Source of the DNA: Nocardia exalbida NBRC 100660
GTDB lineage: Bacteria; Actinomycetota; Actinomycetes; Mycobacteriales; Mycobacteriaceae
Length of the DNA stretch: 64,000 nucleotides
Direction of reading: 5' to 3'
Assembly (NCBI RefSeq): GCF_000308575.1
Contig: NZ_BAFZ01000032.1
Span: 62,001-126,000 of the forward strand
This document shows, piece after piece, positions 1 to 64,000 of this stretch. The position numbers and the translations under genes are program-made. The notes under the pieces were generated by a model. It was not told the origin of the DNA. It was given only the letters and a program-made list of their open reading frames with translations, and searched no databases. Numbering within the stretch: position 1 is the stretch's first letter; every line of letters begins with the position of its first letter.

Positions 1-1
1 C

Positions 2-823
2 CCGTCGTTCGTGGTGACGCTGGCGGCGTTCCTCGCGCTGCAGGGCGTGGCGCTGAAGATCATGGACAACGGCCGCAACATCTCCATCCGCGACGAGACG
101 ATCGTCGCGATCGCGAACAAGAACGTGCCGCCGGCGATCGGCTGGGCGTTGTACGCGGTGCTGGTCGCCGGATTCGCGCTCGTGCAGTACCGGAAGTTGC
201 GGGCGCGCACGAAACTCGGGCTCACCGGCACGACGGCGCGGGCGGTCGTGGTGCGCGTAGCGCTGCTGGCGATCGTGGCGGGCGCGGCGGTGCTGGTGCT
301 CAACGGCGAGCGCAGCCGCAACCCCGCGTTGCACTCGCTGGCGGGAATGCCCGTCGTCGTGCCGCTGATCGTGGCGCTGTTGCTGCTGTGGACGTTCGTG
401 CTGGACCGCACCGCGTTCGGCAGGCACATCTACGCCGTCGGCGGCAATGCCGAGGCCGCCCGACGCGCGGGCATCGCCGTGGATCGCGTGAAGATCACCG
501 CCTTCGTGCTGTGTTCGACCATGGCGGCGGTCGGCGGACTCATCGCGGCGTCGCGCGCGAACTCCGTCGATCCGAACACCGGCGGCAGCGACGTGCTGCT
601 CACTGCGGTCGGCGCGGCGGTGATCGGCGGCACCAGCCTGTTCGGCGGCCGCGGGCGGATGCTGGACGCCGTGCTGGGCGCCGCGGTGGTCGCGGTGATC
701 AACAACGGCATGGGGCTGATGGGCTATAGCGCGGGCACGAAATTCGTTGTGACAGGATTCGTGCTGCTCTTGGCGGCCGGAGTGGACGCCCTGTCCCGTA
801 GGCGTGCGCTCCTCCAGCGATGA
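2..823 (+). CDS. Sugar ABC transporter permease (XylH/RbsC family), 5' end outside window
   Basis: This is the inner-membrane permease of a carbohydrate ABC importer of the branched-chain/ribose-xylose superfamily. The frame is open to the left edge, reading PSFVVTLAAFLALQGV, the usual middle of a XylH-type permease, so the N-terminal half is missing. About 273 residues are visible with several hydrophobic segments. The stretch near GNAEAARRAGI matches the cytoplasmic loop that contacts the ATPase in this family (known of the family). A ROK-type regulator follows 31 bases downstream on the same strand, which suggests a pentose or similar sugar uptake operon. The exact substrate cannot be read from this fragment. 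Confidence 0.85.
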   Translation, partial: PSFVVTLAAFLALQGVALKIMDNGRNISIRDETIVAIANKNVPPAIGWALYAVLVAGFALVQYRKLRARTKLGLTGTTARAVVVRVALLAIVAGAAVLVLNGERSRNPALHSLAGMPVVVPLIVALLLLWTFVLDRTAFGRHIYAVGGNAEAARRAGIAVDRVKITAFVLCSTMAAVGGLIAASRANSVDPNTGGSDVLLTAVGAAVIGGTSLFGGRGRMLDAVLGAAVVAVINNGMGLMGYSAGTKFVVTGFVLLLAAGVDALSRRRALLQR

Positions 824-854
824 ACCCCCCAGCCCCGTGACGAAAGCCCGGTGA

Positions 855-2063
855 ATGCGAGCAGCACCTTCGCCCGAGGAGATCCGCACGCGCAATCTCG
901 CCGCGTTGCTGCGGCATGTGCACCGTGACGGCGCGGTGTCGCGCGCCGCGCTCGCCGAGCGAATGGGGTTGAACCGCAGCACCATTCTCGCGCTCACCAC
1001 CGATCTGGCGGCGGCGGGTCTGGTGAGCGAGGAATTGCCAGGGCAGACCGGACGGGCGGGCAGGCCGTCGCTGGTGGTGCGGCCGCGGGCCGACCGGGTC
1101 TACGTCGTCGCGCTGGACGTCGGCGCCGACCGCCTCGCCGCCGCGCGGGTCGGGCTGGGCGGTTCGGTGCTCGAGCGCACCGAGACCGCCCGTCCCGGCG
1201 GCGCGTTCGACCCGGGCGAGGTGATCGCCGCGCTCGCGGCGATGGCCAGGGCGATGATCGCCACGGCCGCGCCCGACGCTCGGTGCGTAGGCGTCGGGGT
1301 CGCGTTCTGCGGCATGGTGCGCGAGGAGGACGGCGTGGTGCGGTACGGGCCGAACCTCGGCTGGGTGGACGTCGCGTTCGGCGCCGAGCTGACCAGGGAA
1401 CTCGATCTCGGCCTTCGCGTCGCGGTCGGCAACAACGCCAACCTCGGCGCGCTGGCCGAACGCGAACGCGGTGTCTGCGTCGGCCTGGCGAACTCGATCT
1501 ACCTGCACGGCGACGTCGGCATCGGCGGCGGCATCATCGTCAACGGCGAATTGCTCGGTGGGGACGGCGGTTACGGCGGGGAAGTCGGCCACATGATCGT
1601 GAATCCGGGTGGGCGGCCCTGCGCCTGCGGATCCCGGGGCTGTCTGGAGGCCGAAGCGGGCGAACTCGGGTTGATCGCGGCGGCGGGTCGCAGCGATCCG
1701 CCCGGGCAAGCGGCGGTGGACGCGATCGTCGAGGCCGCCGCCCGCGGCGACACGACGGCACGGGACGCGCTGCGCCAGGTCGGCGAATGGCTCGGGTACG
1801 GCGTCGCCAATCTGGTGAACGTCTTCAATCCGTCGGTGGTGGTGTTCGGCGGCGTGCTGCGGGAGATCTATCTGGCCTCGGCGGCGCAGGTGCGCAGCCG
1901 GTTGGCGGTGAACGGCCTGCAAGCCGTCCGCGAACGGGTCCGTTTGCGCACCAGCGCGCTCGGCGGTGACGCGACCCTGATCGGCGCCGCGGAACTGGCC
2001 TTCACCGACGTGCTCACCGATCCGTTGCAGACGCCGGCCCGACCGTCCGCCGCGCGCGCCTGA
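855..2063 (+). CDS. ROK family transcriptional regulator (XylR/NagC type)
   Basis: A 402-residue protein with an N-terminal winged helix-turn-helix (residues about 10-65, SRAALAERMGLNRSTI) followed by a ROK sugar-kinase-like domain. The ROK zinc signature CxCGxxGCxE is present as CACGSRGCLE, and a glycine-rich phosphate loop GIGGGIIV precedes it. Regulators of this build repress sugar uptake and catabolism genes and are released by the sugar or its phosphate. It sits directly behind the sugar permease and probably controls that operon. ATG at 855 is used; a GTG four bases upstream is in another frame. The operator is not visible here and probably lies upstream of the transporter operon, outside the window. 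Confidence 0.88.
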   Translation: MRAAPSPEEIRTRNLAALLRHVHRDGAVSRAALAERMGLNRSTILALTTDLAAAGLVSEELPGQTGRAGRPSLVVRPRADRVYVVALDVGADRLAAARVGLGGSVLERTETARPGGAFDPGEVIAALAAMARAMIATAAPDARCVGVGVAFCGMVREEDGVVRYGPNLGWVDVAFGAELTRELDLGLRVAVGNNANLGALAERERGVCVGLANSIYLHGDVGIGGGIIVNGELLGGDGGYGGEVGHMIVNPGGRPCACGSRGCLEAEAGELGLIAAAGRSDPPGQAAVDAIVEAAARGDTTARDALRQVGEWLGYGVANLVNVFNPSVVVFGGVLREIYLASAAQVRSRLAVNGLQAVRERVRLRTSALGGDATLIGAAELAFTDVLTDPLQTPARPSAARA

Positions 2064-2078
2064 GGATTCCGGCCGGAT

Positions 2079-3326
2079 TCACGCGGCCCCTGCCGCGCTG
2101 AACTCCGACAGGTGGCCGGCGAGCAGTCGTACGCGCACCCGCTGTTCCTCGGTGGTTTCCTCGGGGTGGTGGATCTCGATGCTCAGGCGGTCGTCGAAGG
2201 TGCTGATGATGATGGTGCCGCTCGGCTGCTGGAGCCGGTGCCCGGTCTTGTCCGGCTTGCCGAGCATGATCGAGCGGAAGTCGGTGATCCGCAGTTCGTC
2301 CGGCACCCGTGGTCTGCGCACGCGTCCCCAGTTGGTGGCCAGCACGATTCCCGGTGCGCGCGGTGGAGGGCCCGCGGTGATCTCGGGGATGTGCAGCGGG
2401 GTCTGCTGCACCATGCCCGTGTCGAGTCCGGCGCGCAGCGTATCGCTGATGTCGCGGGCCAGATCGACGAGCGTCGCGCCGGTCCGCCGCGCCGGGGCGA
2501 AGTTCGCGAAGCCGAGCACGTTGGTGCCTTCGGTCATCCCGATCGGTGGCGTCACCCGGCTGCGCAGGTCGACCGAGTAGGTGTAGGACAGGTCGGTGAG
2601 CGGCAGCCCGCGCAACTCGGCCTCGGTGAGCAGGATCGCGGCGGAGGCGAGGCCGTTGATCGTGGTGTGCTCCCGGTGCCCGAGCTCGACCAGCGCCGCG
2701 GTCTGCTTCCGGGTCAGCCTGCAGCGTGCGGTGCGGGGGACGAGGTAGCCCGGATCCTCCGGGCCCGAGCCACTCCGGGCGACCTCCATGGGGCGGTGTG
2801 GCACGGCCGGGGCGTCGATCTTCCGCACTCCGCGCTCGTGCAGCAGGTCTTCCACCGGACGCGGGAAGCCGTGCGGGGGCAGGTCGGCCTGCCCGCTTCG
2901 GACGAGGTCGGTGTAGCAGGACCACAGCTCGGCGAACACGGCCAGCGAATGATAGGCATCCGCGACGCTGTGGTGGGTCACCAAGGTGACCCCCGCGCCG
3001 GCGCCGTCGCGGACGACGCTCAGCGCGGTGACCGCGGTGCGCTGGTCCAGCCGAGCGCCGGTGAGCAACCGCTCGGGAGCGGCTTCGGCGACCGTCAGCT
3101 CCGGTGCGGCTCCCGGTGATTCGAGCAGAAGGTGCCCGCCGCGCCCGTCCGGCTCCAGGCGGGCGCCGAGGATCGGGCGGGAGCGAACCACGGTTTCGAA
3201 CGCCGCCGACAGCGCGGCGAGATCCAACCGCCCCGCGACCCGAAGCGAATAGCCGACGAGCACTTCGCTGTTGGCGAAGATCTCCTCGCTCGGCGCCAGC
3301 GGGCGGATGACGGTTGCTGCGGTCAT
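2079..3326 (-). CDS. PapA5-like acyltransferase (condensation-domain fold)
   Basis: A 415-residue protein of the polyketide-associated Pap acyltransferase family, which transfers acyl chains to alcohol groups of lipids. Opening RPLAPSEEIFA is typical of PapA5. The catalytic HxxxD motif is seen as HHSVADA, with His119 and Asp123 in the expected place; the usual trailing Gly is Ala. Length is close to PapA5 (about 420). The frame is open 25 codons further upstream, but ATG at 3326 is chosen because AAGGA lies just ahead of it at normal spacing. No polyketide synthase or FadD gene is adjacent, so the lipid substrate is unknown. Confidence 0.8.
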   Translation of the reverse strand: MTAATVIRPLAPSEEIFANSEVLVGYSLRVAGRLDLAALSAAFETVVRSRPILGARLEPDGRGGHLLLESPGAAPELTVAEAAPERLLTGARLDQRTAVTALSVVRDGAGAGVTLVTHHSVADAYHSLAVFAELWSCYTDLVRSGQADLPPHGFPRPVEDLLHERGVRKIDAPAVPHRPMEVARSGSGPEDPGYLVPRTARCRLTRKQTAALVELGHREHTTINGLASAAILLTEAELRGLPLTDLSYTYSVDLRSRVTPPIGMTEGTNVLGFANFAPARRTGATLVDLARDISDTLRAGLDTGMVQQTPLHIPEITAGPPPRAPGIVLATNWGRVRRPRVPDELRITDFRSIMLGKPDKTGHRLQQPSGTIIISTFDDRLSIEIHHPEETTEEQRVRVRLLAGHLSEFSAAGAA

Positions 3327-3511
3327 GTCGCTTCCTTCACCTGAGCCTGTCCCGAGGCTAGTCCGAAGCCTGGACGCGCCAGGATTTTTCGGCAGCATCA
3401 TGTGTTTCCTGTATCGGCTGATCTGCGGCCGCCGTTTCGTCTCGTTGCCGTAACGACACCTCGTCCGAGACCCACCCTCCGGCTCGGAGCCCAGGGTTAG
3501 CTGCGCCAGCT

Positions 3512-3530
3512 TCTAGAGTGATACTCTAGA
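3512..3530. promoter_or_regulatory. TetR-type operator ahead of crotonase-tetR operon
   Basis: A perfect inverted repeat, TCTAGAGT - GAT - ACTCTAGA, lies 24 bases before the crotonase start. A third related block CTCTAGAG at 3537-3544 overlaps the ribosome binding site AGGAGG (3543-3548). The TetR gene two positions downstream in the operon is the obvious candidate ligand, which would give autorepression. Symmetry is seen directly; the binding protein is inferred. Confidence 0.6.
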
Positions 3531-3553
3531 GTTCTGCTCTAGAGGAGGCTGCC

Positions 3554-4240
3554 ATGACCGAACTCGTCACCTACCGGCTCGACGGCGGGGTCGCCACGAT
3601 CACGCTCGACGACGGCAAGGCGAATGTCATGTCCGAGCACATGATCGGCGCCATCGCCGCCGCCCTGGACCGGGCCGAGGCCGACCGGGCGGTCGTCCTG
3701 TTGACCGGGCGCCCCCGGATGTTCTCGGCCGGCTACGACCTGGCGACGTTCTCCCGTTCCGTCGACGACATCCGCCGTACTCTGCGAGCCGGCGGCAACC
3801 TGGTCCATCGGCTACTCGGTTTCCCGTATCCCGTCGTGGCGGCCTGTCCGGGGCACGCGATCGCCCAGGGGGCGTTCACGCTGCTGGCCACGGACGTGCG
3901 ATTCGGTGTCACGGGGGATTTCAAGCTGGGCCTCAACGAGGTCGCCATCGGGCTGACCATCCCGCACTACGGCGTGGAAGCGGCGCGGCACCGGCTCACC
4001 GCGCCCGGCTTCGACCGGGCGGCGAACACCGGAATCCTGGTGGGGCCCGAGGAGGCCAGGGATTTGGGCTTTCTCGACGTGCTCGCCGCCGACGCGGACG
4101 ACCTGCGCACGCGCGCGACGGCCGAAGCGCACCGATTGACCGGAATCGACTTCGCGGCGCACGCCGGGACGAAACTGCGGGTGCGTGCGCAGGTGCTCGC
4201 CGCGGTCCGGTCCGGCATCGACGCCGAGTTCGGCGCGTAG
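3554..4240 (+). CDS. Crotonase / enoyl-CoA hydratase family protein
   Basis: A 228-residue crotonase-fold enzyme acting on an acyl-CoA thioester in the cytoplasm. The CoA-binding and oxyanion-hole segments are recognisable: RMFSAGYDL near residue 57 and ACPGHAIAQGAFTLL near residue 97. LNEVAIGLTIP follows at the place that carries catalytic Glu in hydratases. It is shorter than most enoyl-CoA hydratases (about 255), so the C-terminal trimerisation helices are reduced. An AGGAGG ribosome site lies five bases before ATG. A TetR gene follows six bases after the stop, so the two are cotranscribed and likely autoregulated. The exact acyl substrate is unknown. Confidence 0.85.
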   Translation: MTELVTYRLDGGVATITLDDGKANVMSEHMIGAIAAALDRAEADRAVVLLTGRPRMFSAGYDLATFSRSVDDIRRTLRAGGNLVHRLLGFPYPVVAACPGHAIAQGAFTLLATDVRFGVTGDFKLGLNEVAIGLTIPHYGVEAARHRLTAPGFDRAANTGILVGPEEARDLGFLDVLAADADDLRTRATAEAHRLTGIDFAAHAGTKLRVRAQVLAAVRSGIDAEFGA

Positions 4241-4246
4241 CGGGCC

Positions 4247-4828
4247 GTGCGCACCCGGGAGCGGATCCTGGCCGAGGCGACCGAACAGCTTCTGGCCAAG
4301 GGGTATCCGTCGTTCACGATGGCCGGCGTGCGCGATCGGCTGGGCTTGTCCAGCGGCAGCATGTTCCACGCGTTCGGATCGAAAGCCGAATTGGCCGCCG
4401 CGGTCTACGTCTGCGGGATGCTCGACTATCAGCGGACGGTACTGGACCACCTCGACGCGCCGGATATCGGTCCCGAGCGGGCGATCCGCGCGATGCTCGC
4501 GGCCCATCTCGGCTGGGTGCAGGATCATCGCGACCTCGCCCGCTTCCTGTTCGCCACCTTGCCGGACGAGGTGGCGCGCGCCGCCGAGCCCGAACTGGCC
4601 CAGCACAATCGGGCCTTCTTCGCCGCGCTGCGGCGCAGGTACCGAGAGCTGCTCGCAAGCGCGGACGGGGGCGGCGACGGCTATCCGGTGGCCCACGCGA
4701 TCTGCGTCGGACCGGCGCAGGAGTATTGCAGGCAGTGGGTGCGCGGGCGGGTATCGTCGCCGCCGCGCTCGCTGACCACGACCTTCCAGGATGCCGCCGT
4801 CGCCGCCCTCGCCACGCTGAGGCGTTAG
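4247..4828 (+). CDS. TetR family transcriptional regulator
   Basis: A 193-residue regulator with an N-terminal TetR helix-turn-helix (residues 4-47; TMAGVRDRLGLSSGSMFHAFGSK) and an all-helical ligand domain. GTG at 4247 is the only sensible start, six bases after the crotonase stop, so it is translated from the same messenger. It probably senses an acyl-CoA or the substrate of the crotonase and binds the palindrome at 3512-3530. The ligand is an inference from the neighbourhood. Confidence 0.85.
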   Translation: MRTRERILAEATEQLLAKGYPSFTMAGVRDRLGLSSGSMFHAFGSKAELAAAVYVCGMLDYQRTVLDHLDAPDIGPERAIRAMLAAHLGWVQDHRDLARFLFATLPDEVARAAEPELAQHNRAFFAALRRRYRELLASADGGGDGYPVAHAICVGPAQEYCRQWVRGRVSSPPRSLTTTFQDAAVAALATLRR

Positions 4829-5114
4829 CCGCTCGACGACCGCGGTCGATCGCTGCTCACCACAAGACGGGGACGTGAACGAACGATCGAGTAGCGCAGC
4901 CCACCGGACGCGGGTCCGCGCCGAGCGTGGCGCGGTGACTCGCCGCCGATGCACGAACCGGCACACCGTCGCCTGCTGTTCACCGCAGTGCGGCCCGGGT
5001 CGCGCGGCATCGATGGCCGTCGGCGCTCGCACGCGGATCTCCGCGCCGGTTGCGGATCGGCCACGGGTGATCGACAGTGGTTGTCGAGTTTCGGTGCGGC
5101 GACGGGAGGCCACC

Positions 5115-6467
5115 ATGGACCGTGCGGACGTGGTAGTCGTCGGGGCGGGATATGCCGGGCTGTGTGCGGCGCGGACGTTGCGAGCGGCCGGTCGGGATGT
5201 CGTCGTCCTGGAGGCGAGTGACCGTGCGGGCGGTCGCACGCTGACCGCGCGGGTCGGGGACGGATGGGCCGTCGATCTGGGCGGACAGTGGATCTCGGGC
5301 GCGCACACGCGATTCGCCGCGCTGGCCGAGGAGTACGGCGCCGCGACCTTCGCGCCGCCCGAAGGGGTCGACCTGCTGGTGGAGGGAGTGGTCCGGCGGC
5401 CGTTCGCCGGCGCCCGCCCGCCGCTTCCGACGTTCGTCCTGCTCGTGCTCGCCCAGGCCATGTGGCGGATGGAACGGATGGCCGCCCGCATCGACCTCGC
5501 CCGCCCGTGGACCACACCGGGCGCGGACCGGCTGGACGCGATGACCGCGGCGACGTGGTTGCGCCGGAACGTGCCGGAGCGGCGCGCGCGGAACCTGGCG
5601 GAGGTGATGATCGGCGAGGAGCTGTGCGTCGACGTGGGCAGCATCTCGATGCTCGGTCTGCTCACCACGATTCGCTCGGCGGGCGGCGTCGAGGCGGGGA
5701 TCACCGCCGAGACGGTGACCCGCCTGTTCGTCGACGGCGCCGATGGGCCCGCGCTGGCCATCGCCGCCGAACTGGGCGACGCGGTGCGTCTCGGCGCGGC
5801 GGTCACGAGTATCCGTCAGAGGGCGGACGGTGTGCGGGTGAGCGCCGACTCCGGTGACGTGGACGCCGGGCACGTGATCGTGGCGGTGCCGCCCACCCTG
5901 GCCGGACGCATCGCCTACGACCCACCGCTGCCCGCCGCGCGGGACCAACTGACCCAGCGCATGCCGATGGGCTCGGTCCTGAAATCGTTCGCGGTCTACG
6001 AGAGGCCGTTCTGGCGCGACGACTCGTTCACCGGCCAGTCGCTGAACCTGCACGATCCGGTGCCGGTCACCTTCGACGCGACCCGCCCCGGCGGTCCGGG
6101 CGTGCTCGGCGCGCTGGTGCCGGGCCGGGCCGCGCAACGGCTGGCCGCCCTACCCCCCGGCGAGCGACGCGCCATGATCATCGGTTCGCTCGTGCGCGCC
6201 TTCGGGCACGTCGCCCGCGAGCCGATCGAGTGGCACGAAAAGGTCTGGGCCGACGATCCATTCACCCGCGGCGGCTACAACTCCTTCTTCCCGCCGGGCG
6301 TCTTGACCACCCTCGGCTCGGCGCTGCGCCACCCGGTCGGCGCGATCCACTGGGCCGGAAGCGAAACAGCCACGGAGTGGTCGGGCTACATCGAGGGGGC
6401 GATCCGCTCGGGCGAGCGCGCGGCCGCCGAAGTGCTGGCGGCCGATCGTGCCGTCGCGACAGCCTGA
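5115..6467 (+). CDS. Flavin-containing amine oxidase (MAO-like)
   Basis: A 450-residue FAD-dependent oxidoreductase of the monoamine oxidase family. The N-terminal dinucleotide fold is complete: VVVGAGYAGLCAARTL followed by EASDRAGGRT. The C-terminal FAD-contact region HWAGSETATEWSGYIEGAI is also intact. I did not see the cysteine that binds FAD covalently in mammalian MAO, so FAD is probably non-covalent. ATG at 5115 has GGGAGG five bases upstream; the frame is open for 80 codons before it but that part lacks domain similarity. Substrate is probably a primary or secondary amine; the neighbours do not narrow it. Confidence 0.88.
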   Translation: MDRADVVVVGAGYAGLCAARTLRAAGRDVVVLEASDRAGGRTLTARVGDGWAVDLGGQWISGAHTRFAALAEEYGAATFAPPEGVDLLVEGVVRRPFAGARPPLPTFVLLVLAQAMWRMERMAARIDLARPWTTPGADRLDAMTAATWLRRNVPERRARNLAEVMIGEELCVDVGSISMLGLLTTIRSAGGVEAGITAETVTRLFVDGADGPALAIAAELGDAVRLGAAVTSIRQRADGVRVSADSGDVDAGHVIVAVPPTLAGRIAYDPPLPAARDQLTQRMPMGSVLKSFAVYERPFWRDDSFTGQSLNLHDPVPVTFDATRPGGPGVLGALVPGRAAQRLAALPPGERRAMIIGSLVRAFGHVAREPIEWHEKVWADDPFTRGGYNSFFPPGVLTTLGSALRHPVGAIHWAGSETATEWSGYIEGAIRSGERAAAEVLAADRAVATA

Positions 6468-6525
6468 TTGCCGCAAGGTTGCCAGAAGGCTGGCTCCGGC
6501 CTGGGGGAGGGATCACAATGGAGAG

Positions 6526-6975
6526 GTGTTCCAGCGGATCGTGGTGGGTTACGACGACTCGCCCGGCGCCAGGGCCGCCTTGACGATGGCGCTCGACTTG
6601 GCGTCGGTGCACCACGCCGCGCTCACGGTCGTCGCGGTCGAAGAGTATCTGCCGCACTACGGCCCGGTGGTCGGTGAGATCGAGGACGAACGCTCGATCG
6701 GGGAACAGACCTGCCGCCGATGGCTCGCCACCGCCGCCGAGACCGCCGAACAGCGCGGCATCGCGGTGCGGGCCGAACTCCGCGCGGGTCAGGCGGCGCG
6801 GGAACTGGCCACGGCCGCCGCCGATCACGATGCCGACCTGCTGGTGCTGGGGCGCAGCGGGCACTCGGGCATCTGGGGGCGTTTCATGGGCAGCACCGCG
6901 GAGAAGGCCGCACGGCACGTCGGGTGTTCGGTTCTCGTCGCGCACGACGGCGTCGAGAAGGCCGGGCAGGAGTGA
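6526..6975 (+). CDS. Universal stress protein (UspA family, ATP-binding type)
   Basis: A 149-residue single-domain UspA protein. It begins MFQRIVVGYDDSPGAR, the standard first strand and loop, and carries the nucleotide-binding signature G-x2-G-x9-G-S within GRSGHSGIWGRFMGS near residue 115. GTG at 6526 is preferred because it yields a canonical USP N-terminus and normal length. An earlier in-frame start would add 26 unrelated residues. Such proteins help cells survive hypoxia and redox stress in actinomycetes (family knowledge). The next gene starts 57 bases later on the same strand. Confidence 0.87.
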   Translation: MFQRIVVGYDDSPGARAALTMALDLASVHHAALTVVAVEEYLPHYGPVVGEIEDERSIGEQTCRRWLATAAETAEQRGIAVRAELRAGQAARELATAAADHDADLLVLGRSGHSGIWGRFMGSTAEKAARHVGCSVLVAHDGVEKAGQE

Positions 6976-7032
6976 GTGCGGCGTCGTTGCCCGCGGTGGC
7001 GCCGCCGCGAAGGCTTCGGGTAAGAGTTCTGC

Positions 7033-7527
7033 GTGACCGATGAACTGACCGAGGAACCGGCAGGCATCGCCGATCGCGCGCGGGGCCCCGCGCGACGGCG
7101 GGATTTCTGGCGAACCCATGGCTCGGCCTCGGTGGTCGTCGCCCTCGGCGGGGCGCTCGGTGCGCTCGCGCGCTACGGTCTCGCCCAGGGGTTGCCCGGC
7201 CGCCCCGGGCACTTCCCGCTGGCCACCTTCGTCACCAATGTCGCGGGCTGCTTCGCGATCGGCGTGCTCATGGTCGCGGTGACCGAGATCTGGACTGTCC
7301 ACCGGTTGCTGCGCCCCTTCCTCGGGGTGGGCGTGCTGGGCGGGTTCACGACCTTCTCGACCTACGCCAACGAGGTCCGCGGTCTGCTGCGACCGGGCAC
7401 GATCCTCGTCGCCGCCGGTTATCTGGCGGGCACCCTGATCTGCGCCCTGCTGGCCACCCTCATCGCCATGTGGCTCACCAGGGCCGGATACGAGCGCCTG
7501 CGGCACGGGTGGAGGAGGGCGTCATGA
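7033..7527 (+). CDS. crcB: Fluoride channel subunit CrcB/FluC (first of pair)
   Basis: A 164-residue four-helix membrane protein of the Fluc family that exports fluoride as a dual-topology dimer. Family motifs are present: GGALGALARYG, the pore Asn in TFVTNVAGCFAIG, and GGFTTFSTYANE. Compared with the next gene it has an extra charged cytoplasmic N-terminus of about 35 residues. Its stop overlaps the start of the second crcB by four bases (ATGA), so the two subunits are translationally coupled and probably form a heterodimer, as in other actinobacteria with paired genes. No fluoride riboswitch is visible upstream. Confidence 0.92.
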   Translation: MTDELTEEPAGIADRARGPARRRDFWRTHGSASVVVALGGALGALARYGLAQGLPGRPGHFPLATFVTNVAGCFAIGVLMVAVTEIWTVHRLLRPFLGVGVLGGFTTFSTYANEVRGLLRPGTILVAAGYLAGTLICALLATLIAMWLTRAGYERLRHGWRRAS

Positions 7528-7892
7528 CCGTGCTTCTGGTTCTCGTAGGGGGTGCGATCGGCGCGCCGTTGCGATATCTCATCGACCGCGCGGTGCAGGA
7601 TCGCCGCGACAGCCTGTTCCCCTGGGGCACGTTCTCGGTCAATCTGATCGGCTGTCTCGTGCTCGGCGCGCTCAGCGGAGCGGGGACGGCGCTGGCCTCG
7701 CCGCTGTTCGTCCTGCTCGGCACCGGACTCTGTGGAGCGCTGACCACCTACAGCACCTTCGCTTACGAAACCCTGCGGCTGGCCGAGCGCGGTGCCTATT
7801 TCTTCGCGGCGATGAACGTGGTGGTCAGTGTCGCCGCAGGGCTGATCGCGACGGTGTCGACCTATGCGGCAGTGCACGCCCTGTTCGGCTGA
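7524..7892 (+). CDS. crcB: Fluoride channel subunit CrcB/FluC (second of pair)
   Basis: A 122-residue Fluc-family membrane protein, close to the minimal four-helix form. GGAIGAPLRYLID, WGTFSVNLIGCLVLG and CGALTTYSTFAYE match the three family signatures, including the pore Asn and the TTYSTF stretch that forms the central sodium site. The ATG overlaps the stop of the first crcB, and GGAGGAGGG at 7511-7519 inside the first gene is its ribosome site. In single-gene species the channel is a homodimer in opposite orientations; the tandem pair here most likely supplies the two fixed orientations. Confidence 0.92.
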   Translation: MTVLLVLVGGAIGAPLRYLIDRAVQDRRDSLFPWGTFSVNLIGCLVLGALSGAGTALASPLFVLLGTGLCGALTTYSTFAYETLRLAERGAYFFAAMNVVVSVAAGLIATVSTYAAVHALFG

Positions 7893-7989
7893 CCCGCGCC
7901 GACGAGCGCGTGTGCGACGTGATCCAGCTCACTTCGCCGCACTGTCGCGCGCCGCTCGGGGTCGGCTAAGCTGACGTGACAGATGCAGA

Positions 7990-7999
7990 TATGCGCATA
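7990..7999. promoter_or_regulatory. Palindrome TATGCGCATA ahead of CDF exporter
   Basis: A 10-base perfect palindrome lies 28 bases before the CDF start. Short A/T-flanked palindromes at this position are often sites for ArsR/SmtB-type metal sensors in actinomycetes. No ArsR gene is in the window, so the assignment is only a suggestion. Confidence 0.3.
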
Positions 8000-8027
8000 C
8001 ATTCGGTGCTGGAAGGGGTCTGGGTCG

Positions 8028-9032
8028 ATGGGACACGAACATGGTCACGCGCACGGGCACGGGCTGTCGGGTGCGGCCGATCGCAGGTGGCTGACCATCG
8101 CGCTGGCCCTCATCGCCGGTTTCATGTCGGTCGAGGTCGTGATCGGCGTGCTGGCCAACTCGCTGGCGCTGCTGTCGGACGCGGCGCACATGCTCACCGA
8201 CGCCGCGTCCATTGTCCTCGCGCTCATCGCGATCCGGCTCGCGGCCCGCCCGGCGAACGGCAAGTACACCTACGGCTACAAGCGCGCCGAGATCCTTTCG
8301 GCGCAGGCCAACGGAGTCACGTTGCTCGTGCTGGCGGGCTGGCTCACCTACGAGGCCGTGCGCCGTCTGCTGGAGCCGCCCGAGGTGACCGGTGGCCTCG
8401 TGCTGGCGACCGCGCTGGCCGGTGTGGTGGTCAATATCGCGGCCACCTGGGCGATCAGCAAGGCCAACCGCTCCAGTCTCAACGTGGAGGGCGCCTTCCA
8501 GCATGTGCTCAACGACCTCTACGGGTTCATCGCCACCGCCGTTGCCGGCCTGGTCGTGCTGACCACCGGCTTCGCCAGGGCGGACGCGATCGCCACGCTG
8601 ATCGTGGTCGCGCTGATGGTCAAGGCGGGGCTCGGGCTGGTGCGCGAATCCGGCCGGATCTTCCTGGAGGCGGCGCCCGCGGGCGTCGATCCGGACGCGC
8701 TCGGGCGCGGACTGGTGGACATCGAGGGCGTCGACGAGGTGCACGACCTGCACGTCTGGCAGATCACCTCCGGTGACATCGCCCTGTCGGCGCATGTGCT
8801 GGTCCGCGCGGGTGCGGACTGCCACGGACTGCGTCAGCGGATCGAGCATCTGCTCGATCACGACTACGGCATCACCCACACCACGTTGCAGGTCGATCAC
8901 ACCCACGCCGTCACCTCCTCGGCGGGCGCGGAGGCGCAGCGCCTGCTGCCGGTGCTGGAGGACCACTGCGACGACGCCCACGGCCCGGTGCACCGCGACC
9001 GCCCGTCATCCGCGGCGAACGCCGCGCCCTGA
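8028..9032 (+). CDS. Cation diffusion facilitator (zinc/cadmium exporter, CzcD/ZitB-like)
   Basis: A 334-residue CDF-family antiporter that exports divalent metal ions, probably Zn or Cd, in exchange for protons. It starts with a His-rich leader (MGHEHGHAHGHG). Transmembrane helix 2 carries the HxxxD/DxxxD metal site in LLSDAAHMLTDAASI, and helix 5 repeats it less clearly. The C-terminal cytoplasmic domain (from about residue 215) has the GVDEVHDLHVWQI fold of CDF dimers. ATG at 8028 is chosen because the His-rich start is characteristic; an open frame of 15 codons precedes it. An operator-like palindrome lies just upstream. Confidence 0.92.
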   Translation: MGHEHGHAHGHGLSGAADRRWLTIALALIAGFMSVEVVIGVLANSLALLSDAAHMLTDAASIVLALIAIRLAARPANGKYTYGYKRAEILSAQANGVTLLVLAGWLTYEAVRRLLEPPEVTGGLVLATALAGVVVNIAATWAISKANRSSLNVEGAFQHVLNDLYGFIATAVAGLVVLTTGFARADAIATLIVVALMVKAGLGLVRESGRIFLEAAPAGVDPDALGRGLVDIEGVDEVHDLHVWQITSGDIALSAHVLVRAGADCHGLRQRIEHLLDHDYGITHTTLQVDHTHAVTSSAGAEAQRLLPVLEDHCDDAHGPVHRDRPSSAANAAP

Positions 9033-9138
9033 CCTACCGGGCACCACGCGCATGGACGATGGCGGGCGGGATGTCCCGCAGCTACGTTCGACGCCCCACG
9101 GAATCGGCGGCACCGTGTAGTGCGGTGTCTTGGCGCGG

Positions 9139-10557
9139 TCAGTGATCCAGGCGGGGGAACGGCCGCTCGGCCTCCACCAGATAGGCCAGCTCCAGCAGGG
9201 TGCGTTCGTTGCCGCGGGTGGCGGCGAACTGCACACCGACGGGCAGCCCCGCGTCGGTCAGGCCCGCGGGAACGGTGAGGGCCGGCGTCCCGGTGATGTT
9301 GTTGATCGGAGTGAAGCAGACGTAGGCGCGCAATCGGTCGATGAGTTCGTCGAACGGCACGGTCGGGCTGAGGTAGCCGAGTTCCGGCGTGGTGTGGCCG
9401 AGCGTGGGAAGCAGCACCGCGTCGTAGGGTCCGAGTGCCTGTTCGTAGGTGGCCGCCGCCGCGCGTAGTCGGTAGAGCGTGAGCGGAGTGTGCAAGGCCC
9501 GGCGGAGGAAGAGGGCGCGGAGGCCGACGGTGAGGTCGTCCACGCGGCGCGCGTCGAATCGGCGGTCGAGGAACCGTCCCGTCATGGTGATCGCGGCCGC
9601 GAGCAGGCCCCAGTAGTGCAGGAAGGCGCGTTCGATCGTCGCGTCGAACGGCAGCGGGACCGGCTCGACCGAATGGCCGCCTGCCTCGAGGACACGCGCC
9701 ACATTCTCGACTGCCTCCCGGGTCGGACCTGCGGCCAGCGGCCCTGCGAGGTTGTCGAGCACGACCGCTATCCGCATGCGCCGGGTCGGCGGGCCGTCGA
9801 CCCGGCCGATCGGTGGCAGCGCCGGATTGCGCCAGTACTGTTCGGCCGCCGCGGTGTACACCGCCGTGTCGCGCACCGTCCTGGTCAGCACTCCTTCACT
9901 GACGATGTCGACCGGCAACGTGCGCGCCAGCCCGGACACCACATGCCGTCCCCGCGTCGGCTTCAAGCCGACCAGTCCGGCGCACGCCGCGGGGATCCGG
10001 ATCGATCCGCCACCGTCGTTCCCGTGCGCGATCGGGACGACACCCGCCGCCACCAGCGCGGCGGCCCCGCCCGACGAGCCGCCCACCGAATAGCCGGTGT
10101 GCCACGGGTTGCGGGTGGGCGCGAGGTGCGGCGTCTCACTGCTGGCATTGAAACCGAACTCGGGCATGGCGCTCTTGCCGAGAACGGTGAGGCCGGTGCT
10201 GAGGAACTGCCGGGTATAGCCGCTGTGCGCACCGGCGGGGCGCGCGCGGAACGCGGCCGTGCCCTGATTCGTCGGCATCCCGGCCACGTCGGTGTTGTCC
10301 TTCACGAAACTGGGCACGCCATACAAGGCGCCGGTCCGCTCGGCGGGCAGCAGCGGTTGCGCATAGCTCGGGTAGGCGACGGCCGCCAGCTCTTCGACCT
10401 GCCCGGCGCGCGCCGCCGCGGCGGCGGCGAGTTCACCTGGCGAGAGTTCGCCGTCGCGCACCAGGGTGGCCAGGGCGACGGCGTCGTGGTCACCGAGCGC
10501 GTCGTCACCGAAGGCGTGGACGCGCGTGGGTAGTGGAATATGAGCGTCGGCGGTCAT
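9139..10557 (-). CDS. Amidase (amidase signature family)
   Basis: A 472-residue amidase-signature hydrolase that cleaves amide bonds in the cytoplasm. The Ser-cisSer-Lys triad can be placed: Lys86 in PSFVKDN, the GGSSGG loop at 159-164, and the nucleophile Ser185 in GNDGGGSIRIP. Length is normal for the family. ATG at 10557 has GGGGG directly ahead. The gene is divergent from the FUSC membrane gene, with about 55 bases between them. The substrate cannot be assigned from sequence; relatives include aryl acylamidases and Glu-tRNA amidotransferase A-like enzymes, but no gatB or gatC is near. Confidence 0.88.
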   Translation of the reverse strand: MTADAHIPLPTRVHAFGDDALGDHDAVALATLVRDGELSPGELAAAAAARAGQVEELAAVAYPSYAQPLLPAERTGALYGVPSFVKDNTDVAGMPTNQGTAAFRARPAGAHSGYTRQFLSTGLTVLGKSAMPEFGFNASSETPHLAPTRNPWHTGYSVGGSSGGAAALVAAGVVPIAHGNDGGGSIRIPAACAGLVGLKPTRGRHVVSGLARTLPVDIVSEGVLTRTVRDTAVYTAAAEQYWRNPALPPIGRVDGPPTRRMRIAVVLDNLAGPLAAGPTREAVENVARVLEAGGHSVEPVPLPFDATIERAFLHYWGLLAAAITMTGRFLDRRFDARRVDDLTVGLRALFLRRALHTPLTLYRLRAAAATYEQALGPYDAVLLPTLGHTTPELGYLSPTVPFDELIDRLRAYVCFTPINNITGTPALTVPAGLTDAGLPVGVQFAATRGNERTLLELAYLVEAERPFPRLDH

Positions 10558-10612
10558 CCCCCGAATCTAATGTGTGCAGCAGGCAGCTCGTCCAGAGCGG
10601 AAAGGACAGCAG

Positions 10613-12748
10613 GTGGCGGCGACATATCCGGATCCGGTGCCGCCGAAGGGCCGGGTCGGCTCGCTGTTGTTCGCCCTGCCGCCCGCGGGCAGGCGGTGGA
10701 GCGTGGCGCTGCGCGCCGCGCTGGCGTTCGCCGTCCCCGCCGCGATCGTCACCGGTCTGGGACACGCGGACGCGGCCGTGTTCGTCATGTTCGGCGCCTT
10801 CGCGGTGCTCTACGGCGAAGGGCGGCCGTTCCGGGTGCGCGGCAGGGTCGTGCTGACGGCCGGATCGGCGCTGCTCGCCGCCTGTGGCGCGGGCGCGCTG
10901 ATCGGCGGAGTGCTGGACGCGGGGTTCGGTTCGTCGCTGCTCATGGTGCTCGTGCTGTCGGCGATCGCGGTCGTGGCGGTGTTCGTCATCGACGCGCTGC
11001 GGCTCGGTCCGCCGGGTGCGCTGTTCTTCGCGCTGGTCTGCGCGGGCGCGATGAAAGCCGTTGAGGCCGGGGCTGATGTGGTGACGCTGTTGCTCTGTAC
11101 GGCCTGCGGTGTGGTCGCGTCGATCGTCGTCTCGATGGCCGGGGCGCTGCGCGATCGCCGCAAACCCGAACGGATCGCGGTCGACGCGGCGGTCCGGGCG
11201 GTCGACGCCTACGTCGCGGCCCGGGAGGCGGGGACGCCCGCCATCGACCTGCGCCACCGGGCGGGCGCGGCGATGGCGGACGCGTGGGCGGCGGTGTACG
11301 ACGCGGGCGTGCCCTCGGATCCCGGGGAAGCCGAACTGCTGACCACCCTGCAGGGTGCGCGGCGCGGCCTCGCCGGGCACGTTCCCGACGACGACACCGA
11401 CGATCTGCTGGTCGATCCGCTGGTCTCGTTCGCCCGGCCCGGCGTCGGTTTCCGGCTGCGGCGCTCCCTGTCGTTCTCCTCGCACGCGGCGATCAGCGCG
11501 ATGCGCGTCGCCGCGGGCTGTGTGGGCGCGGGTGCGCTGAGCGCGCTGCTCGGTCTGGACCGGCCGCACTGGGCGGTGCTCAGCGCCCTCATCGTCCTGC
11601 AAGCCGGGCCCGATCGCGTGCGCGGGCAAGTGCGGGCCATTCACCGGTTCGTCGGAACGATCGCGGGCCTCGGGCTGTTCGCGCTCATCTACCAGCTCGG
11701 GCCGACCGGGTACGCGCTGATCGCACTGGTCGCCGCGTTGCAGTTCTGCATCGAGCTGTTCGTGCCGCGGAATTACGCGCTGGCCGTCGTCTTCATCACG
11801 CCGGTCGCGCTGATCGCGGGTGGGGTCGCCACCACGGGCGGCCCGATCGGGCCGGTGATCCGCGATCGGCTGTGGGAGACGATGATCGGCGTCGCCGTCG
11901 CCGTGCTGGCGCTGCACGGCGTCGCGCCCCACGGGCACCGGCGCACCTTCCACCGGATGGAACAGCGGGTGCGCGCCGCCGCCCGCGCTCTGCTCGACCA
12001 CCTGCGCCGCAAGCCGATGGACGCCGAAGCGTGGGTGCTGGTCCAGCATCTGCAATTCGAACTGGTCGGCGTGGTCCGCAGCGGCATCGACTCGGCGACC
12101 GACGACCCCGAGTGGACCAGCGAGTACTGGCCGGAGCACGCGGCCCTCGCGCACTTCGGCCACGATCTGCTCGCCGCTTGCTGGGTGCTGCAACCCGGAC
12201 AGCGGCTGTCCGACGTGGACGGCTGGGCGGCCCGCCTGACAGCAGCCCGGTTCGACCCGGAGGCGACGGCGGGACCGCCTGCTAGCGTTCGGCGCATGCA
12301 TGACAGCGTGACCGTCCGGATGGCCGCCCCCGCCGACGAGATCTGGGAATTGGTCAGTGACATCGAGAACACCGGGCGGTTCAGTCCGGAGACGTTCGCG
12401 GCGGAGTGGCTCGGCGGCGCCACCGGGCCCGCGGTCGGCGTGAAGTTCCGCGGTCACGTCAACCGCAACGGCTGGGGGCTGAAGTACGCGACGGTGTGCC
12501 GCATCGTCGCCTGCGAGCCCGGTCGCGAGTTCGCGTTCACCGTGCTGGGACCGAAGGGCATGCCGGTCAACACATGGCGCTACGTCTTCGAACCGGTCGA
12601 CGGCGGCACCGATGTCACCGAGTCGTTTCAACTGCACAGCAACCCTGTGCTGCGGCTGTACTGGTTGCTCGCCGGGTGGACGCGCGGCAAGACCAACGTC
12701 GAGGGCATGCGCGAGACGCTGAACCGGATCAAGGCCGTCGTCGAATGA
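10613..12748 (+). CDS. FUSC-family membrane protein fused in frame to a C-terminal SRPBCC domain
   Basis: One 711-residue frame. Residues about 1-560 are a FUSC/aromatic-acid exporter-like protein with two blocks of membrane helices (about 25-180 and 300-430) separated by cytoplasmic helices. From Met562 (codon at 12296) the sequence becomes an SRPBCC ligand-binding domain, MHDSVTVRMAAPADEIWELV, running to the end. There is no stop codon between the two parts. TAGCGT sits seven bases before that ATG, like a -10 box of a leaderless gene, so the SRPBCC part may also be made alone. GTG at 10613 is chosen because AAAGGA lies six bases upstream. The stop overlaps the next start (ATGA). Confidence 0.75.
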   Translation: MAATYPDPVPPKGRVGSLLFALPPAGRRWSVALRAALAFAVPAAIVTGLGHADAAVFVMFGAFAVLYGEGRPFRVRGRVVLTAGSALLAACGAGALIGGVLDAGFGSSLLMVLVLSAIAVVAVFVIDALRLGPPGALFFALVCAGAMKAVEAGADVVTLLLCTACGVVASIVVSMAGALRDRRKPERIAVDAAVRAVDAYVAAREAGTPAIDLRHRAGAAMADAWAAVYDAGVPSDPGEAELLTTLQGARRGLAGHVPDDDTDDLLVDPLVSFARPGVGFRLRRSLSFSSHAAISAMRVAAGCVGAGALSALLGLDRPHWAVLSALIVLQAGPDRVRGQVRAIHRFVGTIAGLGLFALIYQLGPTGYALIALVAALQFCIELFVPRNYALAVVFITPVALIAGGVATTGGPIGPVIRDRLWETMIGVAVAVLALHGVAPHGHRRTFHRMEQRVRAAARALLDHLRRKPMDAEAWVLVQHLQFELVGVVRSGIDSATDDPEWTSEYWPEHAALAHFGHDLLAACWVLQPGQRLSDVDGWAARLTAARFDPEATAGPPASVRRMHDSVTVRMAAPADEIWELVSDIENTGRFSPETFAAEWLGGATGPAVGVKFRGHVNRNGWGLKYATVCRIVACEPGREFAFTVLGPKGMPVNTWRYVFEPVDGGTDVTESFQLHSNPVLRLYWLLAGWTRGKTNVEGMRETLNRIKAVVE

Positions 12749-13288
12749 CCGACAGCCGCCCGGCCCCGGAAACCTCGACTGCTCCCGTGCTGCTCGTGCT
12801 CGGCGCCGGTCCCGGTGTCGGGCTGTCGGTCGCAGGCCTGTTCGCCGCCGACGGCTTCACCACCGTGCTGGCCTGCCGGTTACCCGAGGAGGCCGAACCG
12901 CTGGCGGCGTGAGGCCGATCCGTTGCAGCTCTCGGTCGCCGCGTTGATCGAGGACTTCACCGTGGGCGCCGCGGCTCTACTGCCCGCGGTCCAGGCAGCG
13001 CGTCCATTCCTGGCCGATGGCGCGCGCGTGCTGGTCACCGGCAGTGCGGCCGCGGACAGGCCGTGGCACCGGGCCGCCTCGCTCGGCGTCCAGAAGGCGG
13101 CGGTGCGCAACCTGGTCACCAGCTTGGACGCCACCCTCGCGCCCGTCGGCGTACGGGCCGTCGCGGTGCAGGTCAACGGAGTGCTCGGCGAGGGAGCGTT
13201 CACGCGGGACCGGGTCGCCGCGGCGCTGCACGTGGCGGCCACTCGCCCCGTCGAGGGGTGGACGCCGCACGTCTCCTACGACGGCTGA
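12745..13288 (+). pseudogene. Short-chain dehydrogenase/reductase remnant (internal deletion with frameshift)
   Basis: The first 55 codons read a normal NAD-binding opening, LLVLGAGPGVGLSVAGLFAADGF, then stop at 12910-12912. The other frame, from about 12911, reads the C-terminal half of the same family (EADPLQLSVAALIEDF to GWTPHVSYDG), including the VTGSAA strand and LGVQKAAVRNL helix. In homologues I recall about 50-60 residues between these parts, so a deletion that also shifted the frame is the simplest explanation. The start overlaps the stop of the FUSC-SRPBCC gene. The product would be inactive. A sequencing error alone would not explain the missing segment. Confidence 0.75.
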
Positions 13289-14542
13289 CTACCTGGGCCG
13301 GATCGCCGCGAACTCGATGGGCAGGTGCGCGGGCCCGCGCAGATTCACGTGTTCCCGGTACGGCGGCGGGTCCACCGGCAGCGAGGGGTCTTTCATTCGT
13401 TGCGCGAACCGGGTCAACGCCACTCGCGCCTCCAAGCGAGCCAGGGGAGCGCCGAGGCAGAAATGCGCCCCGAGGCCGAAGGCCAGGTGGCGATTCTCGC
13501 GCGCCGGATCGAATCGGTCGGGGTCGCCGAACACCGACGGATCGCGGTGCGCGGCGGCGATCAGCAGCACCACCAGATCGCCGCGCTCGATGTCCATGCC
13601 GCCGATGCTGAGCTCGTCGGCGGCGACGCGCGGGATCAGCTGGACCGGCGGGTCGAAGCGCAGCGTCTCCTCGACGACGCCCGCCGCCCGGTCCGGATCC
13701 GCGCGGAGGGCGGCGAGTTCCTCCGGCCTGCGCAGCAGCGCGAGGATCGCGTTGGCGATCAGGTTGACGGTGGTCTCGTGCCCGGCGACCAGCAGCAGCG
13801 CGCAGGTCGAGATCAGTTCCGCGTGGGTGAGCACGTCCCCGGCGTCTTCGGCGGCGATGAGTTCGGACAGCAGATCCGGGCCCGGGGTGCGCCTGCGGCG
13901 GTCGATGAGTTCTTCGAAGTAGGCATGCAATTCGGTCCCGGCGCGCCGGATCTCGGCGGGGTCGGCGCGGAATTGGGCGGCCGCGCGGGAGGTCGGGTCG
14001 AGCGTGCGGGACAGCAGCGCCGACCAGGCGCTCAACCGCGCCTCGTCCGCCAGCGGGACGCCGAGCAATTCGCAGATGACGGTCACCGGCAGCGGATAGG
14101 CCAAGTGGTCGACGGCGTCGAAACGTCCCGCACGAGCGCGCTGGTCGAGCAAGTCGTCGACGATCTCGGTGATCCGGGGCTCGAGCTGCCGCACGACGCG
14201 CGGGGTGAACGCCTTGGACACCAGGCGGCGCAGGCGAGTGTGATCGGGCGGGTCGAGGAACAGGAACGACGGTTTCGCCTGTGCCGCACCGTCTTCGCGG
14301 GTCCCGTCGTAGATCGGCATCGAACCGAGCTGCAACCGGGCCAGCGACCGGTCGACGCTCGCGCGCGGATCGCGCAATACCGCGGCGCAGTCGGCGTAGC
14401 GGGTCAGCACGACCACCGGCGCCGTGCCGATCCGGAACGCGCCGCAGTCGCGTAGCCGCGCGAACAGCGGGTACGGATCCGGCCGTACCGCGGGGTCGAG
14501 CAGGCGCACGTAATCGTCGGTCGGGTGGTTCGTGGTCGTCAT
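13289..14542 (-). CDS. Cytochrome P450
   Basis: A 417-residue soluble bacterial P450 that hydroxylates a small organic substrate using ferredoxin-supplied electrons. Hallmarks are complete: I-helix AGHETT (253-258), the K-helix ExxR in EETLR (291-295), and the heme loop FGLGAHFCLG (355-364) with ligand Cys362. ATG at 14542 has GGGAG at normal spacing; the frame is open upstream without homology. No ferredoxin or reductase gene is adjacent. It is divergent from an HxlR-type regulator, which likely controls it. It ends next to the stop of the SDR remnant. Confidence 0.93.
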   Translation of the reverse strand: MTTTNHPTDDYVRLLDPAVRPDPYPLFARLRDCGAFRIGTAPVVVLTRYADCAAVLRDPRASVDRSLARLQLGSMPIYDGTREDGAAQAKPSFLFLDPPDHTRLRRLVSKAFTPRVVRQLEPRITEIVDDLLDQRARAGRFDAVDHLAYPLPVTVICELLGVPLADEARLSAWSALLSRTLDPTSRAAAQFRADPAEIRRAGTELHAYFEELIDRRRRTPGPDLLSELIAAEDAGDVLTHAELISTCALLLVAGHETTVNLIANAILALLRRPEELAALRADPDRAAGVVEETLRFDPPVQLIPRVAADELSIGGMDIERGDLVVLLIAAAHRDPSVFGDPDRFDPARENRHLAFGLGAHFCLGAPLARLEARVALTRFAQRMKDPSLPVDPPPYREHVNLRGPAHLPIEFAAIRPR

Positions 14543-14622
14543 CGACACTCCCAGCTGTCCGGCCCGGAACGGGCACCGGTATGTCAGTATTATTCCGATA
14601 CCATCAGTAGGAAAGCAATACC

Positions 14623-15117
14623 GTGACGGGATGCGAAAATAGCGCCATGACATTGCGGCGCCCGGTCGACGATTCGGTCACCCGCGTCGTCGAACTGCTC
14701 GGCGACCGGTGGACCATCCTGCTCATCGCCGAGGCGTTCTTCGGGGTGCATCGTTTCAGCGATTTCGCCCGCAATATCGGCATCACGAACCGCAACCTGC
14801 TCACCAGCCGCCTGCGCATGCTGATCGAGGCGGGCATCTTCACCCGCACCGACCACGGCGGCGGGCGCGTCGACTACCACCTCACCGCCGCGGGCCGCGA
14901 GTTGTATCCGATCGTCACGGCGATGATGGTCTGGGGTGATCACCATTTGGTCGGGCCGGAGGGCAGGCCGGTCGTCCTGGAACATCGCACCTGCGGGCAG
15001 GAGACCTCACCCATGCTGGTCTGCGACCACTGCCGCGAGCCGATCGACCCGCGCGAGGTCGAACCGAAGGCGGGCCCCGGCTTCCATCAGCCACCGGGCG
15101 CCGAACAGGCCGGTTGA
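14623..15117 (+). CDS. HxlR family transcriptional regulator
   Basis: A 164-residue winged-helix regulator of the HxlR/DUF24 family: VVELLGDRWTILLIAEAFFGVHRFSDFARNIGITNRNLLTSRL is split over the recognition region at residues about 22-65. The C-terminus has a Cys-rich tail (TCGQ then CDHC) that could bind zinc or respond to thiol stress. GTG at 14623 has AGGAAAG seven bases upstream; ATG at 14647 is an alternative that removes eight residues. Being divergent from the P450, it probably controls that gene from the shared 80-base promoter region. Confidence 0.85.
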   Translation: MTGCENSAMTLRRPVDDSVTRVVELLGDRWTILLIAEAFFGVHRFSDFARNIGITNRNLLTSRLRMLIEAGIFTRTDHGGGRVDYHLTAAGRELYPIVTAMMVWGDHHLVGPEGRPVVLEHRTCGQETSPMLVCDHCREPIDPREVEPKAGPGFHQPPGAEQAG

Positions 15118-15500
15118 GAAGATCGCTCGGGCCGAGCATCCGGGCATCGGCGCTGACGACGCATCGAACTCGCGGTGGGCGTCACCTGTTCCGAGCGGTA
15201 CGAGAGGGGGTAGGCCGAGCGCGGCGCGTCGATGGCGGGAGCGGCCCCCTGAAGTGTGTTGCGGCCGAGCCGCGCTCAGGACAGCTGGTTGACGAATGCC
15301 TCGGCGAGATAGAGCGGTAGGAGTAGGTAGTACAGCAGCATCGCCATCGAGCCGGCTCCGATCGTCAACGCGGGGTCCCGCGCGGTGCCGTCGCGGGTGT
15401 GCCGCGCAGGGATTGGAGACCGATTGGTCTCGCGAGTGCAGGAATGTAGTGCAGCTTCCCGGCATCGGCAAGGGCGGCCAGCGTGTCGGCCGGACGGACC
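15118..15500. other. Non-coding stretch with a short membrane-peptide frame
   Basis: A 383-base gap between two convergent genes. No tRNA, repeat or full gene was seen. On the minus strand a 23-codon frame at 15276-15347 reads MAMLLYYLLLPLYLAEAFVNQ plus LS, a hydrophobic segment of one helix. The frame stays open upstream without a convincing start, so it may be the tail of a decayed membrane protein or a chance frame. Confidence 0.35.
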
Positions 15501-16724
15501 CTATCGAAGCGCGCTGCCCTGCACCCACTGATCCCACGGCAGCCCCCAGTCGCCGTTCTGCCAGACTTCCAGCGGGGCGCCTCCGGTGTTGCGGATCTCC
15601 ACGACGTCGCCGGGGACGGCGAAATCGAAGAACCACCGGGCGTTCTCGCCGCTGAGATTGAGGCAGCCGTGCGAGACGTCGGTGTTGCCCTGGGCCCAGA
15701 TGGTCGAGTCGAGCTGGTGCAGGTAGATGCCGTCGGTGCTGATCCGGGTCGCCCAGCCGATGGCCTCCTTGTAGCCGAGGCGCGAGTTGATCGGCAGGCC
15801 GTAGGTGGAGGAATCCATGATCACCGGATTGGCCTTGTCCATCACGGTGTAGATCCCGGGCTGGGTCCAGAACGTGAGCGTCTTGCCGCCGATGACCTCG
15901 CTGCCGCCCATACCCATGGAGGTCGGCATGGTGCGGATCAGCTTGCCGTTCTCGAAGACTTGGATCTGCTTGGTGTTGTCGTCGGCGATCGAGACGTGCG
16001 ACGCGCCGATGGTGAACGTGGTCTTGGTGTCCTCTTGGCCGTAGAGCCCGCGGCCGAGTTCCTGGCCGTAGATGTTCGCCGCCACACTGACCTTGGTGCC
16101 CGGGGTGTAGTACTCCCGCGGACGCCAATGCACGTTGCGATCGTCGAGCCAGTACCAGGATCCCTCCACCGGCGGGTCGGTGGTGACCGACAAGTGCTTC
16201 TCGGCGACGGCGCGGTCGGGGACGTCCTCGTCGAAGTGGGCCACCACCACGGTGCCCACCCCGAACGTGCCGCCGTCGGACAGCGGAGTGCCGCCCGTGG
16301 TGGTCAGCGACACCTTCGTCTGATTGTTCGGGGTCAGCGTGGAGAAGGTCGCGGTGGTCGGCCCGGTCCTGCCGGTGACGGTGAGCCCTTCCGCGGTCAC
16401 CGTGTAGGTGCGGCCGTAGCCGAGCGGCTCGGTGGGCTTCCAGGCCGTCTTGTCCGGCGTCATGATCCCCTCGACGGCGTTGCCCTGCTCGTTGGTCATG
16501 GTGACCGAGGTCAGCTGCCCCTCGGTGGCGCTGACCTGGATCGGTGCGAGCGGATCGACGTTGCGGGCCCCCGACGCGGGCGTGATGGTGAGGGGCGAGG
16601 GCGCCGGGCCTGCCGCTCCCGGCGTACCGCCCGGCTCGGACGACGACGAGCACGCCGCCACGATCACCGCCATGACCAGGGCGATCCCCGCGACGACTCC
16701 GGATCGGACGCGACTGGTCGCCAA
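15501..16724 (-). CDS. L,D-transpeptidase, lipoprotein (LdtMt2-like)
   Basis: A 407-residue cell-wall enzyme that forms 3-3 cross-links in peptidoglycan. It has a lipoprotein signal (hydrophobic helix ending IVAACSS, lipid Cys about residue 25), two Ig-like domains (about 45-250) and a YkuD catalytic domain. The active-site motif SHGCLNLS occupies 351-358, with Cys354, the same number as in mycobacterial LdtMt2, and the upstream His lies in IYLHQLD. The start is TTG at 16724 with AGGAG seven to eight bases ahead; an overlapping ATG is out of frame. Such enzymes are the target of carbapenems (known of the family). Confidence 0.93.
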   Translation of the reverse strand: MATSRVRSGVVAGIALVMAVIVAACSSSSEPGGTPGAAGPAPSPLTITPASGARNVDPLAPIQVSATEGQLTSVTMTNEQGNAVEGIMTPDKTAWKPTEPLGYGRTYTVTAEGLTVTGRTGPTTATFSTLTPNNQTKVSLTTTGGTPLSDGGTFGVGTVVVAHFDEDVPDRAVAEKHLSVTTDPPVEGSWYWLDDRNVHWRPREYYTPGTKVSVAANIYGQELGRGLYGQEDTKTTFTIGASHVSIADDNTKQIQVFENGKLIRTMPTSMGMGGSEVIGGKTLTFWTQPGIYTVMDKANPVIMDSSTYGLPINSRLGYKEAIGWATRISTDGIYLHQLDSTIWAQGNTDVSHGCLNLSGENARWFFDFAVPGDVVEIRNTGGAPLEVWQNGDWGLPWDQWVQGSALR

Positions 16725-16977
16725 TGCATTTCTCCTGTTTCAGCCCAGCGCAAACGAATGGCGCACCCGCGCCCACTGCCCCTTCGCATTTTACCGACCG
16801 CTCCATGCGCAACCCCACGCGAAGGAGGACCCACGGCAGATTCCCAGCCGGCGCACAGGAAGGGACTCGGCGGCGGGATCGTCACGGCTGCGCGGCCAGG
16901 GGTGACGGCCGAAAGTGCCGATCGGGACGGTACCGGTGCGTGCCATGCTGGGGGCCGGAACCGACCGAGGGGAACGC

Positions 16978-17268
16978 GTGCAGAATCGCCCATCGGCAGC
17001 GGAGCTGCTGGAATCGATCGCCGAATTGCTCGAGCAGACGCTGCTGCCCGCCCTGCCAGCGGGGTTGCAGCACAAAGCGCGGGTGGGCGCCAATCTCGCC
17101 AGGATCGTGCGCAGGGAGATCGAATCGGGCCCCGCCGCGGCCGAGCACGAGCTGCTCGACGCGGTGGCCGACGGGGATGACGAGCGACTCTGGGAAGCGC
17201 TGGTTTCGATCGTGCGGGCCGATCTGGCGATCGCCAAACCCGGGTACGACGCCTGGACGGGCGAGTGA
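16978..17268 (+). CDS. DUF6285 protein, probable small partner of the APH-like kinase (LvaB-like)
   Basis: A 96-residue all-helical protein (ELLESIAELLEQTLLPALP at the start, then KARVGANLARIVRREIE). I recognise it as the DUF6285 type that accompanies acyl-CoA phosphotransferase genes. GTG at 16978 has AGGGGA four bases ahead. The stop overlaps the start of the kinase gene (GTGA), so the two proteins are made together. In the Pseudomonas levulinate pathway the kinase LvaA needs a small partner, LvaB; the order and size here fit that role, which is an inference. It opens a three-gene operon with the kinase and an acyl-CoA dehydrogenase. Confidence 0.75.
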   Translation: MQNRPSAAELLESIAELLEQTLLPALPAGLQHKARVGANLARIVRREIESGPAAAEHELLDAVADGDDERLWEALVSIVRADLAIAKPGYDAWTGE

Positions 17269-18263
17269 GCGCCGACCTGGCACGCGGTCTGGCCCGGTTC
17301 CTCGAGGCGGGGAGCGGCCGCGCGGTGACGGTGTCGAACGTCGAATACCTCTCCGCGGGCGCCCGTCGCCGAAACGTCGCCTTCGAAACCGACCTGGAGG
17401 GCGGAACGCGACGCTTGGTCGCGACCATCGTGCCGAGCGCGATCGAGCTGGTTCCGGTCGACGTGGAGGCCGCCGTCCGCGAACTGGCAAGGACGCACGG
17501 TGTGCCGGTGCCTCCCGTGGTGGCGATCTGTACCGACAGCGCCTACGTCGGCGGGCCGTTCGTGGTCTCCGAACGGGTGGACGGGGAGACCGTGCCCCGC
17601 AAGGTATTACGGCTGACGGAGGCGGCGCGTCTCGGCGAACGAGTGGCCGAACAGCTCGGTGCGGCCATGGGCCGTCTGCATGCCATCGACCCCGCGTCCG
17701 CGCCCGCTCGCCTGCCCGAAGCGGCCGCCGATCCGGAACGCCAGCTGGCCGAGGCGGGCGAGCAGGTGCGCGCGCTCTTGCCGGACCGGCCGGTGTTCGC
17801 CCTCGCGCTGCGCTGGCTGGAACGCCACTGTCCGCCCGCGCCGCCCCGTACCGCGCTGCTGCACACCGACATGCGCAACGGCAACATCGTCGTCGGGCCC
17901 GACGGCCTGCGAGCGGTGCTGGACTGGGAAGGCGCGCAGCGCCACGGCGATCCGATGCGCGACGTGGCCTGGCCCGCGCTGCGCATGTGGCGCTTCCGCG
18001 CGGACGACCGGGAATTCGGCGGGCTCGCGGGCCGCGCCGCGTTCGTGCGCGGCTACCGGCGCGCGGGCGGCGATTTCGATGAGGACCGGTTCCGCTGGTG
18101 GAAGGTGATGTGCACGCTCGCCTGGGGCATCGGGCTGGCCGGGCAGGCCGCGGCCCACTCGGACGGCAGCGTGCGAGACATCGTGATGGCGGCCAGCGGG
18201 CGCCGCGTGCCGGAAATCGAATGGGACCTGCTGATGCAGATCCGACCCACTGCGAAAGGCTGA
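17265..18263 (+). CDS. APH-fold phosphotransferase, probable hydroxyacyl-CoA kinase (LvaA-like)
   Basis: A 332-residue aminoglycoside-phosphotransferase-fold kinase. The catalytic loop HTDMRNGNIVV (His, catalytic Asp, Asn) lies near residue 200 and the metal-binding DWEGAQRHGDP follows at about 220. Proteins of this branch, like LvaA and the N-terminal domain of human ACAD10/11, phosphorylate the 4-hydroxy group of acyl-CoAs rather than drugs (family knowledge). It overlaps the DUF6285 gene by four bases, and an acyl-CoA dehydrogenase starts seven bases after its stop. This coupling argues for lipid catabolism rather than antibiotic resistance. Confidence 0.82.
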   Translation: MSADLARGLARFLEAGSGRAVTVSNVEYLSAGARRRNVAFETDLEGGTRRLVATIVPSAIELVPVDVEAAVRELARTHGVPVPPVVAICTDSAYVGGPFVVSERVDGETVPRKVLRLTEAARLGERVAEQLGAAMGRLHAIDPASAPARLPEAAADPERQLAEAGEQVRALLPDRPVFALALRWLERHCPPAPPRTALLHTDMRNGNIVVGPDGLRAVLDWEGAQRHGDPMRDVAWPALRMWRFRADDREFGGLAGRAAFVRGYRRAGGDFDEDRFRWWKVMCTLAWGIGLAGQAAAHSDGSVRDIVMAASGRRVPEIEWDLLMQIRPTAKG

Positions 18264-18269
18264 TGCCCG

Positions 18270-19532
18270 ATGGATTTCGAGCTACCCGCGGAACTGGTCG
18301 AATACCTGGCCGAACTCGACGCGTTCATCGAACGCGAGATCACGCCGCTCGAGCAGGCCGACGACAACATCCGCTTCTTCGACCACCGCCGCGAGGACGC
18401 CCGCACCGACTGGGAGCGCGGCGGCCTGCCGAACGCGCGATGGGAGGACCTGCTGGCGGAGGTACGCAGGCGCGCCGACGCCGCCGGGCATCTGCGGTAC
18501 GCGTTCCCCGCGCGGTACGGCGGCCGGGACGGCACCAACCTGGGCATGGCCGTGATCCGCGAGCACCTGGCCCGGCGCGGCCTCGGCCTGCACTGCGATC
18601 TACAGAACGAGCACGCCATCGTCGCCAACAACGTCGGCCTGCTGCTCATGCTCGAACACGGCACACCCGCGCAGCGCGCGGAGTGGGTGGACGGCTTGGC
18701 CTCGGGGACGAAGTTCTTCGCCTTCGGCATCACCGAGCCCGAGCACGGCTCCGACGCCACCCACATGGAGACCGCGGCGGTCCGCGAGGGTGACGACTGG
18801 GTGATCACCGGGCAGAAGACCTGGAACACCGGCGTGCACATCGCCGACGCCGACCTGATCTTCGCGCGCACCTCGGGCGGGCCCGGCGACGCGGCGGGCA
18901 TCACCGCCTTCCTGGTGCCCACCGACGCCCCGGGTTTCGTCGTCGAGGAATACCTCTGGACTTTCAACATGCCCACCGACCACGCCCGTGTCTCCCTGAA
19001 CGGCGTCCGGGTCCCCGACAGCGCCGTCTTCGGCGGCGAGGGGCGCGGCCTGGCGGTGGTGCAGCACTTCTTCAACGAGAACCGGATCCGCCAGGCCGCG
19101 TCCAGTCTGGGTGCGGCGCAGTACTGCGTCGACCAGTCGGTGGCCTACGCCAAACAGCGCAAGCCCTTCGGCAAGCCGCTGGCCGCCAACCAGGCGATCC
19201 AGTTCCCTTTGGTGGAGCTGCACACCCAGTGCGAGATGTTGCGCGCCCTCATCCACAAGACCGCCTGGTCGATGGACACCTACGGCACGTTCGCCGTCTC
19301 CGAGCAGGTCTCGATGTGCAACTACTGGGCCAACCGGTTGTGCTGCGAGGCCGCCGACCGCGCCATGCAGGTGCACGGCGGCCTCGGCTACTCCCGGCAC
19401 AAGCCGTTCGAGCACATCTACCGCCACCACCGGCGCTACCGGATCACCGAGGGAGCCGAGGAGATCCAGATGCGGCGGGTGGCGGGCTACCTGTTCGGCT
19501 TCATGGGAAGCAAAGCGCCGAAGGGCGTGTGA
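18270..19532 (+). CDS. Acyl-CoA dehydrogenase family protein (LvaC/ACAD11-like)
   Basis: A 420-residue flavoprotein of the acyl-CoA dehydrogenase fold: N-terminal helical domain, central beta domain around FAFGITEPEHGSDATHME and QKTWNTGVHIADADLIF, and C-terminal helices with QVHGGLGYSRHKPFEHIYRHHRRYRITEG spread over the FAD and substrate site. The usual catalytic Glu position near the C-terminus reads RITEGAEE. In the Lva pathway the partner dehydrogenase removes phosphate from the 4-phosphoacyl-CoA made by the kinase, yielding an enoyl-CoA. Gene order here is partner, kinase, dehydrogenase, with gaps of -4 and 6 bases. It could alternatively be a conventional long-chain dehydrogenase. Confidence 0.85.
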   Translation: MDFELPAELVEYLAELDAFIEREITPLEQADDNIRFFDHRREDARTDWERGGLPNARWEDLLAEVRRRADAAGHLRYAFPARYGGRDGTNLGMAVIREHLARRGLGLHCDLQNEHAIVANNVGLLLMLEHGTPAQRAEWVDGLASGTKFFAFGITEPEHGSDATHMETAAVREGDDWVITGQKTWNTGVHIADADLIFARTSGGPGDAAGITAFLVPTDAPGFVVEEYLWTFNMPTDHARVSLNGVRVPDSAVFGGEGRGLAVVQHFFNENRIRQAASSLGAAQYCVDQSVAYAKQRKPFGKPLAANQAIQFPLVELHTQCEMLRALIHKTAWSMDTYGTFAVSEQVSMCNYWANRLCCEAADRAMQVHGGLGYSRHKPFEHIYRHHRRYRITEGAEEIQMRRVAGYLFGFMGSKAPKGV

Positions 19533-19533
19533 C

Positions 19534-20217
19534 TCAGAGGCGGCGGATCCGGGCCAGCCACGCGGCGAGGTCGACGTGGCCGGACGCGGAGACCTCCAGG
19601 TTCGCCACGTCCTGGGCCGCCGGGTCGGTCACCCGCCCCCGGTAGCGCGCCTGCCGCACGTCTTCCACCGTCCAGCCGTCGCGGAACGACTCCCGGATCA
19701 AGGTGTCGCTGATCCGCGGGCCGAACCCCGGCTCGGCATCGGAGAGCGCGAGAACATGGACGGTGCCGCCCGGCTTGCAGATCGCGTGCAGGCTGCGGAC
19801 ATAGGCGGCGCGCGGCTCGTCCTCGGTCCCGAAGACGTGGAACAGCGCGCTGTCGACGATGGTGTCGAACGCGGGCGCGGAGCCGGGCGGATCACCGGCG
19901 AACTCCGGCCGGTCGCCGAGCGCGAGGGCGTCGGCCACCTCGAAGGCGGCCGACGGCACACCCTGCTCGGCGGCGTTGGCGCGCGCGTACGCCACCGCGC
20001 TCGGCGACATGTCGATTCCGCGTACGTCGTACCCGAGCCTGGTCAGCAGGATCGTGTGCTCACCGGCGCCACAGCCCGGGTCGAGCACGCGTCCGGTGAT
20101 GCCGCCGTCCCGCTCGAGCGCGACGATGGCCGGTTGCGGCTCGCCGATCACCCAGGGGGCGGTGTCGTTGTCATAGACGGTGTTCCAGAAATCAGCTGGA
20201 CGAGTCATGCTCACCAT
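19534..20217 (-). CDS. Class I SAM-dependent methyltransferase
   Basis: A 227-residue methyltransferase. It opens FWNTVYDNDTAPWVIGEPQP, a start common in thiopurine/TehB-like enzymes, and has the SAM motif I as VLDPGCGAGEHTILL near residue 43, then GIDMSPSAVAYA at the acidic loop. ATG at 20217 has AGGA six bases upstream; a second ATG at 20208 (MTRPADFW) is also possible. It lies tail to tail with the acyl-CoA dehydrogenase, with one base between the stops. The substrate is unknown; detoxification of a small thiol, selenium or tellurium compound would fit the family. Confidence 0.82.
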   Translation of the reverse strand: MVSMTRPADFWNTVYDNDTAPWVIGEPQPAIVALERDGGITGRVLDPGCGAGEHTILLTRLGYDVRGIDMSPSAVAYARANAAEQGVPSAAFEVADALALGDRPEFAGDPPGSAPAFDTIVDSALFHVFGTEDEPRAAYVRSLHAICKPGGTVHVLALSDAEPGFGPRISDTLIRESFRDGWTVEDVRQARYRGRVTDPAAQDVANLEVSASGHVDLAAWLARIRRL

Positions 20218-20334
20218 GCTCCATCCTCAACCGTGCTCGAGGTCAACCCGCCACTCCCGCCGAGAGTGCCGATCCTGCTTTCCGCCGAGGCGAGGTGCGT
20301 GCGTCAGGGCCGCACCGCTGGGTACGCGCGGGTT

Positions 20335-20499
20335 ATGAGCACACCGAATGTCGATCCGACGACGGCGGAGTCGATGCAGCAGGACGCGGATTTCGCCGAC
20401 GAGCACACCAAGCCGACGCACGCCGACGAGCACCCGGCCGGCGCCGAACTCGAGACCGACGAGTCGACGCCGAGCGGGCACAGCGGCATGGATCAGTGA
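20335..20499 (+). CDS. Small acidic hypothetical protein
   Basis: A 54-residue, strongly acidic, hydrophilic protein (MSTPNVDPTTAESMQQDADF, then DEHTKPTHADEHPAGAELE) without cysteines or hydrophobic segments; probably disordered. ATG at 20335 is the first start in a frame that is open much further upstream. It lies between divergently placed genes and is followed by a strong hairpin at 20504-20530, which supports a real short transcript. I do not recognise a function. Confidence 0.55.
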   Translation: MSTPNVDPTTAESMQQDADFADEHTKPTHADEHPAGAELETDESTPSGHSGMDQ

Positions 20500-20503
20500 G
20501 CCC

Positions 20504-20530
20504 GGCGCGGTTCCGTGTGGGAACCGTGCC
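20504..20530. terminator. Hairpin terminator between small acidic gene and glpD
   Basis: An 11-base stem (GGCGCGGTTCC with GGAACCGTGCC, one G-U pair) closes a five-base loop. It sits five bases after the stop of the small + strand gene and seven bases before the end of glpD on the other strand, so it can serve both. Confidence 0.65.
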
Positions 20531-20536
20531 AGGGGC

Positions 20537-22216
20537 TCAGGCCACGGCGATCAGCCGGGCCGCGTTCGCGGATTCGTCGTCGGCCGCCTGGTTGGCGGCC
20601 AATTCGGCGTGCACCCGATCGCGGTAGCGGGTGATCTCCCGCTCGGTGGCCGCGGCGTCCCAGCCGAGGTACGCGCCGATCAGCCGAGCCACCCCGGGCG
20701 CGGCGGCCAGGCCTCGGTCGGCCGTTTCGATGGATACCCGGGTGCGGCGGGTGAGCACGTCGTCCAAGTGCAGTGCGCCCTCGTGCGTCACCGCGTACAC
20801 CACCTCCGCGCCCGAGTATTCGGGTGCTCCGGTGAGCGGCTCACCCAACTCGGGCTCGCGGGCGATCAGGTCGAACAGGTCGGTGATCGTCGAGCCGTAA
20901 CGGCCGAGCAGTCGCTGCACCGTCGCGCGCGGCAGGCCCGCGCGCTGCGCCAGGCTGTCGAGGTCGGCGGCGAGTTCCTGGTAGCCCACCGCGCCGAGGA
21001 TCGGCAGGTGCTCGGTCACCGACGGCGCGACCGCCCGGCCGAGCCCCGCCACCGCCGCGTCCACGACGTCGGCGGCCATCACCCGGTAGGTGGTGTACTT
21101 GCCACCCGCGATGACGAACAGGCCGGGGGCCGGTTCGGCGACCGCGTGCTCCCGCGACAGCGTCGCGGTGTCGGACGACGCGCCGGACAGCAGCGGGCGC
21201 AGACCCGCGTAGGTGCCGACGATGTCGTCGCGGGTGAGCGGCTCCCGCAACACCCGGTTGACCTGATCGAGCAGGTAGCGCACGTCGGCATCGCTGGCGG
21301 CCGGGTGGTCCTTGTCCAGCGACCAGTCCGTGTCGGTGGTGCCGATGATCCAGTGCCCGTGCCACGGGATGACGAACAGCACGCTCTTCTCGGTGCGCAT
21401 GATCAGGCCGGTGTCCAAGTGCAGGCGATGGCGCGGCACCAGGATGTGCACGCCCTTGGACATCCGGACGTGGAAGGGGAACTCGACGCCGGTCATCCGG
21501 TTCATCTCGTCGGTCCACACTCCGGTGGCGCTGATCACCCGGCGCGCGCGGACCGCGTGCACCCGCCCGGTCTCCAGGTCGGTGACCTCCGCGCCGACGA
21601 CGCGCTCGCCGTCGCGCAGCAGCGCCGTCACCTTGGTGCGGGTGAGCACGGTCGCGCCGTGCCCGGCCGCCGTGCGCGCGATCATCATCGTGTGCCGGGC
21701 GTCGTCGACCTGCGCGTCGAAGTACCGGATGGCCCCGGTCAGCGCGTCCTCGCGCAGGGCGGGCGCGAGTTCCAGCGCGCGCGTGCGGGACAGGTGCCGG
21801 TGCATCGGCAGGGCGCGGGCGCCGCCGATGGTGTCGTACAGGGCGACGCCCGCGCCGATGTAGGCGCGCTCCCACACACGATGCCGCAACGGCAGCAGGA
21901 ACGACACCGGCCGTACCAGGTGCGGAGCCAGCCGGTGCAGTAGCAGGCCGCGTTCCTTCAATGCCTCTCGCACCAGCCAGAAGTCCAGCTGTTCCAGGTA
22001 GCGCAGCCCGCCGTGGATGAGCTTGCTGGAGCGGCTCGAGGTGCCCGCGGCGAAGTCCCTTGCCTCCACCAGGGTCACGGTCAGGCCGCGGGAGGCGGCG
22101 TCGAGCGCGGCGCCCGCGCCGACCACGCCACCGCCGATGACGAGCACGTCGATCTCGGTGTCACCGAGCGAGTTCACCGCGCGGTCGCGGTATCGGGCAT
22201 CCAATCGGGCGGACAC
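20537..22216 (-). CDS. glpD: Glycerol-3-phosphate dehydrogenase, FAD-dependent
   Basis: A 559-residue respiratory enzyme that oxidises glycerol 3-phosphate to dihydroxyacetone phosphate and passes electrons to quinone at the membrane. The FAD fold IGGGVVGAGAALDAASRGL is near residue 24, followed by SSRSSKLIHGGLRYLE, diagnostic of GlpD. The family C-terminal helical domain is present, giving normal length. The start is GTG at 22216, with AAGGAGAG eight bases upstream; the open frame continues into an adjacent gene region but is a shadow there. It lies 52 bases downstream of glpK in the same direction, forming a glycerol catabolic operon. Confidence 0.95.
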   Translation of the reverse strand: MSARLDARYRDRAVNSLGDTEIDVLVIGGGVVGAGAALDAASRGLTVTLVEARDFAAGTSSRSSKLIHGGLRYLEQLDFWLVREALKERGLLLHRLAPHLVRPVSFLLPLRHRVWERAYIGAGVALYDTIGGARALPMHRHLSRTRALELAPALREDALTGAIRYFDAQVDDARHTMMIARTAAGHGATVLTRTKVTALLRDGERVVGAEVTDLETGRVHAVRARRVISATGVWTDEMNRMTGVEFPFHVRMSKGVHILVPRHRLHLDTGLIMRTEKSVLFVIPWHGHWIIGTTDTDWSLDKDHPAASDADVRYLLDQVNRVLREPLTRDDIVGTYAGLRPLLSGASSDTATLSREHAVAEPAPGLFVIAGGKYTTYRVMAADVVDAAVAGLGRAVAPSVTEHLPILGAVGYQELAADLDSLAQRAGLPRATVQRLLGRYGSTITDLFDLIAREPELGEPLTGAPEYSGAEVVYAVTHEGALHLDDVLTRRTRVSIETADRGLAAAPGVARLIGAYLGWDAAATEREITRYRDRVHAELAANQAADDESANAARLIAVA

Positions 22217-22268
22217 AGCGCTGTCTCTCCTTGTTTCGGGGATATTCGGGTACGACGGGGTCGCCGGC

Positions 22269-23801
22269 TCAGTCCTCGTCGTCGATCCAATCGAGGGTGC
22301 GGGCGACCGCTTTCTTCCAGCGCGCGTAGCCGCGCTCACGCTGCGGTGGCGACCAGGCCGGGTGCCAGCGCTTCGCTTCGTTCCAGTTCCGGGCGAGTTC
22401 GTCGGTGTCGTTCCAGAAGCCGACCGCCAGCCCGGCCGCGTAGGCGGCGCCCAGGGCGGTGGTCTCGGCGACCACCGGGCGCGACACCGGCACGCCGAGG
22501 AAGTCGGCCTGCAACTGCATGCACAGCTCGTTGGCGGTGACGCCGCCGTCCACCCGCAGCACGTCCAGCCGGACGCCGGAGTCGGCCTGCATCGCCTCGA
22601 CCACGTCGCGGGTCTGGTAGCAGATCGATTCCAGCGTCGCCCGCGCGAGATGGGCGTTGGTGCTGTAGCGGGACAGGCCGACGATCGCGCCGCGCGCGTC
22701 CGATCGCCAGTAGGGCGCGAACAAGCCGGAGAACGCGGGTACGAAGTACACCCCGCCGTTGTCCTCGGCCTGCCGGGCCAGCGACTCGCTCTGCGCCGCA
22801 CCGGAGATGATGCCGAGCTGGTCGCGCAGCCACTGCACCGCCGAGCCCGTGACCGCGATCGAGCCTTCCAGCGCGTACACCGGCTTCTGCGAGCCGAATC
22901 GGTAGGCCACGGTGGTGAGCAGTCCGTGTTGCGATCGCACGATCTCGGTCCCGGTGTTGAGCAACAGGAAGTTGCCGGTGCCGTAGGTGTTCTTCGCCTC
23001 GCCGGGACGGAAGCAGACCTGTCCGACGGTGGCGGCCTGCTGGTCGCCGAGCACACCGGCGAGCGGGACCGCGCCGCCGAACGGCCCGTCGGGCCGGGTG
23101 CGGCCGAACAGGTCCGGATTCGCCGACGGCGCGATCCTGGGCAGCATCGCGCGCGGCACCCCGAACAAGCCCAGCAGCTCGTCGTCCCAGTTTAATGTCT
23201 CCAGGTCCATCAGCATGGTGCGGCTGGCGTTGGTCGGGTCGGTGACGTGCACGCCGCCGTCCACCCCGCCGGTCAGCTGCCACAGCAGCCAGCTGTCGGT
23301 GGTGCCGAACAGCGCGTCGCCGCGTTCGGCGTCCCGGGCCACCCCGGGGACGTTGTCGAGGATCCAGCGCAGTTTGCCGCCGGAGAAATAGGTCGCGGGC
23401 GGCAGGCCCGCCTTGCGCCGGATGGTGTCGCCGTGCCCGGCCCGCTCCAATTCGGCGGCGATGCGATCGGTGCGGGTGTCCTGCCAGACGATCGCGTTGC
23501 AGTACGGCCGCCCGGTCCTGCGGTTCCACACCACCGTGGTCTCCCGCTGGTTGGTGACGCCGACCGCGGCGAGGTCGCTCGCGACGAGATCGGCCTTGGT
23601 CAGCGTGGTCTGCACGACCGCGCGGGTGCGCTCCCAGATCTCGGTCGGATTGTGCTCCACCCACCCGGGGCGCGGCAGGATCTGCTCGTGCTCGAGCTGG
23701 TGGCGGGCGACCTCGTTGCCCCCGTGGTCGAACACCATGAAGCGGGTGCTCGTGGTGCCCTGGTCGATGGCGCCGACGTACCGGCTACCGCCCCGAGTCA
23801 T
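22269..23801 (-). CDS. glpK: Glycerol kinase (copy 1)
   Basis: A 510-residue FGGY-family kinase converting glycerol to glycerol 3-phosphate. It has the opening [16 protein letters not shown] phosphate loop, the substrate region [14 protein letters not shown], and the ATP-site [11 protein letters not shown] and [17 protein letters not shown] at 23801 has GGAGG eight bases ahead. It precedes glpD in an operon and is divergent from an IclR-type regulator, with a perfect operator-like palindrome between. A second kinase of the same family lies just beyond the regulator; the two are clearly paralogues but differ through most of their length. Confidence 0.95.
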
Positions 23802-23892
23802 CGCTGAGCCTCCGTTCGCCGCGCAGGTCGCGGACGCGACCGTGCTCGAAACGGAAACTACGGCGGAATGCCGGACCCGGATAGCGCTGCCA

Positions 23893-23907
23893 TTCGACAA
23901 TGTCGAA
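23893..23907. promoter_or_regulatory. Candidate IclR/GylR operator TTCGAC-N3-GTCGAA
   Basis: A perfect 6-3-6 inverted repeat lies in the 239-base region between divergent glpK and iclR, 92 bases before the glpK start. A related element GATTGTCGAATC at 24003-24014 lies 26 bases before the iclR ATG. Both share TGTCGAA. This arrangement fits autoregulation and control of the glycerol operon by the adjacent regulator. Confidence 0.6.
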
Positions 23908-24002
23908 CGCGCGGGCCGGTCGCGGAGAACGCAATGGCTGACCGACTCCGGCGAGGCGAAGGTATGGCGCAGCTCATACCGGGTGCGCCGGGCGTCCCAC
24001 AC

Positions 24003-24014
24003 GATTGTCGAATC
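24003..24014. promoter_or_regulatory. Second TGTCGAA-containing site before iclR gene
   Basis: GATTGTCGAATC has four-base symmetric arms and shares the TGTCGAA core with the perfect palindrome at 23893. It lies where a repressor would block the iclR promoter. Weaker symmetry makes this a secondary call. Confidence 0.4.
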
Positions 24015-24040
24015 ACGACGCGGGGGATAGGTTTCCGGAC

Positions 24041-24823
24041 ATGCCGGGTCCGATCCAGTCGATCGAGCGGGCGGCGGCCGTGCTGCGACTGCTGGCCCGC
24101 GGCTCCGGTCGTCTCGGCGTCGGCGACATCGCGGGCGCGCTCGACCTGCCCAAGCCGACCGCGCACGGCATCCTGCGCACGCTCCAGGGCGTCGGCTTCG
24201 TCGACCAGGACCCGGCGAGCGGCAAGTACCGGCTCGGCGCGGCATTGCCGCACCTGGGCGGCGGCTACCTCGACGCGAACGAGTTGCGCTCCCGCGCGAT
24301 CAACTGGGCCGACGCGCTGGCGGCGCGCACGGGCGAGGCGGTGCGGATCGGCGCGCCGCTGGACGGCGCGGTGGTTGTGGTCCACCACGTGTTCCGGCCG
24401 GACAACACCGAACAGGCGCTCGAACTCGGCGAACTCCTGCCGCCGCACGCCACCGCGCTGGGCAAGGTGCTGCTCGCCTATGACGCCGACCTGGCCGCGA
24501 CGGTGCGCCGGGCCGAGCCTGCCGCGCTCACGCACCGCACTCTCGTCGACCGCGCCGCGCTCACCAGGGAACTGGCCGGCGTGCGGCGGGCCGGATGGGC
24601 GGGCGACATCGAGGAGTTCCGGACCGGCGAGGCGGGTATCGCGGCGCCGATCCGGGCGCCGGGTGGGCTCGTGGTCGGCGCCATCGGCATCACCGGCGCG
24701 GTGGACCGGCTCTGTGACGCGAAGTCGCGGCACCGGCCCGCGCTCGTCGGCCGGGTGCTGGACGCCGCACGGGCGGTGTCGCGCGATCTCGGCGCGGGCG
24801 ACCGACCGCCGTCACGCCGGTGA
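24041..24823 (+). CDS. IclR family regulator of glycerol genes (GylR-like)
   Basis: A 260-residue IclR-type regulator: winged helix-turn-helix at residues about 5-65 ([15 protein letters not shown], then [14 protein letters not shown]) and a C-terminal effector domain with [12 protein letters not shown] and [11 protein letters not shown], typical of the family. Placement between two glycerol kinase genes resembles gylR of Streptomyces, which controls the glycerol operon in response to glycerol 3-phosphate; the same role is inferred. ATG at 24041 follows a purine-rich GGGGGATAGG. The second glpK starts 25 bases after the stop and is probably cotranscribed. Confidence 0.88.
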
Positions 24824-24848
24824 CCAGCGGATTTCCTCCAGGAGCAGT

Positions 24849-26366
24849 ATGAAGCAGCGTTATGTGCTCGCCATCGATCAGGGCACCACCTCCACGCGGT
24901 GCATCCTGTTCGATCAGCGTGCCCGGCTCGTCGGGGTAGCCCAGCGCTCGCACCGGCAGCACTACCCGCGGCCGGGGTGGGCCGAGCAGGACGCCGTGGA
25001 GATCTGGCGCAACGTCGAGCGGATCGTGCCGCAGGCGCTGCGCGATTCCGGTGTGGCCGCCGATCAGATCGTCGCGCTCGGCATCGCCAACCAGCGCGAG
25101 ACCACCGTGGTGTGGGACCGCCGCACCGGCACGCCGGTCGGGCGCGCCATCGTCTGGCAGGACGTGCGGACCGAAGAACTGGTCCGGGAATTGGAGGGCA
25201 AGCCGGGCGCCGACCGGATCCGCGAACTGTGCGGTCTGCCACCGGCGAGCTATTTCGCCGCGCCGCGACTGCGCTGGATGCTGGACACGATGCCGGGTCT
25301 GCGCGAGCGCGCCGAGCGGGGCGAGGTGCTGTTCGGCACCATGGAGACCTGGCTGATCTGGAACCTCACCGGCGGTCCGGACGGTGGCCTGCACCGCACC
25401 GACGTCACCAACGCGGGCCGTACCCTCCTGATGAACATCGGCACCCTCGCCTGGGACGACGAACTGCTGGAGTTCTTCGGCATCCCGGCGGGGATGCTGC
25501 CGCGCATCCAGCCATCGACCGCGTCATACGGCAGTACGCGCCGGGTGGTGCCCGGCATCCCGATCGCCGCCGCGCTCGGCGACCAGCACGCCGCCTTGTT
25601 CGGCCAGACCTGTTTCGCGCGTGGGGAAACCAAGTGCACCTACGGAACGGGTGGATTCCTCATGATGAACACCGGGCGTGAGCTGGTGCGCTCCGGACAC
25701 GGCCTGCTCACCACGATCGGCTACCAGATCGGCCCGGAGCCGGTCTACGCGCTGGAGGGCCCGATTGCGGTCACCGGTTCGCTCGTGCAGTGGGTGCGCG
25801 ACAACATCGGGCTCGTCACGAGTGCGCCGGAGATCGAAACCCTCGCCCGCACCGTCGAAGACAACGGCGGCTGCTACGTCGTGCCCGCGTTCTCCGGGCT
25901 CTACGCACCGCATTGGCGCAGCGACGCCCGCGGTCTCATCGCCGGACTGACCTCCTACATCACCAAGGGCCACATCGCCCGCGCCGTGCTGGAGGCCACC
26001 GCCTGGCAGACCCGCGACGTGGTGGAGGCGATGAACGCCGATTCGGGCCTGCGCGCCGAGGCGCTGCGCGTGGACGGTGGCATGACCTCCAACAACCTGC
26101 TCATGCAAATCGTGGCCGACGTCCTCGACGTTCCGGTGTCGCGTCCGTTCGTCGCCGAGACGGTCTCGCTCGGCGCCGCGTACGCCGCGGGCCTGGCCGT
26201 CGGTTACTGGCCCGATCTGGAAGGACTGCGGAACAACCGGCGCCTTGCCGCGCAATGGGTTCCATCGATGGACGCCGAGTTGCGAGCGGAGGAGTACGAC
26301 AACTGGAAGCGCGCCGTGGAGCTGACCTTCGGCTGGGTCCGGTCGGCGAAGCGGGCGCGGCGGTGA
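24849..26366 (+). CDS. glpK: Glycerol kinase (copy 2)
   Basis: A 505-residue FGGY kinase with [15 protein letters not shown] at the start, [16 protein letters not shown] in the substrate region, GTGGFLMMNTGRE and VDGGMTSNNLLMQ at the ATP site. All key glycerol kinase segments are intact, so it should be active. AGGAG lies four bases before ATG. It probably forms a two-gene operon with the IclR regulator and ends in a hairpin directly after the stop. Two kinases controlled from one regulator could serve different induction states, or copy 2 could act on another polyol. Confidence 0.92.
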   Translation: MKQRYVLAIDQGTTSTRCILFDQRARLVGVAQRSHRQHYPRPGWAEQDAVEIWRNVERIVPQALRDSGVAADQIVALGIANQRETTVVWDRRTGTPVGRAIVWQDVRTEELVRELEGKPGADRIRELCGLPPASYFAAPRLRWMLDTMPGLRERAERGEVLFGTMETWLIWNLTGGPDGGLHRTDVTNAGRTLLMNIGTLAWDDELLEFFGIPAGMLPRIQPSTASYGSTRRVVPGIPIAAALGDQHAALFGQTCFARGETKCTYGTGGFLMMNTGRELVRSGHGLLTTIGYQIGPEPVYALEGPIAVTGSLVQWVRDNIGLVTSAPEIETLARTVEDNGGCYVVPAFSGLYAPHWRSDARGLIAGLTSYITKGHIARAVLEATAWQTRDVVEAMNADSGLRAEALRVDGGMTSNNLLMQIVADVLDVPVSRPFVAETVSLGAAYAAGLAVGYWPDLEGLRNNRRLAAQWVPSMDAELRAEEYDNWKRAVELTFGWVRSAKRARR

Positions 26367-26396
26367 GTCCCGGTCGTGGTCGCGTGCCACCGGGAC
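26367..26396 (+). terminator. Hairpin directly after second glpK
   Basis: GTCCCGGT pairs with ACCGGGAC around a 14-base loop that contains a further TGG/CCA pairing. It begins at the base after the stop codon. There is no U-run, as is common in GC-rich actinomycete terminators. Confidence 0.5.
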
Positions 26397-26430
26397 GAGC
26401 GTGTCGGGATGGTGGGTTAGCGTCGGAAGC

Positions 26431-27270
26431 ATGCGGCTTCACGTGGGATGTGCGATGTGGACGCACGCGGCTCGGCAGGAAAGGCAGCTCGCGCCGGGGG
26501 AGCGGCTGCGCTGGTACGCCACGTGGTGCAATGCGGTCGAAGGCAATACGACCTTCTACGCGACGCCGTCACGGCGCACAGTGGAATCGTGGGCGAGTCA
26601 ATGCGATCCCGCGTTCCGGTTCGTCCTCAAGCTGCCCAAGCCCATCACCCATGAACGCAGGCTGACCGGCGTCGAGGAGGATCTGCGCTCGTTCCTCGCC
26701 GCGATGGAGCCGCTCGGGGAACGCATCCACGCCCTGTGGGTGCAGCTGCCCGGCTCGTTCGGCCCCACCGATCTCGGTGCGCTGGCCGGATTCCTGCGGC
26801 AATTGCCGCGCACCTACCGGGCAGCCGTCGAGGTTCGCCATCCCGCGTTCTTCGCCGACGAGCAGGCGGCGCGCAGGCTGGAATACGTCTTGTCCAGGGT
26901 GGGCGCCGAATGGGTTCCGTTCGACACCACCGTGCTGTTCGACGGTCCGCCCACCAGTGCGGCGGAACAGGAGGCGGCGTCGAAGAAGCCGCGGGTGCGG
27001 CGCAGGATGCGCGCCCTGACCGAGTACCCGATCGTGCGGTACCACGGCCGCGACGATGTCGAGCGCACCGTCGACGGCTGGCAGCCGTGGGTCGGCACGG
27101 TCGCCGAGTGGCTGCGCGAAGGCCGGTCGCCGACGGTGTTCGTGCACACCCCCGACAACGCGGGCTCGCTGGAGCTGGCCCGCCGCTTCCACGACGAGGT
27201 CCGCGCCCGGCTGCCACAGCTCGACCCGTTGCCGGAGCCGACGCCTGCCGAGCCGATGACCCTCTTCTGA
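26431..27270 (+). CDS. DUF72 family protein (YecE-like)
   Basis: A 279-residue TIM-barrel protein of the DUF72/YecE family. It begins MRLHVGCAMWTHAAR, has YATWCNAVEGNTTFYATPS and FRFVLKLPKPITHERRL, and later AAVEVRHPAFF and YPIVRYHGRD, all family signatures. Function of DUF72 is unsettled; Fe-S or nucleic-acid repair roles have been suggested for relatives. ATG at 26431 sits 11 bases after TTAGCGT, which may be a -10 box giving a very short leader. It ends 8 bases before a strong bidirectional hairpin. Confidence 0.85.
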   Translation: MRLHVGCAMWTHAARQERQLAPGERLRWYATWCNAVEGNTTFYATPSRRTVESWASQCDPAFRFVLKLPKPITHERRLTGVEEDLRSFLAAMEPLGERIHALWVQLPGSFGPTDLGALAGFLRQLPRTYRAAVEVRHPAFFADEQAARRLEYVLSRVGAEWVPFDTTVLFDGPPTSAAEQEAASKKPRVRRRMRALTEYPIVRYHGRDDVERTVDGWQPWVGTVAEWLREGRSPTVFVHTPDNAGSLELARRFHDEVRARLPQLDPLPEPTPAEPMTLF

Positions 27271-27278
27271 CGAAAAGA

Positions 27279-27309
27279 ACGGTCCCGCGGGCAACTGCCG
27301 CGGGACCGT
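27279..27309. terminator. Strong bidirectional terminator between DUF72 and yceI genes
   Basis: A perfect 12-base stem (ACGGTCCCGCGG with CCGCGGGACCGT) closes a seven-base loop. Read on the minus strand it is followed by TTCTTTTCG, a fair U-run, so it mainly terminates the operon that ends with the YceI gene and also faces the DUF72 gene. Confidence 0.85.
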
Positions 27310-27318
27310 CCGGATCAC

Positions 27319-27867
27319 TCAGGACTGCAAACCGACCTCGATCTCGAGGGTGAGCGTGATCTTGTCGCCGATCACCGCGCCGCCGTCGGGCAGGGGCATG
27401 TCGATGGTGATGCCGAAGTCGCGGCGGTTGATCACGGTCTTGGCCTCGAAGCCGGCGACCGGCCCGTGGCCCATGCCGGGGTTGACGCCGAGGAACTCCA
27501 CGTCCAGCGTGACCGGCTTGGTGACGCCGCGGATGGTGAACTCGCCGTCCACGATGAAGTCGTCGCCGTTCACCCGGAAACCGGTGGACTCGAAGGTGGC
27601 CACCGGAAACTCCTCGGCCTGGAAGAAGTCCGCGGTGCGCAGGTGCGCGTCGCGCTGTTCGTTGTCGGTGGTGACCGAGTCGACCCGGATCTCTGCGGTG
27701 GCCGAGGCGCTGCCGTCCTCGCCGATGACCAGCTTGCCGGAGAAGTCGGTGAAGCGGCCGCGTACCTTGCTGACCATCAGGTGGCGTACCGAGAAGCCCA
27801 GGGTGGAGTGGGCGGGGTCGATCGCCCAAGTGCCCGCGGTGAGAGCGTTGGTGGTTCCGGTCGACAT
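27319..27867 (-). CDS. YceI family isoprenoid-binding-type protein
   Basis: A 182-residue lipocalin-like YceI protein. AIDPAHSTLGFSVRHLMVSKVRG at the start and FTIRGVTKPVTLDVEF near residue 110 are diagnostic. It has no signal peptide, unlike E. coli YceI, so it is cytoplasmic. Relatives bind polyisoprenoid chains such as quinone precursors. ATG at 27867 has AAGGAG seven bases upstream. It follows the FMN reductase gene by about 70 bases on the same strand, and its leader contains AACTAGTT (27895-27902), an octamer also found at a MarR site elsewhere in the window. Three-gene unit with the LLM monooxygenase is plausible. Confidence 0.9.
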   Translation of the reverse strand: MSTGTTNALTAGTWAIDPAHSTLGFSVRHLMVSKVRGRFTDFSGKLVIGEDGSASATAEIRVDSVTTDNEQRDAHLRTADFFQAEEFPVATFESTGFRVNGDDFIVDGEFTIRGVTKPVTLDVEFLGVNPGMGHGPVAGFEAKTVINRRDFGITIDMPLPDGGAVIGDKITLTLEIEVGLQS

Positions 27868-27936
27868 GGTGTTCTCCTTGATGATTGAGAATTGAACTAG
27901 TTGGATGTGGGTCGGGCTCGGTCGGTGGGGAAAGGG

Positions 27937-28542
27937 TCAGTGGGTGCCCAGTAGCTGCGCGAACGGTACCGGGTGGTCGTACGGATCGGCGGCGCGCTCG
28001 CGCGGTGTGCCGGTCAGCAGGGCGGCGAATTCCGCTGCGGCACGGTCGATCCGGGTGCTCAATCCGCCCGCCGCCGCGGATGCCCAGTCCTCGGACGCCG
28101 CGTAGACGGCGGTGGGCGCGACCACCGCGCGCAGGTAGCTGAACATCGGCCGCAGTGCGTGCTCCAGCGCCAGCGAATGGCGCGCCGAGCCGCCGGTCGC
28201 CCCGAGCAGTACCGGCATCCCGGCCAGCGCGTCCGGTTCCAGGACGTCGAAGAACGTCTTGAACAGGCCGCTGTAGGACGCGTTGAAGATCGGCGTGACG
28301 GCGATCAAGCCGTCGGCGCCGGTCACCGTATCGATCGTCGCGCGCAGCCCGCCGGGCGCGAACCCGGTCAGCAGGTTGTCGGCCAGATCGCGGGCGTGTC
28401 CGCGTACTTCGACCACGTCGAATGTCACGTCCGCGCCCGGCGCGGACAGCGCCGCGCCGGTGGCGGCAGCGAGCCGATCGGCGAGCAGCCGGGTCGAGGA
28501 CGGCTGTGACAAGCCCGCGGCGACGACGGCGATGCGGGTCAT
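27937..28542 (-). CDS. NAD(P)H-dependent FMN reductase, LLM-partnered (CE1759 type)
   Basis: A 201-residue flavodoxin-fold reductase. MTRIAVVAAGLSQPSSTRLLAD is the FMN phosphate loop and TPIFNASYSGLFKTFFDVL the loop over the flavin; GATGGSARHSLALE follows. I recognise it as the type found beside LLM flavin monooxygenases in corynebacteria and relatives. Its ATG overlaps the stop of the LLM gene (ATGA), so the two are translated together, and the reductase would supply FMNH2 to the monooxygenase. No membrane or signal segment. Confidence 0.9.
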   Translation of the reverse strand: MTRIAVVAAGLSQPSSTRLLADRLAAATGAALSAPGADVTFDVVEVRGHARDLADNLLTGFAPGGLRATIDTVTGADGLIAVTPIFNASYSGLFKTFFDVLEPDALAGMPVLLGATGGSARHSLALEHALRPMFSYLRAVVAPTAVYAASEDWASAAAGGLSTRIDRAAAEFAALLTGTPRERAADPYDHPVPFAQLLGTH

Positions 28543-29633
28543 CGGGTTGCCTCCAGTGCGGCGTCACGGGCGGCGACCAGGCTCGCGTGCGTCGGCGCGT
28601 CGGGCACGTGCGCCGGGCGCAGAGCCGCGAATTCCTTGCGCAGCACCGGAACCACTTCCTCGCCGAGCAGGTCCAGTTGCTCCAGGACGGTTTTCAGCGG
28701 AAGGCCCGCGTGATCCATCAAGAACAGCTGGCGCTGGTAGTCGCCGAACGCCGCACGGAAGGTGAGCGTCTTGTCGATGACCTCCTGCGGGCTGCCCACC
28801 GTGAGCGGGGTCTGCTCGGTGAACTCTTCCAGCGACGGGCCGTGCCCGTACACCGGCGCGTTGTCGAAGTAGGGCCGGAACTCGCGCACCGCGTCCTGGG
28901 AGTTCTTGCGCATGAACACCTGTCCGCCCAGGCCGACGATCGCCTGGTCGGCGGAGCCGTGGCCGTAGTGCTCGTAGCGCTGCCGGTACAGCGCGATCAG
29001 CCGCTGGAAGTGCTCCTTCGGCCAGAAGATGTTGTTGGCGAAGAATCCGTCGCCGTAGTAGGCCGCCTGCTCGGCGATCTCGGGGCTGCGGATCGAGCCG
29101 TGCCAGACGAACGGCGGTACGTCGTCCAGCGGGCGCGGCGTCGAGGTGAACGATTGCAGCGGCGTGCGGAACTTGCCCTCCCAGTCGACCACGTCTTCGC
29201 GCCAGAGCCGGTGCAGCAGGTGATAGTTCTCGATCGCCAGCGGGATGCCGTCGCGGATGTCCTTGCCGAACCAGGGGTAGACCGGCCCGGTGTTGCCGCG
29301 GCCGAGCATCAGGTCCACCCGCCCCTCGGCGAGGTGTTGCAGCATGGCGAAGTCCTCGGCGATCTTCACCGGGTCGTTCGTGGTGATCAGCGTCGTGGCG
29401 GTGGAGAGCTGGAGCCGCTCGGTCCGCGCCGCGATGTAGCCGAGCATGGTGGTCGGCGACGACGGCACGAACGGCCGGTTGTGGTGCTCGCCGGTGGCGA
29501 ACACGTCCAGCCCGACCTCTTCGGCCTTGCGGGCGATCGTCACCATGGCCGTGATGCGCTCGTGCTCACTGGGCGTCCGGCCGGTCGTGGGGTCGGTCGT
29601 CACATCACCGACCGTGAAAATTCCGAACTGCAC
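28539..29633 (-). CDS. LLM class flavin-dependent oxidoreductase (CE1758 type)
   Basis: A 364-residue bacterial-luciferase-like monooxygenase using reduced FMN. The TIM barrel opens VQFGIFTVGDVTTDPTTGRT, and EEVGLDVFATGEHHNRPFV and LGRGNTGPVYPWFG match this subfamily. The start is GTG at 29633, with AAGGAGG five bases ahead; the frame is open 17 codons more. It is the first gene of an operon with the FMN reductase (overlapping) and probably the YceI gene. Substrate unknown. An imperfectly spaced inverted repeat TTTGGT...ACCAAA at 29664-29685 lies just upstream and could bind a regulator. Confidence 0.9.
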   Translation of the reverse strand: MQFGIFTVGDVTTDPTTGRTPSEHERITAMVTIARKAEEVGLDVFATGEHHNRPFVPSSPTTMLGYIAARTERLQLSTATTLITTNDPVKIAEDFAMLQHLAEGRVDLMLGRGNTGPVYPWFGKDIRDGIPLAIENYHLLHRLWREDVVDWEGKFRTPLQSFTSTPRPLDDVPPFVWHGSIRSPEIAEQAAYYGDGFFANNIFWPKEHFQRLIALYRQRYEHYGHGSADQAIVGLGGQVFMRKNSQDAVREFRPYFDNAPVYGHGPSLEEFTEQTPLTVGSPQEVIDKTLTFRAAFGDYQRQLFLMDHAGLPLKTVLEQLDLLGEEVVPVLRKEFAALRPAHVPDAPTHASLVAARDAALEATR

Positions 29634-29663
29634 GACGCCTCCTTCGTTCTCAGTCTGTCTCAA

Positions 29664-29685
29664 TTTGGTGGATATGGCAACCAAA
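29664..29685. promoter_or_regulatory. Inverted repeat TTTGGT-N10-ACCAAA before LLM operon
   Basis: Six-base perfect arms with a ten-base spacer, 31 bases upstream of the LLM start. The A/T-rich arms stand out in this GC-rich DNA. No regulator gene is adjacent, so the binding protein is unknown. Confidence 0.35.
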
Positions 29686-29735
29686 GGAACGGAGCGGGGT
29701 ACGTGGGTATTCCCGCTCCGGCGATGTGGCGTCGG

Positions 29736-30983
29736 TTACGGCAGGTATTCCGTCAGCCAGGTGCGGGTGAGTTCGCGGGTGACCAGCGCACCGGTGTCGA
29801 GTTCGGTGGTGCCGAAGGCGTGATCGAGGAAGGGGAGCTCGACGCAGCGGTGCGGCACGCGCGCGGTCTCCAGAGTCGCGGCGTAGGCGGCGGTGTGCTC
29901 GGCGAGCACCAGGTGATCGTTGGCGCCCTGGATCAGCAGGGTGGGCGGGGAGTCGCCGGTGACCTGCGCGGCGGCGCCGGTCGCGGAATAGCGGTCGGGG
30001 TACTGGTCGGGCGTTCCGCCGAGGTACTGCCGGGCCGCGTCGACACCGAGCGCGGTCTCGCTGCCTGACGCGGCGAGGTCGACCGCCGGATACAGCGCCA
30101 CCGCCGCGCGTACCTTCGGCAGCTCGGCGGCGCTACCGCAGCTGGGCCGCAGGGCACCCGCGTTGATCTTGTTCGCGACGTTGACGGCCAGATTGCCGCC
30201 CGCCGACTCGCCGAACGTGGCGACCCGCCGCATATCCCAGTCGTACCGCTGCGCGTTCGCGGCGGCCCAGCTCAGCGCGCAGGCGACGTCGGCGTCCGCG
30301 GTGTTCCAGCGGTGGTTGTCTTCGTCGGAGAGGCGGTAGTCCACATCGAGGACGGCGTATCCGTTGTCGGCCAGCCAGGTCGTGTAGGCGTCGGTGCCAC
30401 GGCTGCCCGTGACGAAAGCGCCGCCGTGAATGCTCACCACCAGCGGCGCCGGTCGCGGCCCCGGAGCGGGCAGGTACAGGTCCGCCTGGATCGGTTGTCC
30501 GTCCACGGTCGCGTAGGTGACGGTCTCGTCGGGCGGGTCGCCGATGGTGCTGAACGGCACGGCCGGGGCGAACGGAATCCAGACGCCCGCGGCGTCACGC
30601 GCCGCGAACACCAGCGTCGCGCTGGTCACGACGGACAGCACCAGGCCGAGGGCGGCGACGCCGGTCACCGTGCCCGCGAGGCGCCGTCCGCGCTCGCCCC
30701 CGCGAAACGCCGTCAGCGCGAGCGCGGTCGCGACCACCGCCAGCACCATGTTCCACGAGCCGAGCGCGTCGCGGACGGCGCCGAGCAAGAGCACGGCCGA
30801 CTGCGCGACCGCGTTGCCGAGCAACGGCATCACCCAGGAAACCGGCAGGATCGCGATCAGTTGCGCGAGTGCGAGATACGCGGCGAGCGCTCCGGCGAGC
30901 GTGAGCAGGCCGATGCGGACCAGGCGACGCGGGGTCGCGGACTTTCCGGGCACGGTCACGTCCGCTCCTCGCTCGTCGGTCAT
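29736..30983 (-). CDS. Membrane-anchored alpha/beta hydrolase (esterase)
   Basis: A 415-residue protein. Residues 20-130 contain about three or four membrane helices (LLTLAGALAAYLALAQLIAIL and later ones); the rest is a hormone-sensitive-lipase-like domain. HGGAF forms the oxyanion hole near residue 180, GESAGG the nucleophile elbow near 250, and NDHLV and LDHAFG supply Asp and His. This build is common in mycobacteria for enzymes acting on lipids or short esters at the membrane. ATG at 30983 has GGAGA six bases ahead, and the open frame beyond it is not coding-like. Confidence 0.87.
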   Translation of the reverse strand: MTDERGADVTVPGKSATPRRLVRIGLLTLAGALAAYLALAQLIAILPVSWVMPLLGNAVAQSAVLLLGAVRDALGSWNMVLAVVATALALTAFRGGERGRRLAGTVTGVAALGLVLSVVTSATLVFAARDAAGVWIPFAPAVPFSTIGDPPDETVTYATVDGQPIQADLYLPAPGPRPAPLVVSIHGGAFVTGSRGTDAYTTWLADNGYAVLDVDYRLSDEDNHRWNTADADVACALSWAAANAQRYDWDMRRVATFGESAGGNLAVNVANKINAGALRPSCGSAAELPKVRAAVALYPAVDLAASGSETALGVDAARQYLGGTPDQYPDRYSATGAAAQVTGDSPPTLLIQGANDHLVLAEHTAAYAATLETARVPHRCVELPFLDHAFGTTELDTGALVTRELTRTWLTEYLP

Positions 30984-31165
30984 CAAGGTCTCCGGTTCCG
31001 GGTCGGGTTCGCCGGCTCCAACATAGGTCGGTCTTCGTAGCCGCCGGTTTCCGGTGGTGGCGTGCCGGGACGGATTCGGGTAGCCGACTACGCGCGACTT
31101 CCGGTGGCTGGTCCGCAGAATCGGTCCCCACAGGGTTCGACCACCGGGTTCTCGAAGGGATGTGC

Positions 31166-31711
31166 ATGGCTGGTTATCAGGATTGGTTGGCGCCTGCTCC
31201 GAATCCGGAGCCGCCCTTGGACAGTCGCCGCCGCGCCGAGGCGGAGCCGATGGCCTGCGATCCGGCACCAGCTCGGGCGCTACCGTGCCGGTCGCGGCCA
31301 CACGCGACCTCCGGTCGGTCCAGTGCCGGGATACGCAGCGTGGTGCGGCGAAGCCATGCCTCCACCGCGCGGGGCGAGGACGAGTCGCGGTCGGCGGCAC
31401 GCCGATTCGCCGAGTCGGCGGTGCGAGTCGTCCTCGAGGTGCTCGACCGCAGGAGGCCCGTGCCGCAACTGGCCGTGGTCGCCGACGCCACGGTTGTCGC
31501 CGCGGTGCGCACGTTGATCGGCGCCGGTCTCGTGCCCGGCCGCGACCTCGGCGTCGCGGTGCCGATGCGGGTGAACGTGGTCCTGGTGGACGCCAAGACC
31601 GCCGAGGTCTTCGCCACCTACGGCCGGGGCAGGCGTCATTTCGCCTTGGCGGCGCGCATCGCGCGGACCCGCTCGGCGGGCTGGCGGCTGACGGCGCTGC
31701 GCATCCGATGA
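31166..31711 (+). CDS. Rv3235-family protein (DUF6459)
   Basis: A 181-residue protein. The N-terminal 75 residues are Pro/Arg-rich and probably disordered. The C-terminal part (SAARRFAESAVRVVLEVLDR to the end) matches the Rv3235 family: two helices, then VAVPMRVNVVLVDAKTAEVF and a basic end. In Mycobacterium the gene lies near secA1; here it stands alone, and its function is unknown. ATG at 31166 has AAGGG six bases upstream; ATG at 31160 would be too close to that site. It converges on the dioxygenase gene. Confidence 0.75.
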   Translation: MAGYQDWLAPAPNPEPPLDSRRRAEAEPMACDPAPARALPCRSRPHATSGRSSAGIRSVVRRSHASTARGEDESRSAARRFAESAVRVVLEVLDRRRPVPQLAVVADATVVAAVRTLIGAGLVPGRDLGVAVPMRVNVVLVDAKTAEVFATYGRGRRHFALAARIARTRSAGWRLTALRIR

Positions 31712-31782
31712 CGTGGTCGGCCGTACAGGGCTCGCGACCTCGGTCGCGGTGGCGCCGCCTCGCGGACCGTCGGCACCTGCGC

Positions 31783-32565
31783 TCAGCCGAGCTGAATGGA
31801 TCGGCGTGCCATGCCGAACCAGTAGCCGTCGATGACGGTACGCAGCGTGCCGAAATCCTCCTCGCCCGCGCCGAGCGCGACGAACAGTGGCGCGAAGTGG
31901 TCGGCGCGTGGATGGGCCAGGCGAGCTGCGGGCGCGGTGCGCTCGAAGTCGAGCAGTGCGTCCAGGTCGCGGGCGGCCAGCGTCTCGCGGCCCCACGCGT
32001 CGAATTCGGCCGTGAAGGAGGGTACGTGCTCGTCGTCGGCGGTCAGCGCGCGCAAATTGTGCGTGAAGAATCCGCTGCCGACGATCAGTACGCCTTCGTC
32101 GCGCAGCGGCGCCAGCTTCCGGCCGATGCCCAACAGGACCTGCGGGTCCAGCGTCGGCATGGACAGCTGCAACACCGGGATGCCGGCGTCCGGATACATC
32201 TCCTTCAACGGCACGTAGGCGCCGTGATCGAGCCCGCGATCCGGCACGTCCGCCACCGCGGCGCCCGGTCCGCGCAACAGATTCCGCACCTTGCCGGCCA
32301 GCTCGGGCGCGCCCGGCGCGGGATAACGCACCTGGTAGTACCGCTCCGGAAAGCCCCAGAAGTCGTAGACCAGCGGCACCGTCCTGGTGGCGCCGAGCGC
32401 GATCGGCGCGGCCTCCCAGTGCGCGGAAACGATCAGGACGGCGCGGGGCCGGGGCAACGCGCGCGACCACGCCGCCAGTTCGGCGGGCCACCTCTCGTGG
32501 TCGGCGAGTGGCGGAGCGCCATGCGAGAGATACAGCACCGGCATTCTTTCGGTGGCCACGGTCAT
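31783..32565 (-). CDS. DODA-type extradiol ring-cleavage dioxygenase (YgiD/LigB family)
   Basis: A 260-residue enzyme of the class III extradiol dioxygenases, with a non-heme metal site. Histidines lie in LYLSHGAPP, IVSAHWEA, GLDHGAYVPL and GFFTHNLR, the four expected places. It should open a catechol-like ring. ATG at 32565 has GGAGG six bases upstream. It is divergent from a MarR regulator, and two palindromes centred 30 bases apart lie between them, so the regulator very likely represses this gene in response to a phenolic or quinone compound. Confidence 0.9.
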   Translation of the reverse strand: MTVATERMPVLYLSHGAPPLADHERWPAELAAWSRALPRPRAVLIVSAHWEAAPIALGATRTVPLVYDFWGFPERYYQVRYPAPGAPELAGKVRNLLRGPGAAVADVPDRGLDHGAYVPLKEMYPDAGIPVLQLSMPTLDPQVLLGIGRKLAPLRDEGVLIVGSGFFTHNLRALTADDEHVPSFTAEFDAWGRETLAARDLDALLDFERTAPAARLAHPRADHFAPLFVALGAGEEDFGTLRTVIDGYWFGMARRSIQLG

Positions 32566-32594
32566 AGTGCTCCTCCCGGCTCGGTCGCCCAGGT

Positions 32595-32610
32595 AGTTCA
32601 AATTCGAACT
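32595..32610. promoter_or_regulatory. MarR-type operator, imperfect copy
   Basis: AGTTCAAATTCGAACT is symmetric at seven of eight base pairs and shares the GTTCAAATT core with the perfect site at 32624-32641. Its centre is 30 bases from the other, about three helical turns, so two dimers could bind the same face. Confidence 0.6.
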
Positions 32611-32623
32611 CAACTGTAGCTGG

Positions 32624-32641
32624 TTGTTCAAATTTGAACAA
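32624..32641. promoter_or_regulatory. MarR-type operator, perfect 18-base palindrome
   Basis: TTGTTCAAATTTGAACAA is a perfect 18-base palindrome in the 93-base region between divergent dioxygenase and MarR genes, ending 17 bases before the marR GTG. Sequence and position fit MarR/SlyA sites. Confidence 0.75.
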
Positions 32642-32658
32642 GGGGCTAGGGTGGAGCT

Positions 32659-33108
32659 GTGGAGACCACGTGGCTGAACGTCCGCGAGATGGCGGTGTGG
32701 CAGAACTTCCTGGCGGCCGGCGCGCTGGTGGGTCGCGAGGTGGAACGGCAGCTCAAGCGGGAAGGGCTGTCGCACACCCAGTACGAGGTGCTCGTGCGGC
32801 TCGCGGACGCGCCGGAGGGCCGCCTGCGGATGACCGAACTCGCCGAGGCGCTCTACACCTCCAAAAGCGGTCTGACCTATCAGGTGACGCAGTTGGAGAA
32901 GACCGGGTTGCTGGTCCGCGAGGCCTGTCCGACCGACGTGCGCGGCGTCATCGCCGTACTCACCGCCGCGGGCCGGGAAAGGCTGGCCCAGGTCGCGCCT
33001 GGCCATGTCGCGACCGTCCGCCGCGTCCTCGTCGACGTGCTCACCGACGCGCAGCAGGGCGCTGTCGCGGACAGTCTGGGCGAGGTCGCGCGGCGACTCG
33101 CTCCCTGA
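32659..33108 (+). CDS. MarR family transcriptional regulator
   Basis: A 149-residue MarR regulator with winged helix at about residues 35-100 (YEVLVRLADAPEGRLRMTELAE, then TSKSGLTYQVTQLEKTGLLVRE). GTG at 32659 is preceded by GGTGGAG. No cysteine in the first helix, where redox-sensing MarR proteins carry one, so a ligand rather than oxidation is the likely signal. It probably autoregulates and represses the divergent dioxygenase through the palindromes at 32595 and 32624. Confidence 0.9.
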   Translation: METTWLNVREMAVWQNFLAAGALVGREVERQLKREGLSHTQYEVLVRLADAPEGRLRMTELAEALYTSKSGLTYQVTQLEKTGLLVREACPTDVRGVIAVLTAAGRERLAQVAPGHVATVRRVLVDVLTDAQQGAVADSLGEVARRLAP

Positions 33109-33109
33109 C

Positions 33110-34012
33110 TCAGGCCAGCGACGCCAGCCAGTCGTGCATCCACGACAGCGCGGTCGCTCCGCCTCCGACGGGGTAGCTGCCGTAGGCGGTGTGCGCTTCG
33201 GAGCGGTAGAACTCGTCCAGCAGCCGAGCCCGTTCCTGGTTGGCCGACTCCGAGAGCTGGCTCTGCAAAAGGGGGATTCCGCCGTTGGACATCAGGTCGC
33301 CGACGATGGCGCCCATTTCCATCTGGTAGCGCCACAGGTAGGCCGGGTCGGGGTGCGAGGTCTGGGCCAGGAAGCCCGCGAAGCGGGTCACGAAATCGTC
33401 CGACGCCGTGGTGCAGTAAAGATCGCCGATCGCGCAGATGGTGCGGGTCTGCGGGGTGAGGAGACCGAACCCGCCGATGCGCGGACCACCCGCGCCCGCG
33501 CCGCCGACCGGGGGACCGACCAGTGCGTCGGTGGGGGAGCGGCGGGGATCGGAGATGAGCCCCACCGCGGCGATCCGATGCGGCGGCACGACGCCGAGTC
33601 CGGTGCCGATCTCGGCGGCGAGATCACCGGCGGCGTCCGCGCCCTGGCTGTAGCCCAGCAGCGCGATCCTGGTCGCGCCGCACTCCCGGCCCATCGCCGC
33701 GATCATGCCGCGCGCGTTGTCGACGGCCTCGCGTTTGGAGGCGCCGTATACCTCGCTCTCCCAAGGGAAGGCGGTCGCCGCGTAACTCACGTAGTCCACC
33801 GACGCCGAGGACGGCAGGCCGCGGGTGACTCCGGCCAGCATCCCGGGCCCGGGGCGTTCACCGTCCGCGGTGGTCTCCCATGTTCCCGGGATCGCCACCA
33901 CATACAGACTCGGGCAATCCGGTGCGGCGACGGCGGGCCCGCTGCCCGGCCCCACACACGACAGCGCCATCACCGCGAAACCGATGGCCGCCGAGATCAA
34001 CTTCGATCGCAT
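33110..34012 (-). CDS. Secreted cutinase-family esterase
   Basis: A 300-residue secreted serine esterase. A signal peptide ends near APAVAAPD (about residue 30). The nucleophile elbow is GYSQGA near residue 120, and the cutinase Asp motif is TICAIGDLYC near 192; a His follows in AQTSHPDPAY. Cutinase-like enzymes of actinomycetes hydrolyse lipids and polyesters outside the cell. The C-terminal 80 residues extend past the usual cutinase core. ATG at 34012 has AGGAG eight bases ahead. It converges on the MarR gene with one base between stops. Confidence 0.87.
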   Translation of the reverse strand: MRSKLISAAIGFAVMALSCVGPGSGPAVAAPDCPSLYVVAIPGTWETTADGERPGPGMLAGVTRGLPSSASVDYVSYAATAFPWESEVYGASKREAVDNARGMIAAMGRECGATRIALLGYSQGADAAGDLAAEIGTGLGVVPPHRIAAVGLISDPRRSPTDALVGPPVGGAGAGGPRIGGFGLLTPQTRTICAIGDLYCTTASDDFVTRFAGFLAQTSHPDPAYLWRYQMEMGAIVGDLMSNGGIPLLQSQLSESANQERARLLDEFYRSEAHTAYGSYPVGGGATALSWMHDWLASLA

Positions 34013-34233
34013 GGCGTTTGCTCCTGGTAGTACAGGCGCCGCAGGCGCTCCCCGGCAGGAATCGGCCTCCGCGGGCGCCGTGCGGTGGTCGGACCCGGCC
34101 CCGTCGAAGGCTGCATTGAGACTCGGTGGTCTCAAAGTGCAGCCAGGATAGCGACAGTGTGGGAGAGTGCACAATCGGAGTCTGAAGTGACGCGTATCAC
34201 AGTCGATTCGGAGCCATCGGCGCTCGCCGATTG

Positions 34234-34833
34234 CTAGTGGCCTTGGGCGAGAAGAACTGTCATGGCCTCCGCCCATCGATCGATGGTTGCCGCCGCGGCG
34301 CGCTCGGAGGTGCGCAGCGGCCGGGACATCGCGGTGCCGCGCAGTATCGCGATGGTGAGGTCGCGGACGGCCGGGTACCGCGGATGGGCGACCAGGTCCG
34401 GACCGAACAGTGCGTCCACCACGCGCCGCAAGTCGCGCCCGGCTTTTCGTTCGGCCGCGCGCAACGCCTCGGCAAGCGCCGGATCGGTCCGCGCGGCCGC
34501 CCACAGTTCGAACTCGGCTTGCGCCGCCGGGCGCGCCATCGACTCGTACAGGGCGGTCAAGGCGCGGCGTAGCGGATCGGTCCCCGTGCCGAGCCCGGCC
34601 GCGACCTCTCGCACCGCCGCCTCGTTGCGTGCGACCAGATGTCCGACCAGTTCACCGATCAACGCGCCGAGGGTCGGGAAGTGATGCAGCAGCGCCCCGC
34701 GGCTCACGCTCGCGGCCCGCTGCACGGACAACGTGGACAGCGCCCGGTAGCCCTGCTCGGCCAGCAGGTCGGCGGCGGCGTCGAGGATGCGAACGCGGGT
34801 CGCCCGCTTCTGTTCCTCGCGTCGTCCGGCCAT
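34234..34833 (-). CDS. TetR family transcriptional regulator
   Basis: A 199-residue TetR protein. DNA-binding helices occupy residues 10-58 (RATRVRILDAAADLLAEQGY, SVQRAASVSRGALLHHFPT). ATG at 34833 has GGAGGAGC upstream at good spacing; the open frame beyond it runs through the operator. It is divergent from a crotonase gene, and the perfect 18-base palindrome at 34864-34881 lies between them, closer to this start. Repression of itself and the crotonase by an acyl-CoA-responsive mechanism is the natural reading. Confidence 0.88.
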   Translation of the reverse strand: MAGRREEQKRATRVRILDAAADLLAEQGYRALSTLSVQRAASVSRGALLHHFPTLGALIGELVGHLVARNEAAVREVAAGLGTGTDPLRRALTALYESMARPAAQAEFELWAAARTDPALAEALRAAERKAGRDLRRVVDALFGPDLVAHPRYPAVRDLTIAILRGTAMSRPLRTSERAAAATIDRWAEAMTVLLAQGH

Positions 34834-34863
34834 ACCAGCTCCTCCCGTCGCCGCGACATTTTC

Positions 34864-34881
34864 ACAGTCAATGTTGACTGT
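34864..34881. promoter_or_regulatory. TetR operator ACAGTCAA-TG-TTGACTGT
   Basis: Perfect eight-base arms with a two-base centre, 30 bases upstream of tetR and 59 bases upstream of the divergent crotonase gene. TTGACTGT may also provide a -35-like TTGAC for one of the promoters. Confidence 0.75.
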
Positions 34882-34940
34882 CAAATGGTGGGTACGCCAG
34901 ACTGCGGAGACCGGTTCGCACCAGCGTCGAAGGGAAAGCG

Positions 34941-35960
34941 ATGACCGACAGTGACAGCCAGGCCGACAGCGGGGCGGGCGCGTGGTATCGCAATTGGACC
35001 GAGACACCGGACACCCCGTGGGCCGGACGCCCCGACCCGGACGACGCCCGCGAGTACCGGACGCTGACCTACGAGCGGGACGGTCGCATCGCCCGCATCA
35101 CCTTCGACCGGCCGGAGAAGGGCAACGCGATCACGCCCGATACGCCGCACGATCTGGCGCACGCGGTCGAACGCGCGGATCTGGACCCGCGGGTGCACGT
35201 GATCCTGGTGTCCGGGCGCGGCAAGGGATTCTGTGGCGGCTACGACCTGAGCATGTTCGCCGAGCAGAGTTTCGCGGTGGCGGGCGGGCCCGATGAGGTG
35301 GCGGGAACCGTCGTCGATCCGGTGGTGCAGGGCCGCAATCACGATCCGGCGCGGACCTGGGACCCGATGATCGACTACGCGATGATGAGCCGGTTCAACC
35401 GCGGTTTCGCCAGCCTGATGCAGGCGAACAAGCCGACCGTGGCCAAGCTGCACGGCTTCGCCGTCGCGGGCGGCAGCGACATCGCGCTGTTCGCCGACCA
35501 GATCATCTGCGCCGACGACACGAAGATCGGCTACCCGCCCACCCGGGTCTGGGGTGTCCCGGCAGCGGGCATGTGGGCGCATCGCCTCGGTGACCAGCGC
35601 GCCAAGCGCCTGCTGTTCACCGGCGACTGCCTTACCGGGAAGCAGGCGGTGGAATGGGGCCTGGCCATCGAATCCTGGCCCGCCGCCGAACTCGACGCGC
35701 GCACCGAGGAATTCGTCGCCCGGATTGCGCGCATGCCCGTCAACCAGCTGATGATGGCCAAGCTGGCGCTCAACTCGGCGCTGTACGCGCAGGGGGTGGC
35801 GAACTCCGGCATGATCAGCACCGTCTTCGACGGCATCTCCCGGCACACCAGCGAGGGATACGCCTTCCAGACGCGGGCCGCCACAACCGGTTTCCGCGAG
35901 GCGGTCCGGGAACGCGACGAACCGTTCGGCGATCACAAACGGCATCGGGCGCAGGAATGA
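34941..35960 (+). CDS. Crotonase / enoyl-CoA hydratase family protein, extended
   Basis: A 339-residue crotonase-fold enzyme, longer than usual because of an N-terminal extension (about 40 residues, WYRNWTETPDTPWAG) and an insert after GGYDLSMFAEQ. Oxyanion segments are ARITFDRPEKGNAIT, GRGKGFCGGYDL and KLHGFAVAGGSDIALFADQI. Such long forms occur in actinomycetes and may be hydratases, isomerases or hydrolases of CoA esters. AAGGGA lies ahead of ATG. It is controlled by the divergent TetR, and a hairpin at 35964-35986 follows the stop. Confidence 0.87.
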   Translation: MTDSDSQADSGAGAWYRNWTETPDTPWAGRPDPDDAREYRTLTYERDGRIARITFDRPEKGNAITPDTPHDLAHAVERADLDPRVHVILVSGRGKGFCGGYDLSMFAEQSFAVAGGPDEVAGTVVDPVVQGRNHDPARTWDPMIDYAMMSRFNRGFASLMQANKPTVAKLHGFAVAGGSDIALFADQIICADDTKIGYPPTRVWGVPAAGMWAHRLGDQRAKRLLFTGDCLTGKQAVEWGLAIESWPAAELDARTEEFVARIARMPVNQLMMAKLALNSALYAQGVANSGMISTVFDGISRHTSEGYAFQTRAATTGFREAVRERDEPFGDHKRHRAQE

Positions 35961-35963
35961 ACC

Positions 35964-35986
35964 CCTGCTGACGGATCGTCAGCGGG
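35964..35986. terminator. Hairpin terminator shared by crotonase and MFS genes
   Basis: A stem of ten pairs (CCTGCTGACG with CGTCAGCGGG, one G-U) with a three-base loop begins four bases after the crotonase stop and includes the stop codon of the convergent exporter gene. Confidence 0.6.
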
Positions 35987-38549
35987 CGGGCGGGACGTTT
36001 CCCGTCGTCTCTTCCTCGATGCCGCTGTAGCCGAGCCGCACATCGTGCGCGACTTCGCCGCCGCTCACCGTGACCTGGCTGGTCACCGGCGGATAGCCGC
36101 GCGCGACGATCGTGTAGTCGCCTTCGGCGAGATCCGTGACGACATAGCGCCCGTTCTCGTCGGTGCGCGTCGTCGCGGTCGGCACGCCCGCGGCGTCGAG
36201 CACGCTGATCTGCACGTCCGGGACCGCCCGGCCGCCGTCCGACCACGCCGACCCGGCCAGCACCGCCATCGGCGTGAGTTCGATGTCGTGGTGTAGCAGC
36301 CCGCTTTCCGGCACGGTCAGCGCGGTCGCGCTGGGTCGCATGTGTTCGGCGACCGCGACCAGGGTGTACGTGCCCGGCACCACGCCGTGGCACAGGTAAG
36401 CGCCGTCGGCCGCCGCGGTGGCCGAGCCGACCACCTCGCCGTCGAGGTCGGTCAGCGTGATGGTCGCGCCGGGCAGCGGCTCGCCTTGCCTGCCGGACCG
36501 GACCACACCGGACAGCTCGCCGGAGCCGAGCAGGGTGATGTCGAGTTGCTGCGGACGGTCACCGACGGCGACGTTCACCGCGGCGGGCTGATGCCCGGCG
36601 GCCGAGACGATCAGCACGTAACCGCCCGCGTCGGGCGCGCCGAGGAGGTAACGGCCGTCGGCGCCGCCGCCCGTGCGCGCTGCCTGCCGCCCGTGCTGGT
36701 CGATCAGGGTGAGCGCGGCCGCGGGCACCGGGCGGCCGTCCTCGCGATGGACATAGCCGCTGAGTGAACGCCCTTCGTGCTCCGCGCCGTCGAAGCTCGC
36801 GCGAGGTTCGCGCCGGTGTGCGCCGTTGCTCGCGGGGTCGCCCGCGCCGTAGCCGCCTCCGGCCGCGGCGAGCACCGGTTCCGGCTCCGACAGCGCCTGC
36901 GCGGCGCCTTCCCAGACCTGATCCGCGTCCCAGTGCGACTCGGCGGCCTCCGGCTCCTCGATCGGCGTCTGCGCGACGGGCGCCGGAGCGTCCTGCAGCG
37001 GAATCTCCTTCATGAACATCAGCACCACGCAGGCCAGCAGGGCGACCCCGGCCGCCGTGTAGAACACGCCGTGCATGGAGTCGGTGAAGCCGGTGAGGAT
37101 CGGCGCCTTCAGCGCGTCGGGCAGCGCCGCGATGCCGCTGGTGTTGGACTGCATGCCGCTGAGCTGGTCGGCGCCGAACCCGGGCGGCAGCGCGCCGCCG
37201 AACGCGTCGATGATCCGGTTCGGCAGCAGGTTGAACAGGATGGTCAGGAACACCGCTACGCCGAGCGTGCCGCCCATCTGCCGGAAGAAGGTGGCCGAGG
37301 CGGTGGAGACACCCATGTCCTTACGCGGTCCGGCGTTCTGCGCCGCGATGATCAGCGTCTGCATGCAACAGCCGAGCCCGAGCCCGATCACCGCGCCGAT
37401 CGCCAGCGGCTGCCACAGCGGGCTGTCGTACCGCACCTGCGCGTACAAGGCCGCACCGACCGCGACTATGAAAGTGCCCGCCACCGGCAGGATCTTGTAG
37501 CGCCCCGTCTGCTTGGTGATCCGTCCCGCCGCCTGCGAGCCGACGGTGATGCCGAGCACCAGCGGCAACATGAGCAGGCCCGCCTTCGTCGGCGAGTAGC
37601 CGCGCACGACCTGGAAGTACTGCGGAACCATGGTGATCGCGCCGAACATCGCCACACCGACGATGAATCCACCGGCGATGGTGACGCTGAAGGTCGAGTT
37701 CCGGAACAGCCGCAAGGGGATCAGCGCCGAGTCCTTCATCAGGAACTCCACCAGGACGAACAGCGCCAGCCCCGCCGCCCCGATGCCGTAGCAGAGCAGC
37801 GACTTCTCCGACGACCATCCCCAGTGGCGTCCCTGTTCGGCGACGATCAGCAGCGGCACCACGCCGACCGTCAGCGTCAGCGCGCCGAACCAGTCGATCC
37901 GGTGGTGCTGGCGCTGGTGCGGCACGTTGAGCACCTTGGCCACCACGAGCAGGGCGAGCAGGCCGACCGGGACGTTCACCAGGAACACCCACCGCCAGCC
38001 GTCGACGCCGCCGAGTTCTTCGTAGTCGGAGAAGAAGCCGCCGAGCACCGGGCCGAGCACCGTCGCGGTGCCGAAGACCATCATGAAATAGCCCTGATAG
38101 CGCACCCGTTCCCGCACCGGGACGATATCGCCGATGATGGTGAACGCCAGCGACATCAGTCCGCCGGCGCCCAAGCCCTGGAACGCGCGGAACGCGGCGA
38201 GCTGGTACATCGAGTCGGCGAAGGTGCACGCCACCGAGCCGATGACGAACAGTCCGATCGCCGTGAGATAGAACGGTTTACGGCCGTAGATGTCGGCCAG
38301 CTTGCCGTATAGCGGCGTGGTGATCGTCGCGGTGATCAGGTAAGCGGTGGTCGCCCACGCCTGCTCGTCGAAACCGTGCAGGTCGTTGGCGATCTTGACG
38401 ATCGCGACGCTGACGATGTTCTGGTCGAGCGCGGCCAGGAACATGCCGAGCAACAGCCCGGACAGGATGGTCAGGATCTGCCGGTGCGACAGTGACGTGT
38501 CCGCGCCCGCGTCCGGGTTCCGCGGAGCCCGGATGGTGGAATTCGTCAT
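35979..38549 (-). CDS. DHA2 (EmrB/QacA) MFS exporter with three C-terminal beta-sandwich repeats
   Basis: An 856-residue protein. Residues about 20-520 are a 14-helix drug:H+ antiporter: LAALDQNIVSVAIVKI with the motif D1 Asp, GKLADIYGRKPFY (motif A) and GPVLGGFFSD (motif C). After a Pro/Glu linker (520-590) come three domains of about 80 residues, each with a pattern like SGxVxxxxGxPVPxAxxTLxD...DGxYxLxxxxxGxYxL, as in carboxypeptidase-regulatory or Cna-B-type domains. By membrane topology this tail should be cytoplasmic. The MarR regulator lies nine bases upstream of it on the same strand and is probably first in the operon. Substrate unknown. Confidence 0.9.
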   Translation of the reverse strand: MTNSTIRAPRNPDAGADTSLSHRQILTILSGLLLGMFLAALDQNIVSVAIVKIANDLHGFDEQAWATTAYLITATITTPLYGKLADIYGRKPFYLTAIGLFVIGSVACTFADSMYQLAAFRAFQGLGAGGLMSLAFTIIGDIVPVRERVRYQGYFMMVFGTATVLGPVLGGFFSDYEELGGVDGWRWVFLVNVPVGLLALLVVAKVLNVPHQRQHHRIDWFGALTLTVGVVPLLIVAEQGRHWGWSSEKSLLCYGIGAAGLALFVLVEFLMKDSALIPLRLFRNSTFSVTIAGGFIVGVAMFGAITMVPQYFQVVRGYSPTKAGLLMLPLVLGITVGSQAAGRITKQTGRYKILPVAGTFIVAVGAALYAQVRYDSPLWQPLAIGAVIGLGLGCCMQTLIIAAQNAGPRKDMGVSTASATFFRQMGGTLGVAVFLTILFNLLPNRIIDAFGGALPPGFGADQLSGMQSNTSGIAALPDALKAPILTGFTDSMHGVFYTAAGVALLACVVLMFMKEIPLQDAPAPVAQTPIEEPEAAESHWDADQVWEGAAQALSEPEPVLAAAGGGYGAGDPASNGAHRREPRASFDGAEHEGRSLSGYVHREDGRPVPAAALTLIDQHGRQAARTGGGADGRYLLGAPDAGGYVLIVSAAGHQPAAVNVAVGDRPQQLDITLLGSGELSGVVRSGRQGEPLPGATITLTDLDGEVVGSATAAADGAYLCHGVVPGTYTLVAVAEHMRPSATALTVPESGLLHHDIELTPMAVLAGSAWSDGGRAVPDVQISVLDAAGVPTATTRTDENGRYVVTDLAEGDYTIVARGYPPVTSQVTVSGGEVAHDVRLGYSGIEEETTGNVPPAR

Positions 38550-38558
38550 GAATGAGCC

Positions 38559-39059
38559 CTATTTCGGATCGGCGTGGTGTCGGGGAGTGGTGGTCTCTAT
38601 TCCTGCGGTGAGCCGGTCGAGCAGTGCGGTCAAGGTGTCGCGGTCGGTCGCGGGCCAGTCGGCCAGGATGTCGGCCAGCCACCGGTTGCGCAGCGCGCGG
38701 TTCTCCTCGAAGACGCGAACGCCTTCCGCGGTGGCCGCCAGCACGCACGCGCGGCCGTCGACCGGGTCGGCCCGGCGCTCCACCAGGCCGTGCGCCACGA
38801 GTGATCTGCTCTGTCTGCTGATGGTCGATGCCTCGGTGTGCAGCAATTCGGCGAGCCTGCCCGCGCGCTGTGGTCCCTCGTGCACCAGGCAGAAGAGCAC
38901 GGAGTAGGCGAGTCGTTCCAGGCCGTCCGGACCGGGCCGAGCGGGCAGCCACTTCGCCCGGTTGACCGCGCGCATGAACCGGACCAGTCGCTGACCGAGT
39001 TCGTCGGCGGCCGCGAGTTCGGCCGCCGTGACCCGGCGCTCGCGAGCGGTTGCGGACAT
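38559..39059 (-). CDS. MarR family regulator of the exporter
   Basis: A 166-residue MarR protein with winged helix near residues 55-115 (AGRLAELLHTEASTISRQSRSLVAHGLVERR, DGRACVLAATAEG). ATG at 39059 has GAGG eight bases upstream; TTG at 39107 is an in-frame alternative but would place the operator inside the gene. The exporter starts nine bases after its stop, so they form an operon. It probably binds the overlapping palindromes at 39105-39126 and is released by the exporter's substrate. Confidence 0.88.
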   Translation of the reverse strand: MSATARERRVTAAELAAADELGQRLVRFMRAVNRAKWLPARPGPDGLERLAYSVLFCLVHEGPQRAGRLAELLHTEASTISRQSRSLVAHGLVERRADPVDGRACVLAATAEGVRVFEENRALRNRWLADILADWPATDRDTLTALLDRLTAGIETTTPRHHADPK

Positions 39060-39104
39060 GACACCACCTCGATGTTCCCCACCAGCAGATTTGATTAGCA
39101 ACCA

Positions 39105-39126
39105 CAACTAGTTGCTTTGAGCAACT
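39105..39126. promoter_or_regulatory. Overlapping palindromes, candidate MarR operator
   Basis: CAACTAGTTG (39105-39114) is a perfect ten-base palindrome and overlaps a second repeat AGTTGC-N5-GCAACT (39110-39126). They lie 46 bases upstream of the MarR start and 68 bases upstream of the APH-type gene on the other strand, so either promoter could be controlled. Confidence 0.6.
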
Positions 39127-39193
39127 ATACATCCGGGTTGCCAGAGGTCTGCGCGGTGGGCCACTCGCGGGTCGCGTTGCTACCGTCGATGGC

Positions 39194-40003
39194 GTGTCCG
39201 AGCCGCTTGTTCGCTTCCGCGCAGCCCTGCCGTCCGATTGCCGATGGGAGCCGGTCGGCGGCGGGGAGTCCGGCGCCCGGGTTTTCCGGTCCGCCGACGG
39301 GTCCCGCTACGCCAAGTGTGTCGCTCCCGGCGAGGTCGCCGACCTCGCGCTGGAGCGGGACAAGATCACCTGGCTCGGCGGCCACGATATACCCGGCCCT
39401 CGGGTACTGGACTGGCGGCCCGATGGCGACGGCGCCTGCTTGGTCACCAGCGCCGTGCCCGGTGTGCCCGCGAACGCTGTCTCCGCGCAAGATCTCGCCC
39501 TCGCATGGGATTCCGTCGCGGACACGGTGCGGCGCCTGCACGATCTACCCACCGCGGAGTGCCCGTTCGACCGTGGCCTGGCGCGGATGTTCGCGATCGC
39601 CCAGGACGTGGTGGTCCGGGGTGCGGTGCACACCGAGTTCCTTCCCGAGGAGCAGCAGGACACTCCGCCCACGGTCCTGCTCACCAGGCTGGCCACCCGG
39701 TTGGAGCCCAGGATGACGCAGGAGTCCGCCGAAGCGGTGGTCTGCCACGGCGATCTGTGCCTGCCGAACATCGTCCTCGATCCGGAAACGCGCACCGTCG
39801 CCGGATTCGTCGACCTCGGCCGCCTCGGCGTCGCCGATCCGTACGCCGATATCGCCCTGCTGCTGGCCGATGCTCGGGAGTCATGGCAGGACGAGCGGCG
39901 CGCCGGAAAGGCCGACCGCGCCTTCGCCGATCGCTACGGCATCGATCTGGATGCCGAGCGGCAGCGGTTCTTCCTCCATCTGGATCCGCTCACCTGGGGA
40001 TAG
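39194..40003 (+). CDS. Aminoglycoside O-phosphotransferase, APH(3'')-like
   Basis: A 269-residue antibiotic-kinase-fold protein. Catalytic loop HGDLCLPN (185-192, Asp187) and metal site DLGRLGVADPYADIALL (Asp207) closely resemble StrA/APH(3'')-Ib, which inactivates streptomycin; length is also the same (267 in StrA, from memory). ATP-site Lys is probably Lys41 in YAKCV. GTG at 39194 follows TACCGT by about ten bases, suggesting a nearly leaderless messenger. Actinomycete chromosomal copies often act as intrinsic resistance genes. Phenotype cannot be read from sequence. No mobile element is nearby. Confidence 0.82.
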   Translation: MSEPLVRFRAALPSDCRWEPVGGGESGARVFRSADGSRYAKCVAPGEVADLALERDKITWLGGHDIPGPRVLDWRPDGDGACLVTSAVPGVPANAVSAQDLALAWDSVADTVRRLHDLPTAECPFDRGLARMFAIAQDVVVRGAVHTEFLPEEQQDTPPTVLLTRLATRLEPRMTQESAEAVVCHGDLCLPNIVLDPETRTVAGFVDLGRLGVADPYADIALLLADARESWQDERRAGKADRAFADRYGIDLDAERQRFFLHLDPLTWG

Positions 40004-40009
40004 CCCGAG

Positions 40010-40429
40010 TCACGTCGCGGGCTGAAGCAGTACCGCGGTGCCGTAGGCCGCCACCTCGCTCATGGTGCCCGCGATCTCGTTGCAGTCGAAGCGCATGGCG
40101 ATGACCGCGTTCGCACCGAACGACATCGCGTGCTGGCACATTCGCATGATCGCCTCGTGCCGGGACTGGTAGAGCAACTGGGTGTACTCGGGGATCTCCC
40201 CGCCGCCCAGCGAACGGAAACCGGCGCTGAAGTTCGACCCGAAGCTGCGGCTGCGCACGGTGAGTCCGGCGACCTCGCCGAACACCCGGACGATCTCCTG
40301 GCCGGGCACATCGTTCATGGTGGAGACCAGGATCGGGAACTGCGGTCCGGGTGGCGGGGGCGGGGGATACGGCTGGGGTGGCTGCTGGTGCGCGGGATAT
40401 TGCTGGTACGGCTGCGGTGGCTGGCTCAT
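40010..40429 (-). CDS. YbjQ family (UPF0145) protein with Pro/Gln-rich N-terminus
   Basis: A 139-residue protein. Residues 1-30 are almost entirely Pro, Gln and Tyr (SQPPQPYQQYPAHQQ). The rest is a YbjQ-type domain of pentamer-forming small proteins: ILVSTMNDVPGQEIVRVFGEV, then FGANAVIAMRFDCNEI and YGTAVLL. Function of the family is not settled; metal binding has been proposed. The Pro-rich leader suggests a surface or protein-protein role. ATG at 40429 is the natural start, though the frame stays open upstream. It is convergent with the APH-type gene, six bases apart. Confidence 0.87.
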   Translation of the reverse strand: MSQPPQPYQQYPAHQQPPQPYPPPPPPGPQFPILVSTMNDVPGQEIVRVFGEVAGLTVRSRSFGSNFSAGFRSLGGGEIPEYTQLLYQSRHEAIMRMCQHAMSFGANAVIAMRFDCNEIAGTMSEVAAYGTAVLLQPAT

Positions 40430-40685
40430 GTGCGGGATGCTACGGGCGGCGGCGATTCCGTTGCGGCCGAGGGATGCCCGCCGGTCCGGAACCGCACCGA
40501 CCGCCCGGTCCTGATCGGCCGGTATCGCGTGTTCCGGGGACCGCCGCGCCGCGATTCGGCCTTTTCTGTTGGGCATTCGACCGGCAGAAGCCGAAGAGAT
40601 ATGCAATGTTGTTATTGCGCAACGGCATTGAGAGGGAACCCACGGTGGCCGAGTAGGCACCGGTAAAAGGGGGTGCGGCGAGATC

Positions 40686-41345
40686 ATGTCGTCGAACACG
40701 TCCGAGCCCGGCGCCCGCCGAGGCCAGGTCCGGACCGGACGCGTGCCCACGTGGCCGGGAATGATCTCCGGACAGGAGCCACCGCACCGCAGCGACCGGC
40801 ATCGGGCGTCCCGCGGTCGGCGCCGCGCTCGTCGCGGCCCACGCCGCGCTTGGCTGGTCGGCGGCGTCGGGCTGGCCGCATCGCTCGCCGCCGCCGCGCT
40901 GGTCCTGGTGTACACGGACGCGGCCTCCGCGCCCCGGCAATCGGCCACGGTGGCGGACCCGGTGCTCGGCGGCGGCCCAGGCTGCGAGCCGACCCGGGGC
41001 GGACAGTTGGTGCGCGGCAACGGCACCGGCTCGACCGCGTCGGGGCCGGAGGTGATCCTGGCGTTTCAGCACGCCTACTACGTGACTCGCTCGGGAGCGG
41101 TCGCGCGATCGCTGACGGTCCCGGACGCCGCGGTGCCGCCGGTCACCGTGATCGATGCGGGCATCGCCTCCGTGCCCACCGGAACGCAGCACTGCGTCAT
41201 GATCACCCCCATGCTCGACGGACGCTACGACGTGGTCATCACCGAGCTGCGCCCCGACTCCACCAATCGCACCTATCGCCAATTCGTCACCGTGGCCACC
41301 ACCGACGGTAAGGCGACCATCATCAAGATCGCCGCGCCGAACTGA
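40686..41345 (+). CDS. Membrane-anchored hypothetical protein (DUF8176-like)
   Basis: A 219-residue protein with an Arg-rich cytoplasmic start (about 55 residues), one transmembrane helix (WLVGGVGLAASLAAAALVLVY, residues about 56-76) and an extracytoplasmic domain with two cysteines (GCEPTRGG and QHCVMITP) that could form a disulfide. The domain pattern (GSTASGPEVILAFQHAYYV, RYDVVITELRP) looks like a conserved nocardial family I recall as DUF8176. No function known. It has no close operon partner; the lipase starts about 120 bases later. Confidence 0.7.
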   Translation: MSSNTSEPGARRGQVRTGRVPTWPGMISGQEPPHRSDRHRASRGRRRARRGPRRAWLVGGVGLAASLAAAALVLVYTDAASAPRQSATVADPVLGGGPGCEPTRGGQLVRGNGTGSTASGPEVILAFQHAYYVTRSGAVARSLTVPDAAVPPVTVIDAGIASVPTGTQHCVMITPMLDGRYDVVITELRPDSTNRTYRQFVTVATTDGKATIIKIAAPN

Positions 41346-41464
41346 ATTCGGCCGATCTTCCGTTGTGCCATTCGCGCAGGTGGACTTTCGCTACGATGCC
41401 ACTGCCGGGGCGGTCGGTCGGCGAAACGCATGGCATCTGCGGTCGATTCCAGGGGAGGTCGTCG

Positions 41465-42727
41465 ATGGTGTTCGCCCGGTGGTGTGTGCTTGCCGGTACT
41501 GCTTTTTCGATGCTGCTGGCGCTGCCGGTCGCACCGTCGGCGGCGGAGCCGGAATTTGCGGTGGCGCCGCCCGAGCAGGACCCTTTCTATCGGCCTTCCG
41601 CCGAGCTGGTCGCGTCGAAGCGGCCCGGCGAGATACTCGCCGCGCGGCCGGTCGCCATCGCCAATCAGCTCGACGGGGCGCTGGACGCCGAGGCCTGGCA
41701 GGTCTCCTATCGGTCCGGCAACAGCGCCGACCAGCCCATCGCCGCCGTCGCGACATTGCTGAAACCCTCTGCGGGGAACGGCAAATTGGTGTCCCTGCAC
41801 GCCGCCGAGGATTCCACCGGACTGTTCTGCGCGCCGTCCTACACGGTGCGCCGGTCGGCGCAGGCCGGTCTGCTGGACGGGCAGATCGACCCGTTGCGCA
41901 GCGCCCCGGCGTTGCTGGCGCAGGGATGGACGGTCGTGGTGCCGGACCATCAAGGCCCGAATTCGGCGTTCGCCCACGGCCCGCTGGCCGCGCGGATCGC
42001 CTTGGACGGCATCCGCGCCGCGGAGCGTTTCGGTCCGCTGCACCTGCCGGGAGCGGCCACCGAGGTGGCGATGTGGGGATACTCGGGAGGGTCGATCCCC
42101 ACGCTGCACGGCGCGGAACTGCGCAGCGCGTACGCGCCGGAGGTGAATCTCGTCGGCGTCGTCTCCGGCGGTACCGACGTCGATCTCGAAGTTCTGTCCC
42201 GCGAGGCGAACAAGGGGCCCGGCGCCGGTCTGGTCGCGGCCGCCATCATCGGTCTCGCGCGCGAGGAACCCGAACTGGACGCCTACCTGTGGGCGAACGC
42301 CACACCACGCGGACGGCAGCTACTGACCGCGAAGGACCGAGGTTGCGTGCTGCACCAAGCCGCGCTGGAACCATTCCTCGACATCGACAGCCTGGTGCAA
42401 GGCGGCATACTGCACACACCGGTGCTGCGCGCGGTCTTCGACCGCACGAGGATGGGCAAGGCGGTCCCCGACGCCCCGGTCTTCCTCTACCACGCGACCG
42501 CCGACTGGCTCGTCCCCATCGGCCCCGCCGACGCGCTCGCCTCCACCTACTGCCGCGATCCCGCCGCGCGAGTCACCTACATCCGCGACCATGCGAGCGA
42601 ACACCTGACCCTCAACACACTCGCCGAGAACCGCGTGATCGCGTGGCTGCGCGACCGGTTCACGGGAGTGCCGGTGCAGGACAACTGCACCGTCACCGAT
42701 ATGGCCTCCATCGCGCTCGGGCGATGA
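41465..42727 (+). CDS. Secreted lipase (LIP family, PF03583 type)
   Basis: A 420-residue secreted alpha/beta hydrolase of the secretory lipase family. Signal peptide MVFARWCVLAGTAFSMLLAL ends near PSAAEP. Nucleophile elbow is GYSGGS near residue 207; Asp is in HATADWLVP and His in RDHASEHLTL near the C-terminus. Four or more cysteines (TGLFCAPS, DRGCVLH, TYCRDP, DNCTV) can form disulfides. Members release fatty acids from triglycerides and are common in Nocardia. GGGGAGG lies six bases before ATG. Confidence 0.9.
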   Translation: MVFARWCVLAGTAFSMLLALPVAPSAAEPEFAVAPPEQDPFYRPSAELVASKRPGEILAARPVAIANQLDGALDAEAWQVSYRSGNSADQPIAAVATLLKPSAGNGKLVSLHAAEDSTGLFCAPSYTVRRSAQAGLLDGQIDPLRSAPALLAQGWTVVVPDHQGPNSAFAHGPLAARIALDGIRAAERFGPLHLPGAATEVAMWGYSGGSIPTLHGAELRSAYAPEVNLVGVVSGGTDVDLEVLSREANKGPGAGLVAAAIIGLAREEPELDAYLWANATPRGRQLLTAKDRGCVLHQAALEPFLDIDSLVQGGILHTPVLRAVFDRTRMGKAVPDAPVFLYHATADWLVPIGPADALASTYCRDPAARVTYIRDHASEHLTLNTLAENRVIAWLRDRFTGVPVQDNCTVTDMASIALGR

Positions 42728-42743
42728 AGGTCTCCGAACCGCC

Positions 42744-43799
42744 CTACTCGAGCCCGGCGACCTTCCGGCAGCGCCAGTCCAGGTAGTTGATCAGCGTCCA
42801 GAAGTCCTTGAACGCCGGGTTCGTGGTCTGGCCGTGGTGGTAGCGGTAGTAGATCTGCTGGGCGATGACGGCCAGGCGGAACAATCCGAAGACCTCGTAG
42901 AACGGCCAGTTCTCGGCCGAGCGGCCGGTGCGCGCGCAATAGTGTTCGACGATCTGCGCGCGGGTCAGCATGCCCGGCAGGTGACTCGGCTGGCGGCGGG
43001 AAGCGCGCATCACCTCGTCGTCGTCCGCCTGCACCCAATAGGCCAGCGCCCCGCCGAGATCCATCAGGGGATCGCCCAGGGTCGCCATCTCCCAGTCCAG
43101 CACGCCGACGATCGCGCCCGAGCCCGCGGGGTCCAGCACCAGATTGTCGAGCCGGAAGTCGTTGTGGATGACGGTGGTGGCGACGTCCGCGGGCTGATTG
43201 GCGTCGAGCCAGGCCATCACCGCGGCGAAATCGCTGACATTGTCGGTGCGGGCGTCCACGAAACGCCGCGACCAGCCCGCGACCTGGCGGGCGACGTAAC
43301 CGGCGCCTTTGCCGATTCCGGTGAGACCGGCCGCGACCGGGTCCACTTCGTGCAGCTCGATCAGGCAGTCGAAAGCCGTAGTGGACAACCGTCGTGCCTG
43401 CTCCGGGGACAGGCTGGTGCCTGCGGGAAGATCGCCGCGCAGGATGGTGCCCGCCACGCGCTCCATCACGTAGAACTCGCTGCCGATCACCTCCGGATCG
43501 GCGCAGCGAGCCACCATCCGCGGCACGTAGCGGTAGTGCGGGCGCAACCGCTGCTGCACCAGGAATTCGCGGCCCATATCGTGCGCCGAAGCCGCCTTGG
43601 TGCCGCCGGGTGGGCGGCGCAGGATCAAGTCGCGATCCGGGTACCGCAGCAGATACGTCAGATTGGACGCGCCTCCGGAGAATTGGCGCACCTCGGGCGG
43701 CTCGTTCAGACCGGGCACCTGCTCGGCGAGCCAGGCGTGCATCGCGGCGACGTCGAAGGCGTCCTCCGCGCGGACGGCGGCGGCGTCCGCAGCGTTCAC
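42744..43799 (-). CDS. APH-fold phosphotransferase coupled to acyl-CoA dehydrogenase (second copy)
   Basis: A 351-residue kinase-fold protein of the ACAD10/11-associated type. Landmarks: FSGGASNLTYLLRY in the ATP loop, LRRPP, HNDFRLDNLVL catalytic loop near residue 205 and DWEMATLGDPLMDLG near 228. GTG at 43799 overlaps the stop of the dehydrogenase gene (GTGA), so the two are translated together. The branch is closer to human ACAD11 than the LvaA-like gene at 17265, which lacks the long SGGASNLTY loop. Predicted role: phosphorylation of a hydroxyacyl-CoA. No DUF6285 partner is present here. Confidence 0.85.
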   Translation of the reverse strand: MNAADAAAVRAEDAFDVAAMHAWLAEQVPGLNEPPEVRQFSGGASNLTYLLRYPDRDLILRRPPGGTKAASAHDMGREFLVQQRLRPHYRYVPRMVARCADPEVIGSEFYVMERVAGTILRGDLPAGTSLSPEQARRLSTTAFDCLIELHEVDPVAAGLTGIGKGAGYVARQVAGWSRRFVDARTDNVSDFAAVMAWLDANQPADVATTVIHNDFRLDNLVLDPAGSGAIVGVLDWEMATLGDPLMDLGGALAYWVQADDDEVMRASRRQPSHLPGMLTRAQIVEHYCARTGRSAENWPFYEVFGLFRLAVIAQQIYYRYHHGQTTNPAFKDFWTLINYLDWRCRKVAGLE

Positions 43800-45004
43800 C
43801 GGTCGGTTCCGTATTTGCGCAGCTCCTGCCGGGCGATCACGCCGAGGTGCACCTCGTCGGGACCATCGGCGAAGCGCAGCGAACGAATGCCCGCGAATGC
43901 GCGTGCCAGCGGGAAATCGTCGGAAAGTCCTGCGCCGCCGTGCAACTGGATCGCCATGTCGAGCACCTCTTGGGTCATCCGCGGCACGACCGCCTTGATC
44001 TGGGAGACCTCGCTGCGCGCGCCGGCCAGTCCCTTGGTGTCCAGCAGCCAGGCGGTGTGCAGGACGAGCAATCGCGCCTGGTCGATCGCGACGCGCGCGT
44101 TGGCGATCCGCTCCCGGTTCCCGCCGAGGTTGGCCAGCGGCTTGCCGAACGCCGTGCGCGACAGGGCGCGGCGGCAGCCCAGTTCGAGCGCGCGCTCGGC
44201 CAGGCCGATGGCGCGCATGCAGTGGTGGATGCGGCCGGGGCCGAGGCGGCCCTGGGCGATCTCGAATCCGCGTCCCGGCCCGGCGATCACGGCGTCCAGC
44301 GGAAGGCGCACGTCGGTGAAGGTGACCTCGCCGTGGCCGAAGGGCTCGTCCAGGTAGCCGAAGGTGGTGAGCATCCGTTCGACCCGCACGCCGGGCGTGT
44401 CCAGCGGGACCAGCACCATGGAGTGCCGCTGATACGGGTGCGCCTCCGGGTCGGTGAGCCCCATGAAGATGACGAACGCGCAGTTCGGATGGCCGATGCC
44501 GGTGCTCCACCACTTGCGGCCGTTGAGCACGATCTCCTCGCCGTCCACCACGGCGGTCGCGGCCATATTGGTCGCGTCCGAGGAGGCGACCTCTGGTTCG
44601 GTCATGCAGAACGCCGAGCGGATCGTGCCGTCCAGCAGCGGCCGCAACCACTGCTCCCGCTGCTCGGGGCTGCCGTAGTGCAGCAGGACCTCGGCATTGC
44701 CGGTATCGGGCGCGTTGCAGTTGAACACCTCCGGCGCCCAGCCGGAGGCCCCCATCACCTCGGCCATCGGCGCGTACTCGACGTTGCTCAGGCCCGCCCC
44801 GAGTTCCGGATCGGGAAGGAAGAGGTTCCACAGACCCGCCGCCCGCGCCTTCTCCTTGAGCTCTTCGACCACCGGCGGCACCGCCCAGGGCGATTCGCGC
44901 AGGGCGGCCGCGTGCTCCTCGTCGCGCGGCTCGATCTCGTCGCGCACGAACTGCCGCACCTGCTCGGTGAGGCGGACGGCTCGGTCGGAATGCGTGAAAT
45001 CCAT
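43796..45004 (-). CDS. Acyl-CoA dehydrogenase family protein (ACAD11-like, second copy)
   Basis: A 402-residue flavoprotein: helical N-domain, beta domain with SAFCMTEPEVASSDATNMAAT and KWWSTGIGHPNCAFVIFMGL, and C-terminal helices with QLHGGAGLSDDFPLARAFA and RFADGPDEVHLGVIARQEL. ATG at 45004 has GAGG six bases ahead; ATG at 45010 would leave no room for a ribosome site. First gene of a two-gene operon with the kinase and divergent from a TetR regulator, with two identical 13-base palindromes between. Role probably in breakdown of hydroxylated fatty acids; inference from gene coupling. Confidence 0.88.
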   Translation of the reverse strand: MDFTHSDRAVRLTEQVRQFVRDEIEPRDEEHAAALRESPWAVPPVVEELKEKARAAGLWNLFLPDPELGAGLSNVEYAPMAEVMGASGWAPEVFNCNAPDTGNAEVLLHYGSPEQREQWLRPLLDGTIRSAFCMTEPEVASSDATNMAATAVVDGEEIVLNGRKWWSTGIGHPNCAFVIFMGLTDPEAHPYQRHSMVLVPLDTPGVRVERMLTTFGYLDEPFGHGEVTFTDVRLPLDAVIAGPGRGFEIAQGRLGPGRIHHCMRAIGLAERALELGCRRALSRTAFGKPLANLGGNRERIANARVAIDQARLLVLHTAWLLDTKGLAGARSEVSQIKAVVPRMTQEVLDMAIQLHGGAGLSDDFPLARAFAGIRSLRFADGPDEVHLGVIARQELRKYGTDR

Positions 45005-45023
45005 ACCCATCCTCGTGGCTCGC

Positions 45024-45036
45024 TGAGCATTGCTCA
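45024..45036. promoter_or_regulatory. TetR operator copy 1, TGAGCA-T-TGCTCA
   Basis: A perfect 6-1-6 palindrome 20 bases upstream of the dehydrogenase start. It is identical over 13 bases to the copy at 45069-45081. Centres are 45 bases apart. Confidence 0.75.
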
Positions 45037-45067
45037 ACTTCCGGTCGAGTCCATTGGTAGCATATTG

Positions 45068-45082
45068 TTGAGCATTGCTCAA
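45068..45082. promoter_or_regulatory. TetR operator copy 2, TTGAGCA-T-TGCTCAA
   Basis: A perfect 15-base palindrome ending 13 bases before the TetR start, just ahead of its GAGGAGGG ribosome site. With copy 1 it gives one site per divergent promoter. Confidence 0.78.
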
Positions 45083-45095
45083 TAGAGGAGGGTGG

Positions 45096-45686
45096 ATGAC
45101 CGAGGTTGCCGTGCAGGCGAGCGGCCGCCGCTCGGCGGACGACCGGCGCAGACAACTGATCGGCATCGGTTTGGGCATGCTGATCGATCGCCCCTGGCAC
45201 CAGATCACCATCGACGCGGTCGCGCAGCAGGCGGGCATCTCACGCGGGCTGCTCTTCCACTATTTCCCGACCAAGCAGGACTACTACGCACAGCTGGTGC
45301 ACGCCGCCTCGCAGCGATTCCTGCGCGGTACCGGCCCCGACCCGGACGCCGCCGACCCGCTCGCGTCGATGATCGCCAATTTCGTCGGCTACATGCGCAG
45401 GCGCAGGGGACCGCTGGTGAGCCTGCTCCGCGCCGCCGGGCAGGATCCGGTGCTCGAGTCGATCATGGAGCGGATGCATGACGAGCTGACCGATCGGGTA
45501 TTCGCCGCGCTCGGCAGGCCCGCGCGGTCGACCGCCGAGCGCCTGGTGGTGCGATCGTGGTGGGCCATGGCCGAGGACCTCACGGTGCAGTGGTTGTCGC
45601 GCGACGAAGTAGACCAGGACCGGCTGGACCGGCTGCTGTTCGACACGTTGACCCGGGTGCTCGACTCGGTGGACGCCGAAAGCTGA
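45096..45686 (+). CDS. TetR family regulator of the kinase/acyl-CoA dehydrogenase operon
   Basis: A 196-residue TetR protein. Helix-turn-helix at about residues 15-60 (LIGIGLGMLIDRPWHQITID, AVAQQAGISRGLLFHYFPTKQDYYAQL). ATG at 45096 is preceded by GAGGAGGG. It almost certainly binds the twin palindromes in the 91-base divergent region and derepresses the acyl-CoA dehydrogenase operon when an acyl-CoA ligand accumulates. Binding is inferred from the perfect symmetry and position. It is followed by a 420-base gap. Confidence 0.9.
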   Translation: MTEVAVQASGRRSADDRRRQLIGIGLGMLIDRPWHQITIDAVAQQAGISRGLLFHYFPTKQDYYAQLVHAASQRFLRGTGPDPDAADPLASMIANFVGYMRRRRGPLVSLLRAAGQDPVLESIMERMHDELTDRVFAALGRPARSTAERLVVRSWWAMAEDLTVQWLSRDEVDQDRLDRLLFDTLTRVLDSVDAES

Positions 45687-46106
45687 GCGGTTCGCCCGCC
45701 CCGGGAATCGCCCTGGCGAAACTCCTGCGCGATTCGGGGCGTGCACCGAAATACCCATGGCGCGATGGCCGGTGCGGAGAGTGGCCGGCCCGGTGCCGCC
45801 GAGGGGCGAATCTCGGCGGCACCGGCGTATCCGAACGCGCTGCGGGAGCGCACGCGCCGCCGCGAAGGGAAAGCGCGCCACTCCAGCATAGAGCGATCAA
45901 TGGTCTGGTGCGCGGCGGCGAAGAAGTGCCTGCGACCCGCGGGAAATCATCTCGTGCCGCGTGTGTCGGCCGCGGCACGCCGAATAGTTGGGTGAGATGG
46001 CAAATGAACAGTTTCGCCAGTAGCGGTGGATCGACTATGAATGAGACGTGCCGTTGCCATACGTGATCACTTGTCTGCCATCGACTCTCTCGTGCGGAGA
46101 GCGCTG
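45687..46106. other. Intergenic region with one strong hairpin and no gene seen
   Basis: A 420-base gap. The only clear structure is the 14-pair hairpin at 45790-45825. No tRNA or small gene was recognised. The 3' part (from about 45950) is relatively A/T-rich (GAATAGTTGGGTGAGATGGC) and probably holds the promoter of the next gene. Confidence 0.5.
45790..45825. terminator. Perfect 14-base-pair hairpin downstream of tetR
   Basis: CCGGTGCCGCCGAG pairs with CTCGGCGGCACCGG around an eight-base loop, 104 bases after the tetR stop. There is no U-run. Terminator is the simplest reading; an attenuator or structured RNA is possible. Confidence 0.55.
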
Positions 46107-47690
46107 ATGGTCATCGAACATCCCATCGAGGACGAGGTTACACAGCTGGCGAGGCGGGTCGAGAAGGCCCGTGGACGGCTCGCCTACCAGTTCGATCCGG
46201 CGCTGACCGAGGCGCTGTCGGAGGACGAACTGTATGCCGAACGTGAGCTCGCCGAACGGATTCGCACCCAGGAGCGCGGACAGCGCTGGAAAGAGGCGCA
46301 GGCTGCCGCCGCGGCATCCGACCGCGCCAGGCAGACCACCGAAGCGATCGAGAAGGCCGACATGCGAGACCTCCTGCTCGCCCGCAAGGCGATTGCCGCG
46401 CAACGACGCGAATCCAGCCCGCACGCGAAGCTGGCCTCGCTCTACCGGCATCGGTCCTGGTCGCTGCGCGCGCTGGCCGGTGTCGTCGCGGCGGGCATGC
46501 TGTGGTCGGCGGTCAACGTCCAGCACAACATCGCTCCCGGTGGCGCGACCGATCCGCTGTACTGGTTCAGCTACCTGCTCGAAGGCATGATCAGCGTCTG
46601 CCTGATCATCATCATGATCGGCACCAACAAGGTCGCCGAATGGGGCGTGGTGGACAACCGCCGCCAGGTCGCGACCGCCGAAATGGCCCTGCTGGCCTTG
46701 ACCGTTAGCCTCAACACCTACCCGTACCTGCGCGCGGGCGCCTGGTACGACGCGGCCGTGCACGCCATCGCGCCGGTAATGATCGGTGTCGCGCTGCTTA
46801 TCCACGACGCGGCCAGCGCCCGCTACGGCCTCGCCATCGCCAGGGCCACCGAGCAGGTCCGCGACCTGCCCGACCCGGCCGAGCAGATCCGGCTCACGCT
46901 GCCCCGATACCGGATGCCGGTGGCGCCGGAGGCTCCGGGCATCCCGCACGAGCACGTGATCCCCGACCCGCAGCCCGTCGTGGTGGCGCCCCCGGTGGAG
47001 GTCGTCGACCCGGAGGCGGTGGAGGCCGTCGAAACCAACGGCGCTCAGGTGGAATTCGAAGAGCAGCCCGAGGTCGTGGTGCAGGTCGAGAAGAAGCGGC
47101 CGCCGGTCGAGGCGCCGCGCAAGCCGGTGCTGCCCGAGTCCATCGAAGACCTCGACGCGATGGATGTCTTCCAGACGCGTCCGACGACGCCGGTGAAGGT
47201 CGAGGACACCGACGTCGCGATCGCCGCCAACGGCGCGCCCTCGACCAACGGCAAGAAACTCGTCGCGAGCGAGCCTGTCGCGCCCGCACCGGTTCCGGCG
47301 GCCAAGTCCGAGGACCGGCCGGCCGCGCGGGTGCCCGTCGAAGAGCCCGCCGCGGCGAAGGTGGTCGTCCGGCAGCCGTCCGCGGCCAAGCCGAACACCA
47401 CGGTCTCCGAGGCGGAGGGGCCGACGGCCGAACTCCCGGCAGTCACCCGGCGTCCGTCGGCCGAGGTGAAGAGCGACGGTCCGGCGCCGGAGCCGAAGAA
47501 CGGCAAGGACACTCCCAAGCCCGACGTCGCGCAGCCGCCGACGGCCCGCACCCCGGATATCTACGACACCGGTTCTTTCCGCGTCGCCGACATCCTGGAG
47601 CAGGAACTCGCCGAGTTGCAGGCCGAACGCCGCCGCGCTCGCGCGGCGAGCAGGCAGCGTTCCGCCTCGACAGCGGGCCGCGAGTCCTAG
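46107..47690 (+). CDS. DUF2637/SpdB-like four-helix membrane protein with long disordered tail
   Basis: A 527-residue protein in three parts: a charged, probably coiled-coil N-terminus (1-115; LSEDELYAERELAERIRTQE), four membrane helices (about 119-140, 151-172, 188-205, 213-234) and a Pro/Glu/Lys-rich tail of nearly 290 residues ending in a short basic helix (ILEQELAELQAERRRARAAS). The helical part, with WSAVNVQHNI and YWFSYLLEGMISVCL, resembles DUF2637/SpdB proteins of actinomycete plasmids and integrative elements, which act in conjugal spread. No other transfer gene is near. ATG at 46107 has GGAGA six bases upstream; earlier GTG starts exist. Confidence 0.65.
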   Translation: MVIEHPIEDEVTQLARRVEKARGRLAYQFDPALTEALSEDELYAERELAERIRTQERGQRWKEAQAAAAASDRARQTTEAIEKADMRDLLLARKAIAAQRRESSPHAKLASLYRHRSWSLRALAGVVAAGMLWSAVNVQHNIAPGGATDPLYWFSYLLEGMISVCLIIIMIGTNKVAEWGVVDNRRQVATAEMALLALTVSLNTYPYLRAGAWYDAAVHAIAPVMIGVALLIHDAASARYGLAIARATEQVRDLPDPAEQIRLTLPRYRMPVAPEAPGIPHEHVIPDPQPVVVAPPVEVVDPEAVEAVETNGAQVEFEEQPEVVVQVEKKRPPVEAPRKPVLPESIEDLDAMDVFQTRPTTPVKVEDTDVAIAANGAPSTNGKKLVASEPVAPAPVPAAKSEDRPAARVPVEEPAAAKVVVRQPSAAKPNTTVSEAEGPTAELPAVTRRPSAEVKSDGPAPEPKNGKDTPKPDVAQPPTARTPDIYDTGSFRVADILEQELAELQAERRRARAASRQRSASTAGRES

Positions 47691-47707
47691 CGAGCCCCGT
47701 CTTCGAC

Positions 47708-47742
47708 GATGCCCGCCCGCGCACTAGGCGCGGGCGGGCATC
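47708..47742 (+). terminator. Perfect 15-base-pair terminator hairpin
   Basis: GATGCCCGCCCGCGC pairs with GCGCGGGCGGGCATC around loop ACTAG, 17 bases after the stop of the DUF2637-like gene. Very stable; a short T-containing stretch (GGCGTCTTCGG) follows. Confidence 0.82.
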
Positions 47743-47885
47743 GGCGTCTTCGGGCACCGCTCGGGATCGGGTCGCCGCTGTGGTCAGGAGGCCGCTCACG
47801 GCGTCGGCGGACCGACTGCTGAGAGCGGATCTGCCGAGGGCAGCGAGGGAGCGGTTCGGCGCCGCGTGTGCGGCACCGTGGAGCC

Positions 47886-48491
47886 ATGGCTCACGATGAC
47901 AAGACCCCGATGTTCAGCTGGCGGGCGCGAGAACAACTGCTCAGCCGCCGCATAGTCGTACTCGACGGCGCGCTCGACGACGACAACGGGACGCTGCTGA
48001 TGACCCAGCTGCTCACACTCGCCGCCGAAGACCCGGACGCGGGCATCTCGCTGTGGATCCATTCGCCGGGCGGATCGGTTCCCTCGATGCTCGCCATCCG
48101 CGACGTGATGCGGCTGGTGCCGTGTGAGGTCTCCACGCTCGCGCTCGGATTGGCTTGCAGCGCGGGACAGTTCCTGCTGTCGTCGGGGAGCAAGGGCAGG
48201 CGTTTCGCCCTGCCGCACGCCCGGGTGCTGATGCACCAGGGATCGGCGGGCATCGGCGGCACCGCCGTCGACGTCGAGGTCCAGGCCGACGATCTGCGCT
48301 ACACCGTCGACACGGTGCTCGGCATCATCGCCGAGGACACCGGCCAGCCGTTCGACCGGATCTACGAGGATTCGCTGCACGACCGCTGGTTCACCGCCAC
48401 GCAAGCCAAGGAATACGGCTTCATCGACCACATCGTCGACTCGTTCGGGCAGATCGTCCCGCAACGCCAGCGAATCGGGATCTCGGCATGA
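47886..48491 (+). CDS. clpP: ClpP-type serine protease subunit with intact Ser-His motif
   Basis: A 201-residue ClpP subunit. Oxyanion loop HSPGGSV is normal, nucleophile Ser lies in GLACSAGQFLL (family G-x-A-x-S-x-G), catalytic His in ARVLMHQG, and Asp in the region YEDSLHDRWFTA; KEYGFIDHIV closes the handle. It should form a heptameric ring with the next gene's product and degrade proteins with a Clp ATPase. ATG at 47886 is used. It differs much from ClpP1/ClpP2 of the housekeeping operon, and no clpX or trigger factor gene is adjacent, so this is an accessory clpP pair. The second clpP starts 55 bases later. Confidence 0.88.
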   Translation: MAHDDKTPMFSWRAREQLLSRRIVVLDGALDDDNGTLLMTQLLTLAAEDPDAGISLWIHSPGGSVPSMLAIRDVMRLVPCEVSTLALGLACSAGQFLLSSGSKGRRFALPHARVLMHQGSAGIGGTAVDVEVQADDLRYTVDTVLGIIAEDTGQPFDRIYEDSLHDRWFTATQAKEYGFIDHIVDSFGQIVPQRQRIGISA

Positions 48492-48546
48492 TGCGGCAGC
48501 GCAGCGTGACCACGGAGGGCCCCGCTCGTGCCGGAAGGGACACATT

Positions 48547-49140
48547 GTGAGCACCTACACCATTCCCAATGTGATCGCGCAGCATCCGCGCGGCGGCGAG
48601 CGGATCACCGACATCTACTCCCACCTGCTCGCCGAGCGCATCGTCTACCTCGGCACGCCCATCGACTCGGGCGTGGCCAACGCGCTCATCGCGCAGCTGC
48701 TGCACCTGGAATCGGAGAGCCCCGAGCAGGAGATCAACCTCTACATCAACTGCGAGGGCGGGGATCTGCCCTCTATGCTCGCGGTGTACGACACCATGCA
48801 GCACATCCAGTCACCTGTGCAGACCACCTGCGTCGGTCAGGCGATCGCGGTCGGTGCGGTGTTGCTGGCGGGCGGCGAGCCCGGCCGCCGCGCCATGCTT
48901 CCGCACGCCAGGGCGGTACTGCACCAACCCGCCGCGCGCGGGCAGGGAACGATCCCCGATCTGATCCTGCAGGCCGACGAGCTGGTGCGGATGCGGGCGG
49001 AGATCGAGTCGATCCTGTCGCGGCACACCGGGCAGACGGTGGAGCGGCTGCGGCGCGACACCGACCGCGACCGGGTCTTCACCGCCTCGGCCGCGGTCGA
49101 ATACGGCCTCGTCGATCAGGTCCTGGGGCGGCGGGACTAG
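48547..49140 (+). CDS. ClpP-like subunit lacking the catalytic serine (pseudoprotease)
   Basis: A 197-residue ClpP-fold protein. Where active subunits read GQAASMGA this one reads GQAIAVGA, so the nucleophile is Ala101 (codon GCG, 48847-48849). The oxyanion loop is also changed: INCEGGD instead of INSPGGS. His (AVLHQP) and Asp (RRDTDRDRVFTA) positions are kept, and the rest is well conserved, so it is under selection as a structural or gating subunit. GTG at 48547 is the start. It probably pairs with the upstream active ClpP, as ClpR does in cyanobacteria. Its stop shares CTAG with the opposing regulator's stop. Confidence 0.87.
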   Translation: MSTYTIPNVIAQHPRGGERITDIYSHLLAERIVYLGTPIDSGVANALIAQLLHLESESPEQEINLYINCEGGDLPSMLAVYDTMQHIQSPVQTTCVGQAIAVGAVLLAGGEPGRRAMLPHARAVLHQPAARGQGTIPDLILQADELVRMRAEIESILSRHTGQTVERLRRDTDRDRVFTASAAVEYGLVDQVLGRRD

Positions 49141-49517
49141 GCCGCCAGGGCCATGAGCGTGGGCCCGGCGCCGGAACGCGGCGCCGACCGCTGCAAGAAG
49201 GCGAACCGGCGACGGGCGCGGAGTTCGTCCGCCACCTGGCCGGTGAGCTCACCCAGCGTGGTGCCGAGAGATCCGGCCAGGGCGGCGATCATCTCGCTCG
49301 ACGGCTCCTTGCGGCCTCGCTCCACCTCGGACAGGTACTGCGGGGAAATGCCTGCCCGCCGAGCGGTTTCGGTCAGTGTCTCGCTGCGGTCCTGCCGCAG
49401 GGTGCGCAACTGCTCGCCGAGCACCTCGCGCCACAGGGGTTCCGGCGGCGTCGGCGGGGCCTGCGGCCGGTCGTCGCGTCCACCGGGAATCGAGTGAAGT
49501 CTCGGGTGCTCGCTCAT
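49137..49517 (-). CDS. XRE-type regulator of clp genes (PopR/ClgR-like) with LAA tail
   Basis: A 126-residue protein with one XRE helix-turn-helix at about 35-90 (GEQLRTLRQDRSETLTETAR, RAGISPQYLSEVERGRKEPSSEMI) and the end LMALAA. ClgR and PopR of actinomycetes have the same helix-turn-helix and an Ala-Ala-type C-terminus that makes them substrates of Clp protease (known of the family). Lying tail to tail with the clpP pair, it likely activates those genes and is itself degraded by Clp. Stops overlap in the tetranucleotide CTAG. ATG at 49517 has TACGCT nine bases before it, so the messenger may be leaderless. Confidence 0.85.
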   Translation of the reverse strand: MSEHPRLHSIPGGRDDRPQAPPTPPEPLWREVLGEQLRTLRQDRSETLTETARRAGISPQYLSEVERGRKEPSSEMIAALAGSLGTTLGELTGQVADELRARRRFAFLQRSAPRSGAGPTLMALAA

Positions 49518-49520
49518 GAG

Positions 49521-49567
49521 CAGAGCGTACGGTCCCGGAGCGTGGGTCTGCCCGGCATTACGCTCTG
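49521..49567. promoter_or_regulatory. Spaced inverted repeat CAGAGCGTA / TACGCTCTG between XRE gene and ilvD
   Basis: Two perfect nine-base half-sites in inverted orientation with 29 bases between, in the divergent region. Both contain TACGCT or its complement, so each could also include a -10 element. Could be an autoregulatory site of the XRE protein. Confidence 0.4.
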
Positions 49568-49647
49568 GGCGGACGAGTGCGGCGATATGGGCGGATTCGG
49601 CGTGGTCGCCGCCGTAATCCGAGCGGAGGCGAGCATGATGGGAAACC

Positions 49648-51354
49648 ATGCCCCCGAATTCGAAGGTCTCCGATCTCAAGCCGCGCAGCCGCGACGTCAC
49701 CGATGGCCTGGAGAAGACCGCCGCCCGAGGGATGTTGCGCGCGGTCGGCATGGGCGACGAGGACTGGGAGAAGCCGCAGATCGGCGTGGCCTCCTCGTGG
49801 AACGAGATCACTCCCTGCAATCTGTCCCTGGACCGGCTCGCCCGAGGCTGTAAGGACGGCGTCTTCTCCGGCGGCGGCTTCCCGATGCAGTTCGGCACCA
49901 TCTCGGTCTCCGACGGCATCTCCATGGGTCACGAGGGAATGCATTTCTCCTTGGTTTCGCGTGAGGTGATCGCCGACAGCGTCGAGACGGTGATGCAGGC
50001 CGAGCGGCTCGACGGTTCGGTGCTGCTGGCCGGTTGCGACAAATCACTGCCCGGGATGCTGATGGCCGCGGCCCGGCTGAACCTGTCGAGCGTGTTCCTG
50101 TACGCGGGGTCGATTCTGCCCGGCATCGCCAAGCTCTCCGACGGCAGCGAGCGCGAGGTGACGATCATCGACGCGTTCGAAGCGGTCGGCGCCTGCGCCC
50201 GCGGGCTGATGAGCCGCGAGGACGTGGCCGCCATCGAACGGGCGATCTGTCCCGGCGAGGGCGCCTGCGGCGGCATGTACACCGCCAACACCATGGCCAG
50301 CGCGGCCGAAGCGCTGGGCATGTCGCTGCCCGGCAGCGCGGCGCCGCCCGCGACCGATCGTCGTCGCGACGGTTACGCCCGGCGCAGCGGCGAGGCCGTG
50401 GTCGAGTTGATCCGGCAGGGCATCACTCCCTCCGACATCCTCACCAAACCAGCCTTCGAGAACGCGATCGCGGTCGTCATGGCGTTCGGCGGCTCCACCA
50501 ACGCGGTGCTGCACCTGCTGGCCATCGCGCACGAGGCGAACGTCGATCTGTCGCTGGACGATTTCGCGCGCGTCGGCCGCCGGGTGCCGCACCTCGCCGA
50601 CGTCAAGCCCTTCGGTAAGCACGTGATGACCGACGTGGACCGGATCGGCGGCGTGCCGGTCATGATGAAGGCTTTGCTCGATGCCGGTTTGCTGCACGGC
50701 GACTGCCTGACCGTGACGGGAAAGACGGTGGCGCAGAACCTGGCCGACATCACTCCGCCCGATCCCGACGGCAAGGTGATCCGGGCGATGGCGTCGCCGA
50801 TTCATCCGACCGGTGGCATCACCATCCTGTCCGGTTCGCTCGCGCCGGATGGCGCCGTCGTCAAGTCGGCGGGCTTCGACTCCGACGTATTCACCGGCAC
50901 GGCCCGGGTTTTCGACCGGGAACGAGCGGCGATGGACGCGCTCGAGGACGGCACGATCGCGGCGGGTGATGTGGTCGTCATCCGGTACGAGGGCCCGAAA
51001 GGCGGCCCCGGGATGCGTGAGATGCTGGCCATCACCGCCGCCATCAAAGGCGCGGGACTGGGCAAGGATGTCCTGCTGCTCACCGACGGACGCTTCTCCG
51101 GCGGCACCACAGGCCTGTGTGTCGGGCACGTCGCACCGGAAGCCGTGGACGGCGGCCCGATCGCCTTCGTGCGCCACGGCGACCGGATCCGCCTCGACGT
51201 CGCCGCGGGCACCCTCGACCTGCTGGTCGACGCCGAAGAACTCGCCCGCCGTCGCGAAGGCTGGAAACCCCTGCCACCCCGCTACACCCGCGGTGTCCTG
51301 GCCAAATACACGAAGCTGGTGGGCTCGGCCTCGATCGGGGCCGTCTGCGACTGA
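49648..51354 (+). CDS. ilvD: Dihydroxy-acid dehydratase
   Basis: A 568-residue Fe-S enzyme of valine, isoleucine and CoA precursor synthesis that dehydrates dihydroxy acids to 2-keto acids. Cluster cysteines are in TPCNLS (Cys57), AGCDKS (Cys130) and [11 protein letters not shown] (Cys207). C-terminal [19 protein letters not shown] is the metal and substrate loop. Length and end match actinobacterial IlvD. ATG at 49648 follows GGGAA. It stands alone and is divergent from the clp regulator; no other ilv gene is near. A hairpin at 51429-51468 separates it from the next, convergent gene. Confidence 0.96.
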
Positions 51355-51428
51355 GGGTCTGCCCGAACGACCGTCCGGCCGATCGCCGTCGTCTCCCGCG
51401 ACGAATACCCGGACCGACGACGGGCTCA

Positions 51429-51468
51429 GCAGCCCCGCGCGGAGTGAAATCCCTGCCGCGCGGGCTGC
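51429..51468. terminator. Terminator hairpin between ilvD and hydrolase operon
   Basis: A 13-pair stem with one bulged C (GCAGCCCCGCGCGG with CCGCGCGGGCTGC) and a 13-base loop, in the gap between two convergent units. Works for both strands. Confidence 0.68.
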
Positions 51469-51478
51469 CGAGACCGTA

Positions 51479-52201
51479 CTACTCGCCTGCCGCTGCTCGT
51501 GCGATCAGCTCGGCGACCACGTCCGGCGCGGACACCGAGACCGCGTGCGAGGCCGAGACCTCCACGGCTTCTGCTCCCGCGCGTTGTGCCATGAATCGCT
51601 GCGCTTCGACCGGAATGTTCTTGTCCTCGCCGGTGATCAGCGCGAACGACCGGATGCCTCGCCAGGCGGTGGCGGCCGCGGGCTGTTGCAGGGCGTCCAA
51701 GGCCACCGGCCGCTGGGTCGCGGCCATCAGTTCGGCGGTGGCGGCGGGCACGTCGGCGGCGAACTGGCGGTGGAATTCCTCTTGCCGGATGTAGAGCTCG
51801 GTGCCGGTGCCCCCGTCTGGAAGCGGGTAGGAGGCGGGCCGGGTGGTCGGGCCGAGCGTCGATCCGGGGAACTTGTCCGTCAATTGCAACGCGCTCTCGC
51901 CCTCGTCGGGGATGAATGCGGCGATGTAGACGAGCGCTTCGACATTCGACTTCCCAGCGGCAGCGACCGTGATGACGCTCCCGCCGTAGGAATGGCCGAC
52001 CAGAACGCACGGCCCTTCCACGGAGTCGAGAACCGAGGCCACATAGGCGGCGTCGCTGTCGAGGCCGCGCAGCGGGTTGGCGGCCGCGATCACGGAATGC
52101 CCTTGTGCGCGCAGTCGTTCGACAACCCCGTTCCAGCTGGAGGAGTCGGCGAACGCACCGTGGACCAGCACGATGGTCGGTGCGGAAGTATCGGTGCTCA
52201 C
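51479..52201 (-). CDS. Alpha/beta hydrolase (EstC/HNL-like), first type
   Basis: A 240-residue single-domain hydrolase. It opens TIVLVHGAFADSSSWNGVV, and has the nucleophile elbow GHSYGGS near residue 95 and a C-terminal His in SASHAVSVSAP. No signal peptide, so cytoplasmic. It is very similar in plan to the gene at 53228-53950 (same length, same opening and elbow), so the two are paralogues. GTG at 52201 has AAGGA upstream. It is last of three hydrolase genes on this strand, separated by short gaps of 19 and 41 bases, which suggests one operon. Confidence 0.87.
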   Translation of the reverse strand: MSTDTSAPTIVLVHGAFADSSSWNGVVERLRAQGHSVIAAANPLRGLDSDAAYVASVLDSVEGPCVLVGHSYGGSVITVAAAGKSNVEALVYIAAFIPDEGESALQLTDKFPGSTLGPTTRPASYPLPDGGTGTELYIRQEEFHRQFAADVPAATAELMAATQRPVALDALQQPAAATAWRGIRSFALITGEDKNIPVEAQRFMAQRAGAEAVEVSASHAVSVSAPDVVAELIARAAAGE

Positions 52202-52220
52202 GAGTGTGGTTCCTTCGGGG

Positions 52221-53186
52221 TCAGGCGGGGTGCAGGGCGGACCGCAGCGTCGCGACGGCCTGCGCTACCGCGCCCTTGGCGGCATGGGTGTCGTGCAGCG
52301 AGTTGACCATCACGAAGTCGTGGACGATGCCGCCGTAGCGCACCTGCGTGACCGGCACGCCCGCGGCACGCAACTTGCCCGCGAAGGCCTCGCCCTCGTC
52401 GCGCAGCACGTCGGCTTCGGCGGTGATGACCAGCGCGGGCGGCAGCCCGGTCAGCTGCTCGGTGGTCGCCCGCAGCGGCGAGGCGGTGATCTGCGCGCGC
52501 TCGTCCGCGCTGGTGGTGTACTGATCCCAGAACCACTTCATGCCCTCGCGCGTGAGGAAGTACCCCTCGGCGAACTGCTGGTAGGAGCCGGTGTCGAAGT
52601 TGGCGTCGGTGACCGGGTAGAACAGCACCTGCTGCACGAAGGAGACGTCGCCGCGCTCCTTGGCCATCAGGGTCAGCGCGATGGCCATGTTGCCGCCGAC
52701 CGAGTCACCCGCGATCGCGATCCGGGACGAGTCGAGGCCCTTCTCCGCGCCGTTGGCGGTGACCCACTGGGCAACCCGGTAGGACTGCTCATTGGCCACC
52801 GGGTAGCGCACATCCGGCGACCGATCGTATTCGGGGAACACCACGGCGGCGCCCGCGCCGACGGCCAGATCGCGCACCAGGCGGTCATGAGTGTGCGCGT
52901 CGCCGAACACCCATCCCGCGCCGTGGGTGTAGACGATCACCGGCAGCGTCTCGGTGACGCCCTGCGGCTTGACGATCCGGACGCGCACCGAGCCGGTCGG
53001 CCCGCCATCGACGGTGATCCACTCCTCGTCGATCTCGGGCTTGAAGATCGGCGCGTCCTGCACGGAGTCCACCGCTTTGCGGCCCTCCTCGGGAGCGAGC
53101 TGGTAGAGGAACGGCGGCTGCGAGGTCGCGTCGACGAACTCCTGCGCCGCCGGTTCGAGCGAGATGCCCAGCGGGTTTCCTGACAT
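52221..53186 (-). CDS. Alpha/beta hydrolase, hormone-sensitive-lipase family
   Basis: A 321-residue esterase. Oxyanion motif reads HGAGW (usual HGGG varied), the nucleophile elbow is GDSVGGN near residue 160, Asp in TAEADVLRDE and His in YGGIVHDFVMV. Domain begins about residue 75 after a helical cap. No signal peptide. ATG at 53186 has GAGAGG seven bases ahead. Between two paralogous small hydrolases, it completes a three-enzyme cluster that may break down one ester-rich compound. Substrate unknown. Confidence 0.88.
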   Translation of the reverse strand: MSGNPLGISLEPAAQEFVDATSQPPFLYQLAPEEGRKAVDSVQDAPIFKPEIDEEWITVDGGPTGSVRVRIVKPQGVTETLPVIVYTHGAGWVFGDAHTHDRLVRDLAVGAGAAVVFPEYDRSPDVRYPVANEQSYRVAQWVTANGAEKGLDSSRIAIAGDSVGGNMAIALTLMAKERGDVSFVQQVLFYPVTDANFDTGSYQQFAEGYFLTREGMKWFWDQYTTSADERAQITASPLRATTEQLTGLPPALVITAEADVLRDEGEAFAGKLRAAGVPVTQVRYGGIVHDFVMVNSLHDTHAAKGAVAQAVATLRSALHPA

Positions 53187-53227
53187 GATCGTGCCTCTCT
53201 CGTAAAGGTGGTGGGAACTGTTGTGGC

Positions 53228-53950
53228 TCAGGCCGAGTGGGCGATCGCGTCGGTGATGACGGCCACCACGTCGTCGGGGTGGGTCTGCATCACCAGGTGT
53301 GGTCCGTCGATCTCGACCACGGCGCGGAATCCGGCGCGCTTGTAGCCGAATCGCTCGACGTCGGGATTGATCGTGTGGTCGGCGCTGGACACGATGCCCC
53401 ACGCCGGTTTCGTCTTCCACGCGGCCGCCGAGGCGGGCTCGCCGAACGCGATGGCCGACAACGGCCGTTGCGAGACCGCGAGCACCGCGGCCTTCGCCGG
53501 ATCGAGGCCTGCGGCGAAGATCGCGGGGAAGGCGGCGATGTCGACCGAGACGTCCGTGCCGGGCTCGGCGCCCTCGATCGGGTACGGCGCGTAGACGAGG
53601 TGGGCCGCCAGGTCGGAATCCGGGAACCCGCCCTGCAACTGCCCGAGGCTCTCGCCTTCCTCCAGGGCATAGCCGGACACGTAGATCAAGCCCACGACGT
53701 TGTCGGCGACGCCCGCGACGGTGATGACCGCCCCGCCATAGGAATGCCCGGCCAGCAGCACGGGCCCGTCGATCTGCTCCACGAACGACTTGATGTAGGC
53801 CGCGTCGGCCGACAGGCTGCGATTGAACACCGGGGGAACCAGGACGCGATGGCCTCGGTCGAGCAGCCGTTCGGTGACGGGGGCCCAGCTCGCGGCGTCG
53901 GCGAAGGCGCCGTGCACCAGGACGATGGTCGGACTTGCCGGGGCTGACAT
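53228..53950 (-). CDS. Alpha/beta hydrolase (EstC/HNL-like), paralogue
   Basis: A 240-residue hydrolase opening TIVLVHGAFADAASWAPVT with elbow GHSYGGA near residue 72 and His in GPHLVMQTHPDD. Same size and layout as the gene at 51479, so a duplication probably gave both. AGGA lies five bases before ATG at 53950. It is the first gene of the three-hydrolase unit. A GlxA-type AraC regulator gene lies 100 bases upstream in the same direction and may control the unit. Confidence 0.87.
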   Translation of the reverse strand: MSAPASPTIVLVHGAFADAASWAPVTERLLDRGHRVLVPPVFNRSLSADAAYIKSFVEQIDGPVLLAGHSYGGAVITVAGVADNVVGLIYVSGYALEEGESLGQLQGGFPDSDLAAHLVYAPYPIEGAEPGTDVSVDIAAFPAIFAAGLDPAKAAVLAVSQRPLSAIAFGEPASAAAWKTKPAWGIVSSADHTINPDVERFGYKRAGFRAVVEIDGPHLVMQTHPDDVVAVITDAIAHSA

Positions 53951-54052
53951 GGTGTTCCTTTCTCCAGCGCTCGCAAGTGGCGCTGCGGCCGACTCAGTCT
54001 CGGCCGCACGCCCCGCTTCGCGCCCCTCCCCACGGGCCACAAAAGCCTCCGA

Positions 54053-55060
54053 TCAGGACACGGCCCGCTCCATCACCAGATCCGTACGGGCGGTCGACCG
54101 GAAGCGCTGCTGGTATTTGCGCGGGGAGATGCCCAGACGGGTGACGAACGCGCGGCGCAACGCCTCGCTGGTGCCGTAGCCCGCGGCCATGGCGGCCTCC
54201 GTCACGCTGTATCCGGCGTGCAGCATGTCCCGGGCCGTCCCGAAACGGATGAACGCGACGTACTCCGCGGGCGAGCGTTCGAGTTCCGCGCGGAACAGCC
54301 GGGTCAGATGCCGGACGCTGACGCGCGCGTGGGCGGCCAGCGTCTGGACGGTGTGCGGATACGCCGGGTCGGCGCAGATGAGGTCCACGACTCCGCGAAC
54401 CAGCGGGCTGCGCGGCGCCGGTCCGCTCAGCGACGCGGAGAACTGGGATTGACCGCCCGCGCGCTGCACGTGCACCACCAGCGACTGGGCCACATGCCGG
54501 GTGACGTCGGCGCCGTGATCCTCTTCGACCAGCGCCAGCGCCAGATCGACGCCCGCCGCGACCCCCGCCGAGCTGTACAGATTGCCGTCCCGCACGAAGA
54601 TCGCGTCCGGATCCACCTCGATCGACGGGTAGCGCCGCGCCAGTTCGGTCGCGAACTTCCAGTGGGTGGTCGCCCGCCTGCCGTCGAACAGGCCCAGATC
54701 GGCCAGCACGAACGCGCCGCTGCAGATGGACGCCAGTCGCCGCGTGTTGCAGGAGAGATGCCGCGCGGCGGCCAGAACCTCGGGAGTCACGAACTTGCCG
54801 GGTGGCAGCTCGCTTCCCGGGATCACCACGGTGTCGAAGCGGCCCGAGTCCTCGGCCGCGCAGCTCACCTCGACCCGCGCGCCGATCGAGGTCTGCGCGT
54901 CCTTGCCATCGGCCGAGACCAGGACCACCTCGTACCCCGCCACCGACTGATTCGCCTCGACGAACACCTCCGCGGGCCCGACGAAGTCGAGCATCTTCAC
55001 GCCGTCGAACACCAGGATGCCCACACGTTTGCTGGGCGGAGCGGCGAAGTTGTAGGACAT
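54053..55060 (-). CDS. GlxA-family AraC regulator with DJ-1/PfpI domain
   Basis: A 335-residue two-domain regulator. Residues 10-190 are a DJ-1/PfpI amidotransferase-like fold (VGILVFDGVKMLDFVGPAEVF, VVIPGSE, then the elbow Cys in SICSGAFVLADLG). Residues 225-320 carry two AraC helix-turn-helix units (VQTLAAHARVSVRHLTRLFRAEL; SVTEAAMAAGYGTSEALRRAF). The ligand may be a small nitrogen compound, as in GlxA-type proteins; not certain. ATG at 55060 lies a few bases after an A/T-rich TAATAATG, so the messenger may have a very short leader. It precedes the three hydrolase genes and faces away from a TetR gene. Confidence 0.9.
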   Translation of the reverse strand: MSYNFAAPPSKRVGILVFDGVKMLDFVGPAEVFVEANQSVAGYEVVLVSADGKDAQTSIGARVEVSCAAEDSGRFDTVVIPGSELPPGKFVTPEVLAAARHLSCNTRRLASICSGAFVLADLGLFDGRRATTHWKFATELARRYPSIEVDPDAIFVRDGNLYSSAGVAAGVDLALALVEEDHGADVTRHVAQSLVVHVQRAGGQSQFSASLSGPAPRSPLVRGVVDLICADPAYPHTVQTLAAHARVSVRHLTRLFRAELERSPAEYVAFIRFGTARDMLHAGYSVTEAAMAAGYGTSEALRRAFVTRLGISPRKYQQRFRSTARTDLVMERAVS

Positions 55061-55137
55061 GTCAACATTATTATGGAGTCACGGCTCCAGAACAAGTGAT
55101 GTGCCGGACCTCGCACACCGATTGGTACGGTGAGCCC

Positions 55138-55749
55138 ATGGGACGGCCGCGCCAGTTCGACGAATCGAACCTGCTCGACGCCGCGACCGAGCTGTTCTGG
55201 TCGAAGGGTTTCGACAGCACCTCGGTGGAGGACGTCTCGCTGGCGACCGGCGTCGGGAACGGAAGCATCTACGCCGCCTACGGCAGCAAGCAGGGTCTGT
55301 TCCTGGCCGCGTTCGAACGCTATTGCCGGCGCCGCACACGTCTGGTCCGCGAGGCCATCGGTTCGGCGCGCGGTTCGGCCCGCTCCGCGGTGCGCGGGCT
55401 GTACCAGGCGATCATCGAAGACTGCGCCGCGCAGCCGAATCGGCGTGGTTGCCTGATGATCAACAGCATCGCCCAGCTCGCAGGCCGGATACCCGAAGTC
55501 GCCACCATCGGCAGCCGGACCACCACGGAGATGGAACAGGGCGTCGCCGACCGGCTGCGACCCGCGATGCGCGAGGCCGGAGACGACGACGAAGCCACCC
55601 TCTCGGCGGTCAGCGCCAATGTCGTGGTGGTCGCCCAAGGGCTGATCCAATTGAGCCGCTTGGGATTTCCCGCGCAGCGGCTGCACGAGATCGCCGATGT
55701 ATCGAGTGCGGCCCTGCCACCGGCCTGGGCCGACCAGCTCGTGCCCTGA
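55138..55749 (+). CDS. TetR family transcriptional regulator
   Basis: A 203-residue TetR protein with opening MGRPRQFDESNLLDAATELF and recognition helices SVEDVSLATGVGNGSIYAAYGSK. The subgroup with a single Cys pair (EDCAAQPNRRGCLMIN) is like AcuR/NemR-type regulators that sense electrophiles. ATG at 55138 lies eight bases after TACGGT, suggesting a leaderless messenger. It is divergent from the GlxA-type regulator with 77 bases between. The target is not evident; the hydrolase cluster or the GlxA gene are candidates. Confidence 0.87.
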   Translation: MGRPRQFDESNLLDAATELFWSKGFDSTSVEDVSLATGVGNGSIYAAYGSKQGLFLAAFERYCRRRTRLVREAIGSARGSARSAVRGLYQAIIEDCAAQPNRRGCLMINSIAQLAGRIPEVATIGSRTTTEMEQGVADRLRPAMREAGDDDEATLSAVSANVVVVAQGLIQLSRLGFPAQRLHEIADVSSAALPPAWADQLVP

Positions 55750-55941
55750 CCCGGGTCGAGGACATCGGCCGCCCTCTGTCTCCGCGCGAGTGCAGCTGTG
55801 CGCCCCGCGAGCGTCGGCTTGTTGCGACCCGCCGAAGCGCAGGACGCCGCCGCGCTGGATTCTCCGGCCGTTCGGACGCGCCTCGACCTGCCGCGCAGCG
55901 AGCGCCGTACGACCTCACCGCGTCGTCCGGCGCGCTCTTCT

Positions 55942-56805
55942 TCAGGGAAGCGTGCCCGCCGCCCGGCCGTTCGTGACGCGGAGCAGATCGAGCTTCCCCG
56001 CGTCGTCGCTTCCGGCCGCGGCCGTGTACGTGACCATGCGGAGGTCCGCGCCCGGAACGACGAGGACGTCGCAGTCGAGGGAGATGTCGCCGATCTCGGG
56101 GTGCCGGATCGTCTTCCGGTCACTCGTGTGCTGGGACGCGGTCGCCGTCGTCCAGAGCTGGGCGAAGGCCTCGGACGTGGCCCGCAGATCGTGGACGAGG
56201 CGATCGAGCCGGGCATCGGCGGGGTAGCGGCCCACCGCGTCCTTCAGATCGGCGACGATCGAGGCCGCGAACGCGCCTTCCGCGCGGTCGGACCGGAAGG
56301 GACGGACCGAGGCGCGCGCCGCGCCCGCGCCGAAAACGGCCCGCGCCAGGTTGCGCTCCCCGGCCGGGACCATCGAGGGGTCACCGTGCAGGGCGCTCCA
56401 CATGCCGTTCCACCACACGAGCGTCCAGTCGGCGGCGAAGACCCCGATCGGGACGTCGCCGAGACGCGCGGTGAGCCGTTGGATGCCCGGAGGCACGTGC
56501 GTGCCGATCGTCCCGTCCCGGGGCGGCAGGAGCCCGGCGCCGCGGTACAGCTCGTCGCGCTCGGGCCGGGAGAGCTGGAGGGCTCGCGCGAGTGCGCCGA
56601 CCACCTGCGCCGAAGGGTTACGCGCCCGGCCTTGCTCCAAGCGCAGGATGTAGTCCACCGAGAGCCCGGCCAGCTGAGCGAGTTCCTCCCGGCGCAGTCC
56701 CGGAGCGCGGCGGCCGCGCGTCACCGCGAAGCCGGCGTCGGCGGGCGACAGGCGATCCCGCCAGGTGTGCAGGAGTTCGCCGAAATCGGAGCGAGCGGAA
56801 GTCAC
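55942..56805 (-). CDS. XRE regulator with MmyB-like ligand domain
   Basis: A 287-residue regulator. N-terminal XRE helix-turn-helix includes RRAPGLRREELAQLAGLSVDYILRLEQG spread over residues 32-60; the C-terminal half (from about 105) is the MmyB PAS-like domain with GVFAADWTLVWWNGMWSAL and LVHDLRATSEAFAQLW, which binds fatty-acid-like ligands in relatives. GTG at 56805 is the start. In this family the regulator usually controls a neighbouring divergent dehydrogenase, and an SDR gene lies divergent at 56947, which supports that reading. Confidence 0.9.
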   Translation of the reverse strand: MTSARSDFGELLHTWRDRLSPADAGFAVTRGRRAPGLRREELAQLAGLSVDYILRLEQGRARNPSAQVVGALARALQLSRPERDELYRGAGLLPPRDGTIGTHVPPGIQRLTARLGDVPIGVFAADWTLVWWNGMWSALHGDPSMVPAGERNLARAVFGAGAARASVRPFRSDRAEGAFAASIVADLKDAVGRYPADARLDRLVHDLRATSEAFAQLWTTATASQHTSDRKTIRHPEIGDISLDCDVLVVPGADLRMVTYTAAAGSDDAGKLDLLRVTNGRAAGTLP

Positions 56806-56946
56806 GCCTTCATTCTCGCCGCCGCGCGCCGGACCAGCCTGGGTACTGCCAGTCCAGGTGACGGGCGTGGCACTGGTTGCCGAGGGCCGCGGCGGTGACT
56901 ATGGAGACGCCCGACCGGGCCGTCGGAAACCAATGCGGGAGGTTCC

Positions 56947-57870
56947 ATGCCGTCGACCATCGTGATGACCGGGGCGAGTCGCGGGATCGGCCGTGTCGCC
57001 GCGGAGCGCATTCTCCGGGAGGCGCCGCAGGCGCATCTCGTCGTCGCCGCCCGCGGGTCCACCGGTGCACGACTGGCCGCCGAACTCGGCGGGACCGGGC
57101 GCCGGGTGTCGCACGTCGCCGTCGACCTGGGTGTGCCGGACAGTGTGCGTTCGGCCGCGGGCGAGATCCGCGGCAGGCTCGACCGGGGCGAGCTGCCGCC
57201 GCTGCACGGTTTCGTGGGCAACGCGGGGATCCAATACACGAACGCGCTCACCGAGGGGCCCGGCGGATTCGAGTCCACCTTCGCCGTCAACGTGCTCGCC
57301 AACCATCTGTTCGTCCGCCTGCTGGAGGACCGCTTCCATACCCCGGCCCGGATCGTGATCACGGTGAGCGACACCCATTTCGGCGACTTCGCGCACAACT
57401 TGGGCATGGTGCCCGGCCCGGTCTGGCGTTCGCCCGATGTCCTCGCCCGTCCCGGCGCGTTTCCCGAGCCGAGCGGCACCGCCGCCGGACGCACCGCGTA
57501 TTCGACGAGCAAACTCGCCGACATCTACCTCGTGCACGAGTACGCGCGCCGCCTGCGGGCCGGGATCGATGCCGTCGGCTTCAACCCGGGGTTCGTCCCC
57601 GGCACCGACCTCGCTCGCAATGCGGGTCCGGCGTCCCGGTTCGCGATGCGCCGTATCCTGCCGCTGCTGACCCGCACGCGGTTCGCGACCAGCCGTGCCG
57701 CCGCCGGGCGCTGTCTCGCGGACGTCGTCCTCGGCGCCACCGCCGCGCCGACCGGCGCCTATGTCGACCGCGACCGGGTGGCCCGCTCGTCGGAGGAGTC
57801 GTACGACCCACGGCGCGAAGCCGAACTCTGGGACGTCCTGGAGCGTTTCATCGCGCCCTACGCCGCCTGA
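56947..57870 (+). CDS. Short-chain dehydrogenase/reductase
   Basis: A 307-residue NAD(P)-dependent oxidoreductase. Cofactor motif TGASRGIG near residue 8, NAG in VGNAGIQYTN, catalytic Ser in ITVSDTHF and YxxxK as YSTSK near residue 185. FNPGFVPGTDLARN follows the active site. Closest in plan to protochlorophyllide-reductase-like or retinol-dehydrogenase-like SDRs with a longer loop. GGGAGG lies four bases before ATG. It is probably regulated by the divergent MmyB-like regulator. Substrate unknown. Confidence 0.9.
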   Translation: MPSTIVMTGASRGIGRVAAERILREAPQAHLVVAARGSTGARLAAELGGTGRRVSHVAVDLGVPDSVRSAAGEIRGRLDRGELPPLHGFVGNAGIQYTNALTEGPGGFESTFAVNVLANHLFVRLLEDRFHTPARIVITVSDTHFGDFAHNLGMVPGPVWRSPDVLARPGAFPEPSGTAAGRTAYSTSKLADIYLVHEYARRLRAGIDAVGFNPGFVPGTDLARNAGPASRFAMRRILPLLTRTRFATSRAAAGRCLADVVLGATAAPTGAYVDRDRVARSSEESYDPRREAELWDVLERFIAPYAA

Positions 57871-57974
57871 GCCGAGAACAAGTCCGACTCGCCGGGGACT
57901 CAGCCGGTGGAACCGCTGGCCGACTGTGAAGCAAGCAGTCCCAGTGCGGGGTGACCCGCCGATCGCGGCTCAGC

Positions 57975-58397
57975 TCACAAGTAGGGGAAGCAGTCGATGT
58001 CGCGGTGGGTGAAGCAGGGCTGCTCGACCGGTCGCAGCCAGCGGGCGGGGACCCGCAGCGGTTCGACCTCGGGCAGGCGCACGGGCCGGTCCTCGCCGTC
58101 GAACAAGGTCCCGCGCACCCGGAACACCCCGTCCGGCAATCCGAGGGCATCGGCTTGCTCGGGAGTCAGCATCACCGCGATGCGCGAGTTCGCGGTGATC
58201 CGCAGGCCCTCGACGGTGATCGGATCGCTGGTGTGATCGACCCTGGTGACGGTGAGCCGGAACCGGCCGCCGCGCAGCCACGACCACGCCCAAGTGAGCG
58301 AGCCCGGCTGGTCGCAATCGGGGTATCGACTGCGCGGCAGGCGCTGCGGGACCAGCACCATATAGGTGCACCCGACCTCGATATCGCGGGTCCGCAT
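57975..58397 (-). CDS. Hypothetical protein
   Basis: A 140-residue soluble protein, rich in strands: CTYMVLVPQRLPRSRYP, SLTWAWSWLRGGRFRLTVTRV, then RVRGTLFDGEDRPVRLPEVE and CFTHRDIDCFPYL at the end. Two Cys near the C-terminus and one near residue 28. I do not recognise the family. ATG at 58397 sits seven bases after AAAGTA; a longer frame is open upstream. It lies between an SDR gene (convergent) and a kinase gene (same strand, about 110 bases upstream). Confidence 0.6.
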   Translation of the reverse strand: MRTRDIEVGCTYMVLVPQRLPRSRYPDCDQPGSLTWAWSWLRGGRFRLTVTRVDHTSDPITVEGLRITANSRIAVMLTPEQADALGLPDGVFRVRGTLFDGEDRPVRLPEVEPLRVPARWLRPVEQPCFTHRDIDCFPYL

Positions 58398-58510
58398 ACT
58401 TTCAGCGTGACCGCCGCACCGCCCGCTCGCAAGGAAACCGGCAAAACCACCGCACCACGTGCGGGCGAGGGTTCGGGGCGAGCGGATGGTTGAGAACGGC
58501 ACTACCTTCC

Positions 58511-59467
58511 TCAGCGCATGAGGCGATCGCTGAACGCTTTGCCACCGATCCGTCCGACCGTGAGATTCCTCAGCTGTGCTCGAGTGAACGTCACTTTCAA
58601 GCGGTTCAGTATGGGGGCGAGGGGCCGGGGATCGATGTCGCGGAGGGCCTCGGTGAGCAGGCGCATGGGCTCGCCGCACGAGTCGTAGCGGTCACCGGGG
58701 TCCTTGGCGAGCGACCGGTGCAGGATCGCGTCGACTTCGGGCGGGATCCAGCGGTGGCGCGCGGAGATCGTGGGAGGCGGCTCGTGCAACTGGGCCTCGG
58801 CGGTGGCCATGAGGTTCGCGCGAGCGAACGGTGTGTGACCGGTGAGCAGTTCGATGGCCGAACAGGCCAGTGCGTACTGGTCCGTCGCAGGCGACACGTT
58901 GTCCGCTCGCAGCAGCTCCGGCGCGGCGTATGGCACCGAAACGACGACGAAACCATTGGAGGACAAAGGCGGTTCGGGCCGGTGCAGCCACCGGGCCGAA
59001 TCGAAGTCCGAGATCTTGACCGTCGCGGGCTCGTCCGTCCCGACCAGCACGTTCGCCGGCTTCACGTCGAGATGGACCACCCCGTTGGCGTGGGCGAAGT
59101 CCAGTCCGGCCGCGACATGCCTCAGCACGTGGAGCACCTGCCGCAGATCGGGGTGCCGACGCGGCACCAGCGTCGAGCCCGTCGCACCTGCCACGTACTC
59201 GTGCGCCGACCACAGCCTGCCGTCGGTTTCACCGTGCGTGTACATCCGCACGATGTCGGGGTGCCGCAGCGCCGACAAGATGTCGAACTCGTGCACGAAT
59301 CGAGCGCGGGCCTCGGGCGATCGGCTGTCTTCTGGCCCCAGGATCTTCAACGACACCGGCCGCGACCATTCCGGATCCTCGGCCAGGTAGACCGCGCTGC
59401 TGCCCCCGTGTCCGAGCGGGCCCCGCACGATGAATCCCGCGAACTGGTCACCTGGTTCTAGCAGCAC
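58511..59467 (-). CDS. Soluble serine/threonine protein kinase with HLD and DFD motifs
   Basis: A 318-residue kinase-domain protein with no transmembrane helix or sensor domain. Gly-loop GPLGHGGSSAVYLAED (17-31), ATP Lys41 in VSLKIL, and alpha-C Glu60. The catalytic loop is HLDVKPANV (132-140) rather than HRD, and the magnesium loop is DFDSARW (154-156) rather than DFG. Catalytic Asp134, Lys136, Asn139 and Asp154 are all present, so it may be active, but activation control differs from PknB-type RD kinases. The 50 residues after the kinase core are basic. GTG at 59467 starts it. Substrate unknown. Confidence 0.87.
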   Translation of the reverse strand: MLLEPGDQFAGFIVRGPLGHGGSSAVYLAEDPEWSRPVSLKILGPEDSRSPEARARFVHEFDILSALRHPDIVRMYTHGETDGRLWSAHEYVAGATGSTLVPRRHPDLRQVLHVLRHVAAGLDFAHANGVVHLDVKPANVLVGTDEPATVKISDFDSARWLHRPEPPLSSNGFVVVSVPYAAPELLRADNVSPATDQYALACSAIELLTGHTPFARANLMATAEAQLHEPPPTISARHRWIPPEVDAILHRSLAKDPGDRYDSCGEPMRLLTEALRDIDPRPLAPILNRLKVTFTRAQLRNLTVGRIGGKAFSDRLMR

Positions 59468-59579
59468 CGCCTCACCATAGTTCGCCGCACGGGCTCGCAG
59501 GCCGGGGTTTGCCTACGTGTGCCCAACGGCACTGCGCCACGGCGGCAGGTGTCTGTCGGAGCCGGCGGGCATGCTTCCC

Positions 59580-59619
59580 GCCGACCTGAAGGTTTGTGGT
59601 GCGAACACCTCAGGTCGGC
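59580..59619 (-). terminator. Nested hairpin downstream of secreted-protein gene
   Basis: A perfect ten-base outer stem (GCCGACCTGA with TCAGGTCGGC) encloses a 20-base region containing an inner GGTG-CGAA-CACC stem-loop. It lies 18 bases after the stop of the gene at 59638-60060, read on the minus strand, and 112 bases before the kinase. Confidence 0.6.
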
Positions 59620-59637
59620 AGGCGACAAGGTTGGGCG

Positions 59638-60060
59638 TCAGACGGCGGTGACCGTCAGGGTGTAACCGGCCGGCCCGCCGTCGGCGGAGGAGACGACGAC
59701 CTGGTAGTCGTTGCCGTCGGCGACGAGATCGGCATGCGGGACCTCGTTGGCGACCTGCGGCCCGATCAGCGGGGCCACCGAGACGCGGGCATTGCCGGTG
59801 ACGTCGAAGCTCAGGCGCTGCCCCGGCGCCGTGGCGATGGAATAGCTGTCGGCCTTGCCCTGGGCGACGTTGCCACTGGCATCGACGCGGTTTTGGCCCG
59901 GGGCGATCTGCAGGCGCTGCACGACACCGGGGACCGAAGGAATGCCGGGCGCGGCCTGGGCGGTCGCGGCCCCTCCGGCCGCGGTGAAGCTGACGACGGC
60001 GAGCACCGCGGGCACGGCACCCACCAATGAACGAAACAGTCGAGATGCGGTCATGGCCAT
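59638..60060 (-). CDS. Small secreted protein of unknown function
   Basis: A 140-residue exported protein. Signal peptide of about 37 residues (RLFRSLVGAVPAVLAVVSFT then GAATAQAAPG). The mature part is Gly/Ala/Val-rich, strand-predicted, without Cys: RLQIAPGQNRVDASGNVAQGK, DSYSIATAPGQRLSFDV, NDYQVVVSSADG. It resembles a pre-peptidase C-terminal-like beta domain. Three Met codons lie at 60063, 60060 and 60054; GAGGAAAG supports 60060 or 60063. A nested hairpin follows the stop. Confidence 0.7.
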   Translation of the reverse strand: MAMTASRLFRSLVGAVPAVLAVVSFTAAGGAATAQAAPGIPSVPGVVQRLQIAPGQNRVDASGNVAQGKADSYSIATAPGQRLSFDVTGNARVSVAPLIGPQVANEVPHADLVADGNDYQVVVSSADGGPAGYTLTVTAV

Positions 60061-60304
60061 CATCTTTCCTCAGGACGTGTGCGAGATCTCATGCGGCTGC
60101 GATTAATCGGCAACTGTGCGGCCGGACCTGCGCGGACGGAGGACAACGACATCGTCGCGCGGCCTGCCGGGTGTCGTCCACGTCCGGTCGCCATCGCTGC
60201 TTGCCGCGCCTCGGCTGTCCAGGTCAGCGAAGTTCCACCGGGATGAACGCGTCGGCAGGCTGCGTGGAGACGAGGCACGGAGGAGGTGCTCCGGCGCCGC
60301 GCGG

Positions 60305-61231
60305 TCAGCCGGGTGCGTCGGCGGATCGGGTGAGTGCGACGTAGAGCCAATGATGCGCGGCGCCGACGGTAGGGGTGTGGGTGATCCGGTCGGTGAGGTG
60401 CCAGTAACGGTGGATGCGGTGATCGGTGTCGGTTGCGCCACTGAGCAGTTCGTGGCGGAACTGTGGTGTGTCGCGGGTGCCGCGAGCGGCGGCGTGGGCG
60501 TCGACGAACTGGTCGAGTTCGGGGCCGGGCCGAGGCGGCTGGTGGGTGAGCAGCCGGTGACCGGCGGCCTGGCATGCCTGAGCGACCCCGGTGAGGAGTT
60601 CACGCCGGTGGCGGATGACGGTCCGGTTCGATCGCCAGAACTGGCGTGACATAGCGACGTGGAGCGCGGGATCGGCGGTGAGAGAGACCAGTTCGGCGTA
60701 GGCGGCGATGTGGTGGGCAGGGGGGTCGTCCGGTAGGCCGGGCACGTTCATCGCGACGAACTCGTCGAGCAGACCCGGTGGAATGGGAGTGAGTACGCGT
60801 CGCCAGAACGCCACGATCGCGTCGTGTGTGCGGTGGCGGTCCTGGACCGCGGCCAGTGCTTCCAAGCGAGCGGCCCGCTGGGTTGACGGGGCATCTTCGA
60901 CAGCCCGCAACGAGGCACGCCGCCAGGTCAACGCGGCCAGTTCGGTATCCAGCGCACGACGTTCGGCGGCGACCGTGTCGGCGAGGGAGACGGTGCCCGC
61001 GAGTACGTCCGCTATCGCGGTCAAAGAGACGCCGAGCGCGCGCAGCCTGCGCACCAACAGCAGACGATCGACCGCGGTGCCGCGATCGAAGATCCGGTGC
61101 CCGCCGGTGGTGCGGTGCGAATCCAAGATCCCGTGATCGCAATAGAAGCGGATCGTCCGGACCGGCACGGCGGTCAGCCGTGACAACTCCCCGATGCTCA
61201 CCGAGCCGGTATGTCGTGTGTCGTCGGTCAC
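60305..61231 (-). CDS. MerR family transcriptional regulator
   Basis: A 308-residue MerR protein with N-terminal helix-turn-helix and wing (VSIGELSRLTAVPVRTIRFYCDHGIL, TTGGHRIFD) and a long C-terminal effector domain of about 200 residues without a metal-binding Cys pattern, so a drug or organic ligand is likely. GTG at 61231 is the best start; GGAGG lies 11 bases upstream. It is divergent from a maleylpyruvate isomerase-fold gene, and a perfect 16-base palindrome lies between, typical of MerR sites in overlong promoter spacers. Confidence 0.88.
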   Translation of the reverse strand: MTDDTRHTGSVSIGELSRLTAVPVRTIRFYCDHGILDSHRTTGGHRIFDRGTAVDRLLLVRRLRALGVSLTAIADVLAGTVSLADTVAAERRALDTELAALTWRRASLRAVEDAPSTQRAARLEALAAVQDRHRTHDAIVAFWRRVLTPIPPGLLDEFVAMNVPGLPDDPPAHHIAAYAELVSLTADPALHVAMSRQFWRSNRTVIRHRRELLTGVAQACQAAGHRLLTHQPPRPGPELDQFVDAHAAARGTRDTPQFRHELLSGATDTDHRIHRYWHLTDRITHTPTVGAAHHWLYVALTRSADAPG

Positions 61232-61243
61232 GATTGCTGGAAC

Positions 61244-61259
61244 CTCCACCCGGGTGGAG
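61244..61259. promoter_or_regulatory. MerR operator CTCCACCCGGGTGGAG
   Basis: A perfect 16-base palindrome 13 bases upstream of the merR GTG. TACCGT at 61264-61269 could be the -10 box of the divergent promoter. Position between two divergent starts and symmetry fit a MerR site. Confidence 0.72.
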
Positions 61260-61302
61260 TTCCTACCGTACTGGAACACCCCCGCTGAGAAGGAGCACGC
61301 TG

Positions 61303-61944
61303 ATGACCGGTAGCGCGACGATGACCACCGACCAGATGTGGCGAGCGGTCGCCGCTGAACGGGCGAGTTTGATCGAACTGCTGGAGACTCTGCCGGAGCC
61401 CGACTGGAACCACGGTTCCCTGTGCGAGGGCTGGCGGGTCCGTGATGTCGTCGCCCACATCGTGCTCTCCGCGAACCCCGGCATCGGCTGGATTCTGGTC
61501 AACGTGCTCCGCGCCCGCGGCAACTTCGACCGCGCCATCCGGGAGACCGCGATCCGTCTCGCCGACCGCACCACGCCGACCCAGTTGCTCGTCGCCCTGC
61601 GCGAGGGAATCGCGCTGCGCTCGACGCCGATCGGCACCACCGCCGCCGATCGACTGATGGACCTGCTGGTACACGGCCAGGACATCGCGGTGCCCCTCGG
61701 CATCACCCGGCAGATGCCCGTCGATGCCGCGCGATCGGCTCTCGAAAGAATCTGGGCCACGAATGGATTCCGATCCCGCGAGCTGTCCCGGTATCACCTC
61801 GTCGCCACCGACACCGGTTGGGCCGTCGGCTCGGGACCTCTCGTCGAAGGCCCGGCCGCCGCACTGCTCCTGCTGGTCACCGGGCGCCGCGCCGGGCAGG
61901 AACACCTCACGGGCGAGGGCGTCCCGCGACTGAACCTCCAGTAG
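61303..61944 (+). CDS. Maleylpyruvate isomerase-fold protein (DinB-like, TIGR03083 type)
   Basis: A 213-residue protein of the mycothiol-dependent maleylpyruvate isomerase / DinB four-helix family. The N-terminal domain has LLETLPEPDWNHGSLCEGWRVRDVVAHIVLS, with metal-binding His, and a second His in LLVHGQDIAVPL; the C-terminal part is an SCP2-like domain (VGSGPLVEGPAAALLLLVTGR). Members often use mycothiol to detoxify compounds. AAGGAG lies seven bases before ATG. It is probably activated by the divergent MerR regulator. Confidence 0.87.
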   Translation: MTGSATMTTDQMWRAVAAERASLIELLETLPEPDWNHGSLCEGWRVRDVVAHIVLSANPGIGWILVNVLRARGNFDRAIRETAIRLADRTTPTQLLVALREGIALRSTPIGTTAADRLMDLLVHGQDIAVPLGITRQMPVDAARSALERIWATNGFRSRELSRYHLVATDTGWAVGSGPLVEGPAAALLLLVTGRRAGQEHLTGEGVPRLNLQ

Positions 61945-62020
61945 CCGACGAGAATTCGGAGTTCGTGTCGGTGCCTCGTGCCACACTGACGGCGTAGTCA
62001 CCTGGCCAGAGGAGAACGCA

Positions 62021-62200
62021 GTGGCCACCATTGATGACCGCCCCACGGTGCGACTGGTCGCCCATTGCCGTCGCTGTCACGGGTGGCTCCTGTCGCCGCA
62101 ATCGGTCGCCCAGGGAATCGGACCGACTTGCGCCGCCCGGGAGCGCGCCGAGTCCGCGCGGAATCCGGCAGAACTGACATTGTTCGAGGTCGCGGCGTGA
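62021..62200 (+). CDS. Small zinc-finger-like protein (DUF6011 type)
   Basis: A 59-residue protein. HCRRCHGWLLSPQSVAQGIG followed by PTC has the CxxC...GiGPxC pattern of DUF6011, a small probable zinc-binding domain found in actinobacteria and their phages. GTG at 62021 has AGAGGAG with six bases of spacing, a strong start signal. It sits 76 bases after the isomerase-fold gene. Function unknown. Confidence 0.75.
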   Translation: MATIDDRPTVRLVAHCRRCHGWLLSPQSVAQGIGPTCAARERAESARNPAELTLFEVAA

Positions 62201-62321
62201 GTGCGACGCGGTCGCCGGTCGGCAGGCTCGGCTGATCGGTCCACGGGTCAGGTGCGCATGACGGCGGCCGCGATCGCAACCGCTGCACCGGTGGCCGTCT
62301 CGCGCCGGTGTTCCAGGCGGG

Positions 62322-62963
62322 TCATCCGCCTCGGCGCATCAGCAGATGGCCCCGGCGGAACCGCTCGTTCTCGCACGGTTCACGCAGCATCCGGCCGATT
62401 TCGATGAATCCGGCGGCGCGGGCCAGCCTCGCGAGGTCGTCGATCGGCCACCGGTAGGCCGCCGTCACTTTGTGGTCGAACACCGTCACCGGCTCGTTCT
62501 CCGATTCGAAGAACGCGAGCAATAGGTGTCCACCAGCGGCGAGCACCCGATGGAACTCGGCGAAGTACGAGGGGATGACCTGCGGCGGGGCGTGGATGAC
62601 CGAGTACCACGACACGATGCCGCGCAGCTCGCCGTCACCCAGGTCCAAGGCGTCCATGGAACCGACCTCGAACCGCAACTGCGGGTATGTCTCGCGGGCG
62701 AGCTCGATCATCACCGGTGACACGTCGACCCCGAAGACGTCCAGTCCCAGGTCTCGCAGGTGCGCGGTCACAGGCCCGGGGCCGCACCCGAGTTCGGCGA
62801 CGAGTCCGGGATCAGCGCTCCGCGTGACTTCGGCGAACGCGGCGAGCACCGCGCGATCCAGTGCGATGGCCTCGAGATCGTCGCGGGGGAGTTCGGCATA
62901 GCGGACGGCGACGGCATCGTAGGCATCTGCCGTCGCGCGAAGGTGCGAGGAGGGTTCGATCAC
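62322..62963 (-). CDS. Class I SAM-dependent methyltransferase
   Basis: A 213-residue methyltransferase with opening TADAYDAVAVRYAELPRDDLE, motif I VAELGCGPGPVTAHL near residue 55, acidic loop FGVDVSPVMIELA and LLLAFFESE in the later strand. The frame is open beyond the start. GTG at 62963 is chosen; TAGTGT lies eight bases upstream like a -10 box of a leaderless messenger, and GTG at 62975 is the alternative. Substrate unknown; many close homologues in actinomycetes are uncharacterised. Confidence 0.85.
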   Translation of the reverse strand: MIEPSSHLRATADAYDAVAVRYAELPRDDLEAIALDRAVLAAFAEVTRSADPGLVAELGCGPGPVTAHLRDLGLDVFGVDVSPVMIELARETYPQLRFEVGSMDALDLGDGELRGIVSWYSVIHAPPQVIPSYFAEFHRVLAAGGHLLLAFFESENEPVTVFDHKVTAAYRWPIDDLARLARAAGFIEIGRMLREPCENERFRRGHLLMRRGG

Positions 62964-63208
62964 AAGCAAGCACACTAGGGCCTCCGAACTCCACGGCTGT
63001 AAATAGGACACCAACTCCTCTGTCTCACAACGTGATTCGAGCACGGTCGCGCCCCAGGCCAGATATCCGCAACCTCGGCTCCGCCCTGCAACGGCGAATC
63101 GCTCCCGGCCTGTGGACCACTTCGAATCCGTTGTCTCGCCCCGGTCCGGAACCCCGACTCGTGACATAGCAATTGTCGGTCGGAGTTCCGGCGCGGGGCT
63201 CTCGACGT

Positions 63209-63505
63209 TCACCCAGTGGAGGCGGCGACGAGTTTGCGGATGATCATCGGCTCGGCGAGCACGAATTCGAGCACCTGCTCCACGTGCCGGAAGTGCGCGG
63301 TCGTGAAGTGTTCGTCGAGGGCCTGCGTGCTGGTCCACTCCTCGACGATCACCATTCGGCCGGAGTGGTTCGGGTCGAGGTAGGGCCGGTAATCCAGGCA
63401 GCCGGGCTCCTCCAGCGAAGGCTCGATCATCGCCTCCAGCGCGGTGCGGAGGCGATCCTCTTGCCCGGGCGCGGCCAGGCACTCGGCGATGACGGTCAGC
63501 GACAT
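63209..63505 (-). CDS. Antibiotic biosynthesis monooxygenase (ABM) domain protein
   Basis: A 98-residue ferredoxin-like ABM protein, probably a quinol monooxygenase of the YgiN type. MSLTVIAECLAAPGQEDRLR, EEPGCLDYRPYLDPNHSG and VIVEEWTSTQALDEHFTTAHF are the family landmarks, with His in the expected places. AGGAG lies six bases before ATG at 63505. The aldo/keto reductase gene ends 25 bases upstream on the same strand, so the two are cotranscribed. Probably protects against quinones or modifies an aromatic compound. Confidence 0.9.
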   Translation of the reverse strand: MSLTVIAECLAAPGQEDRLRTALEAMIEPSLEEPGCLDYRPYLDPNHSGRMVIVEEWTSTQALDEHFTTAHFRHVEQVLEFVLAEPMIIRKLVAASTG

Positions 63506-63530
63506 GGTGATCTCCTGTGCGGTAGAGGTT

Positions 63531-64000
63531 TCACGGCCGAGCGGGACCGGTGCCCGCGCCGGAGGAGGTGATCGCGGCGGCGATCTCGGCCAGGTCCGAC
63601 GGCGTCAACGCAACCGACTCCGCGCCGATCCAGCCGTCGACCTGGTCGGACGTGCGTGCGCCGACGATGGCTCCGGTGATACCGGGCCAGGCCAGCACCC
63701 AGGCGATGGCCACCTCGGCGACGGTGGCGCCGTGCCGTGCGGCGATGGGGCGCAGCGCGTCCGCCAACTGGAGGTTGGCGGACAGGCCGGTGGTGAAGTC
63801 GTGGTGGGCCCTCCGCCAGTCCTCGGCGGGCAGCCCGGCCACCCGCTCTGCGGAAAAGGCCCCGGTGAGCAGGCCGGATTGCAGCGGCGAGTAGACGATT
63901 ACACCGGTCTCGTGCGCGCGTGCCCAGGCGATCTCGGCGGCGGACGACCGGTTGATCGCCGAGAACGGCGGCTGGATGACGTCGACGTGAGCGATCTGCT
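63531..64000 (-). CDS. Aldo/keto reductase, 5' end outside window
   Basis: The C-terminal part (about 155 residues) of an NADPH-dependent aldo/keto reductase. The frame runs to the window edge: VIQPPFSAINRSSAAEIAWA, then VIVYSPLQSGLLTG, a signature of the Tas/YajO-type branch, and IVGARTSDQVDGWI, the cofactor-binding end. Catalytic Tyr/Lys are in the missing part. It is first in an operon with the ABM monooxygenase, suggesting reductive and oxidative handling of a quinone or aldehyde. Confidence 0.88.
   Translation of the reverse strand, partial: QIAHVDVIQPPFSAINRSSAAEIAWARAHETGVIVYSPLQSGLLTGAFSAERVAGLPAEDWRRAHHDFTTGLSANLQLADALRPIAARHGATVAEVAIAWVLAWPGITGAIVGARTSDQVDGWIGAESVALTPSDLAEIAAAITSSGAGTGPARP

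Follow-up and report, generated by a model that had tools for sequence, protein, structure and literature searches.

The 64,000-nucleotide stretch of the Nocardia exalbida NBRC 100660 genome analysed in this study, hereafter called the window, carries a clpP3-clpP4-popR module in the form found in Nocardia. The module likely encodes a backup Clp protease, with clpPa as the cutting first subunit and the Ser-less clpPb as the second subunit, which would dock the unfoldase. The identity of the module, as read from the sequence, rests on the gene order, the promoter box, and the tail of the regulator, which together bear out the resemblance to clpP3-clpP4-popR pointed out in a preliminary description of the locus. 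In the 191 modules compared, wherever the catalytic triad has been lost, the loss is on the docking-type subunit and never on the cutting one, often at a different residue. The observation made in the preliminary description is confirmed, and its interpretation is partly supported.

The two protease genes lie on the plus strand. clpPa (clpP3-like; 47886..48491) encodes a 201-residue ClpP subunit with an intact triad, and clpPb (clpP4-like; 48547..49140) starts with GTG and encodes a 197-residue ClpP without the catalytic Ser. In the profile search, both proteins scored far over the cut-off of the PF00574 family (182.6 bits for clpPa and 223.5 bits for clpPb). The motifs SPGG, GLACSAGQ, LMHQ, and LHDRW were read directly in clpPa, and Ser92, His117, and Asp166 are all present. 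clpPa lacks the ClpP2-type N-terminal axial loop, and Mycobacterium tuberculosis ClpP1 chains (e.g., 4u0g_H) are among its high-ranking PDB matches. clpPb carries this N-terminal loop, reads CEGG at residues 69–72 of the oxyanion loop and GQAIAVGA with Ala101 at the position of the nucleophile, and retains His126 and Asp175. It therefore has a ClpP fold lacking catalytic residues, as a ClpR does, and its Ser-His-Asp triad is incomplete. The structure predicted for clpPb (pLDDT 87.6) has the usual ClpP fold, with a TM score of about 0.9 to the solved ClpPs, and is silent on rings. The product of the third gene (49137..49517, minus strand) is an XRE regulator of 126 residues that belongs to the ClgR/PopR family, has HTH_31 and HTH_3 domains, and ends in LMALAA. 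The stop of this gene overlaps the end of clpPb by 4 nt, and the tail-to-tail arrangement is therefore right. All of these readings agree with the preliminary description, which had noted SPGG and the catalytic Ser in the first ClpP, Ala101 and CEGG with the His and Asp kept in the second, and the convergent regulator ending in LMALAA.

The genome contains four ClpP matches, namely clpPa, clpPb, and a pair on another contig that we take as the housekeeping pair; the pair in the window was thus correctly described as accessory. A Clp ATPase gene was found neither on the contig of the module nor beside the module. In the rest of the genome, one Clp ATPase match is close to the housekeeping pair, and three larger frames of the Clp-ATPase type are located elsewhere. 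Directly upstream of the module is a 549-residue frame (46041–47690) with no Pfam or NCBIfam match, and ilvD, for dihydroxy-acid dehydratase (49648–51354), starts divergently from the regulator gene, 130 nt apart.

On which subunit does the loss fall in other genomes? Surveys of 296 genomes of the phylum and 394 genomes of the class, together with close-relative and plasmid loci, provided 191 complete modules, with some genomes shared between the two surveys and some survey genomes possibly of the same species as other loci. The first-subunit triad is intact in 191 of the 191 modules, and the second-subunit triad is lost in 156 and intact in 35. The altered second-subunit triads read AHD (95 modules), SGD (16), GHD (13), EHH (5), EHN (5), SHN (4), SHA (3), WHT (3), GHE (2), and SHS (2), with ADD, GHQ, WHD, SDD, AQD, FHN, SGE, and SHH occurring once each. 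The residue lost varies by lineage: Ser in Nocardia and its kin, His in the Streptomyces-type modules (17, one of them Streptomyces by name and the rest placed by likeness), and Asp in others. The class survey alone is less biased and gave the same picture, with the second subunit lost in 70/105 modules and the first intact in 105/105, among matches kept at E <= 1e-62 (111/394 genomes), a threshold that may miss diverged modules. Before the count of 191, the loci L001, L091, L214, L217, L218, and L219 were dropped as presumed housekeeping pairs, as was L074, the first gene of which is interrupted by unrelated sequence where the contig begins, as read by eye. L007 and L161 have no readable partner, and those matches among L104–L121 that lack an upstream partner represent lone ClpPs rather than modules.

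In the housekeeping control of 90 class pairs, ClpP1 is intact in 90/90 and ClpP2 in 88/90; this sample is non-random, consisting of the 30 best matches, mostly from the own family, and 60 chosen pairs, mostly from module-carrying genomes, and its threshold (E <= 1e-80 to the own ClpP2) was reached by 285/394 genomes. The two exceptions, both from Actinomycetes (L284 and L285), have ClpP2 triads reading TQE and WHD next to an intact ClpP1, so that here, too, it is ClpP2 that shows the loss.

The dead subunit is not required, since 35/191 second subunits are intact and three Nocardia genomes (L321, L322, and L323) have, in place of the Ser-less module, a version whose triad is intact and which matches clpPb at 62%. 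Loss of Ser as the rule of the whole module was likewise rejected, considering these 35 intact triads and the several lineages that lost His or Asp instead. Outside the class, three loci of one family (L106, L108, and L116; f29) have Ala for Asp instead of a Ser or His loss, and their regulators also end in AA. The module is also present on replicons listed as plasmids (L085–L088) from Streptomyces fungicidicus, Embleya (a 5.7 Mb linear record), Tsukamurella tyrosinosolvens, and Prescottella equi, and may therefore move between genomes.

The number of losses was counted on two trees. The first was calculated from 149 concatenated pairs, six of which are housekeeping outgroups, with the triad of the second subunit and the nearby columns excluded, and the second from the first subunit alone. 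The tree includes 17 of the loci L005–L068 and was made by a quick method without bootstrap, with 39/146 inner branches drawn open. When regain is disallowed, the concatenated tree has seven losses and the first-subunit tree eight. These numbers become six and seven, respectively, when branches below 80 are collapsed, and five and four at a cut-off of 95, which lumps losses sharing no residue. When regain is allowed, the minimum numbers of changes are six and seven, respectively. Every loss event on both trees falls on the second subunit, and the two-sided sign test for seven losses all in one partner gives p = 0.016. The loss of different residues—Ser, His, or Asp—is a separate argument for independent events.

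Judged by the clpPb protein, the window is closest to Nocardia arthritidis and related species (best 80 of 475 matches). In these 80 relatives, position 101 is Ala in 73, Gly in 7, and Ser in none, within a set that was retrieved with the Ser-less protein itself and is biased towards the Ser-less type. Across the 81 sequences, including that of the window, 77 have CEGG and 4 have SEGG as the oxyanion tetrapeptide. Among the 120 protein clusters nearest clpPb, the triads are AHD in 109, EHD in 5, GHD in 3, and SHD, MHD, and AQD in one each. The lone Ser belongs to P0110 (SHD), and therefore the Ser-less state is not absolutely fixed. The 120 clusters nearest the second subunit of S. fungicidicus read SGD in 118 cases and SAD and SHD in one each, the last being an unusual protein of 331 residues in which two ClpP stretches occur. 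Judging from these triads, the Streptomyces-type second subunits kept Ser and lost the catalytic His. The preliminary description had left open whether Ala is fixed at this position; the alignment with the relatives reveals that the Ser loss is common to the Nocardia, Actinomadura, and Catenulispora relatives, and that the Streptomyces-type lost His instead. A sequencing error at position 101 was rejected, because Ser is present in 0/80 of the relatives (best 80 of 475) and in 1/120 of the nearest clusters.

The loss of Ser is accompanied by a rebuilt oxyanion loop in 104 modules (103 xEGG and one CAGG), which were picked by that loop; Ser is lost in 104/104, His126 is kept in 103, and Asp175 is kept in 104. 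Cys69 was considered as a new nucleophile and rejected, as Ser occupies this position in 6/104 of these modules and Cys is hence not required. As compared with 13 Nocardia relatives, the dN/dS values are 0.038–0.154 for clpPb and 0.019–0.138 for clpPa, and the dead clpPb gene is under strong purifying selection.

What, then, is the role of clpPb? In a regular-expression count, the axial-loop motif is present in 185/191 second subunits and 0/191 first subunits, and the own housekeeping pair is split alike, with the loop in ClpP2 and not in ClpP1. The docking Tyr, at position 66 in clpPb, is kept in all 190 of the second subunits tabulated, and Trp occupies this position in 107 of the 108 first subunits that partner a Ser-to-Ala/Gly subunit. 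Because purifying selection acts on the clpPb gene and its product retains an axial loop of the ClpP2 type, we read this product as the predicted ATPase-docking ring, and clpPa as the predicted cutting ring. The docking claim is weakened by the residue at position 86 of the docking pocket, which is aromatic in E. coli; it is His86 in clpPb, and His in 70/108 of the Ser-to-Ala/Gly second subunits. The Streptomyces ClpP2 that was mutated has Tyr, also aromatic, at the counterpart of this position.

The known actinobacterial enzymes provide the background for this reading. In M. tuberculosis, the S110A substitution of ClpP2 is reported to be tolerated, and ClpP2 serves as the chaperone scaffold (PMC9067928). 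In Streptomyces, ClpP2 S131A retains full activity, and ClpP2 docks the ATPases (PMC9765437). As the active site of the docking ring is already dispensable in the ClpP1P2 of both (PMC9067928, PMC4416901, PMC9765437), the repeated loss of the second active site would be possible.

The preliminary description had instead proposed a mixed ring with half of the active sites. In this arrangement, the live and dead subunits would alternate within each ring, diluting the sites rather than splitting docking from cutting, and a precedent is found in the cyanobacterial ClpP3/R core, the mixed rings of which have three ClpP3 to four ClpR (PMC4673316). The fold match of clpPb is compatible with either arrangement. 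However, the data do not favor mixed rings over two stacked rings of one subunit each, as reported for mycobacterial ClpP1P2 (PMC9067928, PMC8182300), and the distribution of the axial loop between the second and first subunits, split as in the own housekeeping pair, also argues against them. We therefore consider mixed rings unlikely, and prefer the two stacked rings with separate docking and cutting. A further and quite speculative idea concerns the former active site of clpPb. Because the rebuilt-loop modules have all lost Ser and yet keep Asp175, and all but one keep His126, this site might function as a non-cleaving peptide-binding pocket, which detects products or unfolded cargo and controls the gating of the live ring, and half-dead cores might have been repeatedly selected for their asymmetry.

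Next, we consider how the pair may be switched on. The published PopR box is TCTGCC-3N-GGCGAATCTGCC-3N-GGCAGA (PMC9775585). The PopR-type double box ACTGCTGAGAGCGGATCTGCCGAGGGCAGC (47815..47844, plus strand), located 41 nt upstream of clpPa, is the best match to it on both strands of the whole window (19/24). Scores of 16 or higher occur within the 250 nt upstream of 158/190 modules, the other 32 being lower, as compared to 15/950 dinucleotide shuffles and 1/90 housekeeping clpP1 promoters. In most Nocardia modules, the box starts about 71 nt before the start codon and scores 15–19/24, and in the Streptomyces-type modules (17/17) it scores 22–24/24 and starts 78–205 nt before the start codon. 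With up to one mismatch, a Nocardia pattern finds exactly one site in 53/59 Nocardia genomes, and the reversed pattern finds none in the 59; the pattern was built from Nocardia module promoters, which partly explains why it is found beside the module but not why it is unique within the genome. In 49 of these 53 genomes, the single site precedes clpPb by 638–999 nt within one contig. Three others have the site and clpPb on different contigs, and in the remaining one, which is 78% complete, no clpPb was found. The site is absent in six of the 59 genomes: in five, clpPb gave no match, and the sixth has the intact module version. In the N. exalbida genome, 47815–47844 is the sole site with the genus pattern at up to one mismatch.

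A regulator was found in 178 modules; it ends in AA in 170 of them and lacks this ending in 8, and the ending is ALAA in 51 and YALAA in 14. For 13/191 modules, no regulator was found in the fetched stretch. The own tmRNA tag, ADSHQREYALAA, also ends in YALAA, which supports the proposal of the preliminary description that the ALAA tail is a likely Clp signal. The window's regulator scores 63 bits against the ClgR model (cut-off 170), 49.7 bits to the module regulator of S. fungicidicus, and 54.3 bits to the own ClgR-like protein, and its sequence alone does not distinguish between PopR and ClgR. The gene for the own ClgR-like protein is located elsewhere (L311); this protein scores 135 bits against the cut-off of 170 and ends in LVLVKGV, without Ala-Ala. 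A ClgR box in the own housekeeping promoter was considered as a contrast and set aside, because the exact match to GTTCGC-5N-GCG in the housekeeping stretch sits inside the gene.

Which protease would degrade the regulator? The preliminary description had favored self-feedback, in which the clpPa-clpPb protease degrades its own activator and thereby limits its own amount. The adjacency of the regulator and its ALAA tail, resembling the end of the own tmRNA tag, fit this proposal. In the known Streptomyces circuit, however, PopR is degraded by the housekeeping ClpP1P2 (PMC9765437), and in cells without working ClpP1P2, PopR is spared and ClpP3/ClpP4 are made (PMC9765437, PMC12607617). Cross-control by ClpP1P2 is therefore more likely, and self-feedback appears decidedly doubtful. 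Considering this circuit and the shared parts, clpPa-clpPb of Nocardia likely serves as a backup protease that is triggered by failure of the housekeeping one, under a switch with a single target.

It is very unlikely that the dead subunit instead pairs with the housekeeping ClpP as a decoy or inhibitor, like the Streptomyces hawaiiensis ClpP-ADEP with ClpP1 and ClpP2. Cross-pairing of an extra ClpP with the housekeeping ClpPs is documented (PMC12607617), but a clpP gene is directly upstream in 109 of the 110 class-survey loci, the exception (L161) being at a contig end, and the upstream subunit is intact in 191/191 modules, behind the same box. Finally, a decaying clpPb gene that tolerates the loss since it does little, as the wide variation of the triad residues between lineages might indicate, is disfavored as extremely improbable, and the pseudogene reading was rejected, because the dN/dS of clpPb (0.04–0.15) is near that of its live partner (0.02–0.14), no internal stop occurs in any survey match listed, and a clpPb match at E <= 1e-75 is present in 107/118 Nocardia genomes, with the triads of these 107 read for the fetched loci.

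We propose the following mechanism for the backup Clp protease. The housekeeping ClpP1P2 would keep the regulator scarce via its ALAA tail. When ClpP1P2 is blocked or overloaded, the regulator would accumulate, bind its one box, and switch clpPa-clpPb on. The two subunits would then form one complex, probably of two stacked rings with seven subunits each, and the dead clpPb ring would bind ClpX or ClpC, because it keeps the axial loop and the docking Tyr.

The bare fact of a dead clpP allele is already known. In one sentence pointing to fig. S4, d'Andrea et al. (2022) noted for Nocardia asteroides and Streptomyces coelicolor a clpP allele in which critical residues are missing (PMC9067928); the portion of that text available to us gives no residue, gene neighborhood, PopR box, loss count, or one-sidedness. 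Similarly, the available portions of PMC9765437, PMC12607617, PMC9775585, PMC8182300, PMC4416901, and PMC4673316 make no mention of the ClpP4 triad. Within our literature searches, we found no earlier account of losses confined to one subunit, of their recurrence at different residues, of the connection with the PopR module, or of the single-box switch, and to that extent these points are new.

Must both rings of a two-subunit Clp cut? This has so far been argued from Ser-to-Ala mutants in M. tuberculosis and Streptomyces. The 6–8 loss events on the trees (4–5 when only the strongest branches are trusted) are natural replicates of that mutant experiment. They make the one-cutting-ring rule directly testable in laboratory Streptomyces, and indicate the subunit at which an inhibitor of the backup protease should be aimed.

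How does the module compare with the known systems? Like cyanobacterial and plastid ClpR (PMC4673316), clpPb is a ClpP-fold subunit without catalytic residues that would work with a live ClpP. The reported ClpR sits in mixed rings (PMC4673316), and its likeness to clpPb is one of fold and missing catalytic residues. The division of labor would resemble that of the M. tuberculosis and Streptomyces ClpP1P2, in which one subunit cuts, the other docks the ATPase, and the Ser of the docking ring is dispensable (PMC9067928, PMC4416901, PMC9765437). In contrast, both natural triads are intact in those enzymes, and the docking-type subunit here has lost its triad. The closest likeness in organization is to the clpP3-clpP4-popR of Streptomyces (S. 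lividans), with two adjacent co-directional clpP genes and the regulator beside them (PMC9765437, PMC9775585), the same double box upstream, and the Ala-Ala end of the regulator, all in addition to the housekeeping clpP1P2. The second subunit lost Ser in Nocardia, whereas the Streptomyces-type subunit lost His (SGD in 16 and SGE in 1 of 17). As the Streptomyces-type second subunits lack the catalytic His, their triads suggest that the Streptomyces model ClpP3P4 is itself a one-ring cutter.
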